Shown one piece after another: positions 1 to 64,000 of a DNA stretch of 64,000 bases. The translations under genes were made by a program, and so were the position numbers. The notes beneath the pieces are model-generated. The model was not told the DNA's origin. It was given only the letters and a program-made list of their open reading frames with translations, and did not search any database. This stretch comes from Colius striatus. Its lineage: Eukaryota > Chordata > Aves > Coliiformes > Coliidae. The stretch spans positions 744,001 through 808,000 of the forward strand of contig NC_084776.1 of assembly GCF_028858725.1 (NCBI RefSeq), written 5' to 3'. The stretch's first letter is position 1, and each line of letters begins with the position of its first letter.

Positions 1-2090
1 GGCAACTGGGAAACAGGTCCTTTGTTTTCAAAGTGAAGGAGAGACCTAGTCAAAGTGAAATCCCAGCCCTTGTCATATTGGGACTGGGTAAGTGGGGAAC
101 ACAGAGTACGCACGACTGGCCAGGTCTGGCAAGGGAAAGCTGAAGAAGGTTTTCTGAAGGCAGCATCACATTGATGCACATTGAATCACATTGAGCAAGT
201 GTCAGCATCCTAAAATATCCCAAAACAGCCCAGCCTGCCCAGGTCCCTCTCAGTCAGGAGCAGGAGGAAGGGAAGGGAAGAATCAGACACAGCAGCAGCC
301 CCACGCTCCCACAGCCAAGCACTGGGCACGCTCCTGGGGGTGATGTCTGTCAGCAACGACTCCTTCAGCACCTCCAGCTCTGCCACATCTGTCCCCACAC
401 AGCTCTTAAACTGGAAGACAAAGCAAGAGCCGCAACCACCAGGCTGGAGGGTTTCCCAATCCCATCCCAGCCCTCTCTGCATCCCTTTGGGTACCTGGGT
501 TGAGCTCATGCTGCAGCAGTTCACCAGCCATCTGGCCTGTGGGCTCCAGACCTCTCATCAGCACTCCAAACCCACCCCCTGAGCTTGCTACTGGAAATTT
601 ATGCCCCTGTGAGATTATCTCACAGCCATGCCCCAAAAGCAACCATCTCAGCCCTGCCTGGCAAAGGTTTACTGAGTGTCTGCGTGCCAAGGCTCTCTAT
701 GGTGCTGAACAATCCCACAGCACACTTCAAAGGAGAGGGGGAAAAAATCCTCCTGTGTTTTCAGTAAAGGGAGAAGCAGAGCTACACCACAGCTCTGCTA
801 CAGTCGAGAACAGATCCCTGACAACTGGCCAGATCCGAGCAGCTCTGCCATTCCCAGCCCACTGCAATCATCCTGCCACAAAAATCATCAACTCTGTGCT
901 CTTTTCCACCTATTATCCAGGAAAAAAAAATAGCCTTAATTTCTTGTTTTATGAGTCTCCATCACGCCTCAACCATTTTAGCTTGAAATCAGGAAGCTCT
1001 TTAGGGAACAGGCAGCCTTCAGCCACGTTTGCACAGAGCCCAGCACAGCAAGGCCAGAGCCCAGCTGCAGCTCTTGGGTACCACTGGAACAGAGACAATA
1101 CAGATAACACCTGAGCAGCACAACACAGCCTTGGAGCACTGAGAGATGAGCCACCAGCCCTGACATCCTGGAGAAGAGCGGGTGGAATTCACAGGGGGAA
1201 GAAAGAGCAAAGTATTTCCTGAACTCACAGCATCCCACACTCCCCCGGGTTGTGCCCCCCCAAAACAGAATCCCAGGTGGCAGGAGCCACCCTGCCCGAG
1301 GCCAGGCTCCTGCCGAGGCAGCAAGCGCCTTCCAAACCTTCACGAAAGGCAACCCAAAATAGTCGGTGTTGTTAATGTCATGCTTACTGGAGTGAGAAGC
1401 CGAGAAATCCCTGCTCTCCCCCATCCCTCCGCCTGCGCACACGCGGGCGCTAACGAAGCCTCCCCTGCGCTCCTCAGGCTGCTCCAGGCAGAGGGATGGG
1501 GCCGTGCCCCTGGCTCCTGCCAGCCCCCTGCCCAATCCCCAGGGAGGGCTTGCCCAGCGCCCCGGCAGCGGGGCTGCTCCCAGACCCCCGCGCAGCGTTT
1601 GTTTATTTCAGACATCTGCCTTCAAGCATTCCGAGGCGATGCTGCACGCGGTGCAGCCTCCTGGCACGGCGGGAGGGACACACGCACCCGGGGACACACA
1701 CACACAGACCCCGGCGTTCGGGCGGCTGCAGAACGGCACCGTGAGCTCACACACGCAGCGCACAAACCAGATGACTCCCAAAGGCCTTCTCCATCCGTCC
1801 CCCCCAAAGGCCTTCCCCCCGACACGCAGCAAGCCCTTGACACACTCACAGCGAGTGAAATCCCTGGAGCCGGGCAGGAACCCGTGCGCGGAGGAACCCC
1901 GGGGAAGCTGCTCCCCTCGCCCGGCTCTGCCCCCGCAGCTCCGCCCGCTCCCAGGCCGGCAGCCCCAGCAGGAGCCGCTTCTCCTCTCCCTTCCCCAGCC
2001 TCCACCTCACCCAACTTTTCCTTACAATTTACCCTCACCTGGAGGGTGTGAGCTTAATTAGCGCAACACCTGTTAACAATAACACCTAAT
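1..2090. other. Intergenic, no gene recognised
   Basis: No reading frame with a recognisable domain and no convincing exon was found on either strand. The open frames here are proline- and serine-rich translations of moderately GC-rich DNA. An AT-rich strip at about 2,050-2,115 with several TTAATTA/CTAATTAA cores abuts the CpG island that follows. By synteny with human 17q25 this side should face RBFOX3, but no RBFOX3 coding exon is present. Confidence 0.5.
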
Positions 2091-2114
2091 TAAGACATCC
2101 ATTAAGAACCTATA

Positions 2115-3125
2115 ACGCAAACTTAATGCAGAGTCGGGTTAGGAGCTTTCTGCAGGCAAAGCGAGTGTTGCCGGTGCCCCAAGGCGTTGCGAACGGGCAG
2201 GCTCCGTTACCGAGCCCGGGCTCCCACACCAGCGCCGCTCGCCGGGGCGACACTCCGTCCTGGGGCTGCCGGTGCCGGGGTGGGCGCTGCCGCTGAGCCC
2301 CCCCCTCCCCGCTCTGCCGCGCCCGGAGCCGCCGGCCTTGCCCGGGACGCGCTCCGGTAGCGCTGCTCCGAGGCTCCCGGTGGAGATACCCCCCCGGGAC
2401 TCCGCCGTTCTCCCCACCGAGATCCCGCAATACGATCGGGTCGAGCCGCCCCCTCCCTCCCGCAGCCTCCCCGCTCCCCTCCCCGGCCCCGCTGCGCGGG
2501 GGGTGCCGCCGCCCCCGGTAACTCACGCGCTCAGCGGTCTCCGCCGCGGCGACGGACGCGCAGGGCAGCCGCGGGTCCCCTCCCGCCGAGCGGCATCTCC
2601 CGAGCAGCGGCGAAGCGGGGCGGCAGCGGGCCGGGCTCGCCTCGCCTCCCCGGGCAGCCTCGCACACGGCTGCGCCCGCGCCGCCGCCGCCGCCCCCGGA
2701 GCCGCCGAGCGCGCGCGCCCGCCCCCGCCCCGCCGCGGGGGGGGTGGGGTGCACGTGCGGCCGCCCCCGCCCCGCCCCGCGGCTGCCGCCCCCCGCCCCG
2801 GGGTCCCCTCCTCCCGAGGGCCCCTCCCCCGCCGACGCCGGAGTGGGGGGGACTGGTGGGGGGAAACCGAATGGGGGGAGGGGGACTGTGAGGGGGCCCG
2901 GGGTGATGCCCGGGGGGCGTGGGGGGATGCCTGAGGGCTGCGGGGGTGATGCCCGGGATGATGCCCGAGGGCCGGGGGAGGGGGATGCCCGGGGTGATGC
3001 CCGGGGGGCGTGGGGGGATGCCTGAGGGCTGCGGGGGTGATGCCCGGGATGATGCCCGAGGGCCGGGGATGCCTGGGGTGATGCCCGGGGTGATGCCCGG
3101 GCCCGCTGCAGCCACCTGGCAGGAC
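2115..3125 (-). promoter_or_regulatory. CpG island with minus-strand splice-donor candidate (possible 5' exon of RBFOX3)
   Basis: This block of about 1 kb is very GC-rich and dense in CpG, unlike the DNA on both sides. On the minus strand a GTGAGT donor lies at 2526-2521, so a first exon could end at 2527, just inside the densest part of the island. No protein-coding frame with a known domain is present; the long frames are Pro/Arg/Gly-rich and probably reflect base composition. In human, RBFOX3 is the neighbour on this side of ENPP7 and is transcribed away from ENPP7, with noncoding 5' exons. A minus-strand promoter here fits that arrangement, but gene identity is inferred from gene order only. 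Confidence 0.35.
2892..3112. repeat. GC-rich minisatellite, about 91-bp unit, 2+ copies
   Basis: A block built from GATGCCCGGG and GATGCCTGAGG words recurs with a spacing of about 91 bp (GATGCCCGG at 2905 and again at 2996) and decays into shorter GATGCCYGGG copies up to 3,110. The plus strand carries many runs of three or more G, so G-quadruplex formation is plausible. It sits at the edge of the CpG island. Confidence 0.8.
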
Positions 3126-4269
3126 GGCAGCGAGCAAGGTTTCCATTTCTCACTGCAAGCCCTGGGAAAAGCCGCGCGGTGCAGGATTCCCGTGGGATGC
3201 AGGTTGGCAGCACACCCCGGATTCACTAAAGCTCTGTGTCTGTGTCAGCCCCTTACCCTTCCGTCTCCCTAAATCTCAGGAGCTCCGGGCATCGATCCGG
3301 GCATTCCCGCAGCAGCAGCTGGAGGTGGGAGCCCTTCCCTCAGCGTTATGCAAGAGCAGACCTCCGGCATTCCCCCTTTCTGCTGTTTATCTCCTCCCCC
3401 ACACCCTGCCTGCGTTACCAGGCTGTCGGGGGTCCTGCTCTGCCCTCTCCCCTGGGCTCGCCAGCGGGAGATGCCATCCCTCCGACACAGGCAGCAGCAG
3501 TGCCGAGGGGCAGCCCGAGCCCCCCTGAGCTAGGGGATGTTACACAGGCAGCAGCAGCAAACTGCTCCTTGCAGAGCTGCAAGGTACTGCTGCAAAGTAC
3601 CATCCAGGTACTGGATGGGGCTCAGCACTTTTTTGGGGGGCTCGGATGATTTATTTGTGGCTCCTGGTAGTTAAGACTGGGGTGAGCTCCCGTGAGCTGT
3701 ATTTGCTGAGAACTCTCTGGAATACCTGCAGCCTATTTCCTCCATCATTTATTCCCTATGAACTTAGCTCAGGGCCCATCCATGAGGCATCACCAGCACC
3801 CCACAGAGTCCACTCAGCCCCCTACAAACAGGGTCCGCTCCCCCCAGCACCTCCAAACAGTTTTGCTTTCCTCCCAAGGGCTTTGAGGAACACTCTGGAG
3901 AAAATCAGCAGGGTTGTACACAGCCACAATGTGAATGAGGGCTCTGAAATGCACCAAACGCACCTCATACATCTCAACATCCATTTTGTATGATAAACGT
4001 GTATATTTTTAGCCCTCCGGGCTGCAGCGAGCGCCCGAGCCGGAGCCTCGCTGCCCTGTCAGCGCCGCAGCAGCCCTTGTTCTCACGACCTGCCAGACAA
4101 AGGCAGCTCAGCCAGGATGGCTCCTTGCTATGCCCCGCTGTGCTGTTTTCTCACGGTTCATTGAGGCTGAAGATGCTTTAGGCAGCAGATTTGGACAACG
4201 GGGAAGCGGGAGCACGCGAGAGCACAGCTCTGCAAAATTTTCTCTGCATTCCGAGCCTCTGAGGAGCTG

Positions 4270-4694
4270 GGTCCCTGTTGACATCGGTTCCTAGAAATGC
4301 GAACCGGTACCCACTCCGGAGGTGCAGCCGTGCAGAGCGGGAGGTGCGTGTGCCGAGGAGCGGAGCGGCGATGCTCAGATTGCTAAGCAACCCCGCGCTG
4401 CCCAGCGGGAACCGAGCCCAGCAGCCTGCCCAGCCGGGGCTGGCACCGCACCCGGGCCCCCGGGCAGGGCAGCACCGGGAGGAACCCAGCGGGGGGATGT
4501 GCCCGTGGGGCTCCAGGAGGGCGAGCAGCCGAGCCCGGCCGTGCGAGAGTGAGAGGAGGAGCAGGCGGGGGATAATGGCAGAGAAGGCGCAAGAGCGACA
4601 GCGGAGGGAAGAGAAGCAGTTAGAAAAAGCACAAGTCAACAAAGCCCAGCCTGTGGCAAAGGCTGCTCCAGGAACCAGAGGGAACGAGGCTTAA
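4270..4694 (+). other. Small CpG patch with a 39-codon Lys/Glu-rich open frame
   Basis: CpG-rich DNA at about 4,280-4,580 is followed by a short frame, 4575-4694, starting at an ATG in good context (A at -3, G at +4). The frame predicts a 39-residue charged peptide, MAEKAQERQRREEKQ at the start, rich in Lys, Glu and Gln and compatible with a helix. I recognise no homologue. The patch also contains an RFX-like dyad, ATTGCTAAGCAAC, at 4379-4391. A chance frame in purine-rich sequence is the most likely explanation. Confidence 0.2.
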
Positions 4695-5584
4695 TCTGGA
4701 AAAAGTAGTTTGTTGGGGGTGGGGTTTTTTTAGCTTATTTCACAGTCTATTTGCCATTTAGGGCCTTGGTTTGGAGGCAGACAGAGCTGTTAAACCACTG
4801 CTGCTTTTTTGTTTTTATCCTTAACAATGACAATGTTTTTCCTCCTGGCCCAGAGCTGGAGCAAAGAGATGACAAGACCTGTTGTGGCTCTGCCTTGGGC
4901 TTTTCCTAAGCATACATTCTGTTAGCATGGAGCACAGCACAACCCCAGAACCTGGGGATCCAAGTCCTGCCTAGTCCCCAGGGCTGAGGATCTTGCCCCC
5001 ATTATCCCCTCTGCAGAGCCCCAGCAAGGACAGTGCCAAGCAGCCAGCCCTGGGGCTGCAGAACCACCTCTGTGAGACAGCAGATGCCATTTGGTATCAG
5101 GAAGAGACACCAGATAAGGAGGCAACAGTCCCTCTCAGGGACCCTTGACTTCCAGGTGCTGGAACAATGTCCAGCCCCTCCTCATGACTCTGCCTGCAAA
5201 GGGAACGTTTACAGCACGTTCAGCTCTGACACAGCACCAGCAGCTCAAGCCTGGCCCTGCCCAGAGGTTCACCTGCACCCACCAGCACCGACACCCTTCC
5301 ACCTCTCCCTGCTGGGGGGCTGGGAGGCACAGTGTCGGATGGAGCCTTCCCCAGAGTACTGCCACAACAGTGGGTACCTGCACCACCCTTGGCTGTGATG
5401 GTGAGGTCACATGACAGGGCCTGGGGGGTGGTTTTGGCAAGTGTCAGATGCCCTGACCCAAAAAACCTGACTCAGAACGTGCAATACCTGGTGAGGAGCT
5501 GAACACACGCCTGGTGGTGGACACACTCAGCCTGCAAAGCACTCTGCAGCACTGGAGAGAGGAGAGGGGAGAGCCACACTAATG

Positions 5585-5812
5585 TGCTCCCAACTAATGC
5601 TTTTTTAAACATAATTTATGATAGATTTCATGGCAAAGTTATGCAACATAATGAGCAAATCGAAAATGTAATTGTCACTACACATTAACAGCAAAATCCC
5701 AAACCTCTATTATACCAACAACCTTATTAAATCAGCGAACATTGCGCTGCATCAGTCAATTACTAAAACAATGCCAAGATCAGGAGAACAATCTGATATC
5801 CATTACGGGGGG
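5585..5812. promoter_or_regulatory. AT-rich conserved-element-like patch
   Basis: About 220 bp of AT-rich, low-repeat sequence sits sharply within GC-rich surroundings and holds ATTTAT, TAAT and ATTA cores (for example TAATTGTC near 5,670 and CAATTACTAA near 5,760). Such patches in a gene-poor flank often prove to be conserved enhancers. That reading is inferred; conservation cannot be tested from one sequence. Confidence 0.25.
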
Positions 5813-6639
5813 GAGAAGGAGTGAGGGAGAGCAGCCAGGGCTGCCCACAGCACAGCGATTCAAAGCATCACAGGTATTTATGGCTTTGATGTTACGCTTC
5901 AGCTCTGGGGGCTTTCACAGCCGCTTCCCCTGCTCCAGGAGAGGGGGAGAGCCCAAAGCTGTCTGTGCTCAGACCCTGAGTCCCTGCCCGGGAGCAGGAG
6001 GCTGAGGAAGGAAACGCTGGGGGCCTCGCTGCTGGGATTTCCCCAATGCCAAGCAAGTGGCTCTGCAGCAGGAGCAGTGCTCAGTGCCAAAGAGCACCCA
6101 GCAGAAAGGCAGGTCCTGTGAAAAGCAAAGGCCACACTGCAGCAGGTGCTGCTGAACTGCTCAGACACCCAGCTTCTCGCTTCCAGGCACCACAGGTCAG
6201 CCCCATCACTGCCTCTGCCACAGCTCTGCCACGGACTGAGGCAAAGGGTATCTCCCTGGCTGCTCACCCCAAGCACCTCTCCAAAGCATCCCTGGAACAG
6301 CCAGTGGTGAACAGCAAAGGGATACACAACAGCTAGGATGAGCAGCTGAGGCTGGCCAGAGCCAGCAGGACATGTGCCCATGGGCAGAGCAGGGGCTGAG
6401 CTCACTCCTGGCTCCAGGGCCACAGCTGTGTGGGACAGGCTTTTGCTCCAACAGCAGGACAGGTCAGGCAAAGGCTGGCAGGGTTCTCACCTCCCCTTTT
6501 GACTCCATGAAATCCCATTGCCATGGATGCTACGTCCTCATGGGACTGTTACCCGTGAAATAAGGTGAGCTTGAGTCACACTGGAAAGGTGTCCATGCAA
6601 ACACCTACAGCAGAGCATGCCTTGCACCTCAGCAAAGTG

Positions 6640-6712
6640 ATCTGACACAGCACTAATTATGCAAATTAATCATCAGTAAATCAGGTACGTGTTTATTTAT
6701 TTACTTACCGTT
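6640..6712. promoter_or_regulatory. Composite POU/homeodomain-type site
   Basis: A perfect octamer, ATGCAAAT (6659-6666), is embedded between TAATT and ATTAAT arms (6654-6670), giving a 17-bp POU plus homeodomain arrangement. A TTTATTTATTTACTTACC stretch follows. The octamer is the classic POU-factor site. Function here is inferred. Confidence 0.3.
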
Positions 6713-9477
6713 TTGCACAGCACCAGGCAGGAGGAGCCCTGGGAGCAGAGCTGCTCTGTTTTGTCTGAGAGGAAATCTTTGGTAACGTGTTGCATGATCC
6801 AACCTCCCCACGTTCTTTCTCAGATGAAATTCTGAATTGATTTGCTGGTATCACACCGCTCGTAGCTCTCAATATGTCATGGCAGCTAATGAACCATGCC
6901 AGGGACACATTTATAACCTGCTATTAGCCACTTCCAGCAGGAAGGTGCTTTTTTTTCTCCCCCCCCTCTTTGATCTGAGGTTCTAAAAGTTAAAAAACAA
7001 AACCAAACACACACACAAATCTAAATCAGCAGCAGCAAACCTTTCTCCTGAAAGCCAAGCACTTGTGTGATTTCCATTCCTCCCCTGGCTCTCAAGTGGC
7101 CACAGAAAATGCCCTGGACAAGTCACCCAAACCCTGCTGACTCTCCCCAGCCATAGCTTGCCTGGAGCAGAATCCTCCCCTTCCTGAGACCCTCACTCTC
7201 CAGGCAGAGAAGCTCATACTGTGCTGTCAAAGCTGTTCCCTCATCATCTACACAACCTTCCCCAAACAGCACCCCAGAGCCCCACTGCCGAGAGCAGCAC
7301 CGGAGAGGAGGAGGCTTCTGCAGCCTGGCCCCCTCCTGTCTGCAGCTGGACTTGGGATCCTGCTGCAGGGGAGCCCTGGGAAGGAGCAGGGAGGTGGTGG
7401 CAGGATCAGAAACGCAGCAGTGCCCAAGGGGCTGCTTGGCCCTGCAGTGATGGGGGCACACACGCTGCAGGGAGGCAGCGCTGGCAACCTCCGCTCGCGC
7501 CGCCGCGCTGCAGGATGGCACAGACAGCTCTAACGGGGGATCAGGAGCTAATTAAATTTACTGGGATCACTGAAGAGGAAATTATTTAATATTCTGCATG
7601 GAACTGGATATCTGCAAGCATGAATGGCCTTGTTTCATCTGAGATCGGCTCCTTCCTAACATTTGACTTCACTTTTCACAGCCAGCCCCACCACCGAGGG
7701 ACAGGCAGGGAACGGGGAGCTCACTGCCTGTGAAGAATCACACTGCCAGAGCCAGGGAGGAGCACACAGCCCGAGAGCTGAGCAAAGCTGGAGCTGTGGC
7801 CACATCCAAGGGAGCTCCCAAGGGAGCAGCAGCTCCAGGATCCCGAGGGGAGCAGCCTCCCCAGGGGCTTTGCCAGCTCTTCTACGGGAGGATTCTCCTA
7901 CTCCCATCCACAGCCACTTCCAGGAGGAGCTGCTGCTGCTCCAGGGAGAACCCACATCCACCTGTAGCAATATTTTAGCTTCTGTGTTTATGTCACTGAT
8001 ACCTTCAGCTAATGCCTGTAACTGCCAGCATGGAAGCACTAATACCTCTGCAAAAGACAAAGCAATTATTTCTAAACATAGCTCCCCTTCCTTGCATTGT
8101 CACCATCCAAATCACCACCCCCCTGGTCCATTGGCAGCATCTCTCTCTAATGAGCAAGGGGTGGGGAAAGATCAATTGTTATCCCAAAAAAAATCTCATA
8201 TCCAGAAGCATCAAAGAAAGAAAGAGCAAGGCTAGAGCCTGCCCTGTACTACCTGGGGTACAGCAACTCAACGTGGTCAGCGACACAAGTCCTGTCCTGC
8301 AGCTGGAAGGAGGCACAGGCACAGCCCAGGACAGGGGCATTACCCCAGTGAGGGCTGACACTCTCCAGTGCTGCAGTGAGGAGAGTCCTGGAGCCCCTCA
8401 CACCCACAGCAGCACCCATCTGCAGCAAACGCCACCTGGGTGCCCATGCATGCTCACAGCCCCTCCAAGAGGAGGGACAAGTAAAATGCCCAGCACAGAG
8501 GCTTGGGGCTGGTTCTCCCCAGGGCTCCAGCACATTAGCCCATGTCTGGCTGCCCCAGCTCCCTCCTGCTGCAGAGAACCCGCTGCTCTCGCCCAGGTGA
8601 TGGAACTCGCCTCTGCTTGACCCAGACACAGGCACATTAACGGGGCTCCCAGCGTGGCTGGCTGGATGGAGACACACTGTCTGCCTCAGGACCCTCTGCA
8701 GCTCCAGGGCTTATTATCCTATGGGTCTGCTCACAAGAAATTAAAATGAGCCATAAAATGGCAAGTAAAGTGAAATAAGGAACGTAAGGAGCAGGGAGAA
8801 TGTAAATGGTGCCCTGAGCGGAGAAATGGCACCTGCAAAGCGTCTGTTCCCCTCTGGATCAGGGCAGGAGAGAGGGCTCCTCTGCACGGGGGGCTTGGGG
8901 TCCCCTGGCCTGGGGGTGCACTCCTGGCCCCCCTCTCCCCAGTGTCCACCCAGAGGAGCCATAAGGGGTTCAGAGCCCTTGAACTGGGTACCCCCAGCTC
9001 TGCACATCCCTCAGGTTTACACAAAGCCCCCCAACCCACAGGCCAGCCCCCTCCCCCTAGAAGGACACAGGGAGGGAGAAGCAGGTGCAGAATTAATGAG
9101 CACGCACGGGCTCCCTACCAAGGGCTGAAATGAGCTGGTACCTGGAGGCAGCAGCACACCTGGGTGACCTACATATCCATCCCTGCTGGAATATTCAACG
9201 GGCTCGGTGCAGGAGAAACCTCCCGGCTCCTGCACATAGCAAGAGGTAAGGAAGCCTCCATCCCCTGAGACAGACCCTGCTGCCTGGCCTTGCATCCAGA
9301 GGGGCTTAAAGGGAACAGAGGGAGGCTGAGCAGGGAGATACAGGACCAGCAGCTACCACTGGGGCTCATCAGCATCCCCAGTGCTCACACAGCTCCCAAA
9401 GTTGGGGCCCAACACACAAGGGACCAGTTTCCTAAGAACTGCCCTTAGAAATGTTTTAGTGACATTTCATATCCAAC

Positions 9478-9558
9478 CTACAGTAGCACCTCCAGTAATT
9501 AACAGCTAAGTTTTAATTAAACATTGCTTAGCAACTAATTAGTCTAATGATTAGTCAC
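9478..9558. promoter_or_regulatory. TAAT-rich patch with RFX-like dyad
   Basis: Within 80 bp there are at least five TAAT/ATTA cores plus the near-perfect dyad ATTGCTTAGCAAC at 9523-9535, which resembles an RFX X-box. An almost identical dyad occurs at 4379-4391. No gene is associated with it in the window. Confidence 0.25.
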
Positions 9559-12500
9559 CTGAAGGAGACAAAGCAAAATACTGGATCTGCCAAGACAGGA
9601 GCAGGAGAAGGCAAGTGAGGAAAGATGAGAAGCAGTTTCAGTTCCTTCTCTCCCTTCCCCTGGGCCAAATGCTTTCTCATTTCTTGGCCCTTTACAAATG
9701 AAGCCTTCAATGTGAATTTTCCTAATTGTGGCAAGTCTGACGGGGTCTCAGGTGAATGATGTGGAGGAAACCAATTCTTTTTCATCTTTCCCATCAGATC
9801 CCAGCCTGTTAACGCAGCTGAAGAGCCTTTCCAAGCTAGAGGAGACTCAGTCTCTGTCACTGCAGTGAAGTCAGGGGGGACTGTGTGCCTTGGCTTCTGC
9901 AGCATCCTTCTGAGCACCACAGAGCACAGGCAGCAGCACTTCCCCTGCCTGTGACAACCTCACTGCCTGCATATCACTCTCCATTTACCCCAGAGCAAGC
10001 CCTAGTTTGTTACCTCCTGCCTGGTGCAGAGTTTCCCACCCCTCTGCTCCCCCTCCTTCAACTGCAGCTGAGTCTGTCCCTGCTTCACAGTGAGCAGGAC
10101 TGTGTCAGACACAGCTTATGGTGAGTGGCCAGGATGGACACCAGGCTCTGGCATTCAGGAAGAGAACTCCCTGGCAAAGCAAAGGCAGAGTCTTTGGCAG
10201 TGACTGGCAGGGCATGGCACATCTGGGCTGCATCCCAACCTCCTCTCACGGGATCCTGGCTGGAGACCTGCTCCCTCTGCCCACACATGGTCTCATCCTG
10301 GTGCAAGCCCCTTCCTTGCCTGGCTGGGCACACGTTGCACTGTGATACCATGGGTTTGGTACCCAAGCTTATTACCTCCCTGGTACCTCTGCACAAGCTG
10401 CAGTGCTGCCTCCAGGCTGCTGAGCACACACCCCCCACATCAGATTCACGTCACACTGAAGCAGGACGCTCAGCCCTACCCGGCCGCAGCTTTGCACTTA
10501 CAAGGACCCACAGAGTCAGGCAGCAGCTTCTCCATGTGCTGGGGGCTCACTCTGCAGTGGGTGTCTGACTCCTCTCACCCTGAATGCTCCCCAGGGGTGA
10601 CCCCTGACGTCTCAGACCCTGCACAGCTCCGTCGTGGGCAGAGCTGCCTGCCCAGCCCCTCCTCAGCCCCACTCATTTACCAGGGCGTTGCTGCTATGAG
10701 GATGTTTATTCTTTTGCTGTTCCCTTTTGTGAGATAATCCTATTTAACTACATTACTTATGCCTCAGAAAAATCACTTCTGGCTGAGGGTTATGAAAGCA
10801 CTTACAGCCGAGTGCTCCCCTGGCACAGCCACTCCTGAGCCCTCTGCCCCCGCTGCTCCCTCCTCTTGCCGAGCATCCCCAGGTGTGCCCGGCAGCAATC
10901 CACCCCCACAAGCAGCCCCTTCCCTCCATACTCCTGCCCCAAGTTTCTTAAGTTTGAGTCTTTTTCAGCCCTTTTCCCCTCTCTTGTTTCCTTCCTTCCC
11001 TGCTCTTCCTAGGCTCCTCCCTGGGGTTTTATGGGCAGGTGAAACAGCACCACAGGGCTGTGTAAGGAGGCTGCAAATGGCATGAGGGTCAGGGCAGAGC
11101 CTGCACTGGGACAGAGCTGTCTCAGGAAAGAGAGGCCATGGCACTGCAGTGCTGCCTGAGGAGCCCAACACCATCAGTCCTACCACCCACATGCAAGAAA
11201 ACCCCCAAGGGAGGTACCTGGAGGCAGAAGCCAGGCTGGTGGGGATGGGCTCATCAGGGACCACCCCAGGACGTGTGGGCACAGAGACAAGTGGGATTCA
11301 GGAGCCATTCATCTGTCCCTGGGCAGTGGTGAGACACACAGCCCAGCCTGGCCGGTGGGAACAGCCAAGTCCAAGCCCTGGGGGGACAGAAAGGGTTAAA
11401 CACAGTACCCTCATCATCCTCCTCCTCCTCGCATCGCTGGCACAGCTGCAGCTGGATCAATCGCTCCCCACATCACATCAGACTTGGGTCAGTGGGAATC
11501 AATAGGGTCAGGTCAGGGAGAGAGGGAGCTGAGTGGATACTGATACCATCCTCCTCCTCTCGCTGGGAATGGCACCCATGGGAAGCCCCTGCAGCTCCCC
11601 AGCTCCTGCCCAGGCTCACCCCGACCCTCCCCAGGTCTCTGCAAAGGGGCTTCTCAGTCCCACAGCAGAGGTGGAGCAGGGGCAGGGACCAGCAGCTGCA
11701 GGAAGGGTCTGGCAGTGCCTTCTCCTGGAGGGAGGGACAGGCTGGTCTCCCCATGAGCACTGCTCTGCCAGCCAGGAGCTCCAGGACATGAGCAGCCACA
11801 CTGGAGGAGCTCCCACCACCCTGGTCTCCTCATCCTGCCCGTGCTCACTCAGACATCCCAGATACACCCAGATCACACACAGGAGCTTCACCCAGCGGTG
11901 TGTGAGATCTGTCAGCAGCAGGGACACAGCAGCTCTGGCTGTTTCATGCTTCTCTACAAAGCAATCTGCTCCTTGGGCTCCTCTGTTCTTCCCTCTTATG
12001 CAACTGCACAACACGTAGAGGGGAAAAAAACTCTCCTAGATGCTAATTTATCTGAAGAGCTCGAGCAGGTTCGCACAAGGTGGCAGCTTTAGCAGGGAAA
12101 AAAAGGAACAGCCACGTTTGAAATGCTGCTTCAGAAACCTGCCCTCCCTCCCAGGGGCTCCAAGCCCTCCCCAGCTCCTCTCAGGGACCCCTGCATCCAT
12201 CCCTGCCTGCTCAGTGGCTGCCAGGGCTCTGGCTCTGCTTATCCACTCAGAGAAGCAAACCGGGGGAGGAGAGTGCAGTGGGGGAAAGGGTCACACATCA
12301 AACCAACGGCCTGCCTCAGGGCTTTGGGCAGTTCTGAGGTGTCCAGCCCCCAGGGATATGCAGGAGCCAACCCCAACCTCAGCACCTCCCCCAGGCTGGG
12401 ACAGGGCTGCCCGGGCGAGCCCAGGCTCTGCAGGGAGCTCACTGGGAATCATCTCAGGCTCTGCTGCAGTGATGGGGACAGCAGAGCTCAGGGCAGCTGC

Positions 12501-12639
12501 TCTGTCTGTGCATCCCAGCTGGGAGCTCAGCCCAAGCCCTCCTCAGCACCTCACAGCCAGGCTGCTCTCCTTTCCTGGGGAACTTTGGCAATTACAGGTT
12601 TAGTGGTGCAAAACAGAGTTTAACAGCAGCCAGGGCTGG

Positions 12640-12740
12640 AGGGATTGATTTCTTGTTTTAAGTGCAGCTAATCTAATAGTTAATTTATTTAAATTGATAG
12701 GGCAGAGAGAAATCACATTTCTATCTTCTCTGCATAGATT
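12640..12740. promoter_or_regulatory. AT-rich patch with TAAT cores
   Basis: A 100-bp AT-rich strip with CTAATCTAATAG, TTAATTTATTTAA and a nearby TTTTAC stretch stands out in GC-rich DNA. It is similar in style to the patches at 5.6, 6.65 and 9.5 kb. A regulatory role is only inferred. Confidence 0.2.
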
Positions 12741-15138
12741 TTACTGTGTCTGGTGACCCAGGCGACCTGAGGAGCCTGGCTAAGAGCCCCAATATGCCTT
12801 GGAATAGCTGCCTTGATCAGCTTGTAATATTTTTCAATTCATTACTGCCACTTTAGCAAACAACCAGTATGGATTTTTTGTTACCACAGCCCTTAACGTG
12901 TTAGTTGTGTGTGAGCTGGTACCCACCTTAACCACTTCCAGCAAAGCTTCCCCTCCAGAGAACTCACCCACACAAACCAGCCCAACAAGGAGGGGTTGGG
13001 GGGTCTCCAGACACCTACTCACAGACCTCAGCCCGTCAGAAAGAGAGGCTGAGGTGTATGGGGGGCTTGTCCTCCTGCTGCAGCCCCTTCCCAGCCAGGG
13101 GCTGCAATTGAAGCTCTCCTGGGGCTGGGCTGGTGCTGGAGCCCGTCAGCACTGACATGCCAGAGCAGCACTCTGCAGCTGAGCAGCGGGAGGGAACACG
13201 CCTGGGCTGCAAATTGTGCTCTTATGCCTCTGGGAATCATCTTTAGTGCTCTCTACAAGATCTCTGGCTGTGCTGGAGCACATGGGCTCCCACCACAACA
13301 CGCTCCAGTGAAAACCTCCCAGGGTTTTCCCAGTGCAGGGGGAAAATGCTGAGGACAAGCAGGGAAGGGAGAGCTCCTTCCCTGCCTGCAGCTCTCTCTT
13401 AGGAGGGGAATTTGAGGTGCTGGTGGTGTGGGTGGCAGCTGGCACAGGAGCAGGTTCCTGCTGTGCCAGGGCATCCACAGCCCTGGAGCATTTCTGTGCC
13501 GGTGCCACCGTGGGAATGCAGTTGGGCAGCAGGCGATGGGCAAGAGGGCAAAGGGATGACAGCTTCTGTGGCTCGTGGGAGATGTGGCCTGGCAGAAAGG
13601 TAGTGCCTGACTTGCCCATCCCTCCGTACCATGCCCCTCCCAGCCCCCCAGGCTGAGCTGAGCCCCGGGTTGCAGCTTGGCACCCCCAGGGCAGCCCCAT
13701 GATCCCACCCCGCAGCGCTGCTGCAGCCTCTCACGTCTCGGCTCTCTCTCCCTGCTGTAGCTCCAATAAAGAGCAAATTGCTATTATTCTGTGCCCAGCT
13801 CTTCTGATCCATCCTGATGAGGACCTTCCCCTCGCCTCCTCAAAGTCACCAAGCAGAGGGATGCATCCTGCAGGTGCAGAGCCCCGTGGGAAGGGGACAG
13901 GCGCTGGCGGGGCTGCCAAGGCTCCCATCCCTTTCTGTCCCCCAGGAAGCCCTGCAAGCTGTATCTGTGACCCCAGTCAGAGACAAGAAACACAAGGGAA
14001 GGTGGTGGCAGGCGCAGGAGGGAGTGGTGGGGATGAGGTGGGGGTGAAGCCCTTGGTGGTGGCTGTACCTGGTGGGAAGCGCAGAGGCACAGCAGCAGCC
14101 GTCCTGCCCTTGCTGCTGCACCCCAGCCCCCACAGAGCACCCCCAACCCCACTCACCCATCACCCCTGTCAGAGGCAGCACGGCAGTGGGTGCTGCTGGC
14201 TGTTCTGTGCCCACAGGCACTCTGCAGATTCCATTAGGTGATGCGAGGCATCAGAAATGCAACTTGTTGCCAGTTTCCCAGAGTAATTAATTTCATCTGT
14301 ATTGAACAAATGACATAATTTGAGGATTTCTGGGTTATGGATTAAGTAAAGACCAGACAAGAGCATCCTCATTGGCTCAGAGATTAATTACCAGCAGGAG
14401 GTGAGGGGAGCTCTCTCCTCAGCACGATTGCTTCGCTGGTGCACGTTTAATCCACCTGCCTGGCCCCACGGCTGCTCCCAAGGGCACCACTCAGCCCTGA
14501 CACGGGGCAGCAGCCAGGACCCTTTCCCATACCAGGGCTTTGGGTGATGCCACTGAATGAAGCCAAACTTTATGACTTTCTTGAGGCTTCCCGCTCCCCT
14601 GCCCAGTGTAACCAGTAGTCCTGGCAGGGCAGAGTGAGTGCACACAAGGGCTGGTTCCCAACCCAGCAAAGGGCTCAGGGTGCAGCCCTTGCTCCAGGAT
14701 CCCCTGAGCCCGTTCTCCTCCCTGGCATGGCTGCATCCTCAGGCCTCACATCTCACAGACTGTGTTTCTCAACAACTACAAAGCCCACAGGAATCTCAAG
14801 CTCACGTACAAACATTGAGAGACAGAGTGCAGCTGCATACAGAGGGCAGATGTAAGGGATGGGGATCACTGCAGGGACCCTGACACATTGCACCATCCCC
14901 AGACTGCTGCAGGCACAGCTCCTCACCTCAAAGCCTCTCCCAGCAGCACAGACCCTGGATGTGCTGAGCAGGGTCTCTGGGAGCGATGGGGAGAGCAGGA
15001 ACCACAGCAGAGCTCCAGGGCAGCTGGGTCCCCCTTCATGCCATCCCCAGCACCCTGCCAGGGCACTGCAGCCACACTCTACTTTTTGTAACCATGTAAG
15101 TTGTTGTCACTGCAGCCTATTGGTCCCACCCAGGGAGA

Positions 15139-15216
15139 TACCCTGCCCTGCTCCATCCCTCCCTGCCCTGCTCCATCCCTCCCTGCCCTGCTCCATCCCT
15201 CCCTGCCCCGCTCCTG
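15139..15216. repeat. 20-bp tandem repeat, about 3.8 copies
   Basis: CCTGCCCTGCTCCATCCCTC is repeated head-to-tail three times without a mismatch. The fourth unit diverges at its end. Confidence 0.9.
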
Positions 15217-18200
15217 GGGCACAGGCTCAGGCTGGGGATCTCCCCACACACATCTCTGCCTCGTTGAAAATTTCCTGAGTGGGGTCAGAGTAGCAGGGCT
15301 CTGCACAGCATTTATTCATGAGCCAGGCATTTTATTTAATGTGCCTTGTGATGCAGGATCAAAGATCCAGAGCAGCACCTAATTAATTATTTTTCTCTTC
15401 CTCTGTACCATCCCCTACTCGGGTGCTGAGTCCCAGAATGTAAAAGCCTCCCTTTCAGTGCCTCTGCCTAATGAGATGGATTTGGACTCCAGCAAATTTG
15501 TGCAGTTTTATGGAGTATTATATGAAAATGCTGTGAAATTAAGCCCTGTCTCTGCTATCACGCCACGGCCATCAGAGCGCTTTTATGTGTGGCACTGAGA
15601 CTAAAAGATGGGAAAGTGAGTCCTTGCTTCAGTAATGTGGCAAATGGGGAGAGGGAGGAGCTGTGCAATGGAGATGCCATGGTGGAGGGTTAGACTGGGG
15701 GAGACGATGAAGGGAACAAGAGAGTGGTGCAGATGAGGAGAGGTGCAAGCTCAGAGCTTGGGGCTGGAGCGGTGACAGCCGTGAGGCTCTGGCTGTGGGG
15801 AGGGCTCCTTTCTCCCCACTGCCCCTCTGCAAAGCACTCCAGCAGCCCTGCTCGTGGTGTAAGGGAGGCAAATGCCACCATCCCAGGGGCCACAGGCAGA
15901 GCCCTGGCTACAGGGTCAGATTGACTCACACCCCACACACTCCTCACCGCTGCTGCCCCAGCACAGGCATTAGGACACGACTGGAAACACTACATCAGTA
16001 GGACTGTGGTGTTTAGGGCAAAAGAGAGCAGTGTGGGGAGGAGCTGCCCCAGTCCTGGGGTGCTCTCAGCACAGACCCTTCCCTTCTGAGGAACATTTCA
16101 TCCCTCAGTGCCAGCAAAGGTGCCATTTCAGCTTGGAGGCAGACAGAGCCCCCACATCCCTTCCCCTGCAGCTCCCTTCACTGCCTGCCTATTCCTCACT
16201 CTTTCTTCTCTCCCTTCTATCTCTTCCCATTCCCAGCTGCTCTCCCCCTCCTCTTTACAGCAGCCCTGCTCCCCTGCATTTACCCCAGAGTGAGCTATTT
16301 TTTCCCTTGGCAACTTTATAACCCGTTTCCTTGCCTGACAGCAATTAAGTAGATGCTTCACTTCCAATCCCATGGCCCATAAACATTGCAAAAAGAAAAT
16401 GTTATAAAGAAGAAAACAATCAAATCTGCACACAGATGCATGCACACGTGCACAGACAGGCAGAGACACGCGTAGAGGACAGGGTGAAGCGGGGGAAGAC
16501 GTCTGAGCCCCTGCACTTGTGCCCTGCTCACACACAGCCCACAGCCTCCCCAGCTCCAGGCATGCAAGTGGAAGGAGGGGAGAGGTTTCTATAATGCACG
16601 AAAAGGTGAGTTGCATCCATCAATCTCCACAGCTCATCAGCCCAAGCCTCTCTGCCCAGGGCCAGCTCCCACCCTGGTGCTCCTTCTCCTGTCGCAGGGT
16701 TTGTCCTGCAGGACTCCAGCACTCACAGGAGCATAAAACAGACAGAAAGCCCCCAAACAAATCAGAGGCAGCAGTACACACACATCCCCCCATGATGTAT
16801 GGGATTTTTTGGTGCCTGACAGGCCCTGAGCCACTGAGGACCAGCATTGACAAATCACACCTCTCAGCTCACCATGAACATCTCCACTTTGCTGGGCTGA
16901 CACGACAAGCCCCAGCCCCTGCAGGGAAGGAGCAATGGCCTCAGCCCACATGGCCCCAGCTGCCTCCCCAGCGTGGTGAGAGGCTCTCTGGTGCATGAAC
17001 TGCTGGGAACAGGGAGCCCTGTGCTGAGGGAACTCAAGCAGCCACACTTCCTAATTTCCATGACAACTGTAATGGGGTGTTTGCTGATTGGGATGTGCAG
17101 GAATGTGCTCACCAGGCACAGAGCAACACCAGCTGCTGTGGTGAAGCCACCCTGAGTGGGCAGCGATGCCCTGTGCACAGGTCTCTGCTCACCCCACAGC
17201 CCAGGCCAGCAGGTAGGAGCCTCACTTGCCACAGCCCCAGCACAATACTGCCCAGTCAGGGTGGCAGCAGGACTGACCCCACAGGGAGCACAGAATGGGG
17301 CTGCTCCCAGCTCCATGGTACCACAAGGAGCCACTGCCCATCGTTGCCCACCAACAGACATGCTCTGCATGCCAAGGGAAGGGTCTGGGGCAGCCTGGGC
17401 TGACAGGAGCCCCTGCTCAGACTGAGCAGAGGCAGGAATGCTGCATGTGGCTATAGCACGACAGGAAAGGGACACGAGCCAGACCTGGGTGATGGCTCCA
17501 GGGACATGTGGCCACGAGCTGCAGAGGATGCACCATTTTGTACCACTGCCATCAGAGAGGGACTGAGGAGCATCAGTGCAGAGGCAAACACAGCTTGGCT
17601 AAAACGAGCTCCCTTCCCATCCCCAAAGGAACTTTAGCAAAAACTACGAGACCAGCAGCAACCAGTTAGCAAGAGAACACGAAATCCAGGCGATTACTGA
17701 AAAGCTTTGGACATGGCTGTGAATCCCGTGGCTGCCAGCAGTATCCCCAAGCTATTAAGAGAAAAATCAAGATGTGGACAGAATTAGATTGGCCATAGGT
17801 GAAAAATGGCTCAATTATTTCTAGTGCCAGAACCACAGAAGGACATTTCCCTCTGTTCCTGATCCACGACCTCCCACTAATTAGCAGACCTAGCAGAGAG
17901 AAAAATGCTCCAAGCTCCAGAAAGAGTAACAGCTCCAGCCCCAGCACATCACAGGCATTTGTGCATAAGCTGGGCACAGCACCAGCCCAGTCACACTGCT
18001 CTGACCGGCCATGGGAGGTCTTTGAGTTGTTTTTTGCCCTCTGGGGAGGGCAGGCTGCCAGCCCTCCCTGCAGCCAGGCTCCTCAGCAACAGGGACTGTC
18101 CTGGCTCAGAAGAGAGATGTCCTGCTCCAGCTGCTGTGCCAATGCCAGCTCCTCTCCCTGCTCAGATCGTGGCCTGGTGTCCTTGCCCGTGTGCATGTCA

Positions 18201-19284
18201 GGACAAGGGGTGGGAACAGCCCACAGGGGCTTTGGGCGACGCAGCAGGGATCCAGCATGTCAGGATCAAGAAGTCCTGAGCCTGGAGAAGCTCTGAGCAG
18301 AGTGGGGCTGACCCACAATGGGAGACACAGATCTGGGCAAAGCTCGGTGCAGAATGCAGCCCATCCCTTTGGGGACAGGCTGGAGGGCAGAGATAACTGC
18401 AGGCCTGGCTCCTGAGCCTCTCCTCTCTCCTTTTATACAGACATCGTTTAAAATAACTGATGCAGAAAACCAAAAAGAAGTTACCAGGAGCCCCTGCCCC
18501 CTCCCCAGCAAACTTGGGAACATGCTGTCATCAAGAAAAATGATGCTGGCAAGAGAGAAATCCGCTGGGGTTGCTGGCAATTTCCCAGGCTCCAGCCCCA
18601 ATGAGTGTTTATCAATAATTTCAGGCTCTGGCTGTCGCAGCCGCTGCCTGGGAGCACGGGCAGGGAGAGCAGAGGCAGGCGCGTGTCAGCACAGCCACGG
18701 GCAGGGGAGCAACGGCAAAAAGGGAAATCAATTAAGAGCTGCTGAGGAACAGGGATTTGCCAGCATTACAGGGAAGGTCTGTAGGCCTGCCTGTGACAGA
18801 GGAACACGGAAACAGCCCTTGGTGACACAAAGGCACGTCCCAAGCCAGGGCTGGCTGATGCCACGGCCGTCTGAGCTGCAGGGAGCGTAGCAGGGCTCTG
18901 AGCTGAGCTCACTGGAGTGATGCCACAAGCTGCAGCCCCAGCCCAGCAGCTGCCCCTCATCGTGTTACCTGCCCATCAGTGGCAGAGCCCTCCTTGGGCT
19001 GGGCCTGGCAGCTGCATCACCACACTTAGCACTGCTAATGCATCCGTCTTCCCTGAACTCATCTAATCACTTTCTGAGCCAGGCTGTGGGTCCCTGGACT
19101 GCACTGCCAGGCTGAGCTCTGCAAAGTAATTAAGCAGTGCATGAAAAAAAAGAGAGAACTATTTTCTCCATTTATGTTTTAAACCTGTTGCCTGATTGCT
19201 TCATTTGATGCCACTAATAGGGAATATCCTTCTCCTGTCTCTCACCTCTGCACCGCTCCTGAATTCACAGAACTCCAGCCTGTG

Positions 19285-19450
19285 TCACCTCTGCTGTCTC
19301 TCTCCCAACTATGAGCATCCTCATTTATTAGTTTCCTCTCACACAGAAGCTGCTCTGTGCCTTTGATCACTCTCATCATCCTTTCCTTTGCCTTTTCTAG
19401 TTCAGCCACCTCCTTTGTGTGACTGGACAAGCCAAACCCAGGCGCAGCAC
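19285..19450 (-). mobile_element. Degraded LINE (CR1-like) ORF2 3' fragment, minus strand
   Basis: The minus strand encodes an open stretch reading HTKEVAELEKAKERMMRVIK and continuing with a GTEQLL..ERKL pattern. This resembles the LEKVQRR.T.MI.G.E.L.YE.RL segment that follows the reverse-transcriptase core of CR1/L3-type LINEs. The match is short and degraded. No 3' microsatellite tail or target-site duplication was seen, so this is a tentative call. Confidence 0.35.
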
Positions 19451-20108
19451 TCCCCCAGCGCCGCGGCGGGTGACACCAGCGGAACGCTGCCCCGGGATTG
19501 TTTTCAGTCTCCTTCCTAATAACTACTAACAAGCAATTTGCCTTATTTGACTGACACCAGGCTCTGAGATGACATTTTCACAGAGCTACCCTCAGCAGCT
19601 GCGAGGTCTCTTTTGCTGAGGAGAAAATGTTAAATTAAAGGCCAGCTTCATGGGCTGGTAGTTAAGGATGGTTCCTCATCTGTATTACTTGGACTCAGCA
19701 ACACTCCTTGGCTATTTTGCCACCCAGCCACTTGCACTGTAAGGTTCTCCCACAGCCCTGCCCCATTAGCTTATCTCAGCCATTACAATGCCAAAAAAAT
19801 GTGGTGGGTGCAGGCAGATGGGTGTTAAATTCACAGCCCCCAGCTCTCCTGGGTGGGGAACTGTGGTGGAGCTACAGGAGAAGCTTCTAGCAGTTCTTTT
19901 TTTAAAAGAAGCAACCCCTGTAGCCCCTGCTACCAAAACCTGGCCACACAAACCCAGCACAGCAACACAACTGCAGGCACATCCATGTCCTCCTCCCAGC
20001 ACATTTGGTTTGTCCCCTTACTTCTTCAGAGGCTGTGAGATGCTGCAGGCTCAGATCACACAAGGACAGTGGTGACACACGTATAAAGAAACAGGTCTCT
20101 TAGATTTT

Positions 20109-20123
20109 GGGGGGGGGGGGGGG
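20109..20123. repeat. Homopolymer G run (15 G)
   Basis: Fifteen consecutive G on the plus strand. Length in the assembly may be unreliable. Confidence 0.9.
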
Positions 20124-20395
20124 TTCTCACGGCAGAGGTGCTTTCTAAGGGGCTTTTCCCTGCAGTTTATCCCCCCTCCAAGAGGGCTTCACACCTTACC
20201 CACGAGAAGCAGCAGCCCAAGAGACTCACGGCCGTTTGGCCAGCACTGCAGGGATGCCTTAGGTCTTTCCCTCGGGGCCGTGCCCGTCGGGGGGAGGTCG
20301 CGGGGTCCGTGTGGGCAGAACCGGGCGAAGCCACCAGAAGCGACCTCGGGAGCGCGACCGGCGTCAGAACCGCGGACAGCGCCGGCCCCACGCGC

Positions 20396-20532
20396 CCCGG
20401 CACCGGCAGCCAGCCCCGAGGGCACCGGCAGCCAGCCCCGAGGGCACCGGCAGCCCGCCCCGAGGGCACCGGCAGCCCGCCCCGAGGGCACCGGCAGCCC
20501 CCCGAGGGCACCGGCAGCCAGCCCCGCCCCGC
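20396..20532. repeat. 22-bp GC-rich minisatellite, about 6 copies, in a small CpG patch
   Basis: The word CACCGGCAG starts at 20401, 20423, 20445, 20467, 20489 and 20509, giving five periods of 22, 22, 22, 22 and 20 bp. The unit ends in CCCCGAGGG. It lies inside a CpG-rich patch at about 20,260-20,560. Because 22 is not a multiple of three, the long frames across it repeat the same peptide words in different phases, which marks them as artefacts. Confidence 0.9.
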
Positions 20533-20599
20533 GCCTGCATGGGGAGGACACACCGGCCACCTGGCAGACACATCCACTGCAGAGAAAGCACCTTCCTGA

Positions 20600-22390
20600 A
20601 GCTCTCCAGCATCTTTATCCCGTTCTTGAGGAGCCCAGGCTGCTGCCTGCCCCCAGAGCTGCCCCTCAGCATCCCCCCTGGCCCTCGGCCGGCCCTTGCA
20701 CTGCTGTGGGGAATTTCACTCCAAGCAGTTGTCCCAGCATCCCAGTTGGGACGTAAATGGGAGTGCTCAGTCCTGCTCTCACTCCACTAAGCTTCAGTTC
20801 TGAAAGGAGCAGTTCTTAATACCAACACTCTGCATCATGTCAGGTCTCCTCATGTATTTATGCTCCTTCTCTAAACACCTTCCCCCCTCTATCCCTCTTC
20901 CAGGAGAAAAGGGACCACCCAGGCTGTGCTGCTTGCTGTTCCTGTGCCAAGGTCCTTGAGCAGCTGTAATGTCTTGGTGACACCATTATATTTATGGGTA
21001 TTTCAAAAGAAAGAAAAAGGCTACTGGGTGTTCATATGTTCTTGTTGTATTATTTAAGAGAAGCCATTTGAGAGCACAGGAGAAGCAGTGTCTGCTCCCA
21101 AAAGGAGGAAAAATAATGGAGGGGAATATTTGCAAAAAGCTCAGTTAAGTAAATATTTTATGCCCAATAATGTTATGGCTTTTGAATGATGCATGCAAGA
21201 GAGTTGAAAGGAGGTGAGGCACAGAGTGAGGCAACATGCAGTGCGTGCCGAGTGTGAAGGTGTTTGTGGTGGGAAGCAAAGGAGAACACTGTGCCCTGGC
21301 TGGTGCCTCTCACCCTGGCTGGGTGGCAGCTGGCAGAGACAGCACAACAGCTCAGGGCTATGCCAGTTGGACTGACAACACCAGTTTGCTGCGTAAAAGT
21401 TTGAGTGAACGTTACAGGGAGATGATTCTGCCCCAGTGGGTGATGCTCACTGATGTGCTGACCCATTTCCCTCCCTTCCCTTGGTATCAGCCCCAGGGAG
21501 CAATTGTGAGAGAAGTCCCTGAGACCCAGCCTGCCCCAGGCAGGAGCCCTCTTGCTCTCTAGAGGCTCCTAAGATATCCAGAATATTCCTTGCCAGAGCT
21601 GCACCCTGGACAGCCAAGATATTCCAGCAAGGCAATAGGATGACTCCAGCAAGATAAAGTAGCCCTGTGTGAGGTGGGCTCTGGGAAGAGAGCGCTGCCA
21701 GGCTGGAAAGGAGCTCTGACTGTAGTAGGTCAGAGGGGAGGCATTAGTGAGGTGCAGTAGGAGCCATGCAGGGTACAGGACAGGTTGTCCCAGGAGGCTC
21801 ACAGCCCTCCTGAAGCATTGGGAACCATGACTCTTGGGAGAAAAATCAGACCTGTAAGGAGGACATGGAGCACAGAGCAAGGAGCAAAAAATGGAAGGCA
21901 AAGGGATTGCCCTGGCCTGGGAGGAAAGGGCAGGCAGGGAAAGCAGAAGAAAGGCAGGCAGAGGTGGTGACCAAGGGCAGGAGAGCAGGGCCAGCACATC
22001 AGAGGAGCATTTCTCCAACCAGAGGAATTCTCCCGGCAGGCAGAAGCACAGGGTGAGCATCTGGCACAAGGTAAGCACCGAAAGGAGTAAAATACCATTA
22101 AGTGTAATAAGAAATGTACTTAATCAATGAGCTCTGCAGCTGAGGATCAATGGCAGGCAGACACAGCCATTAGCTGGGAAAGCTGAGAAAGAGCCCCAGG
22201 CTCTGATGGAGCAGTCGATGCCAGGTTTAACCAAGCAGCAGAGGAAGGGTCCCAGGTGGAGAGCAGAGCCAGGCTGCAGCCACGAGACAAGGCTGGCCCC
22301 GCTCTGCTCCTGGGGGTCAGCCCCCCAAAGCCCAGCGCTGAGCCCCGAGCAGCACCCACAGACTGCACCAGGATCCCGGTGCCTGTGGCC
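20600..22390. other. Intergenic, no gene recognised
   Basis: No family resemblance was found in any frame and no repeat stands out. An AT-rich strip at about 20,960-21,180 separates two GC-richer blocks. Confidence 0.45.
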
Positions 22391-22474
22391 CTCCCGCCAG
22401 CACCTTCCTCCGGGGCAGCGCGGACCCTGCCAGGATGGATCCCCCCCATCCCATCCGGGAGCCCCCTCCTCCCC

Positions 22475-22636
22475 AGTCCCACCCCAGATCCCCGTCAATC
22501 CCCATCCCAGACCCCTCCCCAATCCCCATCCCAGACCCCCGTCAATCTCCATCCCAGACCCCTCCCCCATCCCCATCCCAGACCCCCGTCAATCCCCATC
22601 CCAGACCCCTCCCCAATCCCCATCCCAATCCCACTC
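22475..22636. repeat. 23/24-bp minisatellite with 47-bp higher-order period
   Basis: CCCCATCCCAGACCCC words recur at alternating 24- and 23-bp spacing (CAG at 22508, 22532, 22555, 22579, 22602). Two slightly different unit types alternate, one with a CTCCCCAAT core and one with a CCCGTCAAT core. The true period is therefore a 47-bp dimer. CpG-rich DNA follows to about 22,930. Confidence 0.85.
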
Positions 22637-23865
22637 CGGGACCCCCCCGTCGCGGCTGAACAGCGCCACCTGGTGGCCGCGCCCGGCGTTGCAGAACGGC
22701 TGGCTGGGGTCGGTGCCCCCGCGGGGGTCCCGGGAGCAGACCCCTACCCCTAATTCCTCCCCCAGCAGCCCCTGCCGCGGTGCCCGCAGAGCGCAGCGCC
22801 GAGCCCCCCGGAGCCGGGTCCTGCCCAGCCGTTGGCTGCCCAGGCTCGGGGAGCAGCGGTTTGAGGGGCTGCTGCAGCACCACCACGCTCTCTCGAGCTC
22901 GCTGGTACGTGGGTTCGGTTCCGCGGGTACCTGCGGTGATACCACAGGCCACAGCTCCCACCCCGGCTCCCTGCAGCCCGAGGCTCTGCAGAGCACCGAG
23001 GAAGCAGGTTCAGAGCAGTAGGAGCCACGCTCTGCCTCTGGTACAGACCCTGCCTGAGGAACCCCCTGCAGCAGCCAAGGCTTCTCTTCCAACCCCCTTG
23101 CCTCTTTTCCAGCCTTTGCAAGCTGCTTGGCTGGAGCACCTTCCTCCCTCCATCTGCCTCAGCGCACAGGCCAAGTCCCAGGCTGCTCCTGGCTTTTGAT
23201 TTCACACAGCACACTGTCACTGCCCCTCTGCTCCTGACTTTGAGACCATTTCAGTACGTTCCGCATCTACATCCCGGTGACTTGGCCATGCCTGAGACAA
23301 CACAGCTTGAGCACTCACAGAGCTGCTCCAGGCAGGAGAGTAAGACAACCGAAAGAGAAACACCTACTTGGCTTTCCATCAACTCATCCTCTGTGCTAAG
23401 CCCAAGTGCTCCATTTGCAGTCTGCAGTGATCCTGCTTTCCAACACCTCAGCAAGCCCTGGGAGGGGACTCTCCCTGGAGATGCACCCACCCACCCAGAG
23501 ACCCCACACACATCCTACCTGTCCTGAGGTGGTTCCAGACTGGGGCTCTACCATTCTTCCACTTCTTCCCTCTGTGCTCAGGCAAGGCAGCACCAAGACA
23601 CGCTTGAGGGGTGTGGAAGGCTTTTATGAAGTGCCTCCACTCCCCCTCCCTCCAGTCTCAGCTGTGGACCCTTCCCAGGCATCACCCACTCATCAGTCCC
23701 ACAGCTGGGAGCAGCTCTGGCCATACTGGTAACAGATCCCAGTGGGCACGTGTCCTGCAGAGCTGTGTGGGGACAAAGTAGGACATTCCTGACTGAAATT
23801 CAAGTGGCATCCCTGAGAAATGTGTGATTTGTTTTTCTATTAAAAAAAATAAAGAAAGAAAACCA

Positions 23866-23986
23866 CCCAGCTCCTGCCTGCCCAGCTCCTGCCTTCCAAA
23901 CCCCTGCCTGCCTAGCCCCTGCCTGCCCAGCCCCTGCCAGCCCAGCCCCTGCCAGCCCAGCCCCTGCCTGCCCAGCTGCTCCCCAG
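23866..23986. repeat. 15-bp CCCAGCCCCTGCCTG minisatellite, about 7-8 copies
   Basis: CCCAGCCCCTGCCTG and one-step variants (CTCCTGCCTGC, CCCTGCCAGCC) are arranged head-to-tail. The array follows directly on an A-rich stretch at about 23,840-23,860. Confidence 0.85.
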
Positions 23987-26057
23987 CACAGAGCCCTGAG
24001 CAGCACAAACAGGGCAGTTCCACTGGCAGAGGATTTCTTGGTGCCCATGATTTTGATCTGGCCCTGTCATCTGTCTTCACTGGTACACAAGTGTGGAAAG
24101 AACAGTTTCAGCCCCAAAACACCTTTGCAGGGACCATCCTCCTCAATCAGGTGTTGGAACTGATGACTTGAGCCCTCAGAGTGTGGCTCATTGCATGTTC
24201 TCATGATTGCTTCCAAGGATGCAAGATCAGTGCCATCAGCAAGGAGCCTGTGATGCAGAGGGTGCTGAGCAGGGACATGATGGCCTCAGAGCAGCCATGG
24301 ATGGCCCCTTGGGCACGTCTGCTGCCAGGACCAGTGCCTGCAGTGCCATTAGTGCAAGAGCAACCGCATCAGCCTTTTTAACCGGAGATCAGCAGCGTCC
24401 CCAGGCAGGGTGGCCAAAGGTGATGTTCTTTATCTGTGCCCCGTGCTTTTCAGATACCAAATATCAAGTTGTGCCTTGGGACACTCCTGATATTGAGTGT
24501 TCCTTGGAGATTAGAGCAGAGCTTCTTTCTCTCCAGCTTCTTCCCTCCCAGCAGAGACAAGGAACACGATAAGTTATCAGGATGTTTCCCTGTGCTGTTA
24601 GCAATGCCATGGGACCGGCTGACCCACCTCAGAACAGCACACTGAATATTAGGGCTTTGCTGGAGCTTGGTAAGCGATAACATCTGTATCACATGAGCCC
24701 TTTAAACCCTCAGTGCCTGGCAGGCCCCTCTGTCCTCACTGAAAGCACAATGTCAGACCTGGGGCAGCAAACGCTGATAACAAAACAGTTCATTGAGTGC
24801 AGTGCTGGAGCTGGCAGAGTGGATTGCCCAGCCAGCAGCTCCTCTCCTGGTGTTCTCTGCTGTCCAGGTAGACAGACAGCAGCTACAGGAACAGATACAG
24901 CCCCAGCAGAGCAACTGCTCCACTCCAGTCTGGGCAAACCCAAAGTGTGCAGACACACTAGTCACATCAGCAGCTCCTGGCCTCACAGCACCCAGCATAA
25001 CCCAGCACAGCCCCACACAGCCCAGCACATCCCAGGATGGCTCCACAGAGCCCTGGGGGTTGGCACAGGGCTCAGATCAGGCTCCATCCCACTACAGCTT
25101 GGGCTCAATTACCCTGTGTGCAAAGGAAGCACCCACAGCTGAACTCCTGGCGTGTGCTGCCCATGAGGTCTGTGGTGGGATCACTTGAACCTCTTGCAGT
25201 GTCTTTGTACAATTATCCCACGTCATGGCTGGGAAACCAAGCACAGGGGAAGAGGTGGCTGAGACAATGATGCCCTCTGAGGAATTGGTCCAGATGGGAA
25301 TAGTCAGGGATGCTCAGGTCTACAAAGAGACTGTCATGGGCCAGGGAGAACAAACCATGGCCTGTGCATGGGACTCATCTGTCCAGCCCACCCTTGGGGG
25401 ATAAATGCCAAGAAATGACCCCAGGCAGTGCTGGGCAAACCAGTGGAGATGGCTCTGCTCAGCAAGAGAGGGGATGTCTGGGCACCTAGGAGGCAAAGCA
25501 TCAAGGAATAAACCTGAGCAGAGGGAGATCAGCAGTGATGCAAAGTTTGAGAGTCCAGACCCTGGGGAACCAAGTCAACCTCTGTTACGTAAGTCTACAA
25601 AAGCCTGAAAGTCAGTTTTGCTGAGAAATGAGTTGTCAGCAATGATTAAACCCCAGAGAAGTCATAAAACCAGCAGATATTGATAAAATGGGATGCTGAT
25701 ACAGTGAAGCTCAGCAGTGCAAGAGCAGATGAGGGTCACCCGTGGTGTGCAGCAGAGCCTGAGCAGCAGGGACTGGGCTGATGAGACATGAGGGCTTCAG
25801 AGCCAGGCTCATCCTCTAGAGCACCTCTGAGGACTACTGGTATGGCCAGGAGCCAGGAAAGAGCCTCCTTCCCAGCATGTAGCTCCACAAAGCCACACTC
25901 AAGGGTCTTGAATAAACCTAGGCTCCTTTCTCAGATGATGAGCACCCCTCTCAAGGCGGGCAAGTGGCCCTGGAAGGAGGATGAGTTGTCTTTTGAGGCT
26001 GAACTGCTGGCCAAGAATGAGGTCACCAAAAGGCAGGAGTGTGGAAAGGACAGTGAA

Positions 26058-26135
26058 TGAGCTGCAGGGAGGTCAGAGTCAGGGGGTCAGGGAGGTCAGG
26101 GTCAGGGAGTCAGGGAGGTCAGGTCAGGGAGGCCA
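26058..26135. repeat. GGTCAGGGA simple repeat
   Basis: Irregular copies of GTCAGGG and GGTCAGGGAG are arranged in tandem over about 75 bp. Confidence 0.75.
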
Positions 26136-26269
26136 CTGCAGCAATTCTTCCCACTCGTGAGTGCTGAAACTGCACCCAACACCAGACAGAGAAAGTAGAT
26201 CTGGTGTTTGAGCCACAAGGAAACCTAAGCTAATCTACTTCAGCTAGACAAAAAATAACAGAGGGGCTC

Positions 26270-26326
26270 ATTCTGATAAGAAGTGCTGTCTGAAGCTGAT
26301 GGGCAACTGCAAGATTAGATAAGAAC
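26270..26326 (+). promoter_or_regulatory. Paired GATA sites in the ENPP7 proximal promoter
   Basis: TGATAAG (26274-26280) and AGATAAG (26317-26323) lie 80-130 bp upstream of the preferred ENPP7 start codon. GATA4/6 drive enterocyte genes, and ENPP7 is known as an intestinal enzyme, so the pair fits. No clear TATA box was seen. Use of these sites is inferred. Confidence 0.35.
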
Positions 26327-26402
26327 TGAACTTAGTCCCATCCTGCATGTATTAACGTGAGCACTCTGGATGTCTGGGCTGTTACAGTTCAAGGGCAGGA
26401 AG

Positions 26403-29400
26403 ATGTTCACTCCGCTGGGGTTCCTGTTTGCTGCCTTCTCCTTGGCACAATGTTTCCCTGTGCAGCAGGAATCCAACCGTGGCAAAGTCCTACTGGTGTC
26501 CTTTGATGGCTTTCGGTGGAACTACGACCAGGATGTGGACACCCCCAACCTGGACACCATGGCTGCAGAGGGGGTGAAGGCGCTGTACATGACTCCTGCC
26601 TTTATCACCATCACCAGCCCCTGCCACTTCACTCTGCTGACCGGTGAGTGCCCACCAGGCCTGAGGCACTGCAGGCTGGGGAAGGGCAAGCTTGAGGCTT
26701 GCACATCAGTGAAGGTCGTGAAGTGGAGCAGCATCCAGCCTCAGCAGCACACAGAGCTTTAGGAGAGCTGTATTTTGGAAATGCAGCAAGAGATAAGGCA
26801 GTAGCTGCAGAAAGGGAGAGAACTGAACCTCTGTTTAGTGAAGGTGAATAGCACTAGACCAAACCCACAACCTCCTTTGACAAGATAAATGATTTTTCAG
26901 ACAAGGGAGATGCACTAGATTTAATCTTTCTGGACTTCATCTGACACAGTGCCACACGGGAAATCATTAGTTAAAACGGAGGAGATGAGGATTTGTACAA
27001 AACCTCTGAGGTGGGGAAGTCACGGGCTGCGGGGGAGAGGGCGGCAGGCAGTGCTGAGAGGAGACTGTCAAGCCAGAGAGAGGGCAACAGGGGAATTCCT
27101 GGAGAATCGATCTCAGAGCCAATCTTATTTAAGATTTTAATTAATAACCTTGGCATAAAAGAGTGGAACATGCTAATGAAACCTGCTGATGGGAGAAGGC
27201 AGGGAAAGGCATTGTCGATACGGGGAGGACGGGGATATCATGCACAAGGAACTGTGCAGTCTGCAGGGCCAGAATAAGAACAAAAAATAGCTTTAAATGG
27301 AATAGTACAAAGTGCAAGCCTCTCATTGCTAACAGGAATTTCTGCTGCATGCTGGCCTCTGTGGTTGTGAACAACAAAGTGAAACCCCAAAGCAATTAGT
27401 TAAATGCAGGATAACAGGGAACCCTGCACTGGGAATAACTGGAGGACGCATCAGCACCTCCAGGTCAGAGGGTGCCCCTGCCCAGGTCAGACCCATGTGG
27501 GATCAACCCACTTGCCTGAGGAGCAGCCATCCCCCAGCATCTCATTTCCTGCCTTGGGAACTCCACTTTGTATGGGGCAGGGGGAGGAAGGAGGCAAAGC
27601 AAAGGCAAAGGGAGAGTTGGGATGTGATATAAGAGGTAAAATCTTCCCATTGCCTGGCACAGGGACGAGCTCCCCCCTCCAGCACTGCCTGTCTCATCCC
27701 CACCTTCCCCATCTCTCCTGACAGGAAGATACCTGGAGAACCATGGGGTGATTCACAACATGTGGTTCAACACCAGCACGGGTCAGAAGCTGCCATACCA
27801 CAGCACACAAGGCGTGGACAGCTGGTGGGACAACGGCAGCCTGCCCATCTGGATCACAGCACAGAGACAGGCGAGTGCAGCAGCCTCTCCGTGCAGGAGG
27901 ATCCTCCTCAGCAGTGTGGAGCAGAAGCTACAGGCAGCCACGATCTCTAGTGGCCATGAGCTAACATCCACACTGCCAACCACCAGCTAATTAGAACAGA
28001 AAAAGAAAATAAATCCCCAGACACTAGATGCATTTCAGCTTTATTAAGACATTAATAACACAGGTTCTCCTTTTCCTGGTTAAAGAACCCTCAGCCAGTT
28101 CCCTAGGGAGCATCACAAGCCCAGGGGTTTCACGTGCTCCACAGCACATTCCTGCCCTCCACAGCCTCATCCAGGCCATTGGGCATCAGCAGCAGTGGCT
28201 GTTCCTCCCACCCTGGGGACTGCAGCAAGGCTTCCCCAGACACCAGTAGGCTTTAAATTTGACTTTAAGACAGGACCTGAGACCTGGCCCAAAACACATT
28301 GCTTTGCCTTTATTTACCTGCCAGACTGGCCCCACTGACTGCAGGGTCAGTGCTGGGGTGACTGGAGCACCACACACCTTGGTGGTCCAGAGCTGGAAGG
28401 TCCATGCAAGGTACAAGCAGGTCTCTGTTTCCAAAGTTATGACAAGTGCCACTAACACAGTGATAAAACCAACACACAGGAGTTCTGGGAAGGGCAGTGC
28501 TTTTCATTAATCACTTTTAATTGGCAATGAGCAGGAAAACCTCATTAGAGCAGAGGCAGACATTAGGGGGCTGAATGAACTCACCACATTACTGGGTGGT
28601 CATGCATCTTATGGAGAGATGCTGCAGCCTGAGTTCAGGTGAGTTTATGCAATGTCTCCACTAACAGGGTTTAAAGACAGGCTCCATCTATTTTCCTGGA
28701 GGAAGAGCCAAATATCAAGGGGAAGAAGTGAACATGAAGCTGGTGGAGCCCCTCTTGTTCAACTACAGCAATGAAACCAACTGGAGAGAGAACATTGACA
28801 CCGCCATGGAATGGTTCACAGTGCACAACCTCGACTTCATCGCCCTCTACTTCGGTGAGCCAGACTCAGCAGGACACAAGTACGGCCCTGAGTCCACACA
28901 GAGGAAAAACATGATCAAGCAAGTGGACAGAACCATCGGCTACCTGAGGCAGCGCATCCGGGAAAGCGGCCTGGGACCAAACCTCAACCTCATCATCACG
29001 TCCGACCACGGCATGGAGACTGTGCAGAAGAGGGATGAGATCCACATCCAGAAAGTGGAGAACTTCACCTTCAAAGACATCCAGTTTGAACTCTTAGATT
29101 ACGGTCCAAACGGACTACTGGTGCCAAAAGAAGGGAAATCAGAGCATGTGTATTCAGTCCTGAGAAACGCTCACCCACACCTACACGTGTATAAGAAAGA
29201 AGACTTCCCACGGAGGTTCCACTACGCCAACCACTCCCGGATCACCCCGCTCGTGTTGTACAGCGACCCGGGATACGTCATCCATGGGGTAAGATCCACG
29301 TGCAGGCATCTCTTACTGTCTTTCAGGGATCTGACACTCTCCTCCTGCCCTTCTCTTGCACTCCTCCTGCAAGAAGTCCTTCTTGCACAGGACTGCCTTC

Positions 29401-30580
29401 TCTCAGCACTCCTGTACCTACCTGGCTTTCTGCCTTTGTGTCGGAAAGAGATGGAAACTCCAGCTCTTTGTGTGAAGACCTTCTCTGATGTTCAGAGAAA
29501 AAAAGGTCCAGAAATCTTGGAGCAGGACTCACATGAACACAGAGTATCAGTAGCAGGATGCTCTCCTAGTCTGACATTAAAGGAAGGTCCAAAGTCAGGG
29601 CCAGCAGGCAGCTTCCCATTGTGAAGCTCCTCAGTATGAGGAAATTTGGCTGCTCTGACATTTCAGGAGGGATCTTGCAGGATGTAATTGCCTCAGAGCT
29701 GTGCCTGGGCTTCAGCAAAGCTTCACAGAACTCACAGAAACCAAACAGGCTCTGGAATCCTGCAGCCACTGCGTGGCACACGGCAGCCCCGAGCAGCACA
29801 GGGGGCGGCATCCAGCAGCTCTGCTCTGGGGAGGGGGAGCTGGGCTGAGGGCTCCGGGCGCTCCCAGCCTCGCTCTCCCTCCAGAGGTACAAGGTCCAGT
29901 TCAACAAAGGGGAACACGGCTTCGACAACGCCGCCATGAACATGAAAACCATCTTCCGCGCCGTCGGGCCGGCCTTCAAGCGGGGACTGCTGCTGGAGCC
30001 CTTCGAGAGCGTCAACGTCTACCCGCTCCTGTGCCAGCTGCTGGGCATCGAGCCCGAGCCCCACGACGGCTCCCTGCGGGTGGCGGCCGCAATGCTGCGT
30101 GAGTCCCGCGCCGTGCCCGCGGGGACGGCGACACCTGCCGGCAGCCGCCGCCGCACCGGGACCCCCGGCAGCGACCCCCGCACCGCCGCACCGGGACCCC
30201 CGGCAGCGACCCCCGCACCGCCGCACCGGGACCCCCGGGAGCGACCCCCGCACCGCCGCACCGGGGATCCCCGGGAGCGACCCCCGCACCGCCGCACCGG
30301 GGATCCCCGGGAGCGACCCCCGCACTGGGGACATCCTGGGAGCGACCCCCCCACCGCTGCTGGGGAGCTGCCGCTGGGACACGTTCCCTGCACGAGCTCC
30401 CCCGACGGTGGGGAGGAAGGGGAGCAGCTGCTCCACGGGACAGGGACAGACCACCAAGCTCCCGTTAAGCCCCTCATCTCTCTCTTTGCAGGTTCAGGTG
30501 CTCGTCTCCCAGCTGCCCAGCTGCTGCCAGTGATCCTGGGAATTGCTCTCATTCTGGGCTGCTGGGGAGGAATATACTGA
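26403..30580 (+). CDS. ENPP7: ENPP7, alkaline sphingomyelinase (ectonucleotide pyrophosphatase/phosphodiesterase 7)
   Basis: Coding exons are 26403-26643, 27725-27870, 28668-29288, 29885-30098 and 30492-30580; together they give 436 codons (human protein 458). The enzyme hydrolyses sphingomyelin to ceramide and phosphocholine at the enterocyte surface and in bile. Residues 1-18 form a signal peptide. The alkaline-phosphatase-fold metal site is complete: D35 (VSFDGFRWNYD), nucleophile T71 (TITSPCHFT), D195 and H199 (GEPDSAGH), D242 and H243 (TSDHGM), H347 (GEHGFDN). Sequons occur at NTS, NGS, NYS, NET, NFT and NHS. A hydrophobic C-terminal segment (about residues 417-436) suits membrane anchoring. 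An upstream in-frame ATG at 26370 has a poor context (T at -3) and would put charged residues before the signal peptide, so 26403 (A at -3) is preferred. All junctions keep frame. Intron 2 has a GC donor. Intron 4 is stop-free. Confidence 0.96.
26885..27205 (+). mobile_element. Degraded CR1-like LINE reverse-transcriptase fragment in ENPP7 intron 1
   Basis: The plus strand reads DALDLIFLDF, then after a small frameshift DTVPHG. This corresponds to RT motif A (the YLDFSKAFDTVPH pattern of CR1-clade LINEs). Downstream in the first frame comes GIPGESISEPILFKILINNL, corresponding to the GVPQGSVLGPVLFNIFINDL region. At least two in-frame stops and a frameshift show that the copy is dead. No 3' tail was recognised. 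The order of the motifs and the sense orientation support a fragment of about 300 bp. Confidence 0.65.
27867..27878 (+). other. ENPP7: Non-canonical GC donor of ENPP7 intron 2
   Basis: The exon 2/intron 2 junction reads ACAG|GCGAGT at 27870/27871, with the acceptor CTAACAG|GGT at 28667/28668. The join is phase 0 and restores the conserved ITAQRQ-GL protein sequence. No GT donor nearby keeps the frame and this protein sequence. Except for the C, the site fits the donor consensus well, as is typical of GC-AG introns. Confidence 0.85.
30165..30362. repeat. 35/36-bp GC-rich minisatellite inside ENPP7 intron 4
   Basis: GCGACCCCCGCAC words start at 30171, 30206, 30241, 30277 and 30313, with a last partial copy at 30342 (periods 35, 35, 36, 36, 29). 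The array fills half of the 393-nt intron and contains no stop in the ENPP7 frame. Confidence 0.9.
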
Positions 30581-31005
30581 CCCCAACCCCCATCAGAGGT
30601 AGGTGACCCCCAGCACATCCAGCAACCCCCTGGAAGTGCTCATGTGCAGGCAGGCACATGCCCCGTTTATTCTTGGTCTCTCTGGGCTTTGTCCTCCTGT
30701 GAAACCCTGTGCTGCCCACAGCTGTGCTCTGCAGGGCACTCTGAGCAGAGGGACTCTGGATTTGTACTGCCCAGGTCAGCTCTGCCCCCACTCAGGGCAC
30801 TTGCTGGGCTAGGAAGGAGGTTGAGGTGCCCCAGCCTCCTGCCTGCCTCTGCCTGACCATCCCCCTGTTCCCTGGCACCGTTGTGCAGCTGTGCCAGGGC
30901 AAGAGGGCAGCAGCCTGAGCTCCATGAAGGAAGGGGGAACGCTTTGATGCTCATGGCTCTGCATGTGGCTGCAAGGGAAATAAAAACATAACTTTCTTGG
31001 TTGCC
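30581..31005 (+). terminator. ENPP7: ENPP7 3' UTR and poly(A) signal
   Basis: A canonical AATAAA lies at 30979-30984, about 400 nt after the stop codon. It is followed by a T- and GT-rich stretch (CTTTCTTGGTTGCC and CTGTGCCTATGTGCC) at 30,992-31,022, as expected downstream of a cleavage site. The end near 31,000 is inferred. Confidence 0.7.
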
Positions 31006-31009
31006 TTCA

Positions 31010-33225
31010 CTGTGCCTATGTGCCTGGAGACCCATCAGGATAAGTAATTCTCCATTTAATTTCCTGGCCATTCCAGCACAGTGCACCCCCAGCTGATACC
31101 CACCCGCTGCAGTGATGTGAAATCAGCAACAGCAACGCTCTGCTTCCCTGTCCTGGCAGCCTCCAGGCAGCTCTACCAGAAACATGTGGCAAGATGAGGA
31201 AGGAGGACATGGCTCACAAAGACAACCCATCTCAGAGAATTACGCAGAGTTCCCAAAACCTGCCCAGATGACTGGTCCATGCTCCTCCAGAACGACCCAG
31301 TGTCAGCAGGGAGATGCCTCTACCGGGCACTGGGGTGCTCTGGGCTGTGGCAGCTGGAGTGGGTATACAGGTTGACCTTGACAAAGTCACCCCATGTCTG
31401 CCTAACCCCAACTTCCCCGTCTGCTCAAGGCAGAACGATTGGACCAGAGACAACTAACACATGTTGAGTATCTAAAGTAATTAAAAGCATTTGTTCTGAG
31501 TGCACCAGGAACCTCCTGTGACTGGTGCTGGGCTCTGGCACAGGGCAAACAGCCTTGGTACGCTGAGCAGAGAGTGGGCACAGCCCAGTGCCATGACAGT
31601 GGTGCTGGCAGGACCAGCTTTGCCCCTAGCCCGGGGCCCTGGGAGGGATTCTAAAGCCAACCAGTGCTTCCAGCCCCTGCCCCCAGATCCTTGGGTATCC
31701 TCAGCACCATTCTGCTTGAATTTCTGTCCCTTATGGATGGGGATAAAAATGCAAACACACCTCTGAGCTCCAAACCCACCAGCTGGATAGGTCCCCAATG
31801 CACTTACTCCATAGGAGCACCCAGGAGACTTAACCCATCTGCAGCTCTGATGCAGCTCTGGGGAGCTCTGGGAGGGTCATTAGTCCATCACATATCTTGG
31901 GGAGACAGAGGATGTGGCAGAGACAAGGCCAGGACCACCCAGCTCAAAGCAACCACCCAGCCCCAAGGCTCCTGAGCATGGGGCCACACAGAGCCTGTGC
32001 CAGCTTGGGCCACCCACCCAGTACCACTGGATGCACCCTGGATGCAAAAGCCCCTCGTACAAAGCTAAACTCCTCTCTGCAGGAAGCAGCCCAGGACCCC
32101 TCAGCCAGACTGGGGCTCAGGGAGCAGGGCAGCCTCCTGTCCCACAGTCCTGGTTCTGGCCCTTCCAGTGTGCCTTTGGCATGGCAGCTGCCCCAGACCC
32201 CATCCCTGATGCTGAAGTGCCTCTCCCCAACCCTGTGCCTCATCTCAGGGGCTCGATAAACATCTGTTGCCATAGAGACTTGCTCACTGCCTTCCCTGCA
32301 TCGGCTTCACCCAACGAGATGAAACAAGAGACGCACACTCCTCTTGGAAAAACAGGAAGAAAATGTTTGGCTTGAAACCGCGCTGGGGGTGGGGGTCAGG
32401 CCAGCAGCAAGCCCGGCAGCAAACAACGGGGAGGCTCTGCAAGGGGACCCACACGGGCCCGTGCTGCAACTGCTGCTGGAAACAGGAGTAATAGTGCACA
32501 GCAACTTTGCCAACGATCCCACTGGGCACTGCCAAGCCCTTTCTGCACAGCTCAGCACAGCTGTGCCTGTTTTACAGGCAGAGGCCACCAGCTTGGCTGT
32601 GTATTGCTGAGATTCTGGTACCCAGAGCCCACAGTGCCCATAACACGACTGTGCCAGCCTCCACATACCCTCACACCGGGGCTCCTCAGGGTTCCTCAGC
32701 CATCACTGCTGCAGGTATGGAGCAGAAGTCTCATAGGGCTGGTGCTAGTTGAGTGCTCAGACCCACACAGGTGATGGTGAGTTTATATGGACCAACCCCC
32801 TGCCATGAACAGCTGATTTTTGCCTCAGCTGTGAAGGAGAATTCAGCTCCTCATTCTACAAGCAGTGTCTCAGTGAGAGAGGGCTGTGGCAGAAAAATAT
32901 CTCTTGAGGTAGATACTGTGCTGGCTGAAGACTCAACCCTGCAATACCCCTGATGGGAAGATATCCACTGCCCCCAAAATCACACAGATTGCCACTGATG
33001 CACCCTGGAGCAGCTCTGGTCACTGGGAGGCCGGGAAAGCAGGGAGAAAGCCTCACATAGAGTTTTGCTTTGGTCCCTCACAGCACAGAGCATCCTCCCA
33101 GCTCCATGTCTCTGAACACTGCAGAAGCTGGGGCAATCGCCCTGAGCCCCCTCCCTGCCCAGAGCCTCCACCCCCCCCAGACCCTCTCCCTGCACACACA
33201 CACACACATACACAGCCTTCTCCCT
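31010..33225. other. Intergenic between ENPP7 and CBX2, no gene recognised
   Basis: No exon or domain was recognised on either strand. The only simple repeat is a short CA run at about 33,195-33,215. Confidence 0.5.
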
Positions 33226-33229
33226 CGGG

Positions 33230-33625
33230 CTCCCACACACCGGTCTGACACACGGCGCGGGGATCAGCCGCTGCTCCCGCTCCAGCCGCCGCTGCCCGGC
33301 TCCTCCTCGCCACCCGTCCCGCTTGGCCGAGCCGGTGTCCCGGTGCAGTACCGGCAGCCGGCGGTCGGTGGCTCCCGAGCCGCGCTCACCGCCCCCCGCG
33401 AGCGCCCCGGCACCGGCGAGGGCAGCTGATGGATGACACAACGCCGTGCAGGAGCATCCCGCTGCCTGTCAAACTGAGGGTACCCGGCGCCACCGGCCTC
33501 TCGCGGCTCCGGCAGCTGCCCCGGGGACGCGCACTGCCGCCAGGTCTCGGGGTGAAAGGCCCCGGTGGGTTCCCCCGGCGAGGAATCCCCTCCGCGGTAC
33601 CACTGGGGGAGAACGCAGAGCTGAA
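33230..33625. promoter_or_regulatory. Orphan CpG island
   Basis: About 400 bp of dense CpG lies 4.5 kb upstream of CBX2 and 2.2 kb past the ENPP7 end. On the minus strand a GTGAGC donor at 33389-33384 follows a GC-rich run, so a transcript heading toward ENPP7 is possible. No protein frame with a known domain was seen. Confidence 0.35.
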
Positions 33626-33629
33626 GCTC

Positions 33630-36480
33630 TCAGCGGCTCATGCCCAGGACCCTCCTCCAGCAGCCGCTGTGCCCGGGTGCTCCCCAGCTCTCAGCACCCA
33701 CTGCGGCTCTGACTGCCCCACAACACGCAGGGTCACTCCAAGTGATGCTCTGGAGAGTCACATCGCAACCTTACATAAACCTTCTGGTGTTTTCCTCCCC
33801 TCTGGCAACACAGCCCCAGAATGACAGATACTTCCCAGTCCCAAACAGAGTGGGGCACATCTGCTGTTCCCCTGGTCCCTCCTCCCCATTCCATCTCACA
33901 CCTCGTGGGCTCTCACTATGTGATGTTTCCACCAGACATTTACCAACAGCCAAAGCCCTCCCTGGCCTGAGAACTGCAGCTCCACCCACCCTCCCCTCCC
34001 CAAGTAATTCATTCCCCATGGCCCCCCTGCCCGGGGCTGGGGTCACACAGCAGGGCCCATCCCGCTGAGCATTGCATCCCAATTTGCTATGCATTTCCAC
34101 ACCATTTGCTTCTCTTTCTTTTTCCTGCACTAGAAAGATGGTTACTGCCCAGGGGGCCCCACTGCTCTGAGATGGTAACAGCCCAACACACAAACAAACA
34201 CAGGTACACACACAATCGGTAGCAAAACTGCTGCTCTTGAAATGCCCAGACTGGGGGTGGCACATGTCCCTGAGATTCCCCCCGCCATGGACACAGGGCC
34301 TGGACACAGGGTGCCCTCTGGTCACCTCATCCTACAAGTCACACACTCCCATACCCATCACCCTCATCTGCTGTGCCCAAATGACATGCAGATCTCTGTG
34401 CTTCAATTGGCTGATGCCATGGGAAAACAGCCACCATTTGCCCACAACAAACATGGCAACCGTGGCCAAGCCACTCCTGGGGCTGGCCCCAGCCTCAGCC
34501 TTTGAAGTCAGGGTTGTCACATGCATCTGGCACCTTTTCAGACCCCCCCCACTATTGACCCTCATTCAGGAAAACCCCAAGCATGCAGCACCGGAGGGAA
34601 GTGCAGAGAACCCCTGTCAGCGCTCCTTCCTCCTGACGGGTCCAGGCACAAACAGGGAGACAAGCATCTGCCTGGGGAGGTGCAGGGTCAGGGTCAGGGC
34701 TCTTTGTGAGCCCCCAGGGAGCAGCCCCTTGCCACCAATACAAAGCTCAACTCGATGGACTCCCTGTCCTGCCACACTCGCTCCTGCAGCCCCGCTCGTT
34801 TGCTCCAAACCCCCCGACCTGTCAGCAGCACCAGTGATCTCAGGAAGGTCTGGTCTTCAGGTGAACACCTTCCTCTGACAGCCAACCTCCACCCCACTGC
34901 ACAGCCCCCTCCCTCATGCTGCCCCAGCACAGGATATGCAGCATTCCTGGGATACCTGGCATGCTTGAGAAGAGCTACAAAATTCTGCTCCAACAGATCA
35001 CTTTGGGAGTCTGAGCCTCATTTCTGGGAAGCCAAAGTTTTTCTCAGAAACTGTGGAGTTTATTGGCTTCCCTGTCATTCAGCTTTGCTGGAGCAGGGAA
35101 CATGGCAGCCAAGTTATTTACTGCATGTCCCACGTTTCCCCAGGAAGGTGAAGTCTCCATCTGGGATGGAGAACATTGGATTCAGCCCAAAGGCCCCTCC
35201 AGGTGGAGCAGCAGCTTTGGCAGCAGCAGCGGCATCTCCCTGGGGAGCTCTGCCCAGTGCAGCCCCTGTGGTGGCCCTGGCCAGCAATGTCCAGGGAAAC
35301 ACTGGCACTGAGACTGTCCCCTCTGGCCAATTCAGCAGAAAGGGGACATCCCACCACTCCAGAGCCTGTAACTCCCCCAGGTTTACCCCTAACCCCCAGT
35401 CCCATCCTGTACATGCTGTCCTTGCCCTTCCCTGGGGAGCTGGAGGCAGCAGCAGAAGGCAGATGGACTGAGGCAAAAGGCACCCATGGACCTTTTTGTT
35501 TGTTTGTTTTACCACTAAAACATCCTGAAATGCCAGAGAGAAGCTGGGCAATGCTGGGCAATGCTGGGCAATGCTGGGCAATGCTGGGCAATGCTGGGGC
35601 AGCACCCCCAGCACCGGGAAGGAGTCAGCAGCATTTTGGTACCGTGACAGAACGGTTTGAATTGCAACGTAAAACTCAGATTTTACCATACAAACAGATG
35701 CAGGATCTTTTTATTCACTTCCTGTTTTGCAAATCTTCAAAGCCACAAGTTCAGCTTCTTTAATGCTCGAGGGGATTTGTTTTCTTTTGCTCTATCTTTT
35801 CCGAGAAAAAAGGTGAGATTATTTCATTTAAACACGTGGCTCCATTAAAGACATGGAGTGATGGGAAACCTGTGATCCACCTGAGAAAGCTGACACCCCA
35901 GAATGGAGGACAGACAGAGCTTGGTGAGCTTTGTGCTCCCAGGGAACACCCACTCTGCCCTTGGCCATCACACACAGCTTTTAAAACACACAACCTACAG
36001 CTCCAAACTGGGGAGAACTGGCTGAAAGCACAGAGCCCACTGTGGCCCAGGTGCTGACCAGGGCTGGGTCTCTGCAAACCCCCGGGGACAGGAAAGAGGT
36101 TTCCAGTCCATGGAGCAGTGCAGCCCTTTCCCTGTCCCACCAGGCAAAGAGGACTCAGGTCCCATCATTGCAGAGGCAGGAGTGGTGCTATGGCTGTGCA
36201 GCATTACAGAAACATAGGTTGCTGCTGGCAATGAATTGCTTGGGGCTGGGCATAGTGGGTCGGGGACAAAGCTGCTGGCACAGCTCCCTGCCAGACACTA
36301 GCCTTCCAAATGCTGCACATGAGACCCAAACTGCTGCTGCTTCCCATCCCCTCGGGCAGACACAGCACCTTCTCTCACAGCAGCCTTTTCTTCTTCACCC
36401 CAGGAAGGAAGAGAACAGCTACACTACTGCTGCATCCTGGCGGGGAGCTCAGCAGCACGAGCACCGAGGGGCAGCTGGGA
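33630..36480. other. Intergenic upstream of CBX2, no gene recognised
   Basis: No coding exon was recognised. A decamer array lies at 35,541-35,600. CpG density begins to rise again from about 36,500 toward the CBX2 island. Confidence 0.5.
35541..35600. repeat. 10-bp tandem repeat (GCTGGGCAAT), about 6 copies
   Basis: The decamer is repeated with no mismatch over about 55 bp, ending in GCTGGGGCAG. Confidence 0.92.
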
Positions 36481-36939
36481 GGAGAGACATCCCTCAGCGT
36501 TACCCAGATCAGGGCTGGATTCCCGGCCGCATTCAGCTCTCGGTGCCGGGGAGGCAGAGCCCGGTGACCGGGCGAGCCCCACGCACCGCTGGCCCCGAGC
36601 GCTCTGCACGCCGGGCACTGGAGCTGCAGCCACGCTGCCGGGGATGCCACGGCTCCGGCGCGACGGGGTGGAAAGTCACACGCGGGTTTTTACCGAAACT
36701 CAAGACGTGCTGCACACAAAGGGCTGAGCTGATGGAAGGTAAAGGAACTCTAAAGAAAGAAGAGCAGCGCTGGGCTGCATTTCTGTGTCACCTTTGGTGA
36801 GAAAAATGCTTCTAACACTTCTGCTGGTCAGCGAACAACCATAGTAATTGTGAAAAGAAAACAATAAAACGTGACAGCGCTCGACCTCAATCAATTACCC
36901 GGTGTTGACCCAGCACCCCCGGCGCACCCGCTGTCCTAC

Positions 36940-38173
36940 AGACCCCGCGCCAGCCCCGCTCCGGTAAGCAAGCGGCCGCCTTCCCCTTCCATCATGCAGG
37001 GGCTCCCCAGCAGCGCCGTCCCCGCCCGCAGCAGGGACAGCCCAACGCGCCACTCTGCAGATCAAGAGGTTTTTCTAAATCCGGCATCGCTTACCAGAGA
37101 CGGCACGGCCCGGGGCTCGCGTGGGGCCCTGCGCCCAGGACACCCCATCGCCCGTCCAGGTCCCGCTCAGCCCCCGCGCACCGCGGGCACCCAGGCGCTG
37201 GGGCTGCGGCCGGTCATTCCCCGCTGGCTCCTGCACGGTTAATCGCAGGCTGCGGGCCCGCGGCCGTAAACTCCCTGAGGTGCTGACTCATCTCCTTCCA
37301 TGCCCGTGAAGCACCATATTTCATCGCTCCACGCCCACAGCGCACAACCGCCGTCTAGTAGCTCCTGAGGCCGCCTCGCCCGCCCCGATGGCGTGCGGGG
37401 CCGCGGCGCGGTGGGTACCGCGGCACGCTGGATCGTGCGGCGGGGAGAGGATTGTGGGCCGGGCCGTACCTGGCTCCCGGCATGGGAGCCCACCCCGCCG
37501 GGCGGTCAGGACCGCAACCGCCTCCCTCCGAGGAAATACGTTTTATTCCATTATCACCAACCAGTCCAGAACCAAAACCTTGCCGCCGCCTGCTCCGGAT
37601 CGGCGGGGAAGGAGGGAAAGGGGGGATGCCCCCAGCCCCAGGCTGCGCCCCTGCCGCTGCTTTGTCGCCTGGAAGGACCCTGGCTGCCTGGGCAGGGAAC
37701 CGCGGAGACCCGTCTCGGTGCAGGCAGTGAGCCCCGCAGGGCCAGGCAGGGAAGGACCCCCCCTCCCGCCGCTGAGCACCCCCCACTCCCACCCCGCCCG
37801 CGCCCGGGGAAACAAAGCCGCGGGTCTGGCCGTCCCCATTGTCCCCGCTGTGTCCGGGCAGCGGCCGCCCCCCGCGCGGGCAGGAAGAGGAGGGGTCGCG
37901 CGCAGACAATGCCTCCCCCCAACCCCCCCGTCGGCACGCCCCGCCCCCTGGTCCCCATTGGCCGGCGGAGAATTTGGGGAGCCCTCCCTCCTTCCTCCCC
38001 CTCCTCCTCTCGCCATCTCTCCCCCCCCCCCCATCTCCCCTCCCCGCCGGGCGCGCGCGCGCCGTATTGTGCCGGGGGGCGCGCGGGGATGGGGGGGCGG
38101 GGGCGCGCGCGCCCGCCATCGGGGGCGCGCCCGGGGGCTCCCCTTGTGTGTGCGTGTGCGCGGGGCCGGGGCC
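36940..38173 (+). promoter_or_regulatory. CBX2: CBX2 promoter CpG island and 5' UTR
   Basis: CpG-dense DNA runs from about 36,950 through the first CBX2 introns. An inverted CCAAT box (ATTGG, 37957-37961) lies 213 bp before the start codon, followed by C- and GC-rich runs with no TATA box. This is a typical developmental-regulator CpG-island promoter. The transcription start is not fixed by the sequence. Long Pro/Arg/Gly-rich frames across this block are composition artefacts. Confidence 0.7.
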
Positions 38174-41100
38174 ATGGAGGAGCTGAGCAGCGTGGGAGAG
38201 CAGGTCTTCGCCGCCGAGTGCATCCTCAGCAAGCGGCTCCGCAAGGTGGGACCCGCCGCGCCCCCCCCGCCCGCCCCCCCCATCACCCCCCCCGTCTCCG
38301 CCGCCGCTAACGTGCCTCTCTCGGTGTCTTTCCGCAGGGCAAGCTGGAGTACCTGGTCAAGTGGCGCGGCTGGTCCTCCAAGTGAGCGGGGCTGCGCGGC
38401 GCGGGGCTGCGCGGTGCGGTGCGGAGCGGTGCGCGGCCGCGGAGGTGCCGCCCGCCCGCCCGCTTTTGTTCGGGTCGCGCCGTTCCTTTTGTTTACAAAT
38501 AAGCGCGGCCGCGGCCCGGCTCTCACCCCCCGCCGCGTGGGGCTCCGCTCCCCCCCACCCCCCGCTCCCAACCCCGTTCTCACCCCCGTCGGCCAGGTAC
38601 CGGCCCCGCGCTCCCCGCTGAAACCGGACCTCCCCTGGGATGCGCGGGGCTCCCCTCAGCCCGCGGCAGCGTGGCCACCCCCTCCCCGATCTGCCTCACC
38701 CCGCTGCCGAGATGCGCCGGTTCCCGCGCCGTCCGGTGCTGGGTGCTCGGCCCCGGGCAGCGCGATGGGCCCGTTTGTCCTGGGATGAACTCCCCGGTGC
38801 TGGGCCGGTACCAGGGACGGTGCGGAGCACCAGACCCCCGCTCTTGCCCAATCCGTGTCTTCTCTTGCAGGCACAACAGCTGGGAGCCCGAGGAAAACAT
38901 CCTCGACCCGCGACTCCTCCTGGCTTTCCAAAAGAAGTGAGCAAACTAGAAATATTTCTAAGCGAATGATAAAGTCAATTAACTTTTAATTGGCTGCGCG
39001 TGCGGTGGAAGTTGTGGAAACAACAGGCTGCAGCTCGCCGTGCCGCCTGTGGCACGGCCCTTTTGTTCATCTCCTGGAAGCCCAGCTCAGGTCCCCCTCA
39101 GCCGTTGGTGCCTGGCCTGGGCGAATGCCACGAGCTCACGGCCCCCACACGCAGGCAGCTCCTGCGCTGCCTCTGCCGCCGGAGCACGGCCCCACACACA
39201 TCCAGCGTGGCCTGGGCAGTGCTTGGGAGGCAACAGCCGGCCCTAGGGGGTGGGTAGCACCTGGGACTGCAGAAACAGAGGACTCGGAAGGCACCAGAAT
39301 GTACTTCTGGAGGGTACAGCCATGAGAGGGTCGGGGTAGCGGGTGGGAGCAAACGGTGTGCTCTGCCAGGGCTGCTGCCCGAGCCAAGCTGGGACCAGCG
39401 ACGGTTCTGCAGCTGTTGCACCCCAGGAATCACCCAGGGAGGTACAAAGGGAGCTGGATGGCTACGGGAAGCACAGAGCTGGGAAATCTTCTGGCTCCAT
39501 ATTAATAAAAACCACTAAAGTTTATGATAGGGTTCAACTTTAACTCATTTCTGGATCCATGTTCTTAAGAGTAGAATCTGGTGCGTAGTGCAGGCAGCAC
39601 AGTGTTTAATCAGCCACTTGTATTACAGCTCAACACTGGCCCTTCTAAACAAAACAGTATAGTAACCTGAGAGCACTGCCCTTCCCATCCCCTCCAAGTA
39701 AGTGATGTTCTCAGAGCCTGTAGGATCATCACATGTCAGTAGGGGTTAAGGAATAGTCTCAGGTGTTCCTCAGGCACGGAGACGGGAGCTGACCCTTCAA
39801 GGGTTTTTTTTAAGGACAGAAGAATGATTTTGTATGTTTTCTTCTGCCCTGCAAACGTTGTCCTCAATTGCTGCTTTTTCAGGGAGCACGAAAAAGAAGT
39901 GCAGAATCGGAAGAGGGGCAAGAGGCCCAGGGGCAGACCCAGGAAACACGTGGTGAGTCCTGGCAGTGGTGGAAATCCGCAGGCACGAGGGTGCCAGGGG
40001 GCTCTGGCCTTGGAAGGCACCAGCAAGTGCCTCTCCACAGCAGGGTGGGCTTGGCCCCAGGAGGGTGGTGAGGACACAGCCATCCAGACCCAGGTCAGGG
40101 GCTTGGATGGATGAGGATGGATGGATAAGGATGCCTGTGAGGACGCATCTCTTCATCACTGCTCTGGCAATGGGACTGAAGGAGGCAAAGGAGTGCCCTG
40201 GCACCAGAGTCGTGCCTGGTATTTAAGAGACTGTACTGTACGCTCCCTAACTCGTTCCATGGCAGAGGACAACAGATCAGCTCCCGTGGAGGAGCCTGTG
40301 TGTGACCAGGCAGCACTGAAGGGTTTGCAGTTCCCACAGTGGTTCCTGTGGTAATGTGTTAACTCTTTCCCCGTCCCTCTCCATTGCTTTGCAGGAACCA
40401 GAGATGCCTGCGAAAGCGAAGTCAAGCAGCTCCTCTTCCTCCACATCTTCCTCTTCCTCCTCCTCAGATGAAGAGGATGAAAGTGACCTGGAAGCAAAGA
40501 GAGGTCCCCGCAGCAGAGAGACTCACCCAGTACCACAGAAGAAAGCTCAGATCCTGGTGGCAAAGCCCGAAACGAAAGACGCTTCCAGGAAGAAGCGTGG
40601 GCGGAAGCCTCTTCCCCCGGAGCAGAAAGTGTCTCGAAGGACCGTGAACCTGACAAAGGTGCTGAAAACATCCCGGAAGGAGGCGGGTGGCAGCACCAAG
40701 CTGATGGGGAAGCTGCAGCCCCAGCACAGCACGCAGGGCTCGGGCATGGCCCTGCTGAAGGACCCGCCAGGAGCCTTGGCTGGGCTCAGCTCAGGGGGGT
40801 CGTCTGCAGAAAACCTGCCCAACATGCTGAAGGGCGGCTCGGCGAGCCCAACGCGGGCCATCAGCTGGCAGAGCTCCATCGTGCACTACATGAACAGGAT
40901 GTCCCAAAGCCAGAGCCTGGCAGAGACCTCGCCCCTGGGCAGGCTGGCGCTGAAGTCGCAGGCATCCAGTAAGAGCGGCCTAGGGCTGGACTTAAAACTG
41001 AGGAACCAGAAAGGATCAGGGGAGCTTGGGCTGAGCGTGCAGGGTGCCAAGGGCGCCAAAGCTCCTGGCAACGGCGCTGCAGGGGACCAGAAATCGGGGT

Positions 41101-41744
41101 TTGCTGCGGGAGGCCAAATGCTGCACAATGGCAGCAAGACATCGGCGAGCTCCTCCGGGGCCGGCAGCCAGCCCGCCTCCAGCCAGGAGCTCAACCTCCA
41201 AGCTCTAAACCTGCAGAGCGTCAAGAACGGGCCGAGCGCGGCTGGGGGGAGCAGCATCCCCCGACACCTCTGCGCTGCCCTGGCCAAAGGCCCCGGCGCT
41301 GGCACAGCAGCCGGTGCGGGTGCCGGCGGCACAAAGGGCGGCACGGCGGGTGCCGGGCTGAACGCTGCCAGCGCCGCGGGGCTCTCGGGGGGGGACGGCA
41401 GCAAGAGCGAGAAGCAAACGCAGCGAGCAGGCGACAGGGACTCGGCCAAGAGCAGCACAGGCGGCGCGCAGGAGGGACACGCGGCCGCCGAGACCCGCAA
41501 GCCGGCCACCCTTTCCGAAATGAGCACAGGCGAAGAGACCAGCTCGGATTCAGACCGGGATTCAGCTTCCTTCCCGGGCGTGGGGCAGAACATGTCTGTC
41601 TCCATCCAGACCAGCCAGGACTGGAAGCCCACCCGCAGCCTGATCGAGCACGTCTTTGTCACCGACGTGACCGCGAACCTGATCACAGTGACGGTCAAGG
41701 AGTCGCCCACCAGCGTCGGGTTCTTCAACCTACGGCAGTACTGA
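38174..41744 (+). CDS. CBX2: CBX2, Polycomb chromobox protein 2 (PRC1 subunit)
   Basis: Coding exons are 38174-38245, 38338-38381, 38871-38936, 39883-39952 and 40395-41744, joined in frame to 533 codons (human 532). All introns are GT-AG. CBX2 targets canonical PRC1 to H3K27me3 chromatin and compacts nucleosomes. The chromodomain spans about residues 9-62, with aromatic-cage residues F12, W33 and W36. An AT-hook core RPRGRPRK lies at 75-82. A serine run (about 94-107) leads into an acidic stretch, the known phosphorylated and condensing region. A second basic [13 protein letters not shown] motif follows. The middle is low complexity, with a Gly/Ala-rich stretch. The C-terminal Pc box (about 497-533, [20 protein letters not shown]) binds RING1 proteins. 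The start has GCC before ATG and G at +4. CBX2 faces CBX8 tail to tail. Confidence 0.97.
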
Positions 41745-44700
41745 GCCCGGGAGCGTGAGGAGGGAGTGGATCCTTCAGCCTCTCCCTCAGCTTCACCCAG
41801 CTCTCCCATCGGGTTTTTCTTTCCACGAGTGAACGTGTGAGATCTGCTGCAGCTCGTGTCTCGAGAGGCGTGAGAAAGACGCAGTGAAACCCGCTCAGAA
41901 CTGCCAGCGGGTCGATGGATCCTCCCCGGCTTCTCTCCATCCTCTCCCAGAGCTGGCTGCTGCCATTCTCCAGGCACTGGTGCTGCCAGGGCTGGCACGT
42001 TTTGAGCCAGGCTTCGCTGTATGCAGGTTTCTTTGCTTTTACAGCTTGAAACAGCAGATGACAAGGTCTGCAGCTCTCTGGCAACAGGGAGAGGGTGTGG
42101 AGCTGCCATGAGCCAGGCTTATACTCGGGAGAGGAAAAGGAGATCCTCTTCTTTCCCTCTGGGCTCCCCGTGAATCCGTCTGAGCCGTGGGGAGCTGTAA
42201 GTGAATCCAAATGAGACAGCTGCTGCTGCCAGCCCTGGGGGGCTGCTGGGGACGGCTGCATATGGGGGTTTTTCAGGGTACACTCAGCCCAGCCACCCCC
42301 CTGGCTGAGGTCACTTCCAATGATGGTGAAGTCCATGACATTTCTGTTGTGGTTTCCAGCTGATAGGGAAATATTGTTTACATTTGTTATTAAGGAAAAA
42401 TCCTTCTTCTTTCTTTTGGAGGGGAATAAACCCAGTCTGGGGCAGACTGGGCAGACTGGCCCCTGGGTGCCACTGATGATACAGGCGTCAAAGGTGCCTC
42501 TTTCAGAGTGAAGGGCAAATGGCAGTGGGTATCTCCTTGGTGCCCAGGGAGGGCCCCATAGGAGCCAGTGGCTTCTTCACAGTGACTTGACTTTCAGAGG
42601 AAAGTAAAACCCAAATTGTTGTGCAGCCCAGGCAGCCCCAGCGCTGCTCCTCTGCCTCACCCCAGCAACACTGGTGTCTCCCCTTTGTGCTCAGCAGCTT
42701 CCAGGTGCTCACAGGGCAATATTTAAGTCTTGCAGGTAGGTTGGTACCTGGACTGCCAGGTGTCTGTGAGGTTGGTGCTGCAGTTCAGGTAAAAAGCAGA
42801 GCTAGGGGGTGAGTGGGCCCTCCCTGCTGGGAGCCCAGCCAGACCCACTGTGGGTACTCACTGTGTCGGATCCACACTGATTATCCACCTTTTTCTCCAG
42901 CCAAAGGGCTCAGAAGCTGGTCAAGGACACCTGCAGAGGTGGTCTGGAGCAGTGAGAAAGGGCAGAGCCAGCAGGTACCTCAGGTGTTGGTGGCAGCCAT
43001 TCACCTTCGTGCCAGCAGTTGGGTCTTCATTTGGCTTGTAATTGCAACCAATAATGGCTTTTTTATGGAGGTCTTTTTTCCATACTATAGAGTACTCTTA
43101 AAAGCCAAAATTAGCAGCAGTAGTTCAGGCAGAGTTTAGGAGCATTCCAGGTCATTTTAGTTCTGTTGATCCTGAAGTGCTTTCTGGGAGGAGATGCAAA
43201 GGCTGCAGTCTGCCAGGGCCACTGGGGTCCCTCCCTCCAAAGGAGGGTCTCAGCAGTGCCTCTGGGCCAAGCCACTCACTCTGTGCATGAACAGGCACTG
43301 CTCTGGGGGTCCCTGCAGCCAGGAGACTGACCCAGTACCAGGACAGGCATCTTGCTTTGCCACAGACAGGGCTACTCGCTGTGTCACTACACACAGGAGC
43401 ACAGAGATAAATGGACCAAACTGCGTTTACAGGTACTTCTGAGCCCCTCGCTGCAGCAGCCCACCACAGCCGCTGGCAGCAGACGGGGCGACTCTCAGGG
43501 GACACGAAAAGCCAGCGCTGGCTGCACCGGCTGCCTGCTTGTTCCAGGGCTGGATGGTTGTTTGCTGAACAGCAGCTTCAGCCTCTGCCAGGACACGCTC
43601 CTGTGCTCCAGAGATGCTCTCCCTCAATTTGTGGATTTAATCCTCATCTGTTGGTTGTGGCTCTGAGTTTGTTGCGTTATGGAAGTGAGTGTGGTGTCCT
43701 ACATGACACTGACAAGCTGGGGTGGGCAGACTTGCTGCCTTGCAGCAGGACCTGTGCAGGCTTCTCAGACGGCTCCAGTTGTGCCCCAGCGCAGCCAGGC
43801 AGCCTTGAATGTCACCTCAGCACGTCATCAGGCAGCCTGGGCTGGTGCAGCTCCGCTCTGTGCGTTGTTCTGCAAGGCAAAGGGCCAAGGGGAGAGGAGG
43901 GAGTGTTGTCCATGGAGGAAGTTCCCAAGGACAGAGTTTCCATCTTGCTCCACAATGCCAAAATGTCACAGTCTGTGCTGTTTACCTTCCAGTCATTACC
44001 TTTGCCAAACGAGCCACCGTTGCTTTGAACAGTCCAAGGAAAAGTTAGCCTGTGTCAGCAGGAACAAAAGCTCCCCGTGTGATCTGTGCTGAGGGTGCTT
44101 TTGTGCTGGGGATAAGAGCATTTTGGTAGAACAATCAAGGAATCAGAGCACCGGGGTAACACTCTTACACACCAAATGTTTGCTGTTTGGCCTTTGCAAA
44201 TCCAAACTGAACAACAATGTGCCTTTTTGGACTGTCCTTATCTCAGCCTTGTCTGTGACACGGGTCCCATGACAGGTTTGTGCCTATGCAAAGCAGGGTG
44301 GTCGCAGGGACACCGATGGGGAGAAGTGCCCTGGTCCCCAGCAGGACATGGAGCTCTGCCACAGCACCAAAGGCTGTGAGATGCCCACCAAAGCAGGGAT
44401 GCTTTTGCCCAGAGCAATAGGATGTAGGGGCTGGCGTCCCCAAGAGGGAAAACGCCTCTGAGGAAGCCCCAAGACGACGTCGGGCACCAAATGTCCATCG
44501 AGGGTGCAGGAGATGAGTCGTGCTCAGTGGGTGCTGTGCTTGCTCCACACTAGCTTCAAGCTGGCCTGCTCCCTCCAAAGCTCCTGTCCAAGCTCACATG
44601 TGTTTCTCTGTGCAGGGACTCTCTCCTGCTTCTCAGCCAGGCGAAGGGGCACGGGGCCCAGGCTTGTGCCCATGCGTCCCACGTGCGAGCAGCTTTCCTC

Positions 44701-45930
44701 CATCACCCTTCCCTGGCACGTCCCCTCCCAGGAGTGGCAGAACTCTACTGTTTCCACTTGCTACTGTGCCTTTTGCTCACCAGTGGGTTTGATTCCAAAG
44801 GTCTAAGGATGGTGAAAATGATAATCCTGATTTTTTTCTGAGCTTTGTCTCCCCCAGAGTTCCTCCCCCAGCCCCTGCCCGACCTCGTGGTTCGAGACCT
44901 CGGCTCTCCCAGCACCGCTGAGGTGTTTGAGCGAGCGCTTCTGTTGGAGTTTGTTCTCAAAGGCACGTTTTTTGGGTGATTTACTGTAATCTGTTGTGGG
45001 CAGGGGCTGAAAGCCGGTGCAGACCCTGTTTTCCAGTCAGTACCATTAGCATTCAAGGTGTACCTTTTTTTTTCCTTTACATTTTTTACGTTTGCTGCTA
45101 TGAGTGGGAGTGTGGAGCCACGTGTCAAACAGCCAATTAAAGCCTTGTCACTCGTCATTTTCTAAGGGCTTTCGGATGTGGAAAGTCCTGCAGGATTTGT
45201 ATATTGAATGGATATTTTCTCCAGGCATAATCTGGTTAAGCATACTTGTTGTTTTCCATTGGACTGGAAGAGGTGGCCCATTCAGCCACCTGCCCTAGAA
45301 ACTTCCTCTATTTTTATATATATATTTTGTACCAAAAAAAACCCCAACCCTGGAGTTTGTGGAGGGACGGGGATAGTTTAGGGGCGTTGGTTTGCATTGG
45401 TTTTCTGAGCTGGGTGTGAAGGGCTCCAGAGCCAGGGAGAAGCTTTTTACTGAAAGAAATAGAGGGATGGGTGAAAACCAACAATTGTTCCTGTAACTTG
45501 TGCCACTCACTGGTCTGATTTGTGTGTTTTAATTAAAGAGAGAGCCAAATCACTCCTGGATGACACTTACAATTGCTTTAAGCTACAGCTGTTTGTTTGC
45601 TTTCATTTTCAGAGAACAAAAGTTGGAGACGTTCTTACCCTGGGAAAGCCTCAGGGCTGGGGCAGGCGATGCCGGGCTTGGGGGGGCCACAGCCACACTC
45701 CCCCCGCAGCCCCCCCGGCACCTCGTTTGTGTTGGGAGTGGGGGTTTTCTAGCGCTGCGACACTGAGGCTGCTGCAGCCCCCCCTCCCCTAGGCTGCTTT
45801 TAATTTATTCGCAGGAAACGCTCCGGGATGGTTACGTCGGGTGGGGGCCGGTTTTTTTTTCCTGCTCTGTAGCTTTCCCAATGCTCTTTCTTTAGCATAT
45901 CAATAAATATTTTTTTTAAACTTTTCAGCC
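41745..45930 (+). terminator. CBX2: CBX2 3' UTR with proximal and distal poly(A) signals
   Basis: A proximal AATAAA is at 42425-42430 (about 0.7 kb after the stop). A distal AATAAA at 45902-45907 is followed by CCTGGTGTGGTC, a GT-rich downstream element. Between them are T-rich and TATATATA stretches and ATTAAA variants, with no coding exon. A long 3' UTR of about 4.2 kb fits the large mRNA known for this gene, but use of the distal site is inferred. Confidence 0.6.
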
Positions 45931-45934
45931 TGGT

Positions 45935-47065
45935 GTGGTCACTGCGCCGGTAGCAGCTGAGACACCCCCCGCCAGGCACCGCCTGAGCCCCGACCCCCAG
46001 CGAAAAGCCGCATCTCTCCCTCCTCGAGGGGCGTCGGGTCCTCGGGCTGCTGCAGGGCTCCGAGATGGGGACAGGAGAGGCTTAGGGGAACCGACGACAG
46101 GGAACCGGAGAGGGAGAGCCGTACACCCCACCTTCCCTCCCGAGGGTCGGGGCAAGACGCTCTCGCTCCTTCCCCCCCGTCCCGGGCCCCAGGTCCTACC
46201 GGGCGGCGGTGCGCGATCCGTGGGCTCTGCTGCGGCCGGAGCTGCGGCTGCCCGAGGCGGGGGAAGGTCTCAGGTGCCTCCGCTCAGCCCCGGACCCGCC
46301 CGGGGACCCGCCCGGCCGCCCCTCACCTGTGGGACCGGGACCCGCCCGGGGGCCGCCGGGTGCCGTCGGGGGGGGAGCTGAGCCCCGGGCGGGGGCGGGA
46401 CGCGGAGAGGGCGGGGGGCGCGGACCCGCCCCGGCGCAGGGAGGGGGTTGTCGGCTCCCGCGGGCCGCCTCCGGGGGCTCCGCCAGCCGGTCGCCCCCCT
46501 CCCCCGGCGCCCGCCCCGCCGGGGCCCCGCCGCGGCCCGTGTGAAAGGGCCCCCCCGCCGGGCCGGGAGAAAGGCGCCATTGTGCGGCCCTTTCTCCCGC
46601 TCCTCCGCCACCCTCATTTTCCGCGCCCAGCCGCTGACAGCTCCCATAGTCCGGGGGTCCGCGCCTGTCACCCGGCGGAGCAGAAAAAGGAGGTTAATGA
46701 GGAGACAGCTTCAAAAAAAAAAAAAAAAGGAGAAAAAACCCACCAAAACCAAGAGTCCCCCCGCTCCGCGCCCCCGCCGCCGGGCGGATTTGAATACAAA
46801 GGCCGAGCTCGCCGGGCAGGGGCAGCCGCCGCGCAGACCCGCGCCCCCCGCCGCGCCGCCCGCCCCGTCGGAAGGGCGGAGCGCCGGTACCCGCGGCAGC
46901 GCGGGGCCCGGCCCGGGACCCAACCGACTTCTGCGGCGGCAGAGCGGCGGCCCCAGGGCTGTTCCTCGTATGGAGACACAGACTGCACCCGCTGCTGCCC
47001 CGTGCGGGTACCGCGAGTCCCCCCGGGCTTCCCCCAGCCCGTCGGGGCGCAGCTCCAGTCCCGTA
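45935..47065. promoter_or_regulatory. CpG island between convergent CBX2 and CBX8 3' ends
   Basis: CpG-dense DNA begins within about 30 bp of the distal CBX2 poly(A) signal and continues for 1.1 kb, broken by a 16-A run near 46,713. It lies at the 3' ends of both neighbours and at no known promoter. Frames on both strands across it are long but Pro/Arg/Gly-rich with no domain. Confidence 0.55.
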
Positions 47066-47149
47066 AAGCCCCAGCGGCCAGGGGGATGCAGGCCCACCCA
47101 CCCCACGCTGCTCTCACCCCACTCCCAGCCCCAGGACCACAAAGGGAAG

Positions 47150-49554
47150 ACAGAGACGGTTCTATTTACAAAGTATATATTTAAACTGACATAAAAAGCA
47201 GGTCTCATATGGACATTCACGGCTGGCAGAAGACACGTAGTTAAGCTTCACTTCTGAGACTGAGATTTAGCCAAATCATTTTTGTACAAGTCTTAGATTT
47301 AAATAATTCACACACACACCCCCCCACGCACACACACTCAGTATATACGTCACTATGTACACACACACATATACACCCACATGTATGTTTTGCTCCATAT
47401 ACATGTGTCAGGACACATCCAGGGGGCTGGAGCGGAGCACACCCTGCATATCCCAGCAGGGCAGGAGCACAGGGCTGGGCTCTCTGGCAAAGAGCATCCT
47501 CTGGTCTCAGCCCAGCAGCAGAGGGAGGACAGGCTGCTCACTCCCTTCAGCATCCCTCTGACACACACGTGTCCTGTGGCACCTGCCCCCAGCCCCAGCT
47601 CAGAAACCACCACCCTGGTTCTTCGTACAAACCAAGTCAGAAAAAAAAAGGATCTCACTTCTACAAAATCTGTCTTAGAAAACAAACAAAAGTAACAGAA
47701 CTCACAGACATGGCCCCCTTTGTACAGTCAATATAGCCCCCTCCTGCTGGGCTACCCAGCAGAGCTCCCAGAAGAAGGATGGGGAAGGGGCCAAGCAAGG
47801 TGGAGCTGCAGATGGGACCAACAGCAGAGGCTGCTCCTCGCCACAGCCCCTTCCCCACATGTCAGGCCCCCACTGCTGTCACCTCCTGCATAACCCCCCA
47901 AACTTGGGTCTATCAGCTGGGGCAGGTGGTGAGGAGGGATGAGAGGGACCTGGCCCAGCCCCATCCCTCAACCACCACCAAACTTGTGCTTTCCAAACCA
48001 GAGAGATGCCCAGACCACAGAATGGGGCCAGTCCCACCAGCTCCACCTCAGCCAAAATCACCCCCTGGGCAAAGGTCCCACTCCCCAGCGGGGCCAGGCT
48101 GCAACCGAGCTGGGGAGGAGGGAGCAAAGTGGGGGGCTGCAGCGCCTGTGCCTCCCCCCTGGCACCTCGGGGAGAGTGAAACTGCTGCACTTTGCTCAGA
48201 GCCACGAAGGCAGCCGTGCCCTGCCCTGGCTGGGGAGAAGAGCCGGGTCCTGCACAACCAGCAGAGACCAGAGGCACGGGGAGCACACGAAGCCCCTCAG
48301 GGCAGCAGGGCTGCTCACCCAATGCAATATTTCACCTCTTGGCTATTGTTTAACTAGCCTATGAAATGGGAAATATCGTCTCTGAATGCAGCAAGGTGGC
48401 TCTGGGATTTGTCAGAGATGTGGATATTACAAAACACTTGATCTGGAGTCTTCCACCAGGCTGAAGTCAACTGTGTTTGAGAAATCAAAATAAACTAATA
48501 ATCCACTTTCTATAGTGGTATAAAGCATCTAAATATGGGCAGCACTGTGCTACCCTCCCCAACCTCTCTGGCATTTCAGGAATGTAAACAGAGGGGTTTT
48601 ATCCTTGGATTTTTTTTTTAAGTGGGTGGGGGAACAGAATCAAGCAACCAGACAAAATGAAAACAGATTCTCAGCTCAGTCCCATCTCCCACAACTGCTA
48701 CGACAACTCTATTAAAGTGCATTTCAGTATCACCCCTCTCAGGAACCTTTCACACACAAACCTCCTCTTCCTTCGCAGGGGAAGGGAATTCAAGTTAATA
48801 CTCTGTGAGAACAGTTTTAGCCTTTTGATGGGTTTCTGCTTTTCCCCGCCCCGACGTTGCAGCAACGTTACTTTTTGTTAGACTGGAAACGTCCCCTCCC
48901 CAACAATACTGTAAATTCAAGTGCTCACTTCAACTGTCAAGGGCAACAGTCCTGGAGACAGCACACTGGATTGTACAAGCAACACCTTATATCACAATCA
49001 AGAAATCAGGGCGCTCTGCCCTCCGAGGGAGCAACGCTTCTCCCTCCACCATCCACAGCATCTTATGAAAAATAATAGTTAAAAAAACCCAGGCCATAAT
49101 TAGCTATGAACATCGGTCCTTATGTACAGCGGCTCCTGCAAGAGATGCATCAACTCCCTCAGTTCTCAGTTTTATTGTCCTTTCTAAGAGCAACTGAGCA
49201 GTCACTGTTGTCTCCATTTAAATAAAACAACTCAGAGTTGAAATATATATATATAGATATATATAAGCATTTTTTTTTCTTAAATAACATATTTACATCT
49301 AATAGAAAATATAACTCTAGAGATAATCTTTCCAACCAAATGTGAGACGTGAAACAAAAAGAAAGGATGAGTTACTGAATTTAGGACAGTTTCTAAATCC
49401 TCTCCAGGACACAAAAAAAACCCAAAAAGAAAAGGAAAAAAAAAAAGGAAAAAAAAGGAAAAAAAAAAAGAAAAGTAAAAGAGGCCCACGAAGCTCTACC
49501 CAAGCTTTTGTCTGGATCTGACCGAGGAAAAGCCCAGCACCACCTCCGCCAAAC
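47150..49554 (-). terminator. CBX8: CBX8 3' UTR
   Basis: The minus strand carries AATAAA at 49176-49171, about 380 nt past the stop. Continuing AT-rich, gene-free DNA reaches about 47,160, where an AATATA variant (47179-47174) precedes a GT-rich stretch. The UTR may end near either place. It includes A/G-rich runs at 49,420-49,490 and an (AT)n tract near 49,242-49,264 (plus-strand view), and CA-rich DNA at 47,310-47,390. Confidence 0.5.
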
Positions 49555-51520
49555 TCATCGTTTCTCTTTAAAGAATCCTTGGTCCGTGCTGCTCTCCTTG
49601 ATGGTGACGGTCAAAAAGTTAGAGGTCACGTCAGTTACCACCACCTTCTCCAGGTTGTTGAGAGAGGGGCTCCAGGACTCCTCCTCAGGGTCCCCCAGGA
49701 TCCTGGAGACGGGGATCCTGGCGATGAGGGAGGGTCGCCCCGCCTGGCCCCCCACGCCGTCGCGGTACAGGCTGCCCACGGCGCCCGAGCTCACCGCGCT
49801 GTGCAGGAGCTTGGGCCCGCCGGGGTCCAGGCCCCCCTGCCCCTTGGGGTCCAGAAAGTCCGCGCGGTGCTTGGCCAGCCGCGGGGGGTAGGTCTCGGCG
49901 GCCCCCAGTTTGGCACCCACCTCGGCTCGGTTGGGGCCGGGCAGGGCTCCGGGGAGGTCGGGGTCCTGCCGCCGGGCCAGCTGGATGACGCTGTGTCCCG
50001 AGCTGAACTTGGCCGCCCCCGCCGCCGCCTCCTCCATCTTCCTGGCCTTCAGGTAGTCCCCCACCTTGTCCCCTGGGTCCCCCAGTTTCCTCTTGGAGGC
50101 ATCCAGAGTCTCCGCCAGGTCCTTGTAAAGCTCCTTCCTGGGCTTCGGGCCTCTCTTTTTGGGGGTCTCCCCAGGTTTCTCCTCCACGCGGATCACGCGG
50201 TCCCGGATGCCGTCCGCCTTGGGGGTGCTGGTGCTGGAGCTGCCCTGGGGAGCCAGGGCTATGTTTCTCAGTCCTTCCCGGGCCCGGGACGTGGAGCCCA
50301 GCTCCTGGGGCGACCTGCCGGGATACGGCACCCGGATCCCTCTGGAGGAGTCGCTGCGGAATTCATACGTTTTGGCTTTTGCCTTTGCCTGGGCCTGCAA
50401 AGAAGATAAATCACCCGGTGACTTTATTATCCTTCCATCCGGCTGCATAATTGCAACTTGCAAGGCAAGAGGCCGCCTTTGCAAGGAGCATCCTCCACGG
50501 GGGACCCCCTGCTCCCTGCCGTAGCACACGAGCACGGGGCTGCGGCCTCCTCACCTTTAGCAGGAAGGTTTTGGGCTTGGGGCCTCGCTTTTTGGGCCCA
50601 TAGAGTTCCATTTCTCGCTCCCTAGAGGTGTTAAAAAAAACAAAGCTTCAATTCAGCATAGCTACAAGACAGCAACATCTTTACGAGTGCAAGGGCTAAG
50701 GGTAGTAAAGGCCTTGTACCTCTCCTCAAAGGCTGCGAGCAGCCGGGCATCCAGGATGTTCTCCTCGGGTTCCCAAGTGCTGTACCTGAGGAGAGGGGGG
50801 CACAGGGAGAGGGAACAGCATCAGGAGCCAGGAACAGGGGAAAATAAAATGCACAAAATAAAAAACAGGGAGCATAAAGGAAGGAGCCCAAGTTTCCTTC
50901 CCCTACAAGAGAGGGGGAGGGTCGCAGCCTGCTGCCTCCCCACAGCCCCCACCCGGCTGCAGAACCCCACGGACCAACGGCCGACTTACTTCTGAGACCA
51001 GCCCTTCCATTTTACGAGATACTCCATGCGCCCCTGCAGAGGCAAAGAGGGAAAATAAAGATGCATGGAGCGAAACCGCGACCAACGACCACAACAAAGA
51101 TAACGCCTGCAATTCCACGCGTGCGACCCCCACGCGTGTGGAAAAGCCGTGGGGGGGGAGGGGGAGAGCGGGGAGGGGAGGGGGGTGGGATGCAACAACA
51201 ACAGAAAATACATCTATTACAAAAACGATGGTTCATAACCAAGGGCGGGCGGGGGGCAGCGGCGGGGGACGCCCGCCCCGCCGGCGGGGAGCGCCCGGGC
51301 ATGCGGCGGGGAGAAAGAGCCGCCCCCAACGGGCGCCGAGCCGCAACCGGGCCGGGGCCGCCGCAGCGGCGGGGCCGCGGGGAGCGGAGAGGGTGTCGGG
51401 GGCCGGGGGAGGCGCGGGGTACGGGCCCGGGGGACGCGGGGAAGCACCTACTTTGCGGATGCGGCGCTTGAGCAGGGCCTCGGCCGCGAAGACGCGCTCC
51501 CCGACGGCCGAGAGCTCCAT
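49555..51520 (-). CDS. CBX8: CBX8, Polycomb chromobox protein 8 (PRC1 subunit)
   Basis: Coding exons, in order of transcription, are 51520-51452, 51033-50990, 50785-50720, 50621-50555 and 50394-49555, giving 361 codons (human 389). CBX8 is a canonical PRC1 subunit that reads methylated H3K27. The chromodomain (about residues 8-61) keeps cage residues F11, W32 and W35. Two basic KKRGPKP motifs follow, near residue 69 and again in the middle. The C-terminal Pc box reads [20 protein letters not shown], next to the conserved [14 protein letters not shown] stretch, and the protein ends GFFKEKR. The long Arg-Asp/Arg-Glu dipeptide array of the mammalian protein is nearly absent (only [11 protein letters not shown]), accounting for most of the length difference. 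Introns are all GT-AG. Exons 2 and 3 match those of CBX2 in length and phase. Confidence 0.97.
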
Positions 51521-51730
51521 GTTTACGCGGCCGCTCGCAGCACACAGGCACCGCCAGCGCAGCCCAGACCATAATACTCCGCCCGCTGACGTCAGCGCCG
51601 CGGCCCCCCCCCACTCGCCCCCCCTTCTCCCGCTCTCCGCCCCCCGCCCCCCCCCCCCCCGCACTTGTTGCTGGCGGAGACGGGTGGAATATTCCGCCCG
51701 CGCCGCATTGGCTCGCGCCGCCGCTCCGCC
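51521..51730 (-). promoter_or_regulatory. CBX8: CBX8 promoter with CRE, GGAATATTCC palindrome and CCAAT box
   Basis: Upstream of the CBX8 start codon lie a perfect palindromic CRE, TGACGTCA (51587-51594), the palindrome GGAATATTCC (51686-51695) and a CCAAT box on the transcribed orientation (ATTGG on plus, 51707-51711). The DNA is a CpG island with no strong TATA box. CREB/ATF and NF-Y are the known binders of the first and last motifs. Occupancy is inferred. Confidence 0.6.
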
Positions 51731-54700
51731 CCCCGACGTGCGCCGCGTCCCGATGAGCGCGGGGCGGGACCGGCGGCGGGGGCGCGCGGGGAGGCGGGAC
51801 GCCGCGCCCCGCCACGCCCCGCCACGCCCCCCGCGTCACGCCCCGAGGGGGGGCGGGGGTTCGGCGGAGGCCCCGAGGGGGCGGGGGGGGTGCGGTGGAG
51901 CGGGGAATAGGGGCAGCGGAGCACAAAGGCGCCCTGGGGACCCCCCCCCCCCACCGGCACCTGGACGGGGCAGACCGGGGAGGGCGGCGGGACCGGCGCT
52001 GTGTCGGTGCCGGGACAAAGGGAATGGTGTCTGAGGCGGGAGCGCTGCGCCGGGGCGGCAGAGCCCGCGGGGGCGAGGAGCCGTCCACGGAGACACGCGG
52101 TCCCGCGTGATGCTGAGCGCCGCCGCTCCTGCGAGAGTGCGAATCCTTCCAGGCGGCAACGGGCAGTGCTGGAGCTCAGCGGCCTCAGGGTTCCAGCCGC
52201 TGACAGCCCCCGGCTCCACGCCCCGGGAGGCAGAGGAATTTCCCCACGCGGGATTTGGTGTGTCGTGTCCCCCTCACGCCAGCAGCGTGTGGGGCTGAAA
52301 ACCGATACTGGGACTCTCCCCGGGCCCCACTGCGGCTCTGACTCTCGCCCCACTCTGGAGCCGTCTCTTTCCCCCGCCGCGAGTCCATCCTCGAGGCAGC
52401 CACGAGAAACCGACACGCGAGTCCAAGCCGTGGAGGCTGGGTCCAGACTCCGGAGGTCTCAAGCGAGCGGAGGCTCGTCCGGAGCCGAGCAGGGTCCCAA
52501 ACTGCTGCGGGGTCAGAGAGGGGCTCCAGAGGGTCCCGGCCACGCTTCAGTGCAGCAGTTTCCATGCTCGGCAGCAGCGGCGCCTCCCGGGAATGCATCG
52601 CGCGTGGGATACGCAGCACCACGGCACGGTGCTGAGTGGGCTTCTGCAGCACTGTCCACGCGGGACGAGGACGGAGGAGTCTCTCGTGGATCTGTCCTTG
52701 TCTCCTGCTCTCCGCAAAAGAGCTCGAAGCCAATGGGAAGCGGACCTCGGCTGCAGCCGCGCTCACGCGTGGAAGCTCCCACTGTGGGCGTGGCCGCGAG
52801 GATCTCCGAGATCATCCGAGAGATGAGACCGCGGCCGCCTCACCCCGGGTCTCCGCTGGGGCTCTGTCACCCGTGACGGGGATGGCGAAGCCGGGGCGGC
52901 TGTGGGACCATCTCTGCTGTGCGCCCGCTCAGTGTCAGGGCTACGGGTCACTTGGGGTCCGGGGGGGAGCAACGGGATCTGGGGTACGCCGGGAGCGACA
53001 GCGGGGACACAAGAGCACCCGCACCGCAGAGCCCTGCCCGGTACCGCCACTCGGGTGCGCGGGGATCTACAACAGGGTCACGGGGACAACGGTTCCCCTG
53101 CGGTGGGAGGTGACACGAGTGGGGGCCTTGGGCAGGAGAGTCTGGAGCCCCACGGGAGACGTGGGGCGCGTGGACATCGTCCCTTAGGGCAGAGCCCTCC
53201 TCCCACCGCTGCTGGCCGAGGCAGAGCCACGCTCACGGGAGAATCCATCACGCGGCTCCCGTGGGCTCCCTGCTCCGTGCGTCCAACTCTGCGGCCGCAG
53301 GAGCTGCTGCACTGAGCGGATTTTGCGCGGCGTGACCGGCTGGACGCGGAGGATGGCGCGGGTGCGGAGGGGCCGGGAGGGGAAAGTGTATCTCCTGTGC
53401 CCTCCCGGCCCCCAACGAGCCGCATCCCGAGAAGTTTTTCGTTAATATCGAATTAAATGTTGCTAATTAAGGCAAGTGGCGGAGCGGCTCTTGGATTGTC
53501 GTGAAAGCGTTAGTCTGAATCCTGCTCCAGGTAAACTGCCGCCCAGTAGAGAGACTCGGGGGGCAGTGGGTCCTCGGGGGGGGCGTGGGCTCATGCGTGG
53601 GGTCAGCGTGGGATGTGGATCGTCCTTTCAGGCTTCATGGTGCCGGCACCGCCTCCTCGCCTGCTACCCGGGGTTACAGGAGCAGCGTCCGTGACGGCTT
53701 AGCAGGGCTCGTCCCTGTGGCCGTGGGGGTACTGGAGCCCGTGGAAAAGGGGTGTTTACTGCCAGTGTCCCGGCGTAGGTGGGGAGCACGGTCCCGGAGC
53801 GGTACCTCCCCCACCCGGAGCTCCCCGCCGAGTAGCTGCATCTGCCTTATCGCCTGTGCGGATCTACGAGGGTTCTCGAAGCCCCACAGGCACGCGTGGG
53901 GACGGAGACGGGAGACGCCGCGGCTCCAGCCGCCTCTCGTGTGGGCACCGGCGGAAGGCATCGCTCCATCCGCAGCCATGACCCAGGCGGGCGCCCCAGG
54001 GGCCAGACGCTGGGTCCCTTGTTGCGGTGCGGGGGGGCAGGGAGAAGACGACATGTAAACGAGAACGGCGTGGGGAAAGCAGCGGGGAGCGACAGCCGCT
54101 GAGTGGGGGTCCGGATGGAGCTCCTGGGTCGTGACCGAGCCAGAACCGGGGCTATGGCCGCTCCTGGGGGGTCTTGGCCCTCAAGGAGAAGAGGGAGGGA
54201 GCCGCCCCGGGACGAGAGAGCGGCGGGCGGGACAGTCCCCAGCTCTCCCAGTCAATTCCTCTCTCTCAACGAAGGTTGCCGAGGGACTCTGTGGCTCCGT
54301 GGACCGGCGCCGGAGGTCCCGCGAGAGCCCCTCCCTCCCTCCCGGGCTACAGGGAACAGGAGCGGACTCCGGGTACGGGCCGCCCTCCACTCTCCAGAAG
54401 TCAACGGCAGTAGCTGCCTGGGGACCCCACGGGGCTCTCGGCTAGGGCGGTAGCTCGCCCTCGCGCCTCCTCCACTCCCGCCCCGTCCCGCGGTGGGGGG
54501 CTTGGCGATGGACTCGGGGACGCCTCCAGCCCGGCGAGAGCGTGTGCCTCCGTGGCAAAACCCGTTTTCCTCCTATTTGACCCCAAATCCACCCCTGTGC
54601 CGCCGGATCTCTGCTCCCCCAGCCCGTACTCGTGCGATGAGCTCCTCAGGACTCAGCGGGCCGCCGCGGGTCACAGCGCCCGGCTCCCCCCTCGTTTCTC

Positions 54701-56923
54701 GCTGTGTAGGGGCTTGTACTGCTGCGAGCTTTGCAACGAAACCGGGGGGCTACTCCCCCGCCCGGGACCACGCGTGGGAGCGGCGGGGCGAGCATGCGTG
54801 TCCGAGTGCGGCTGAGCCGAGGGCAGCGGCGTGGCGGGAGGGAGCTGGCTCCAACCCAACCGCCGGCACGATCGATCTCCTCGCCGCAGCCGGGCTCTTC
54901 TCCGTGGCTTCCTATGCGCTGCAGTGAGCGCGTTTCAGAAGCCGCTCCGCCCCACGGACACCCACGTCCAGGAAGGCTACGATACAGTCCAGCTCCCGGT
55001 CCAGATCGGTTCCGCGAGTGGACGAGGCTGTCGGTGCTGGTCGTACACCCGGGTACGTCACGGTCGCACTCCTCCGTGTCTCCTCCTCCTGGGCGACCCG
55101 TGCATGGCCCCATCGCTGCGACCGCGGCGAGAAGCGGGGGCAGAGTCGCCTCTTCGGTCCGCAAGCCGGCCGGTCCAGATCTGTGTCCTGAGAGAGGAAT
55201 CCCGCATCCTGGAGACGCATTCCACGCGAGCTCTCTGTGTGCGTGGATGCCCCTCACCGCGCCCTCGGGGCAGCCCGTCTTGATTGGCCCCGCCGCCCAG
55301 TTCGGCTGCGAATTTCTTCCGATCCGGTCCCATTCTCGAACCGGACAGGAAAACGATTCTCTCCACTGGTGTCCGTACAGAGCCACGACGAGTCTGGTGG
55401 TAAATTCACGCCTCTCGGGCCGGTACCGGGCTGTCCCGCGGGACGGGTGCACCCTCGGGGACTCCGCGGTCCCTCCGACCCCAGCCTTGCCCCGGGCTCG
55501 GGTACAGCCCGGCCGCCGGTACTCTGCCTTTTCGTTTCGGAGCAGCTCGGGCCGAAGCAGAGAGGTTTCAACCGGCTCCGGGCTGTGGCACCTGCAACCC
55601 ACGCGGGAGCAGGCGTCGGGGTCAGGACCGGCCATCCGCGGGACCGAGGGAGGGCCTGAAGACGGGGCCACTCGTGGGCTCGGTGCCGCTGAGACCAGGC
55701 TGCCTGTCTTTCCCAACTTTTTCCGCTGACCACAGCGCTGCAGAGCGCCCTGACCCCCGCATCTCCCGTGCCACCGGGGCTGCTGCCGGTGGGGCCGCGG
55801 ACTCGGCCGCTGCCGGGAGCGCGGGGGTACTCGGTTCGTGCAGGGAAGATTCCGGGGGATTCCCCGCGGGGCCACTCCTTCTCACTCCACGCAGACCAGG
55901 AATTCCCGCGAGAGAAAGGTGACGTGTTGAGCATCGAATTCAGGCCCGGCCAGGGCTGGGGCCAGAGCAGAGGGTCCTGGTCAGAGCCGCCTCTCTCTGC
56001 CCCGTTGGTCGTTGTTCCCCGGTAATAACCGGGGCCTTGGCCAGCCGGCGAGGGCGTCGCTCCGGCGAGGTGCATCTCAACACCTCCGCGGGACCAGCCG
56101 AGCATCCTCTGCGGGACAGTGGAGCCCGAGGCGGCGGTGCTGAAGGACAGCAGCGCCCCGCCGACCGGAGAGACTGAGCCCCGTTTGCCGCCCTCCGCCC
56201 CAGCCCGGCCCGGTTCGATCCCCGGGGACGGGCGCGGGGAGCGGCGGGCGCGGCGGCGGGCGTGGCCCGGGCTCGTCCCCGGGGTGCCGCAAGAGAAGGC
56301 GGCCCGATTAATTCCAGGTGCTTTCCATAGGTGGCACCGTCCTACTGGAAATGGCGGCTGAGTCCTCTGCTCAGCCGGCGGCGCTCCCGCCACCCCCGGG
56401 GGGCACTGCTGTCCCCTGAGCCCCGGGGACCCCCCCGCACCGAGGGCTTCGGAGGGGCCAAGTGCCCGCAGGAGGCTCCGGGGGATGGGATAGTCCCCGC
56501 GCCCCCAGGGCGGTGAGAGGGGTTTCCCCTCCCCAGTTCCCACGGGGAAAAGCAGCAACTGTCCTCCTCCGGAGCACCCACCCGCGAACCGTCCGAGAGT
56601 CTCCCGCATCGACATTGCGCGTGGGAGCCTCACGGGAGCTGCACCACGCGTGTCCCTGCAGTCACCGGGGCACCCTCCTCTGCATGGCCCAGGAGGCCGT
56701 GGCGCCCCAAGCACTGCTCGGGCGAGACTGAGTGGCAGGGTCAGCACCTGCATGCCCTTGCGGGAAGCGTCCAAGAGGACCCCTGAGCGCCCACTCCCCA
56801 TTTTCCAAGCGTGACGGATATGCACCGAGAGCTGCTCCTCCCCTCCTGCCCCGAGGCCTCCCACTGCAGCCGCGTGGCTCTGCGGGTCGCACCGAAACTC
56901 CCGTGGGAGGGAAATGCTGCTCC

Positions 56924-56980
56924 CGTGTGTGTGTGTGTACGTATGTGTGTGTGTGTGTGTGTGTGCGTGTGTGTGCGCGC
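56924..56980. repeat. 57-bp alternating purine/pyrimidine tract, mostly (TG)n
   Basis: From 56924 to 56980 every base alternates pyrimidine and purine, mostly TG with TACGTA inside and GCGCGC at the end. The tract is an uninterrupted candidate for Z-DNA. Confidence 0.9.
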
Positions 56981-57480
56981 TCGCCCCACTTTATCGCCCT
57001 GCTCCAGGTTGCGAGCTGCTGCACAAAAGACCTTTTGTTTCAAGGGGTTCTGAAATTGCTGATTATTTGTAGGCACGTAACTGCGAGTTGTTTGCGGAGG
57101 GGAGAGAAGGAGAGACCGAGCCGAGCACTGCGCCGGGCGAGGAAACCTGAACGCTCCGGGACTTTTCCCCACACCAGCTCCGTCCCAGCTCGCACCGCTG
57201 CCCACGTCCCGCAAGGACGGCAGAAGGACGATTCTGCTGCCTGGCAGCTCCGGCTGCAGGGGCCATGGAAATGCCACAAGAGTGGGCAGGAACCACCCGA
57301 CGGCCTCGCCGCAGCGGGACGGACCGCGCTGCCCAGCCCAGCGGTGCCGGCGGCGACGTTCCCGCCGCGGGAGATCTCATCTGCGATGTGGCCGATGAGA
57401 TGGGGTGCGACTAGAACTCCCCGCTCCCGCCCTCACCCCTGCCCGACCGCGCCCGACCCCGCCCGCGCGCGGCCCCGCAG

Positions 57481-57780
57481 CTCCGCTTTTAACAAAAGCA
57501 ATTAGAGGTGAAACACGGCCCATTTGCATTCCACCTAATGACCGGCGGCGCCTTCTCCCGGGCCGGGGGGGGGGCGGCATCTGCGGCGGGGCCCGGCCCG
57601 GTGTCCCCCCGGCCGCCGCCCCGCCCGCCCCGCACAAGGTAGATGCTGTATTTAGGTTCATGCCCTTATATGGCGATGAGCGCGGCGCCCCGCGGACGGC
57701 GCGCACCATATAAGGAAGCGATGCCAGAGCCGGGGGTGAGCTGGTGAGCGCTGATTGGCCCGTCGGTATCTCAGCAACCG
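57481..57780. promoter_or_regulatory. Compact element: octamer, two inverted CArG boxes, CCAAT box
   Basis: Within 240 bp there are an ATTTGCAT octamer (57522-57529), two perfect CC(A/T)6GG CArG boxes (57664-57673 and 57706-57715) and an inverted CCAAT box (57754-57758). The two CArG boxes are exact reverse complements of one another, with centres 42 bp apart, about four helical turns. CArG boxes bind SRF, octamers bind POU factors and CCAAT binds NF-Y. The combination resembles a promoter or enhancer responsive to serum or muscle signals. No gene is attached to it in the window; CBX8 starts 6 kb to the left. Confidence 0.55.
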
Positions 57781-58710
57781 GCTCTCACGAGTGGCACAGC
57801 CCCGCAACCCCCCCGCAGAGACACCCCCCTTGGTCCGCGGGCGAGGGCACGAAGCTGACACCCCTCTGCTCGCACGGGTAACCCCCGACGGACTCCCTCA
57901 CCTTGACTGTGCACCCCCTTGCCGGGACCCCCCTCCCACCCCGCACGAGCCCCGGTGCCGCCTCGCCGTCCCTTGCGCCCCGCAGCACGCTGCGAGAGAA
58001 GGGGACGCGGTGCCGCCTTCCGTGGGTACCGACGGCGCGCGGGAGCCCACGGCGCCCCAGAACTGCGGCGAGACCGCGACTCCCTGCTCTGTCCCCATAA
58101 CGTGGGTTATGCGGGAGGCCGTGTCCGCCCCACCCGCGGGTCCCAGCGATGCCAAGCGCCAGGAGAGGCTTCAACTGTGCCTCGTCGCATTCCGGCGGCG
58201 GGAAGCCCTGCGGGGCCCGGTCCCCTCCTTCTCGTCCCGCAGAGGCGGGGGCTGCGCCAGGGGAAACCTTCCCGGGAGGCACCGATGTCCTTCGCACCGT
58301 GAGCGGCGGGGACGCCGATTCCCCCGCACACGGGTGCCACACGCACCCGCCGGCGCGGCAAAGCGCTTTCCCGTGTCCAGCCGCCCCGACGCCCCCCGCG
58401 GCCGTTCTCTCGCGGGAGACAGGTCACGACAGCCCAGCTCCCACGCTCGCGTTTTCGGGATGTCCGATTGTCCCGCGGATACCCGCGAAAACTGCCGCCG
58501 GGGAGCGAACTTCGACAGCGCGGGCAAACACGCGTACCCACGCGTGCCCGTTCCGGCCCCGCAGACAGGCACCGGGCGGCCGCCGCTGTGGCGGGCGGGG
58601 GGTGGCGGCCCCTCGCAGAGCCGCAGGGTCGAGTTTTCGTTGCGGCGTCGCCGCGGAGCCGGTGCCGTGGCCGAGCCGTGCCACGCCGCCCCCCTGCCCG
58701 CGCTTCCGCC

Positions 58711-58765
58711 TCCGATTTATTCTCTTTATTTATTTATTTAATTTCTATTAATTTTATTTTAAACC
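58711..58765. other. AT-rich strip inside CpG island
   Basis: A 50-bp stretch of TTTATT/TTAATTT words is enclosed on both sides by CpG-dense DNA. It contains several TAAT cores. No further feature was recognised. Confidence 0.5.
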
Positions 58766-61200
58766 GAGCTCCAGGCCGGGCGCTGCAGGAGCGGCTGCGA
58801 GGCGCAAGGCGAGGCGGGCTCCCGGGTGTGTGGAGGAACCGGTCCGCACCTCCGCCCCCGGGCTCAGAGCCGCCCCTGCCCCCCCCGCCTCGGCGGGCCC
58901 CGGGCGGGGGCTGCCGGCACGTGCCGTCCCGGCGCCGCGGGGGCCGGTCGCGCTCGAGGCCGGGAGCCCCGCTCCCCCCGCCGCGCCGCAGGTGAGGCCC
59001 CGCCAGGGAGGCTGCGTGCCGCCCGCCGGGCCGCCCCGGGGGCTCCGCTCCGGTCTCGCCGGCTCTCGGAACCTCCGGCCGCGCCCCACGCCGTCTGCCC
59101 CGGGGCTCCCCGTGAGGCCTCGCGGCCGGCGGGGAGGGCTACGCCGCTTCCTTGCCATTCCCGTGTCCAACCCCCCCCCATGGCAGGATTCAGCGGGCTC
59201 CGCCGAGCAGCCATTTTCTGCAGCTGCTTCTCCACCGGAGCTTTGCCGGGCGGCGGGGCCGGGCGGCGGCACAGCCCGGAGGAGCCCCCCGCCCCGCTGG
59301 CTACCGCCGGCACCGACGTCCCGAGCCCGGCCGGGCGGGGCCGGGGGCCGGGCGAACTACGCTGCAGGGCTCGCCGTGACAATCCCACCCTTTCCCCGCC
59401 ATTTTGTTACCGTGCTGGCGTTTTCCCAAAGCAGAGACAGAGCGGGAGCCTTGGGAACGGGCACCCGTTGTTCCGGGGCGGGCGGCCCCCCGGCCCCGGG
59501 CCTGGCTCCCCTCCGCCCCCGCCGCGCCGCACCTGGCAGCGGGGCAGGTCCCGGGACGCCCGGCCGCCGCCGGCTCCGTCCCATCGGGATCGCCCCGCTT
59601 CCCTTCGCGCCCCACGCACACAACAGCCGCGGGTCCTGGCTGTGTCCATGCAGGACCTAGTCACGCGGGGCTGGAACCGGTCTTTGGGTCTCTGTCCCCA
59701 GGTGAGGGGACATCCTCCCTTCCCTTCACCATCCTCCCTTCTCGATGGGCCGGGGACGCAGGACTGCTAGCCTCCCTCTTTTTGCCCTACGGGCAGCACG
59801 TGCCCCGACAGCCTGGGGACCGTCCCGTCGGGGAGTGTCCGTCCCGGGGCCGAGCCGCCCGGTACAGAGCCCTTCAACCGGCGACAGCACCGGCTCCTCG
59901 CGGGACCAGCCCAAAAGCCCTCGCGGGAAGTCCGTGGGGATGGCACCACGCTGTGCGTGGCCCACGCGAGGCCGGGTGGCCCGTCAGGGAGGACAGCACG
60001 GACAGCTTGACAGGGAGGGAGACGAGGGGGAGGGAAGCGACCGGGACGAGCCGCGAGGCTGTGCCGGTGGCGCGGGGACGGGCGGGCGGGATGCCCTGAC
60101 GGGGAGGGCTGATCCCTTCACCCGTGCGGGGGGTTGACGAAGGTCGGCGGCAAACACCAAGCGGGGGACAGAGCGGGCAGATGCGTGTCACTCGTCCCAC
60201 GGCTGCACTCCCGGGACGAGGGGATTACTCGGCTGTGGCACGATGCGGGAGACCCGAGCGCGGTGGTGGCGGGAGCGAAGCGCGGCGGGGCCGGCCGGTG
60301 CTCCGGGTTGGGCCGCTGGAGCCGAGCGGCGGGTGAAGGCGGAGAAGGCAGCGGGGAAGGAGGGGGGGCTCCCGCAGTGCTGCAATGCAGCGCCGCGCCG
60401 AGAGCCGAGCCCGCCGGCCCGGCAGCGCTCCGCCGCTGCTGCAATGCAGGTGTGAGCACCGCACCGCGCCGGGCTGGACCGGGCCGGGCATCCCCTATCC
60501 CGCCAGGCCTTCCCCCACCCCAGCCACACTGGGTTTTGGGTCTCCTCCCCTTTCTCGCTCCCGTTTCGTTTTCTTCCCGCCCCTGCCGAGACCGCGGGAC
60601 GTTTCCTCCCGCCTCGGGACACAACCGACCGGTGTCCCCGGGACCTTCCGCTCACGCTCTGTTTGCCAGGAGGGTCTCATCGTGCTCCGGGCGCTGTTCG
60701 CCCCCACACCAGCAGTCCCTCTGGCCCTCCCCGCTCCCTGGCTTCTCTCTAGGAGTGCCGCGAAGCCCCCGCTGCTGCACCGACTCGGGGCGAGTCCGCG
60801 GTTCCTGGAGGAATCTCTCCCACCTCACGTTACCTTCGAGCTGCCCCTCGGGGCCCCCCACCCGGTTATCAGCCACAGCTTCGCCTCCTCCCCACCCTCC
60901 TCTCCTCGCGGTCCCTTTGCAAACAACGCTGTGGGATCCACGCGGGACCCCAAGCAGGGGGTCCCACGTCCGCTCCCCTGCCCCGCGTCCGCCGTCTGAC
61001 ACTTGGACACGCACCGCGAGGACACGCAGCAATGCGGATGCGTGTGGGAGCATCGGCGAAGGGGGAGCCCCACGCCATGACCCCCCTGCTCGGGCGGGCA
61101 CGCTCGAGGCGTGGGTGCGCGCTGGTGTGCGGGCACAGCTGCCGGTGAAACACGCGAGAGCCCTGGAGAGAGGGAACTGATCTTACGAAAGTCTGAACTG

Positions 61201-64000
61201 ATGAGCATACAAATCCATCAGGGAAGGCGAATCACAAGGAGAGCGGTGGGGAGTGGTGCTTTTAAAGCCAGTGTAGTCACCCACTGCCCGTCCCTGTCCC
61301 ACAGGCGTGGATTGCACCCCTACACCCCTCGCCTTTCGGGGTCCAGCCCCAGCAGCCCGGGCCTAGCGCTGCTGGGCCAGCCCTGGGTTTGCCTTCTCGC
61401 CTGCTTATTTTTCCCTGACGCGGTGAAAATGGCACCGCGCTCCAGCTCCAGCCGGCGCGGACTTCAGCCGCTGGATCTGTGGCGTCTTCGTTTACCATTA
61501 TGAAAGCTCGTCCGAGTCCCTGAATATCTCCCTTGTGTTGAGGTTTACGGGCTGATCAAAAGATCCTTCACCACCCCCTTGGGACGCCGAGCAGCCCCAC
61601 GCCCCCGGCTGCCCGGGCTTCCCGTGCCCTCACCGCATCCTCCGCCTCCGACTCCTCTCCAATATTTCAGTATCTCTTTCGAGCTACCGGAGACCGTCAC
61701 ACGTGAGAGCGGGCTCACCAGTGCCACACACCGAGGCAGTACTGCCAGCCCGCTCCGCCTTGAACTCCCCCCCGCCAGCACCGGGCACCTCTGGCGCTGC
61801 CGTCCCGGCCCTCCGTGGGACACAGCCCCGCTGGGAGGTGGGGACGACGACACACGACGGCGCCGGGATGGCGACCCTAAGCCATAGTCCTCGAGCTTCG
61901 ATTTTATACTTGAACTCGCCCAGGCAGGCTGTCCCCACAGAGCGGGTGTGCGGGTGCAGAGCCCTCCCTGATCACAGACCCCGCACCGCTGCCGCCGGAC
62001 GAGCAGCTCCCGTTCGGGACCCGCCTCGAGCAGGTCCAGCTCTTGGCTCCTCACTCCGTGCTCTCCCTCCAGGAACGGGAAGGAAAGGAACTTGAGGAAC
62101 CCACTCGTCCCGGTGGGGGCACGTCCTGTTGAGCCCCACAGCCCCGCACCGAGCTGCTGTCGGATCGGTTCTCTTCAAGAGCCCTCCGGTTACTGCATCC
62201 CCTTTGCCATTCAGCCCTTCCATAGAGACTCTTTGTCTCGTGGGCAGCCAGCTCACCCTTCGCCTGGCCGCTCCCCCCAGCCCACGCCTAGAGGGGAAGT
62301 CTGCTTCCCACGGCCTCATCGTGCCGCCCCCCACCTTGGCATTGGGCTCCCCAAGCACAAGGGATGATGTCCCGTGCAACAAAACCTGTTTCGTGGACTA
62401 GAGAGGTGCACAAAGCAGAGGTGAAATTGCCTTTCCAGGGAAAGAAGGAAAGAAAGGAGTTAAGCCTGTTAGTCCGAAGCCAGAAAAGGCGATGCCACGG
62501 CCAAGAGTTCTTGGTCCCAAACCCGGACGGGAGATGGAAATGGTTCCCGTGATAATGCTCCTTTCTGCTCGGCCGTTGCTGCAAACCACAAATTGCTGCT
62601 CGCAGCACAAACCATGGCAATGTGATACACTAGATTAGATGTCTCTTGTTGGCTCTCTCTGCGCTGCGTTTGCTAAGAGCTATTTCTGAGTTCTGCGAGT
62701 TAAAGCACCTTCAAGAAGCAGAGCATCAAACGCTGGAAAACTGGGTCTGCTTCGGGTTGCAGGAGTACAAAAATTAAACCATCAGGAGCACGGAGACCGT
62801 GGAGCGAGTGAAGAATGCTTCAAAGCTCAGAGGGACCCCCAGGGAGGGTTAAAAATGGCTCAGGGTCAGGTTAAGCCTTTAAAGTCAAGATAAGATCCTG
62901 TTCCAGCAGCCCGCCGGGGAGAGCCAGGGCACCTCTGGGGTCCGACCGCCACCACGCCGGCTTCTCCCGGTGAACCCATCGTGGACCTCCCCGGTTCAGC
63001 CGTCGCTGGTGGCTCCACGTGCAGAAGGACCCGAGCGGAGGCGGGTGGTTGTGCGGCCAAATCCACGCAGGGCAGCGGCTGCGAGGTACACAGCTGATGT
63101 GGAAGCAGAAGCCTGGCTCCTGCAGATGGATGAGCACATCAGAGACAGCCTCTCCTCCTTCACTTCTCAAGCCCTGTGCGGTTACTATCCCCTGTGACAA
63201 CGTTTATCAGTATAGGTGAAAGTCACCATTTATTTGATGGTTTGAGGGGTTTCAATGGCTCCCTGGTACAAACCTTCCCTCTCCGAAGCTCCTGGTTGGT
63301 GTTTGACGGCATCTGACGCTCATTGCCTCTTAAAAAAATTCCTTTAGCCAAAACAGGAATGCACCTTTTCCCAAGCCCCCGGGGCTGTGAGCTCTGTGCG
63401 GGGCTTGGGGAGCGCGCTCCCCTCGACAGCACCCCGGAAACAGGAGAGAGAGACACCAGCAAAGACACCCGGAGATTTTGCCCCAAAAGGGGCGGGGGGG
63501 AAACCTCAACCCAAACCTCCATCTCCTGATACCACAATGTCCGGCTCCCACCAAGACCGTTTCCAGATTTCCTCCTGCTCTCTCCCAGCACCGGGGATTG
63601 CTGCCCGCCGCGGTCCCCCGAGGGGTGTGTGGGGGTGTGCAGAGCCCACCCTGCAGCCCAGCCCGCGGACTCGCCGCCCCCCTGCCCCGCCGGCAGCTCC
63701 ACTGCCCGCCCCCCCGAGCTCTCACCCCCGCGGCTGTTCAACCCTCCAGCCCCCAGCAGCATCAGTTTTGTACTATCTAAAGCAGCTGGGGACTGATTCT
63801 GCCTCGGAGCTGGTACGGCGATGCCCACGCGGTGTGACACTGAGCCACGGAGCATCTCCCCCTGCCTGGGGCAGGACCAGCCCGGTCCCAGTGGCCATCC
63901 CGGCTCTAGTGCTGGCTATCCTGTGCTCATCCGACCGCTACCAGCATCTGGAAGGAGAGAAGTGCAGAGCCCAGATTTCCACCCTGGCCTCTCAGCCCTC
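61201..64000. other. Intergenic toward the right edge, no gene recognised
   Basis: CpG density falls in steps after 61.2 kb. No coding exon, RNA gene or repeat family was recognised on either strand. By conserved order CBX4 (minus strand) should follow outside the window. Confidence 0.45.

What the first reader, a model, noticed from the sequence alone, without database searches (positions are those of the whole stretch)
57481..57780. SRF/POU/NF-Y-type element in the CBX8-CBX4 interval
Two perfect CArG boxes that are exact inverted copies, 42 bp apart centre to centre (about four helical turns), sit with a perfect octamer and a CCAAT box in a CpG island. A chance pair of consensus CArG boxes in such GC-rich DNA is unlikely. 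It suggests an SRF-responsive promoter or enhancer inside a Polycomb gene cluster, possibly starting an unannotated noncoding transcript or acting on CBX8/CBX4.
Basis: partly seen in the sequence, partly recalled or inferred. Interest (0 to 1): 0.7.

Follow-up and report, generated by a model that had tools for sequence, protein, structure and literature searches.

The report
SRF-type promoter between CBX8 and CBX4
A short stretch of DNA between two Polycomb genes carries the same set of control sites as the promoter of the SRF gene, so it is probably an ordinary kind of signal-responsive promoter in an unexpected place, but nothing here shows that it is active.

Summary
CArG boxes CCTTATATGG (57664-57673) and CCATATAAGG (57706-57715) are exact inverted copies 42 bp apart, with an extended NF-Y site (57751-57760, minus strand) and an octamer (57522-57529, minus strand), inside an 11-kb CpG-rich tract. 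CBX8 starts at 51520 on the minus strand; CBX4 lies at about 74.2-70.6 kb, beyond the window.

In 0 of 3000 shuffles of the tract is there a CArG pair within 60 bp. In 324 kb of this genome the only pair within 100 bp is this one. The exact inverted pair, in this order with a 20-50 bp gap, was reported at two places in 1.21 Gb; the other has 30% GC.

The main control is DNA upstream of SRF exon 1 in the same genome: octamer, two CCAAT boxes and CArG boxes in a CpG island, CCAAT-to-CArG 41.5 bp (here 45.5), outer CArG-to-CArG-like 43 bp (here 42). The two are not detectably homologous. It is a single control.

Best reading: an SRF/NF-Y promoter, perhaps firing toward CBX8. Conservation and activity could not be tested.

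The parts
57664..57673 (.). CArG box 1, CCTTATATGG (near-palindrome; on the minus strand it reads CCATATAAGG and holds a TATA-like TATAAG starting at 57670)
   Evidence: the same 10-mer is named among SRF-bound conserved CArG boxes of the mouse Srf promoter and intron 2 in PMC4524680 (passages)
57706..57715 (.). CArG box 2, CCATATAAGG, exact inverted copy of box 1, 42 bp centre to centre (4.0 turns at 10.5 bp per turn)
   Evidence: the same 10-mer stands upstream of SRF exon 1 in this genome, L036:3358
57751..57760 (-). Extended NF-Y site GGCCAATCAG; its CCAAT is 45.5 bp from the centre of CArG box 2
   Evidence: the motif definition is recalled
57522..57529 (-). POU octamer ATGCAAAT, 143 bp from CArG box 1
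57485..57545 (.). AT-richer block (GC 0.43 in 60-bp windows starting at 57481 and 57486) holding the octamer plus SOX-like AACAAAA, homeodomain-like CAATTA and TAATGA, and a TEAD-like CATTCCA; a possible separate enhancer-like module
   Evidence: factor assignments are recalled consensus matches
57612..57640 (-). Predicted start region of a minus-strand transcript (about 30 bp downstream of TATAAG at 57670) followed by GC boxes; inferred only, and a strict initiator scan found none (minus strand 57401-57780, plus strand 57601-57900)
51001..62000 (.). CpG-rich tract around the element and the CBX8 5' end (GC 0.70 and CpG observed/expected 0.88 for 52001-61000)
49555..51520 (-). CBX8 coding region from its ATG (51520) to the stop at 49555; the element lies 6.1 kb upstream
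   Evidence: tblastn with recalled human pieces; ORF 49555..50535
38174..41744 (+). CBX2 coding region

Best explanation
The stretch from about 57.61 to 57.76 kb is a CpG-island promoter or promoter-like element of the SRF type. SRF dimers would bind the two CArG boxes on one face of the helix, NF-Y would bind the extended CCAAT site 45 bp away, and together they would open the island and recruit polymerase in response to SRF cofactors (MRTF or ternary complex factors). Read on the minus strand the order is NF-Y, CArG, CArG/TATA-like, so the favoured direction is toward CBX8, starting near 57640, as an unannotated noncoding RNA or an upstream CBX8 start. Shown: the sites, their clustering beyond chance in this tract, and the matching layout upstream of SRF exon 1 in this genome. 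Inferred: binding, activity, direction, product and target.
For: 0 of 3000 shuffles of 51001-62000 have a CArG pair within 60 bp. It is the only CArG pair within 100 bp in 324 kb examined (20 spaced stretches of contig C23, six flank stretches, the window). The exact inverted pair (CCTTATATGG, 20-50 bp, CCATATAAGG) was reported at 2 places in 1.21 Gb, with 0 for the reversed control pattern; the other has 30% GC around it, no octamer and one CCAAT; the opposite order was not searched and the tool calls some counts lower bounds. SRF control: octamer, two CCAAT, CCATATAAGG, CCATAAAAGG, CTTTATATGG; CCAAT-CArG 41.5 bp, outer CArG to CArG-like 43 bp, against 45.5 and 42 bp here. I chose SRF before reading its sequence, recalling that its promoter is autoregulated and has two or more CArG boxes; its octamer, CCAAT boxes and spacings I did not know. 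The likeness is not detectable homology: 18 of 55 other GC-rich 600-bp pieces (overlapping; 3 of 58 dropped for GC of 0.6 or less) match the SRF stretch as well or better by blastn. PMC4524680 (passages): of SRF peaks in C2C12 cells 57% (877 of 1,540) had CArG boxes and about 43% (560; the paper's denominator is not clear to me) lay in start-site CpG islands; the Srf CpG-island promoter is SRF-bound at three CArG boxes including CCTTATATGG. PMC12868001 (passages): actin promoters combine TATA, CArG and CCAAT boxes, and beta-actin can be modulated by SRF and NF-Y.
Against: No conservation, chromatin or transcript data could be had. No strict initiator, no canonical TATAWAWR box in 57401-57900 and no strong GTRAGT splice donor in 57301-58600 on either strand. 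No consensus ETS site CCGGAAGT is present; one looser AGGAAGC overlaps CArG box 2. The octamer lies on the other side of the CArG pair (downstream on the minus strand, upstream in SRF). 43% of SRF peaks in that study had no CArG box, and it counts some 3.1 million (loosely defined) CArG boxes in mouse, so most are unbound. SRF had been listed as a local NF-Y partner in earlier ENCODE data but is absent from, or was removed in, the reprocessed analysis (PMC7793273, passages), so SRF/NF-Y pairing in general is not firmly supported there. Only one control promoter was read.
Confidence: 0.55

Rival explanations
1. A distal enhancer with two modules (SOX/POU/homeodomain/TEAD-like block at 57.49-57.54 kb and CArG/NF-Y block at 57.66-57.76 kb) that acts on CBX8 or CBX4 without a stable transcript of its own.
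For: It lies 6.1 kb upstream of the CBX8 ATG and about 13 kb beyond the CBX4 stop. Of the 25 ORFs of at least 150 aa lying wholly in 52001-64000, the 10 tested, most of the longest, match no Pfam family at E 0.01. The AT-richer block stands out in the tract and holds several developmental-type sites. Near human CBX4, LINC01977 is a super-enhancer-associated noncoding gene (PMC9389757, passages).
Against: The CCAAT-CArG-CArG order and spacing are those seen upstream of SRF exon 1. In that paper JQ1 lowered LINC01977 in A549 cells while the change of CBX4 was not significant. Whether that human super-enhancer corresponds to this place is unknown.
Confidence: 0.25
2. A chance cluster of motifs in a long CpG-rich tract, not bound by SRF.
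For: Single motifs are near or below chance over the window; 4 of 300 whole-window shuffles hold a CArG pair within 60 bp; the motifs were picked after reading; no conservation could be tested.
Against: 0 of 3000 shuffles of the tract; only pair within 100 bp in 324 kb; agreement with the SRF layout.
Confidence: 0.15
3. A structured RNA (for example a microRNA hairpin) whose two arms happen to read as inverted CArG boxes.
For: The arms are perfectly complementary and fold into a hairpin; z-scores for 57650-57730 are -1.94 (plus) and -1.82 (minus) as RNA and -1.93 as DNA.
Against: For 57640-57760 (40 nt more in all) the z-scores are -0.79 and -0.54; no Rfam match at gathering score in the window and only one chance-level hit (E 1.5) in 900 bp.
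Confidence: 0.02
4. A Polycomb recruiting or tethering site rather than an SRF site.
For: It sits in a long CpG-rich tract at Polycomb genes. The PRC1-tethering word AAACGAAA of PMC10681801 (passages) occurs in the tract at 55530 and 60564.
Against: Neither AAACGAAA nor AATCGAAA lies within 57181-58080, and none of the three YY1 patterns tried lies in 57401-57900.
Confidence: 0.03

Closest known systems
SRF gene promoter (autoregulated CpG-island promoter with several CArG boxes)
   Same: In this genome the DNA upstream of SRF exon 1 has an octamer, CCAAT boxes and CArG boxes in a CpG island; CCAAT-CArG 41.5 bp against 45.5, outer CArG to CArG-like 43 bp against 42; it shares the 10-mer CCATATAAGG.
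   Different: SRF has a further CArG box between the outer two, two CCAAT boxes, and the octamer upstream of them; its last box is one letter off consensus (CTTTATATGG). No detectable homology. A known gene lies just downstream there; none is known here.
Beta-actin type promoters (CCAAT, CArG, TATA)
   Same: NF-Y site, then CArG, then a TATA-like word on the minus strand; the class is described in PMC12868001 (passages).
   Different: The TATA-like word is part of the second CArG box and is not canonical; actin spacings were not compared here.
[quoted passage not shown]
   Same: CCAAT plus CArG at a developmental regulator (PMC10735318, passages).
   Different: One CArG box reported, not an inverted pair; the Nr2f promoter of this genome could not be read.

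Membership tests
SRF-target CpG-island promoter | Consensus CArG box(es) CC(A/T)6GG | tested here: met
   two
SRF-target CpG-island promoter | Lies in a CpG island | tested here: met
   GC 0.71 and CpG o/e 0.91 in about 500 bp around the pair
SRF-target CpG-island promoter | Site clustering beyond chance for the local composition | tested here: met
   0 of 3000 shuffles
SRF-target CpG-island promoter | Layout shared with a known SRF-regulated promoter in the same genome | tested here: met
   one promoter only; that the Srf promoter is SRF-bound comes from mouse data in PMC4524680. Octamer position differs
SRF-target CpG-island promoter | CArG boxes kept across species | not testable with these tools
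   no relatives held; exact-word scans of viral and prokaryote collections gave 0
SRF-target CpG-island promoter | SRF occupancy | not testable with these tools
   no ChIP data
SRF-target CpG-island promoter | Transcription start at the site | tested here: inconclusive
   TATA-like words on both strands but no strict initiator or strong splice donor; no RNA data
Ternary-complex (SRF plus ETS) element | ETS consensus beside a CArG box | tested here: not met
   no CCGGAAGT; only AGGAAGC at 57713 overlapping CArG box 2
PRC1-tethering element | AAACGAAA-type word at the element | tested here: not met
   nearest are 55530 and 60564
Structured noncoding RNA | Fold clearly more stable than shuffles, or an Rfam match | tested here: not met

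The most novel reading that the evidence does not exclude
An immediate-early, SRF/MRTF-driven promoter inside the CBX2-CBX8-CBX4 cluster that starts an unannotated minus-strand transcript (noncoding or an upstream CBX8 start) and so lets growth-factor or actin signalling set which CBX subunit canonical PRC1 receives.
Probability: 0.15. Interest if true: 0.65.

Novelty: new member of a known kind. Interest (0 to 1): 0.42.

Why it matters
If active, it would be a direct DNA link between serum and actin signalling (SRF) and the genes for canonical PRC1 subunits. How the PRC1 subunits are switched is usually discussed in terms of Polycomb feedback (recalled). It gives a small, well-bounded element that can be tested by mutation. 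As a kind of element, an SRF/NF-Y CpG-island promoter is ordinary; its place is what would be of interest.

Tried and rejected
Hairpin RNA or microRNA: folds only weakly better than shuffles, and the effect fades with more flank; no Rfam family. Rejected.

Copy of the SRF promoter: a 48-column 81% blastn match exists, but 18 of 55 other GC-rich pieces reach the same or a higher score, so it looks like composition (the alignment display in that call came out empty). Rejected.

Dispersed repeat: the 300 bp match only themselves and one place on contig C19 (60 bp, 82%, query 81-139, the GC-rich stretch without any of the four motifs; the tool skips very common words). Rejected.

Protein-coding gene at the element: 10 of the 25 ORFs of at least 150 aa wholly within 52001-64000 were tested against Pfam, 0 of 10 matched at E 0.01; the other 15, shorter exons, and the 2 ORFs listed in L003:1-6500 were not tested.

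YY1, CTCF, NRF1, E2F and AP1 consensus patterns: none in 57401-57900.

Bacterial promoter and terminator scan and tRNA scan: nothing found; of no weight for a vertebrate.

Conservation: three exact-word scans of viral and prokaryote collections in the hope of stray vertebrate DNA, 0 matches each. Five words from the element searched in paper texts: 2 papers hold only CACCTAATGACC; not opened.

Literature on CBX8 or CBX4 with SRF or CArG: searches (0 papers; 3; 2; 2; 208 papers with two of CBX8, CBX4, LINC01977; one listed). I opened passages only of PMC9389757 and PMC10969950 (the latter not asked for SRF) and PMC7925104 and PMC4063784 (CBX4 and SRF named apart). The other papers of those lists, among them PMC10910311, PMC12594630, PMC8935234 and PMC11941731, were seen in the listing only. 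CArG spacing: search 37 (2 papers), passages of PMC2200674, which plants CArG and ETS pairs; the passages seen say nothing of CArG pairs.

CBX6-CBX7 (paralogous cluster), EGR1 and globin controls: not completed (CBX7: 34, 64, 68; EGR1: 66, 71, 74; globin: 27, 32, 65). An NR2F gene could be located but its promoter not read.

Full report
What is there. The boxes are perfect inverted copies 42 bp apart. The CCAAT box is part of GGCCAATCAG on the minus strand, the full extended NF-Y site as I recall it. The element is therefore 6.1 kb upstream of the CBX8 ATG and about 13 kb beyond the CBX4 stop. Of the 25 ORFs of at least 150 aa wholly within 52001-64000, 10 were tested against Pfam and none matched; the rest of the interval was not tested for coding exons.

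Is it more than chance? Single motifs are not: 3 CArG boxes in 64 kb against a shuffle mean of 2.75, 2 octamers against 1.23, and CCAAT is depleted, 48 against 128.5. The place matters. From 51 to 62 kb the DNA is about 70% GC with CpG observed/expected near 0.9. There 0.11 CArG boxes are expected; 12 of 3000 dinucleotide-preserving shuffles hold two or more and 0 of 3000 hold two within 60 bp. Over the whole window 4 of 300 shuffles contain such a pair, so the strength of the statement rests on the local composition. In 324 kb of this genome (20 spaced stretches of contig C23, six flanking stretches and the window) this is the only pair of CArG boxes within 100 bp. CpG-island-like DNA was rare in the 200-kb sample, 3,500 bases, and held no CArG box, too little to give a rate. 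In the whole 1.21-Gb genome the same inverted pair, in this order with a gap of 20-50 bp, was reported at two places and the reversed control pattern at none; the other place has 30% GC around it, one CCAAT and no octamer.

A control that speaks for the reading. I chose the SRF gene as a control because I recalled that its promoter is regulated by SRF itself through CArG boxes (self-regulation is also stated in PMC4524680, passages); I did not know its octamer, CCAAT boxes or spacings in this genome. SRF exons lie on contig C3, 98% identical to the recalled MADS piece in two parts. The DNA some 0.5 kb upstream of the MADS-coding match, in a CpG island, reads, centre to centre: octamer, 23.5 bp, CCAAT, 31 bp, CCAAT, 41.5 bp, CCATATAAGG, 20 bp, CCATAAAAGG, 23 bp, CTTTATATGG. 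The element on its minus strand reads: CCAAT, 45.5 bp, CCTTATATGG, 42 bp, CCATATAAGG, and 143 bp further the octamer. So the same set recurs with the same CCAAT-to-CArG and outer CArG-to-CArG distances to within 4 bp. The octamer is on the other side, and SRF has one CArG and one CCAAT more. The likeness is not detectable common descent: blastn between the two is no better than for 18 of 55 other GC-rich pieces. This is one control promoter, not a survey; EGR1 and Nr2f could not be read.

How it would work. SRF binds CArG boxes as a dimer; boxes 42 bp apart lie on the same face (4.0 turns). NF-Y bends DNA and helps to open CpG-island promoters (recalled). On the minus strand the second CArG box contains TATAAG starting at 57670, which would place a start near 57640, just before a run of GC boxes. 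On the plus strand the mirror word starts at 57709 and would place a start near 57740, but the NF-Y site would then lie downstream of it. I therefore favour transcription toward CBX8, with moderate confidence at best: a strict initiator scan found none, and no strong splice donor lies in 57301-58600 on either strand. The block at 57485-57545 with octamer, SOX-like, homeodomain-like and TEAD-like words may be a separate enhancer module.

What print says, as far as seen. In C2C12 myoblasts 1,540 SRF sites were analysed, 57% (877) with CArG boxes and, as the paper puts it, approximately 43% (560) in CpG islands of start sites (its denominator is unclear to me); the Srf promoter is SRF-bound at three CArG boxes, one of them CCTTATATGG, and a noncoding RNA aligns upstream of it (PMC4524680, passages). 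Actin promoters combine TATA, CArG and CCAAT boxes (PMC12868001, passages). [quoted passage not shown] Against a general SRF/NF-Y pairing, SRF was formerly listed as a local NF-Y partner but is not in the reprocessed ENCODE analysis, partly for reasons of data quality (PMC7793273, passages). Near human CBX4 there is a super-enhancer-associated noncoding gene, LINC01977 (PMC9389757, passages); whether it is related to this element is unknown. I saw no paper on an SRF element at CBX8-CBX4 in searches, judged from listings (20 of 208, 12 of 22) and a few opened passages; most subscription papers and all supplements were out of reach.

What could not be done. No other vertebrate genome could be compared, so the decisive test, conservation, was impossible. 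No chromatin or RNA data were at hand. The species was not identified.

Verdict. A real, non-random motif cluster, more likely than not of the SRF/NF-Y promoter type; ordinary as a kind, somewhat unexpected in place; activity, product and target unproven.

Noticed in passing
window 51001-62000: An 11-kb CpG-rich tract reaches from the CBX8 start far into the CBX8-CBX4 interval (GC about 0.70). In 200 kb sampled from the same contig only 3,500 bases were CpG-island-like.
   Followed up: partly
window 55530-55537, 60564-60571 (AAACGAAA, minus) and 53437-53444 (TAACGAAA, minus): The word AAACGAAA, reported to help tether PRC1 to human genes (PMC10681801, passages), occurs twice in the CBX8-CBX4 CpG tract and once in the last CBX2 exon (40570). 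With AATCGAAA the window has 4 against 1.02 expected, reached in 0 of 100 shuffles.
   Followed up: partly
window 53430-53470: A second AT-rich islet in the CpG tract, with TTAATATCGAATTAAAT and TAATTAA; it looks like a homeodomain-type element and was not tested for anything.
   Followed up: no
window 57006-57060: Another AT-richer islet 0.5 kb from the element, about 30 bp from a GT repeat at 56925-56975.
   Followed up: no
L036:3263-3410 (upstream of SRF exon 1 of this genome): This stretch contains a perfect octamer besides its CCAAT and CArG boxes; octamer plus NF-Y plus CArG may be a recurrent promoter grammar worth a genome-wide count.
   Followed up: no
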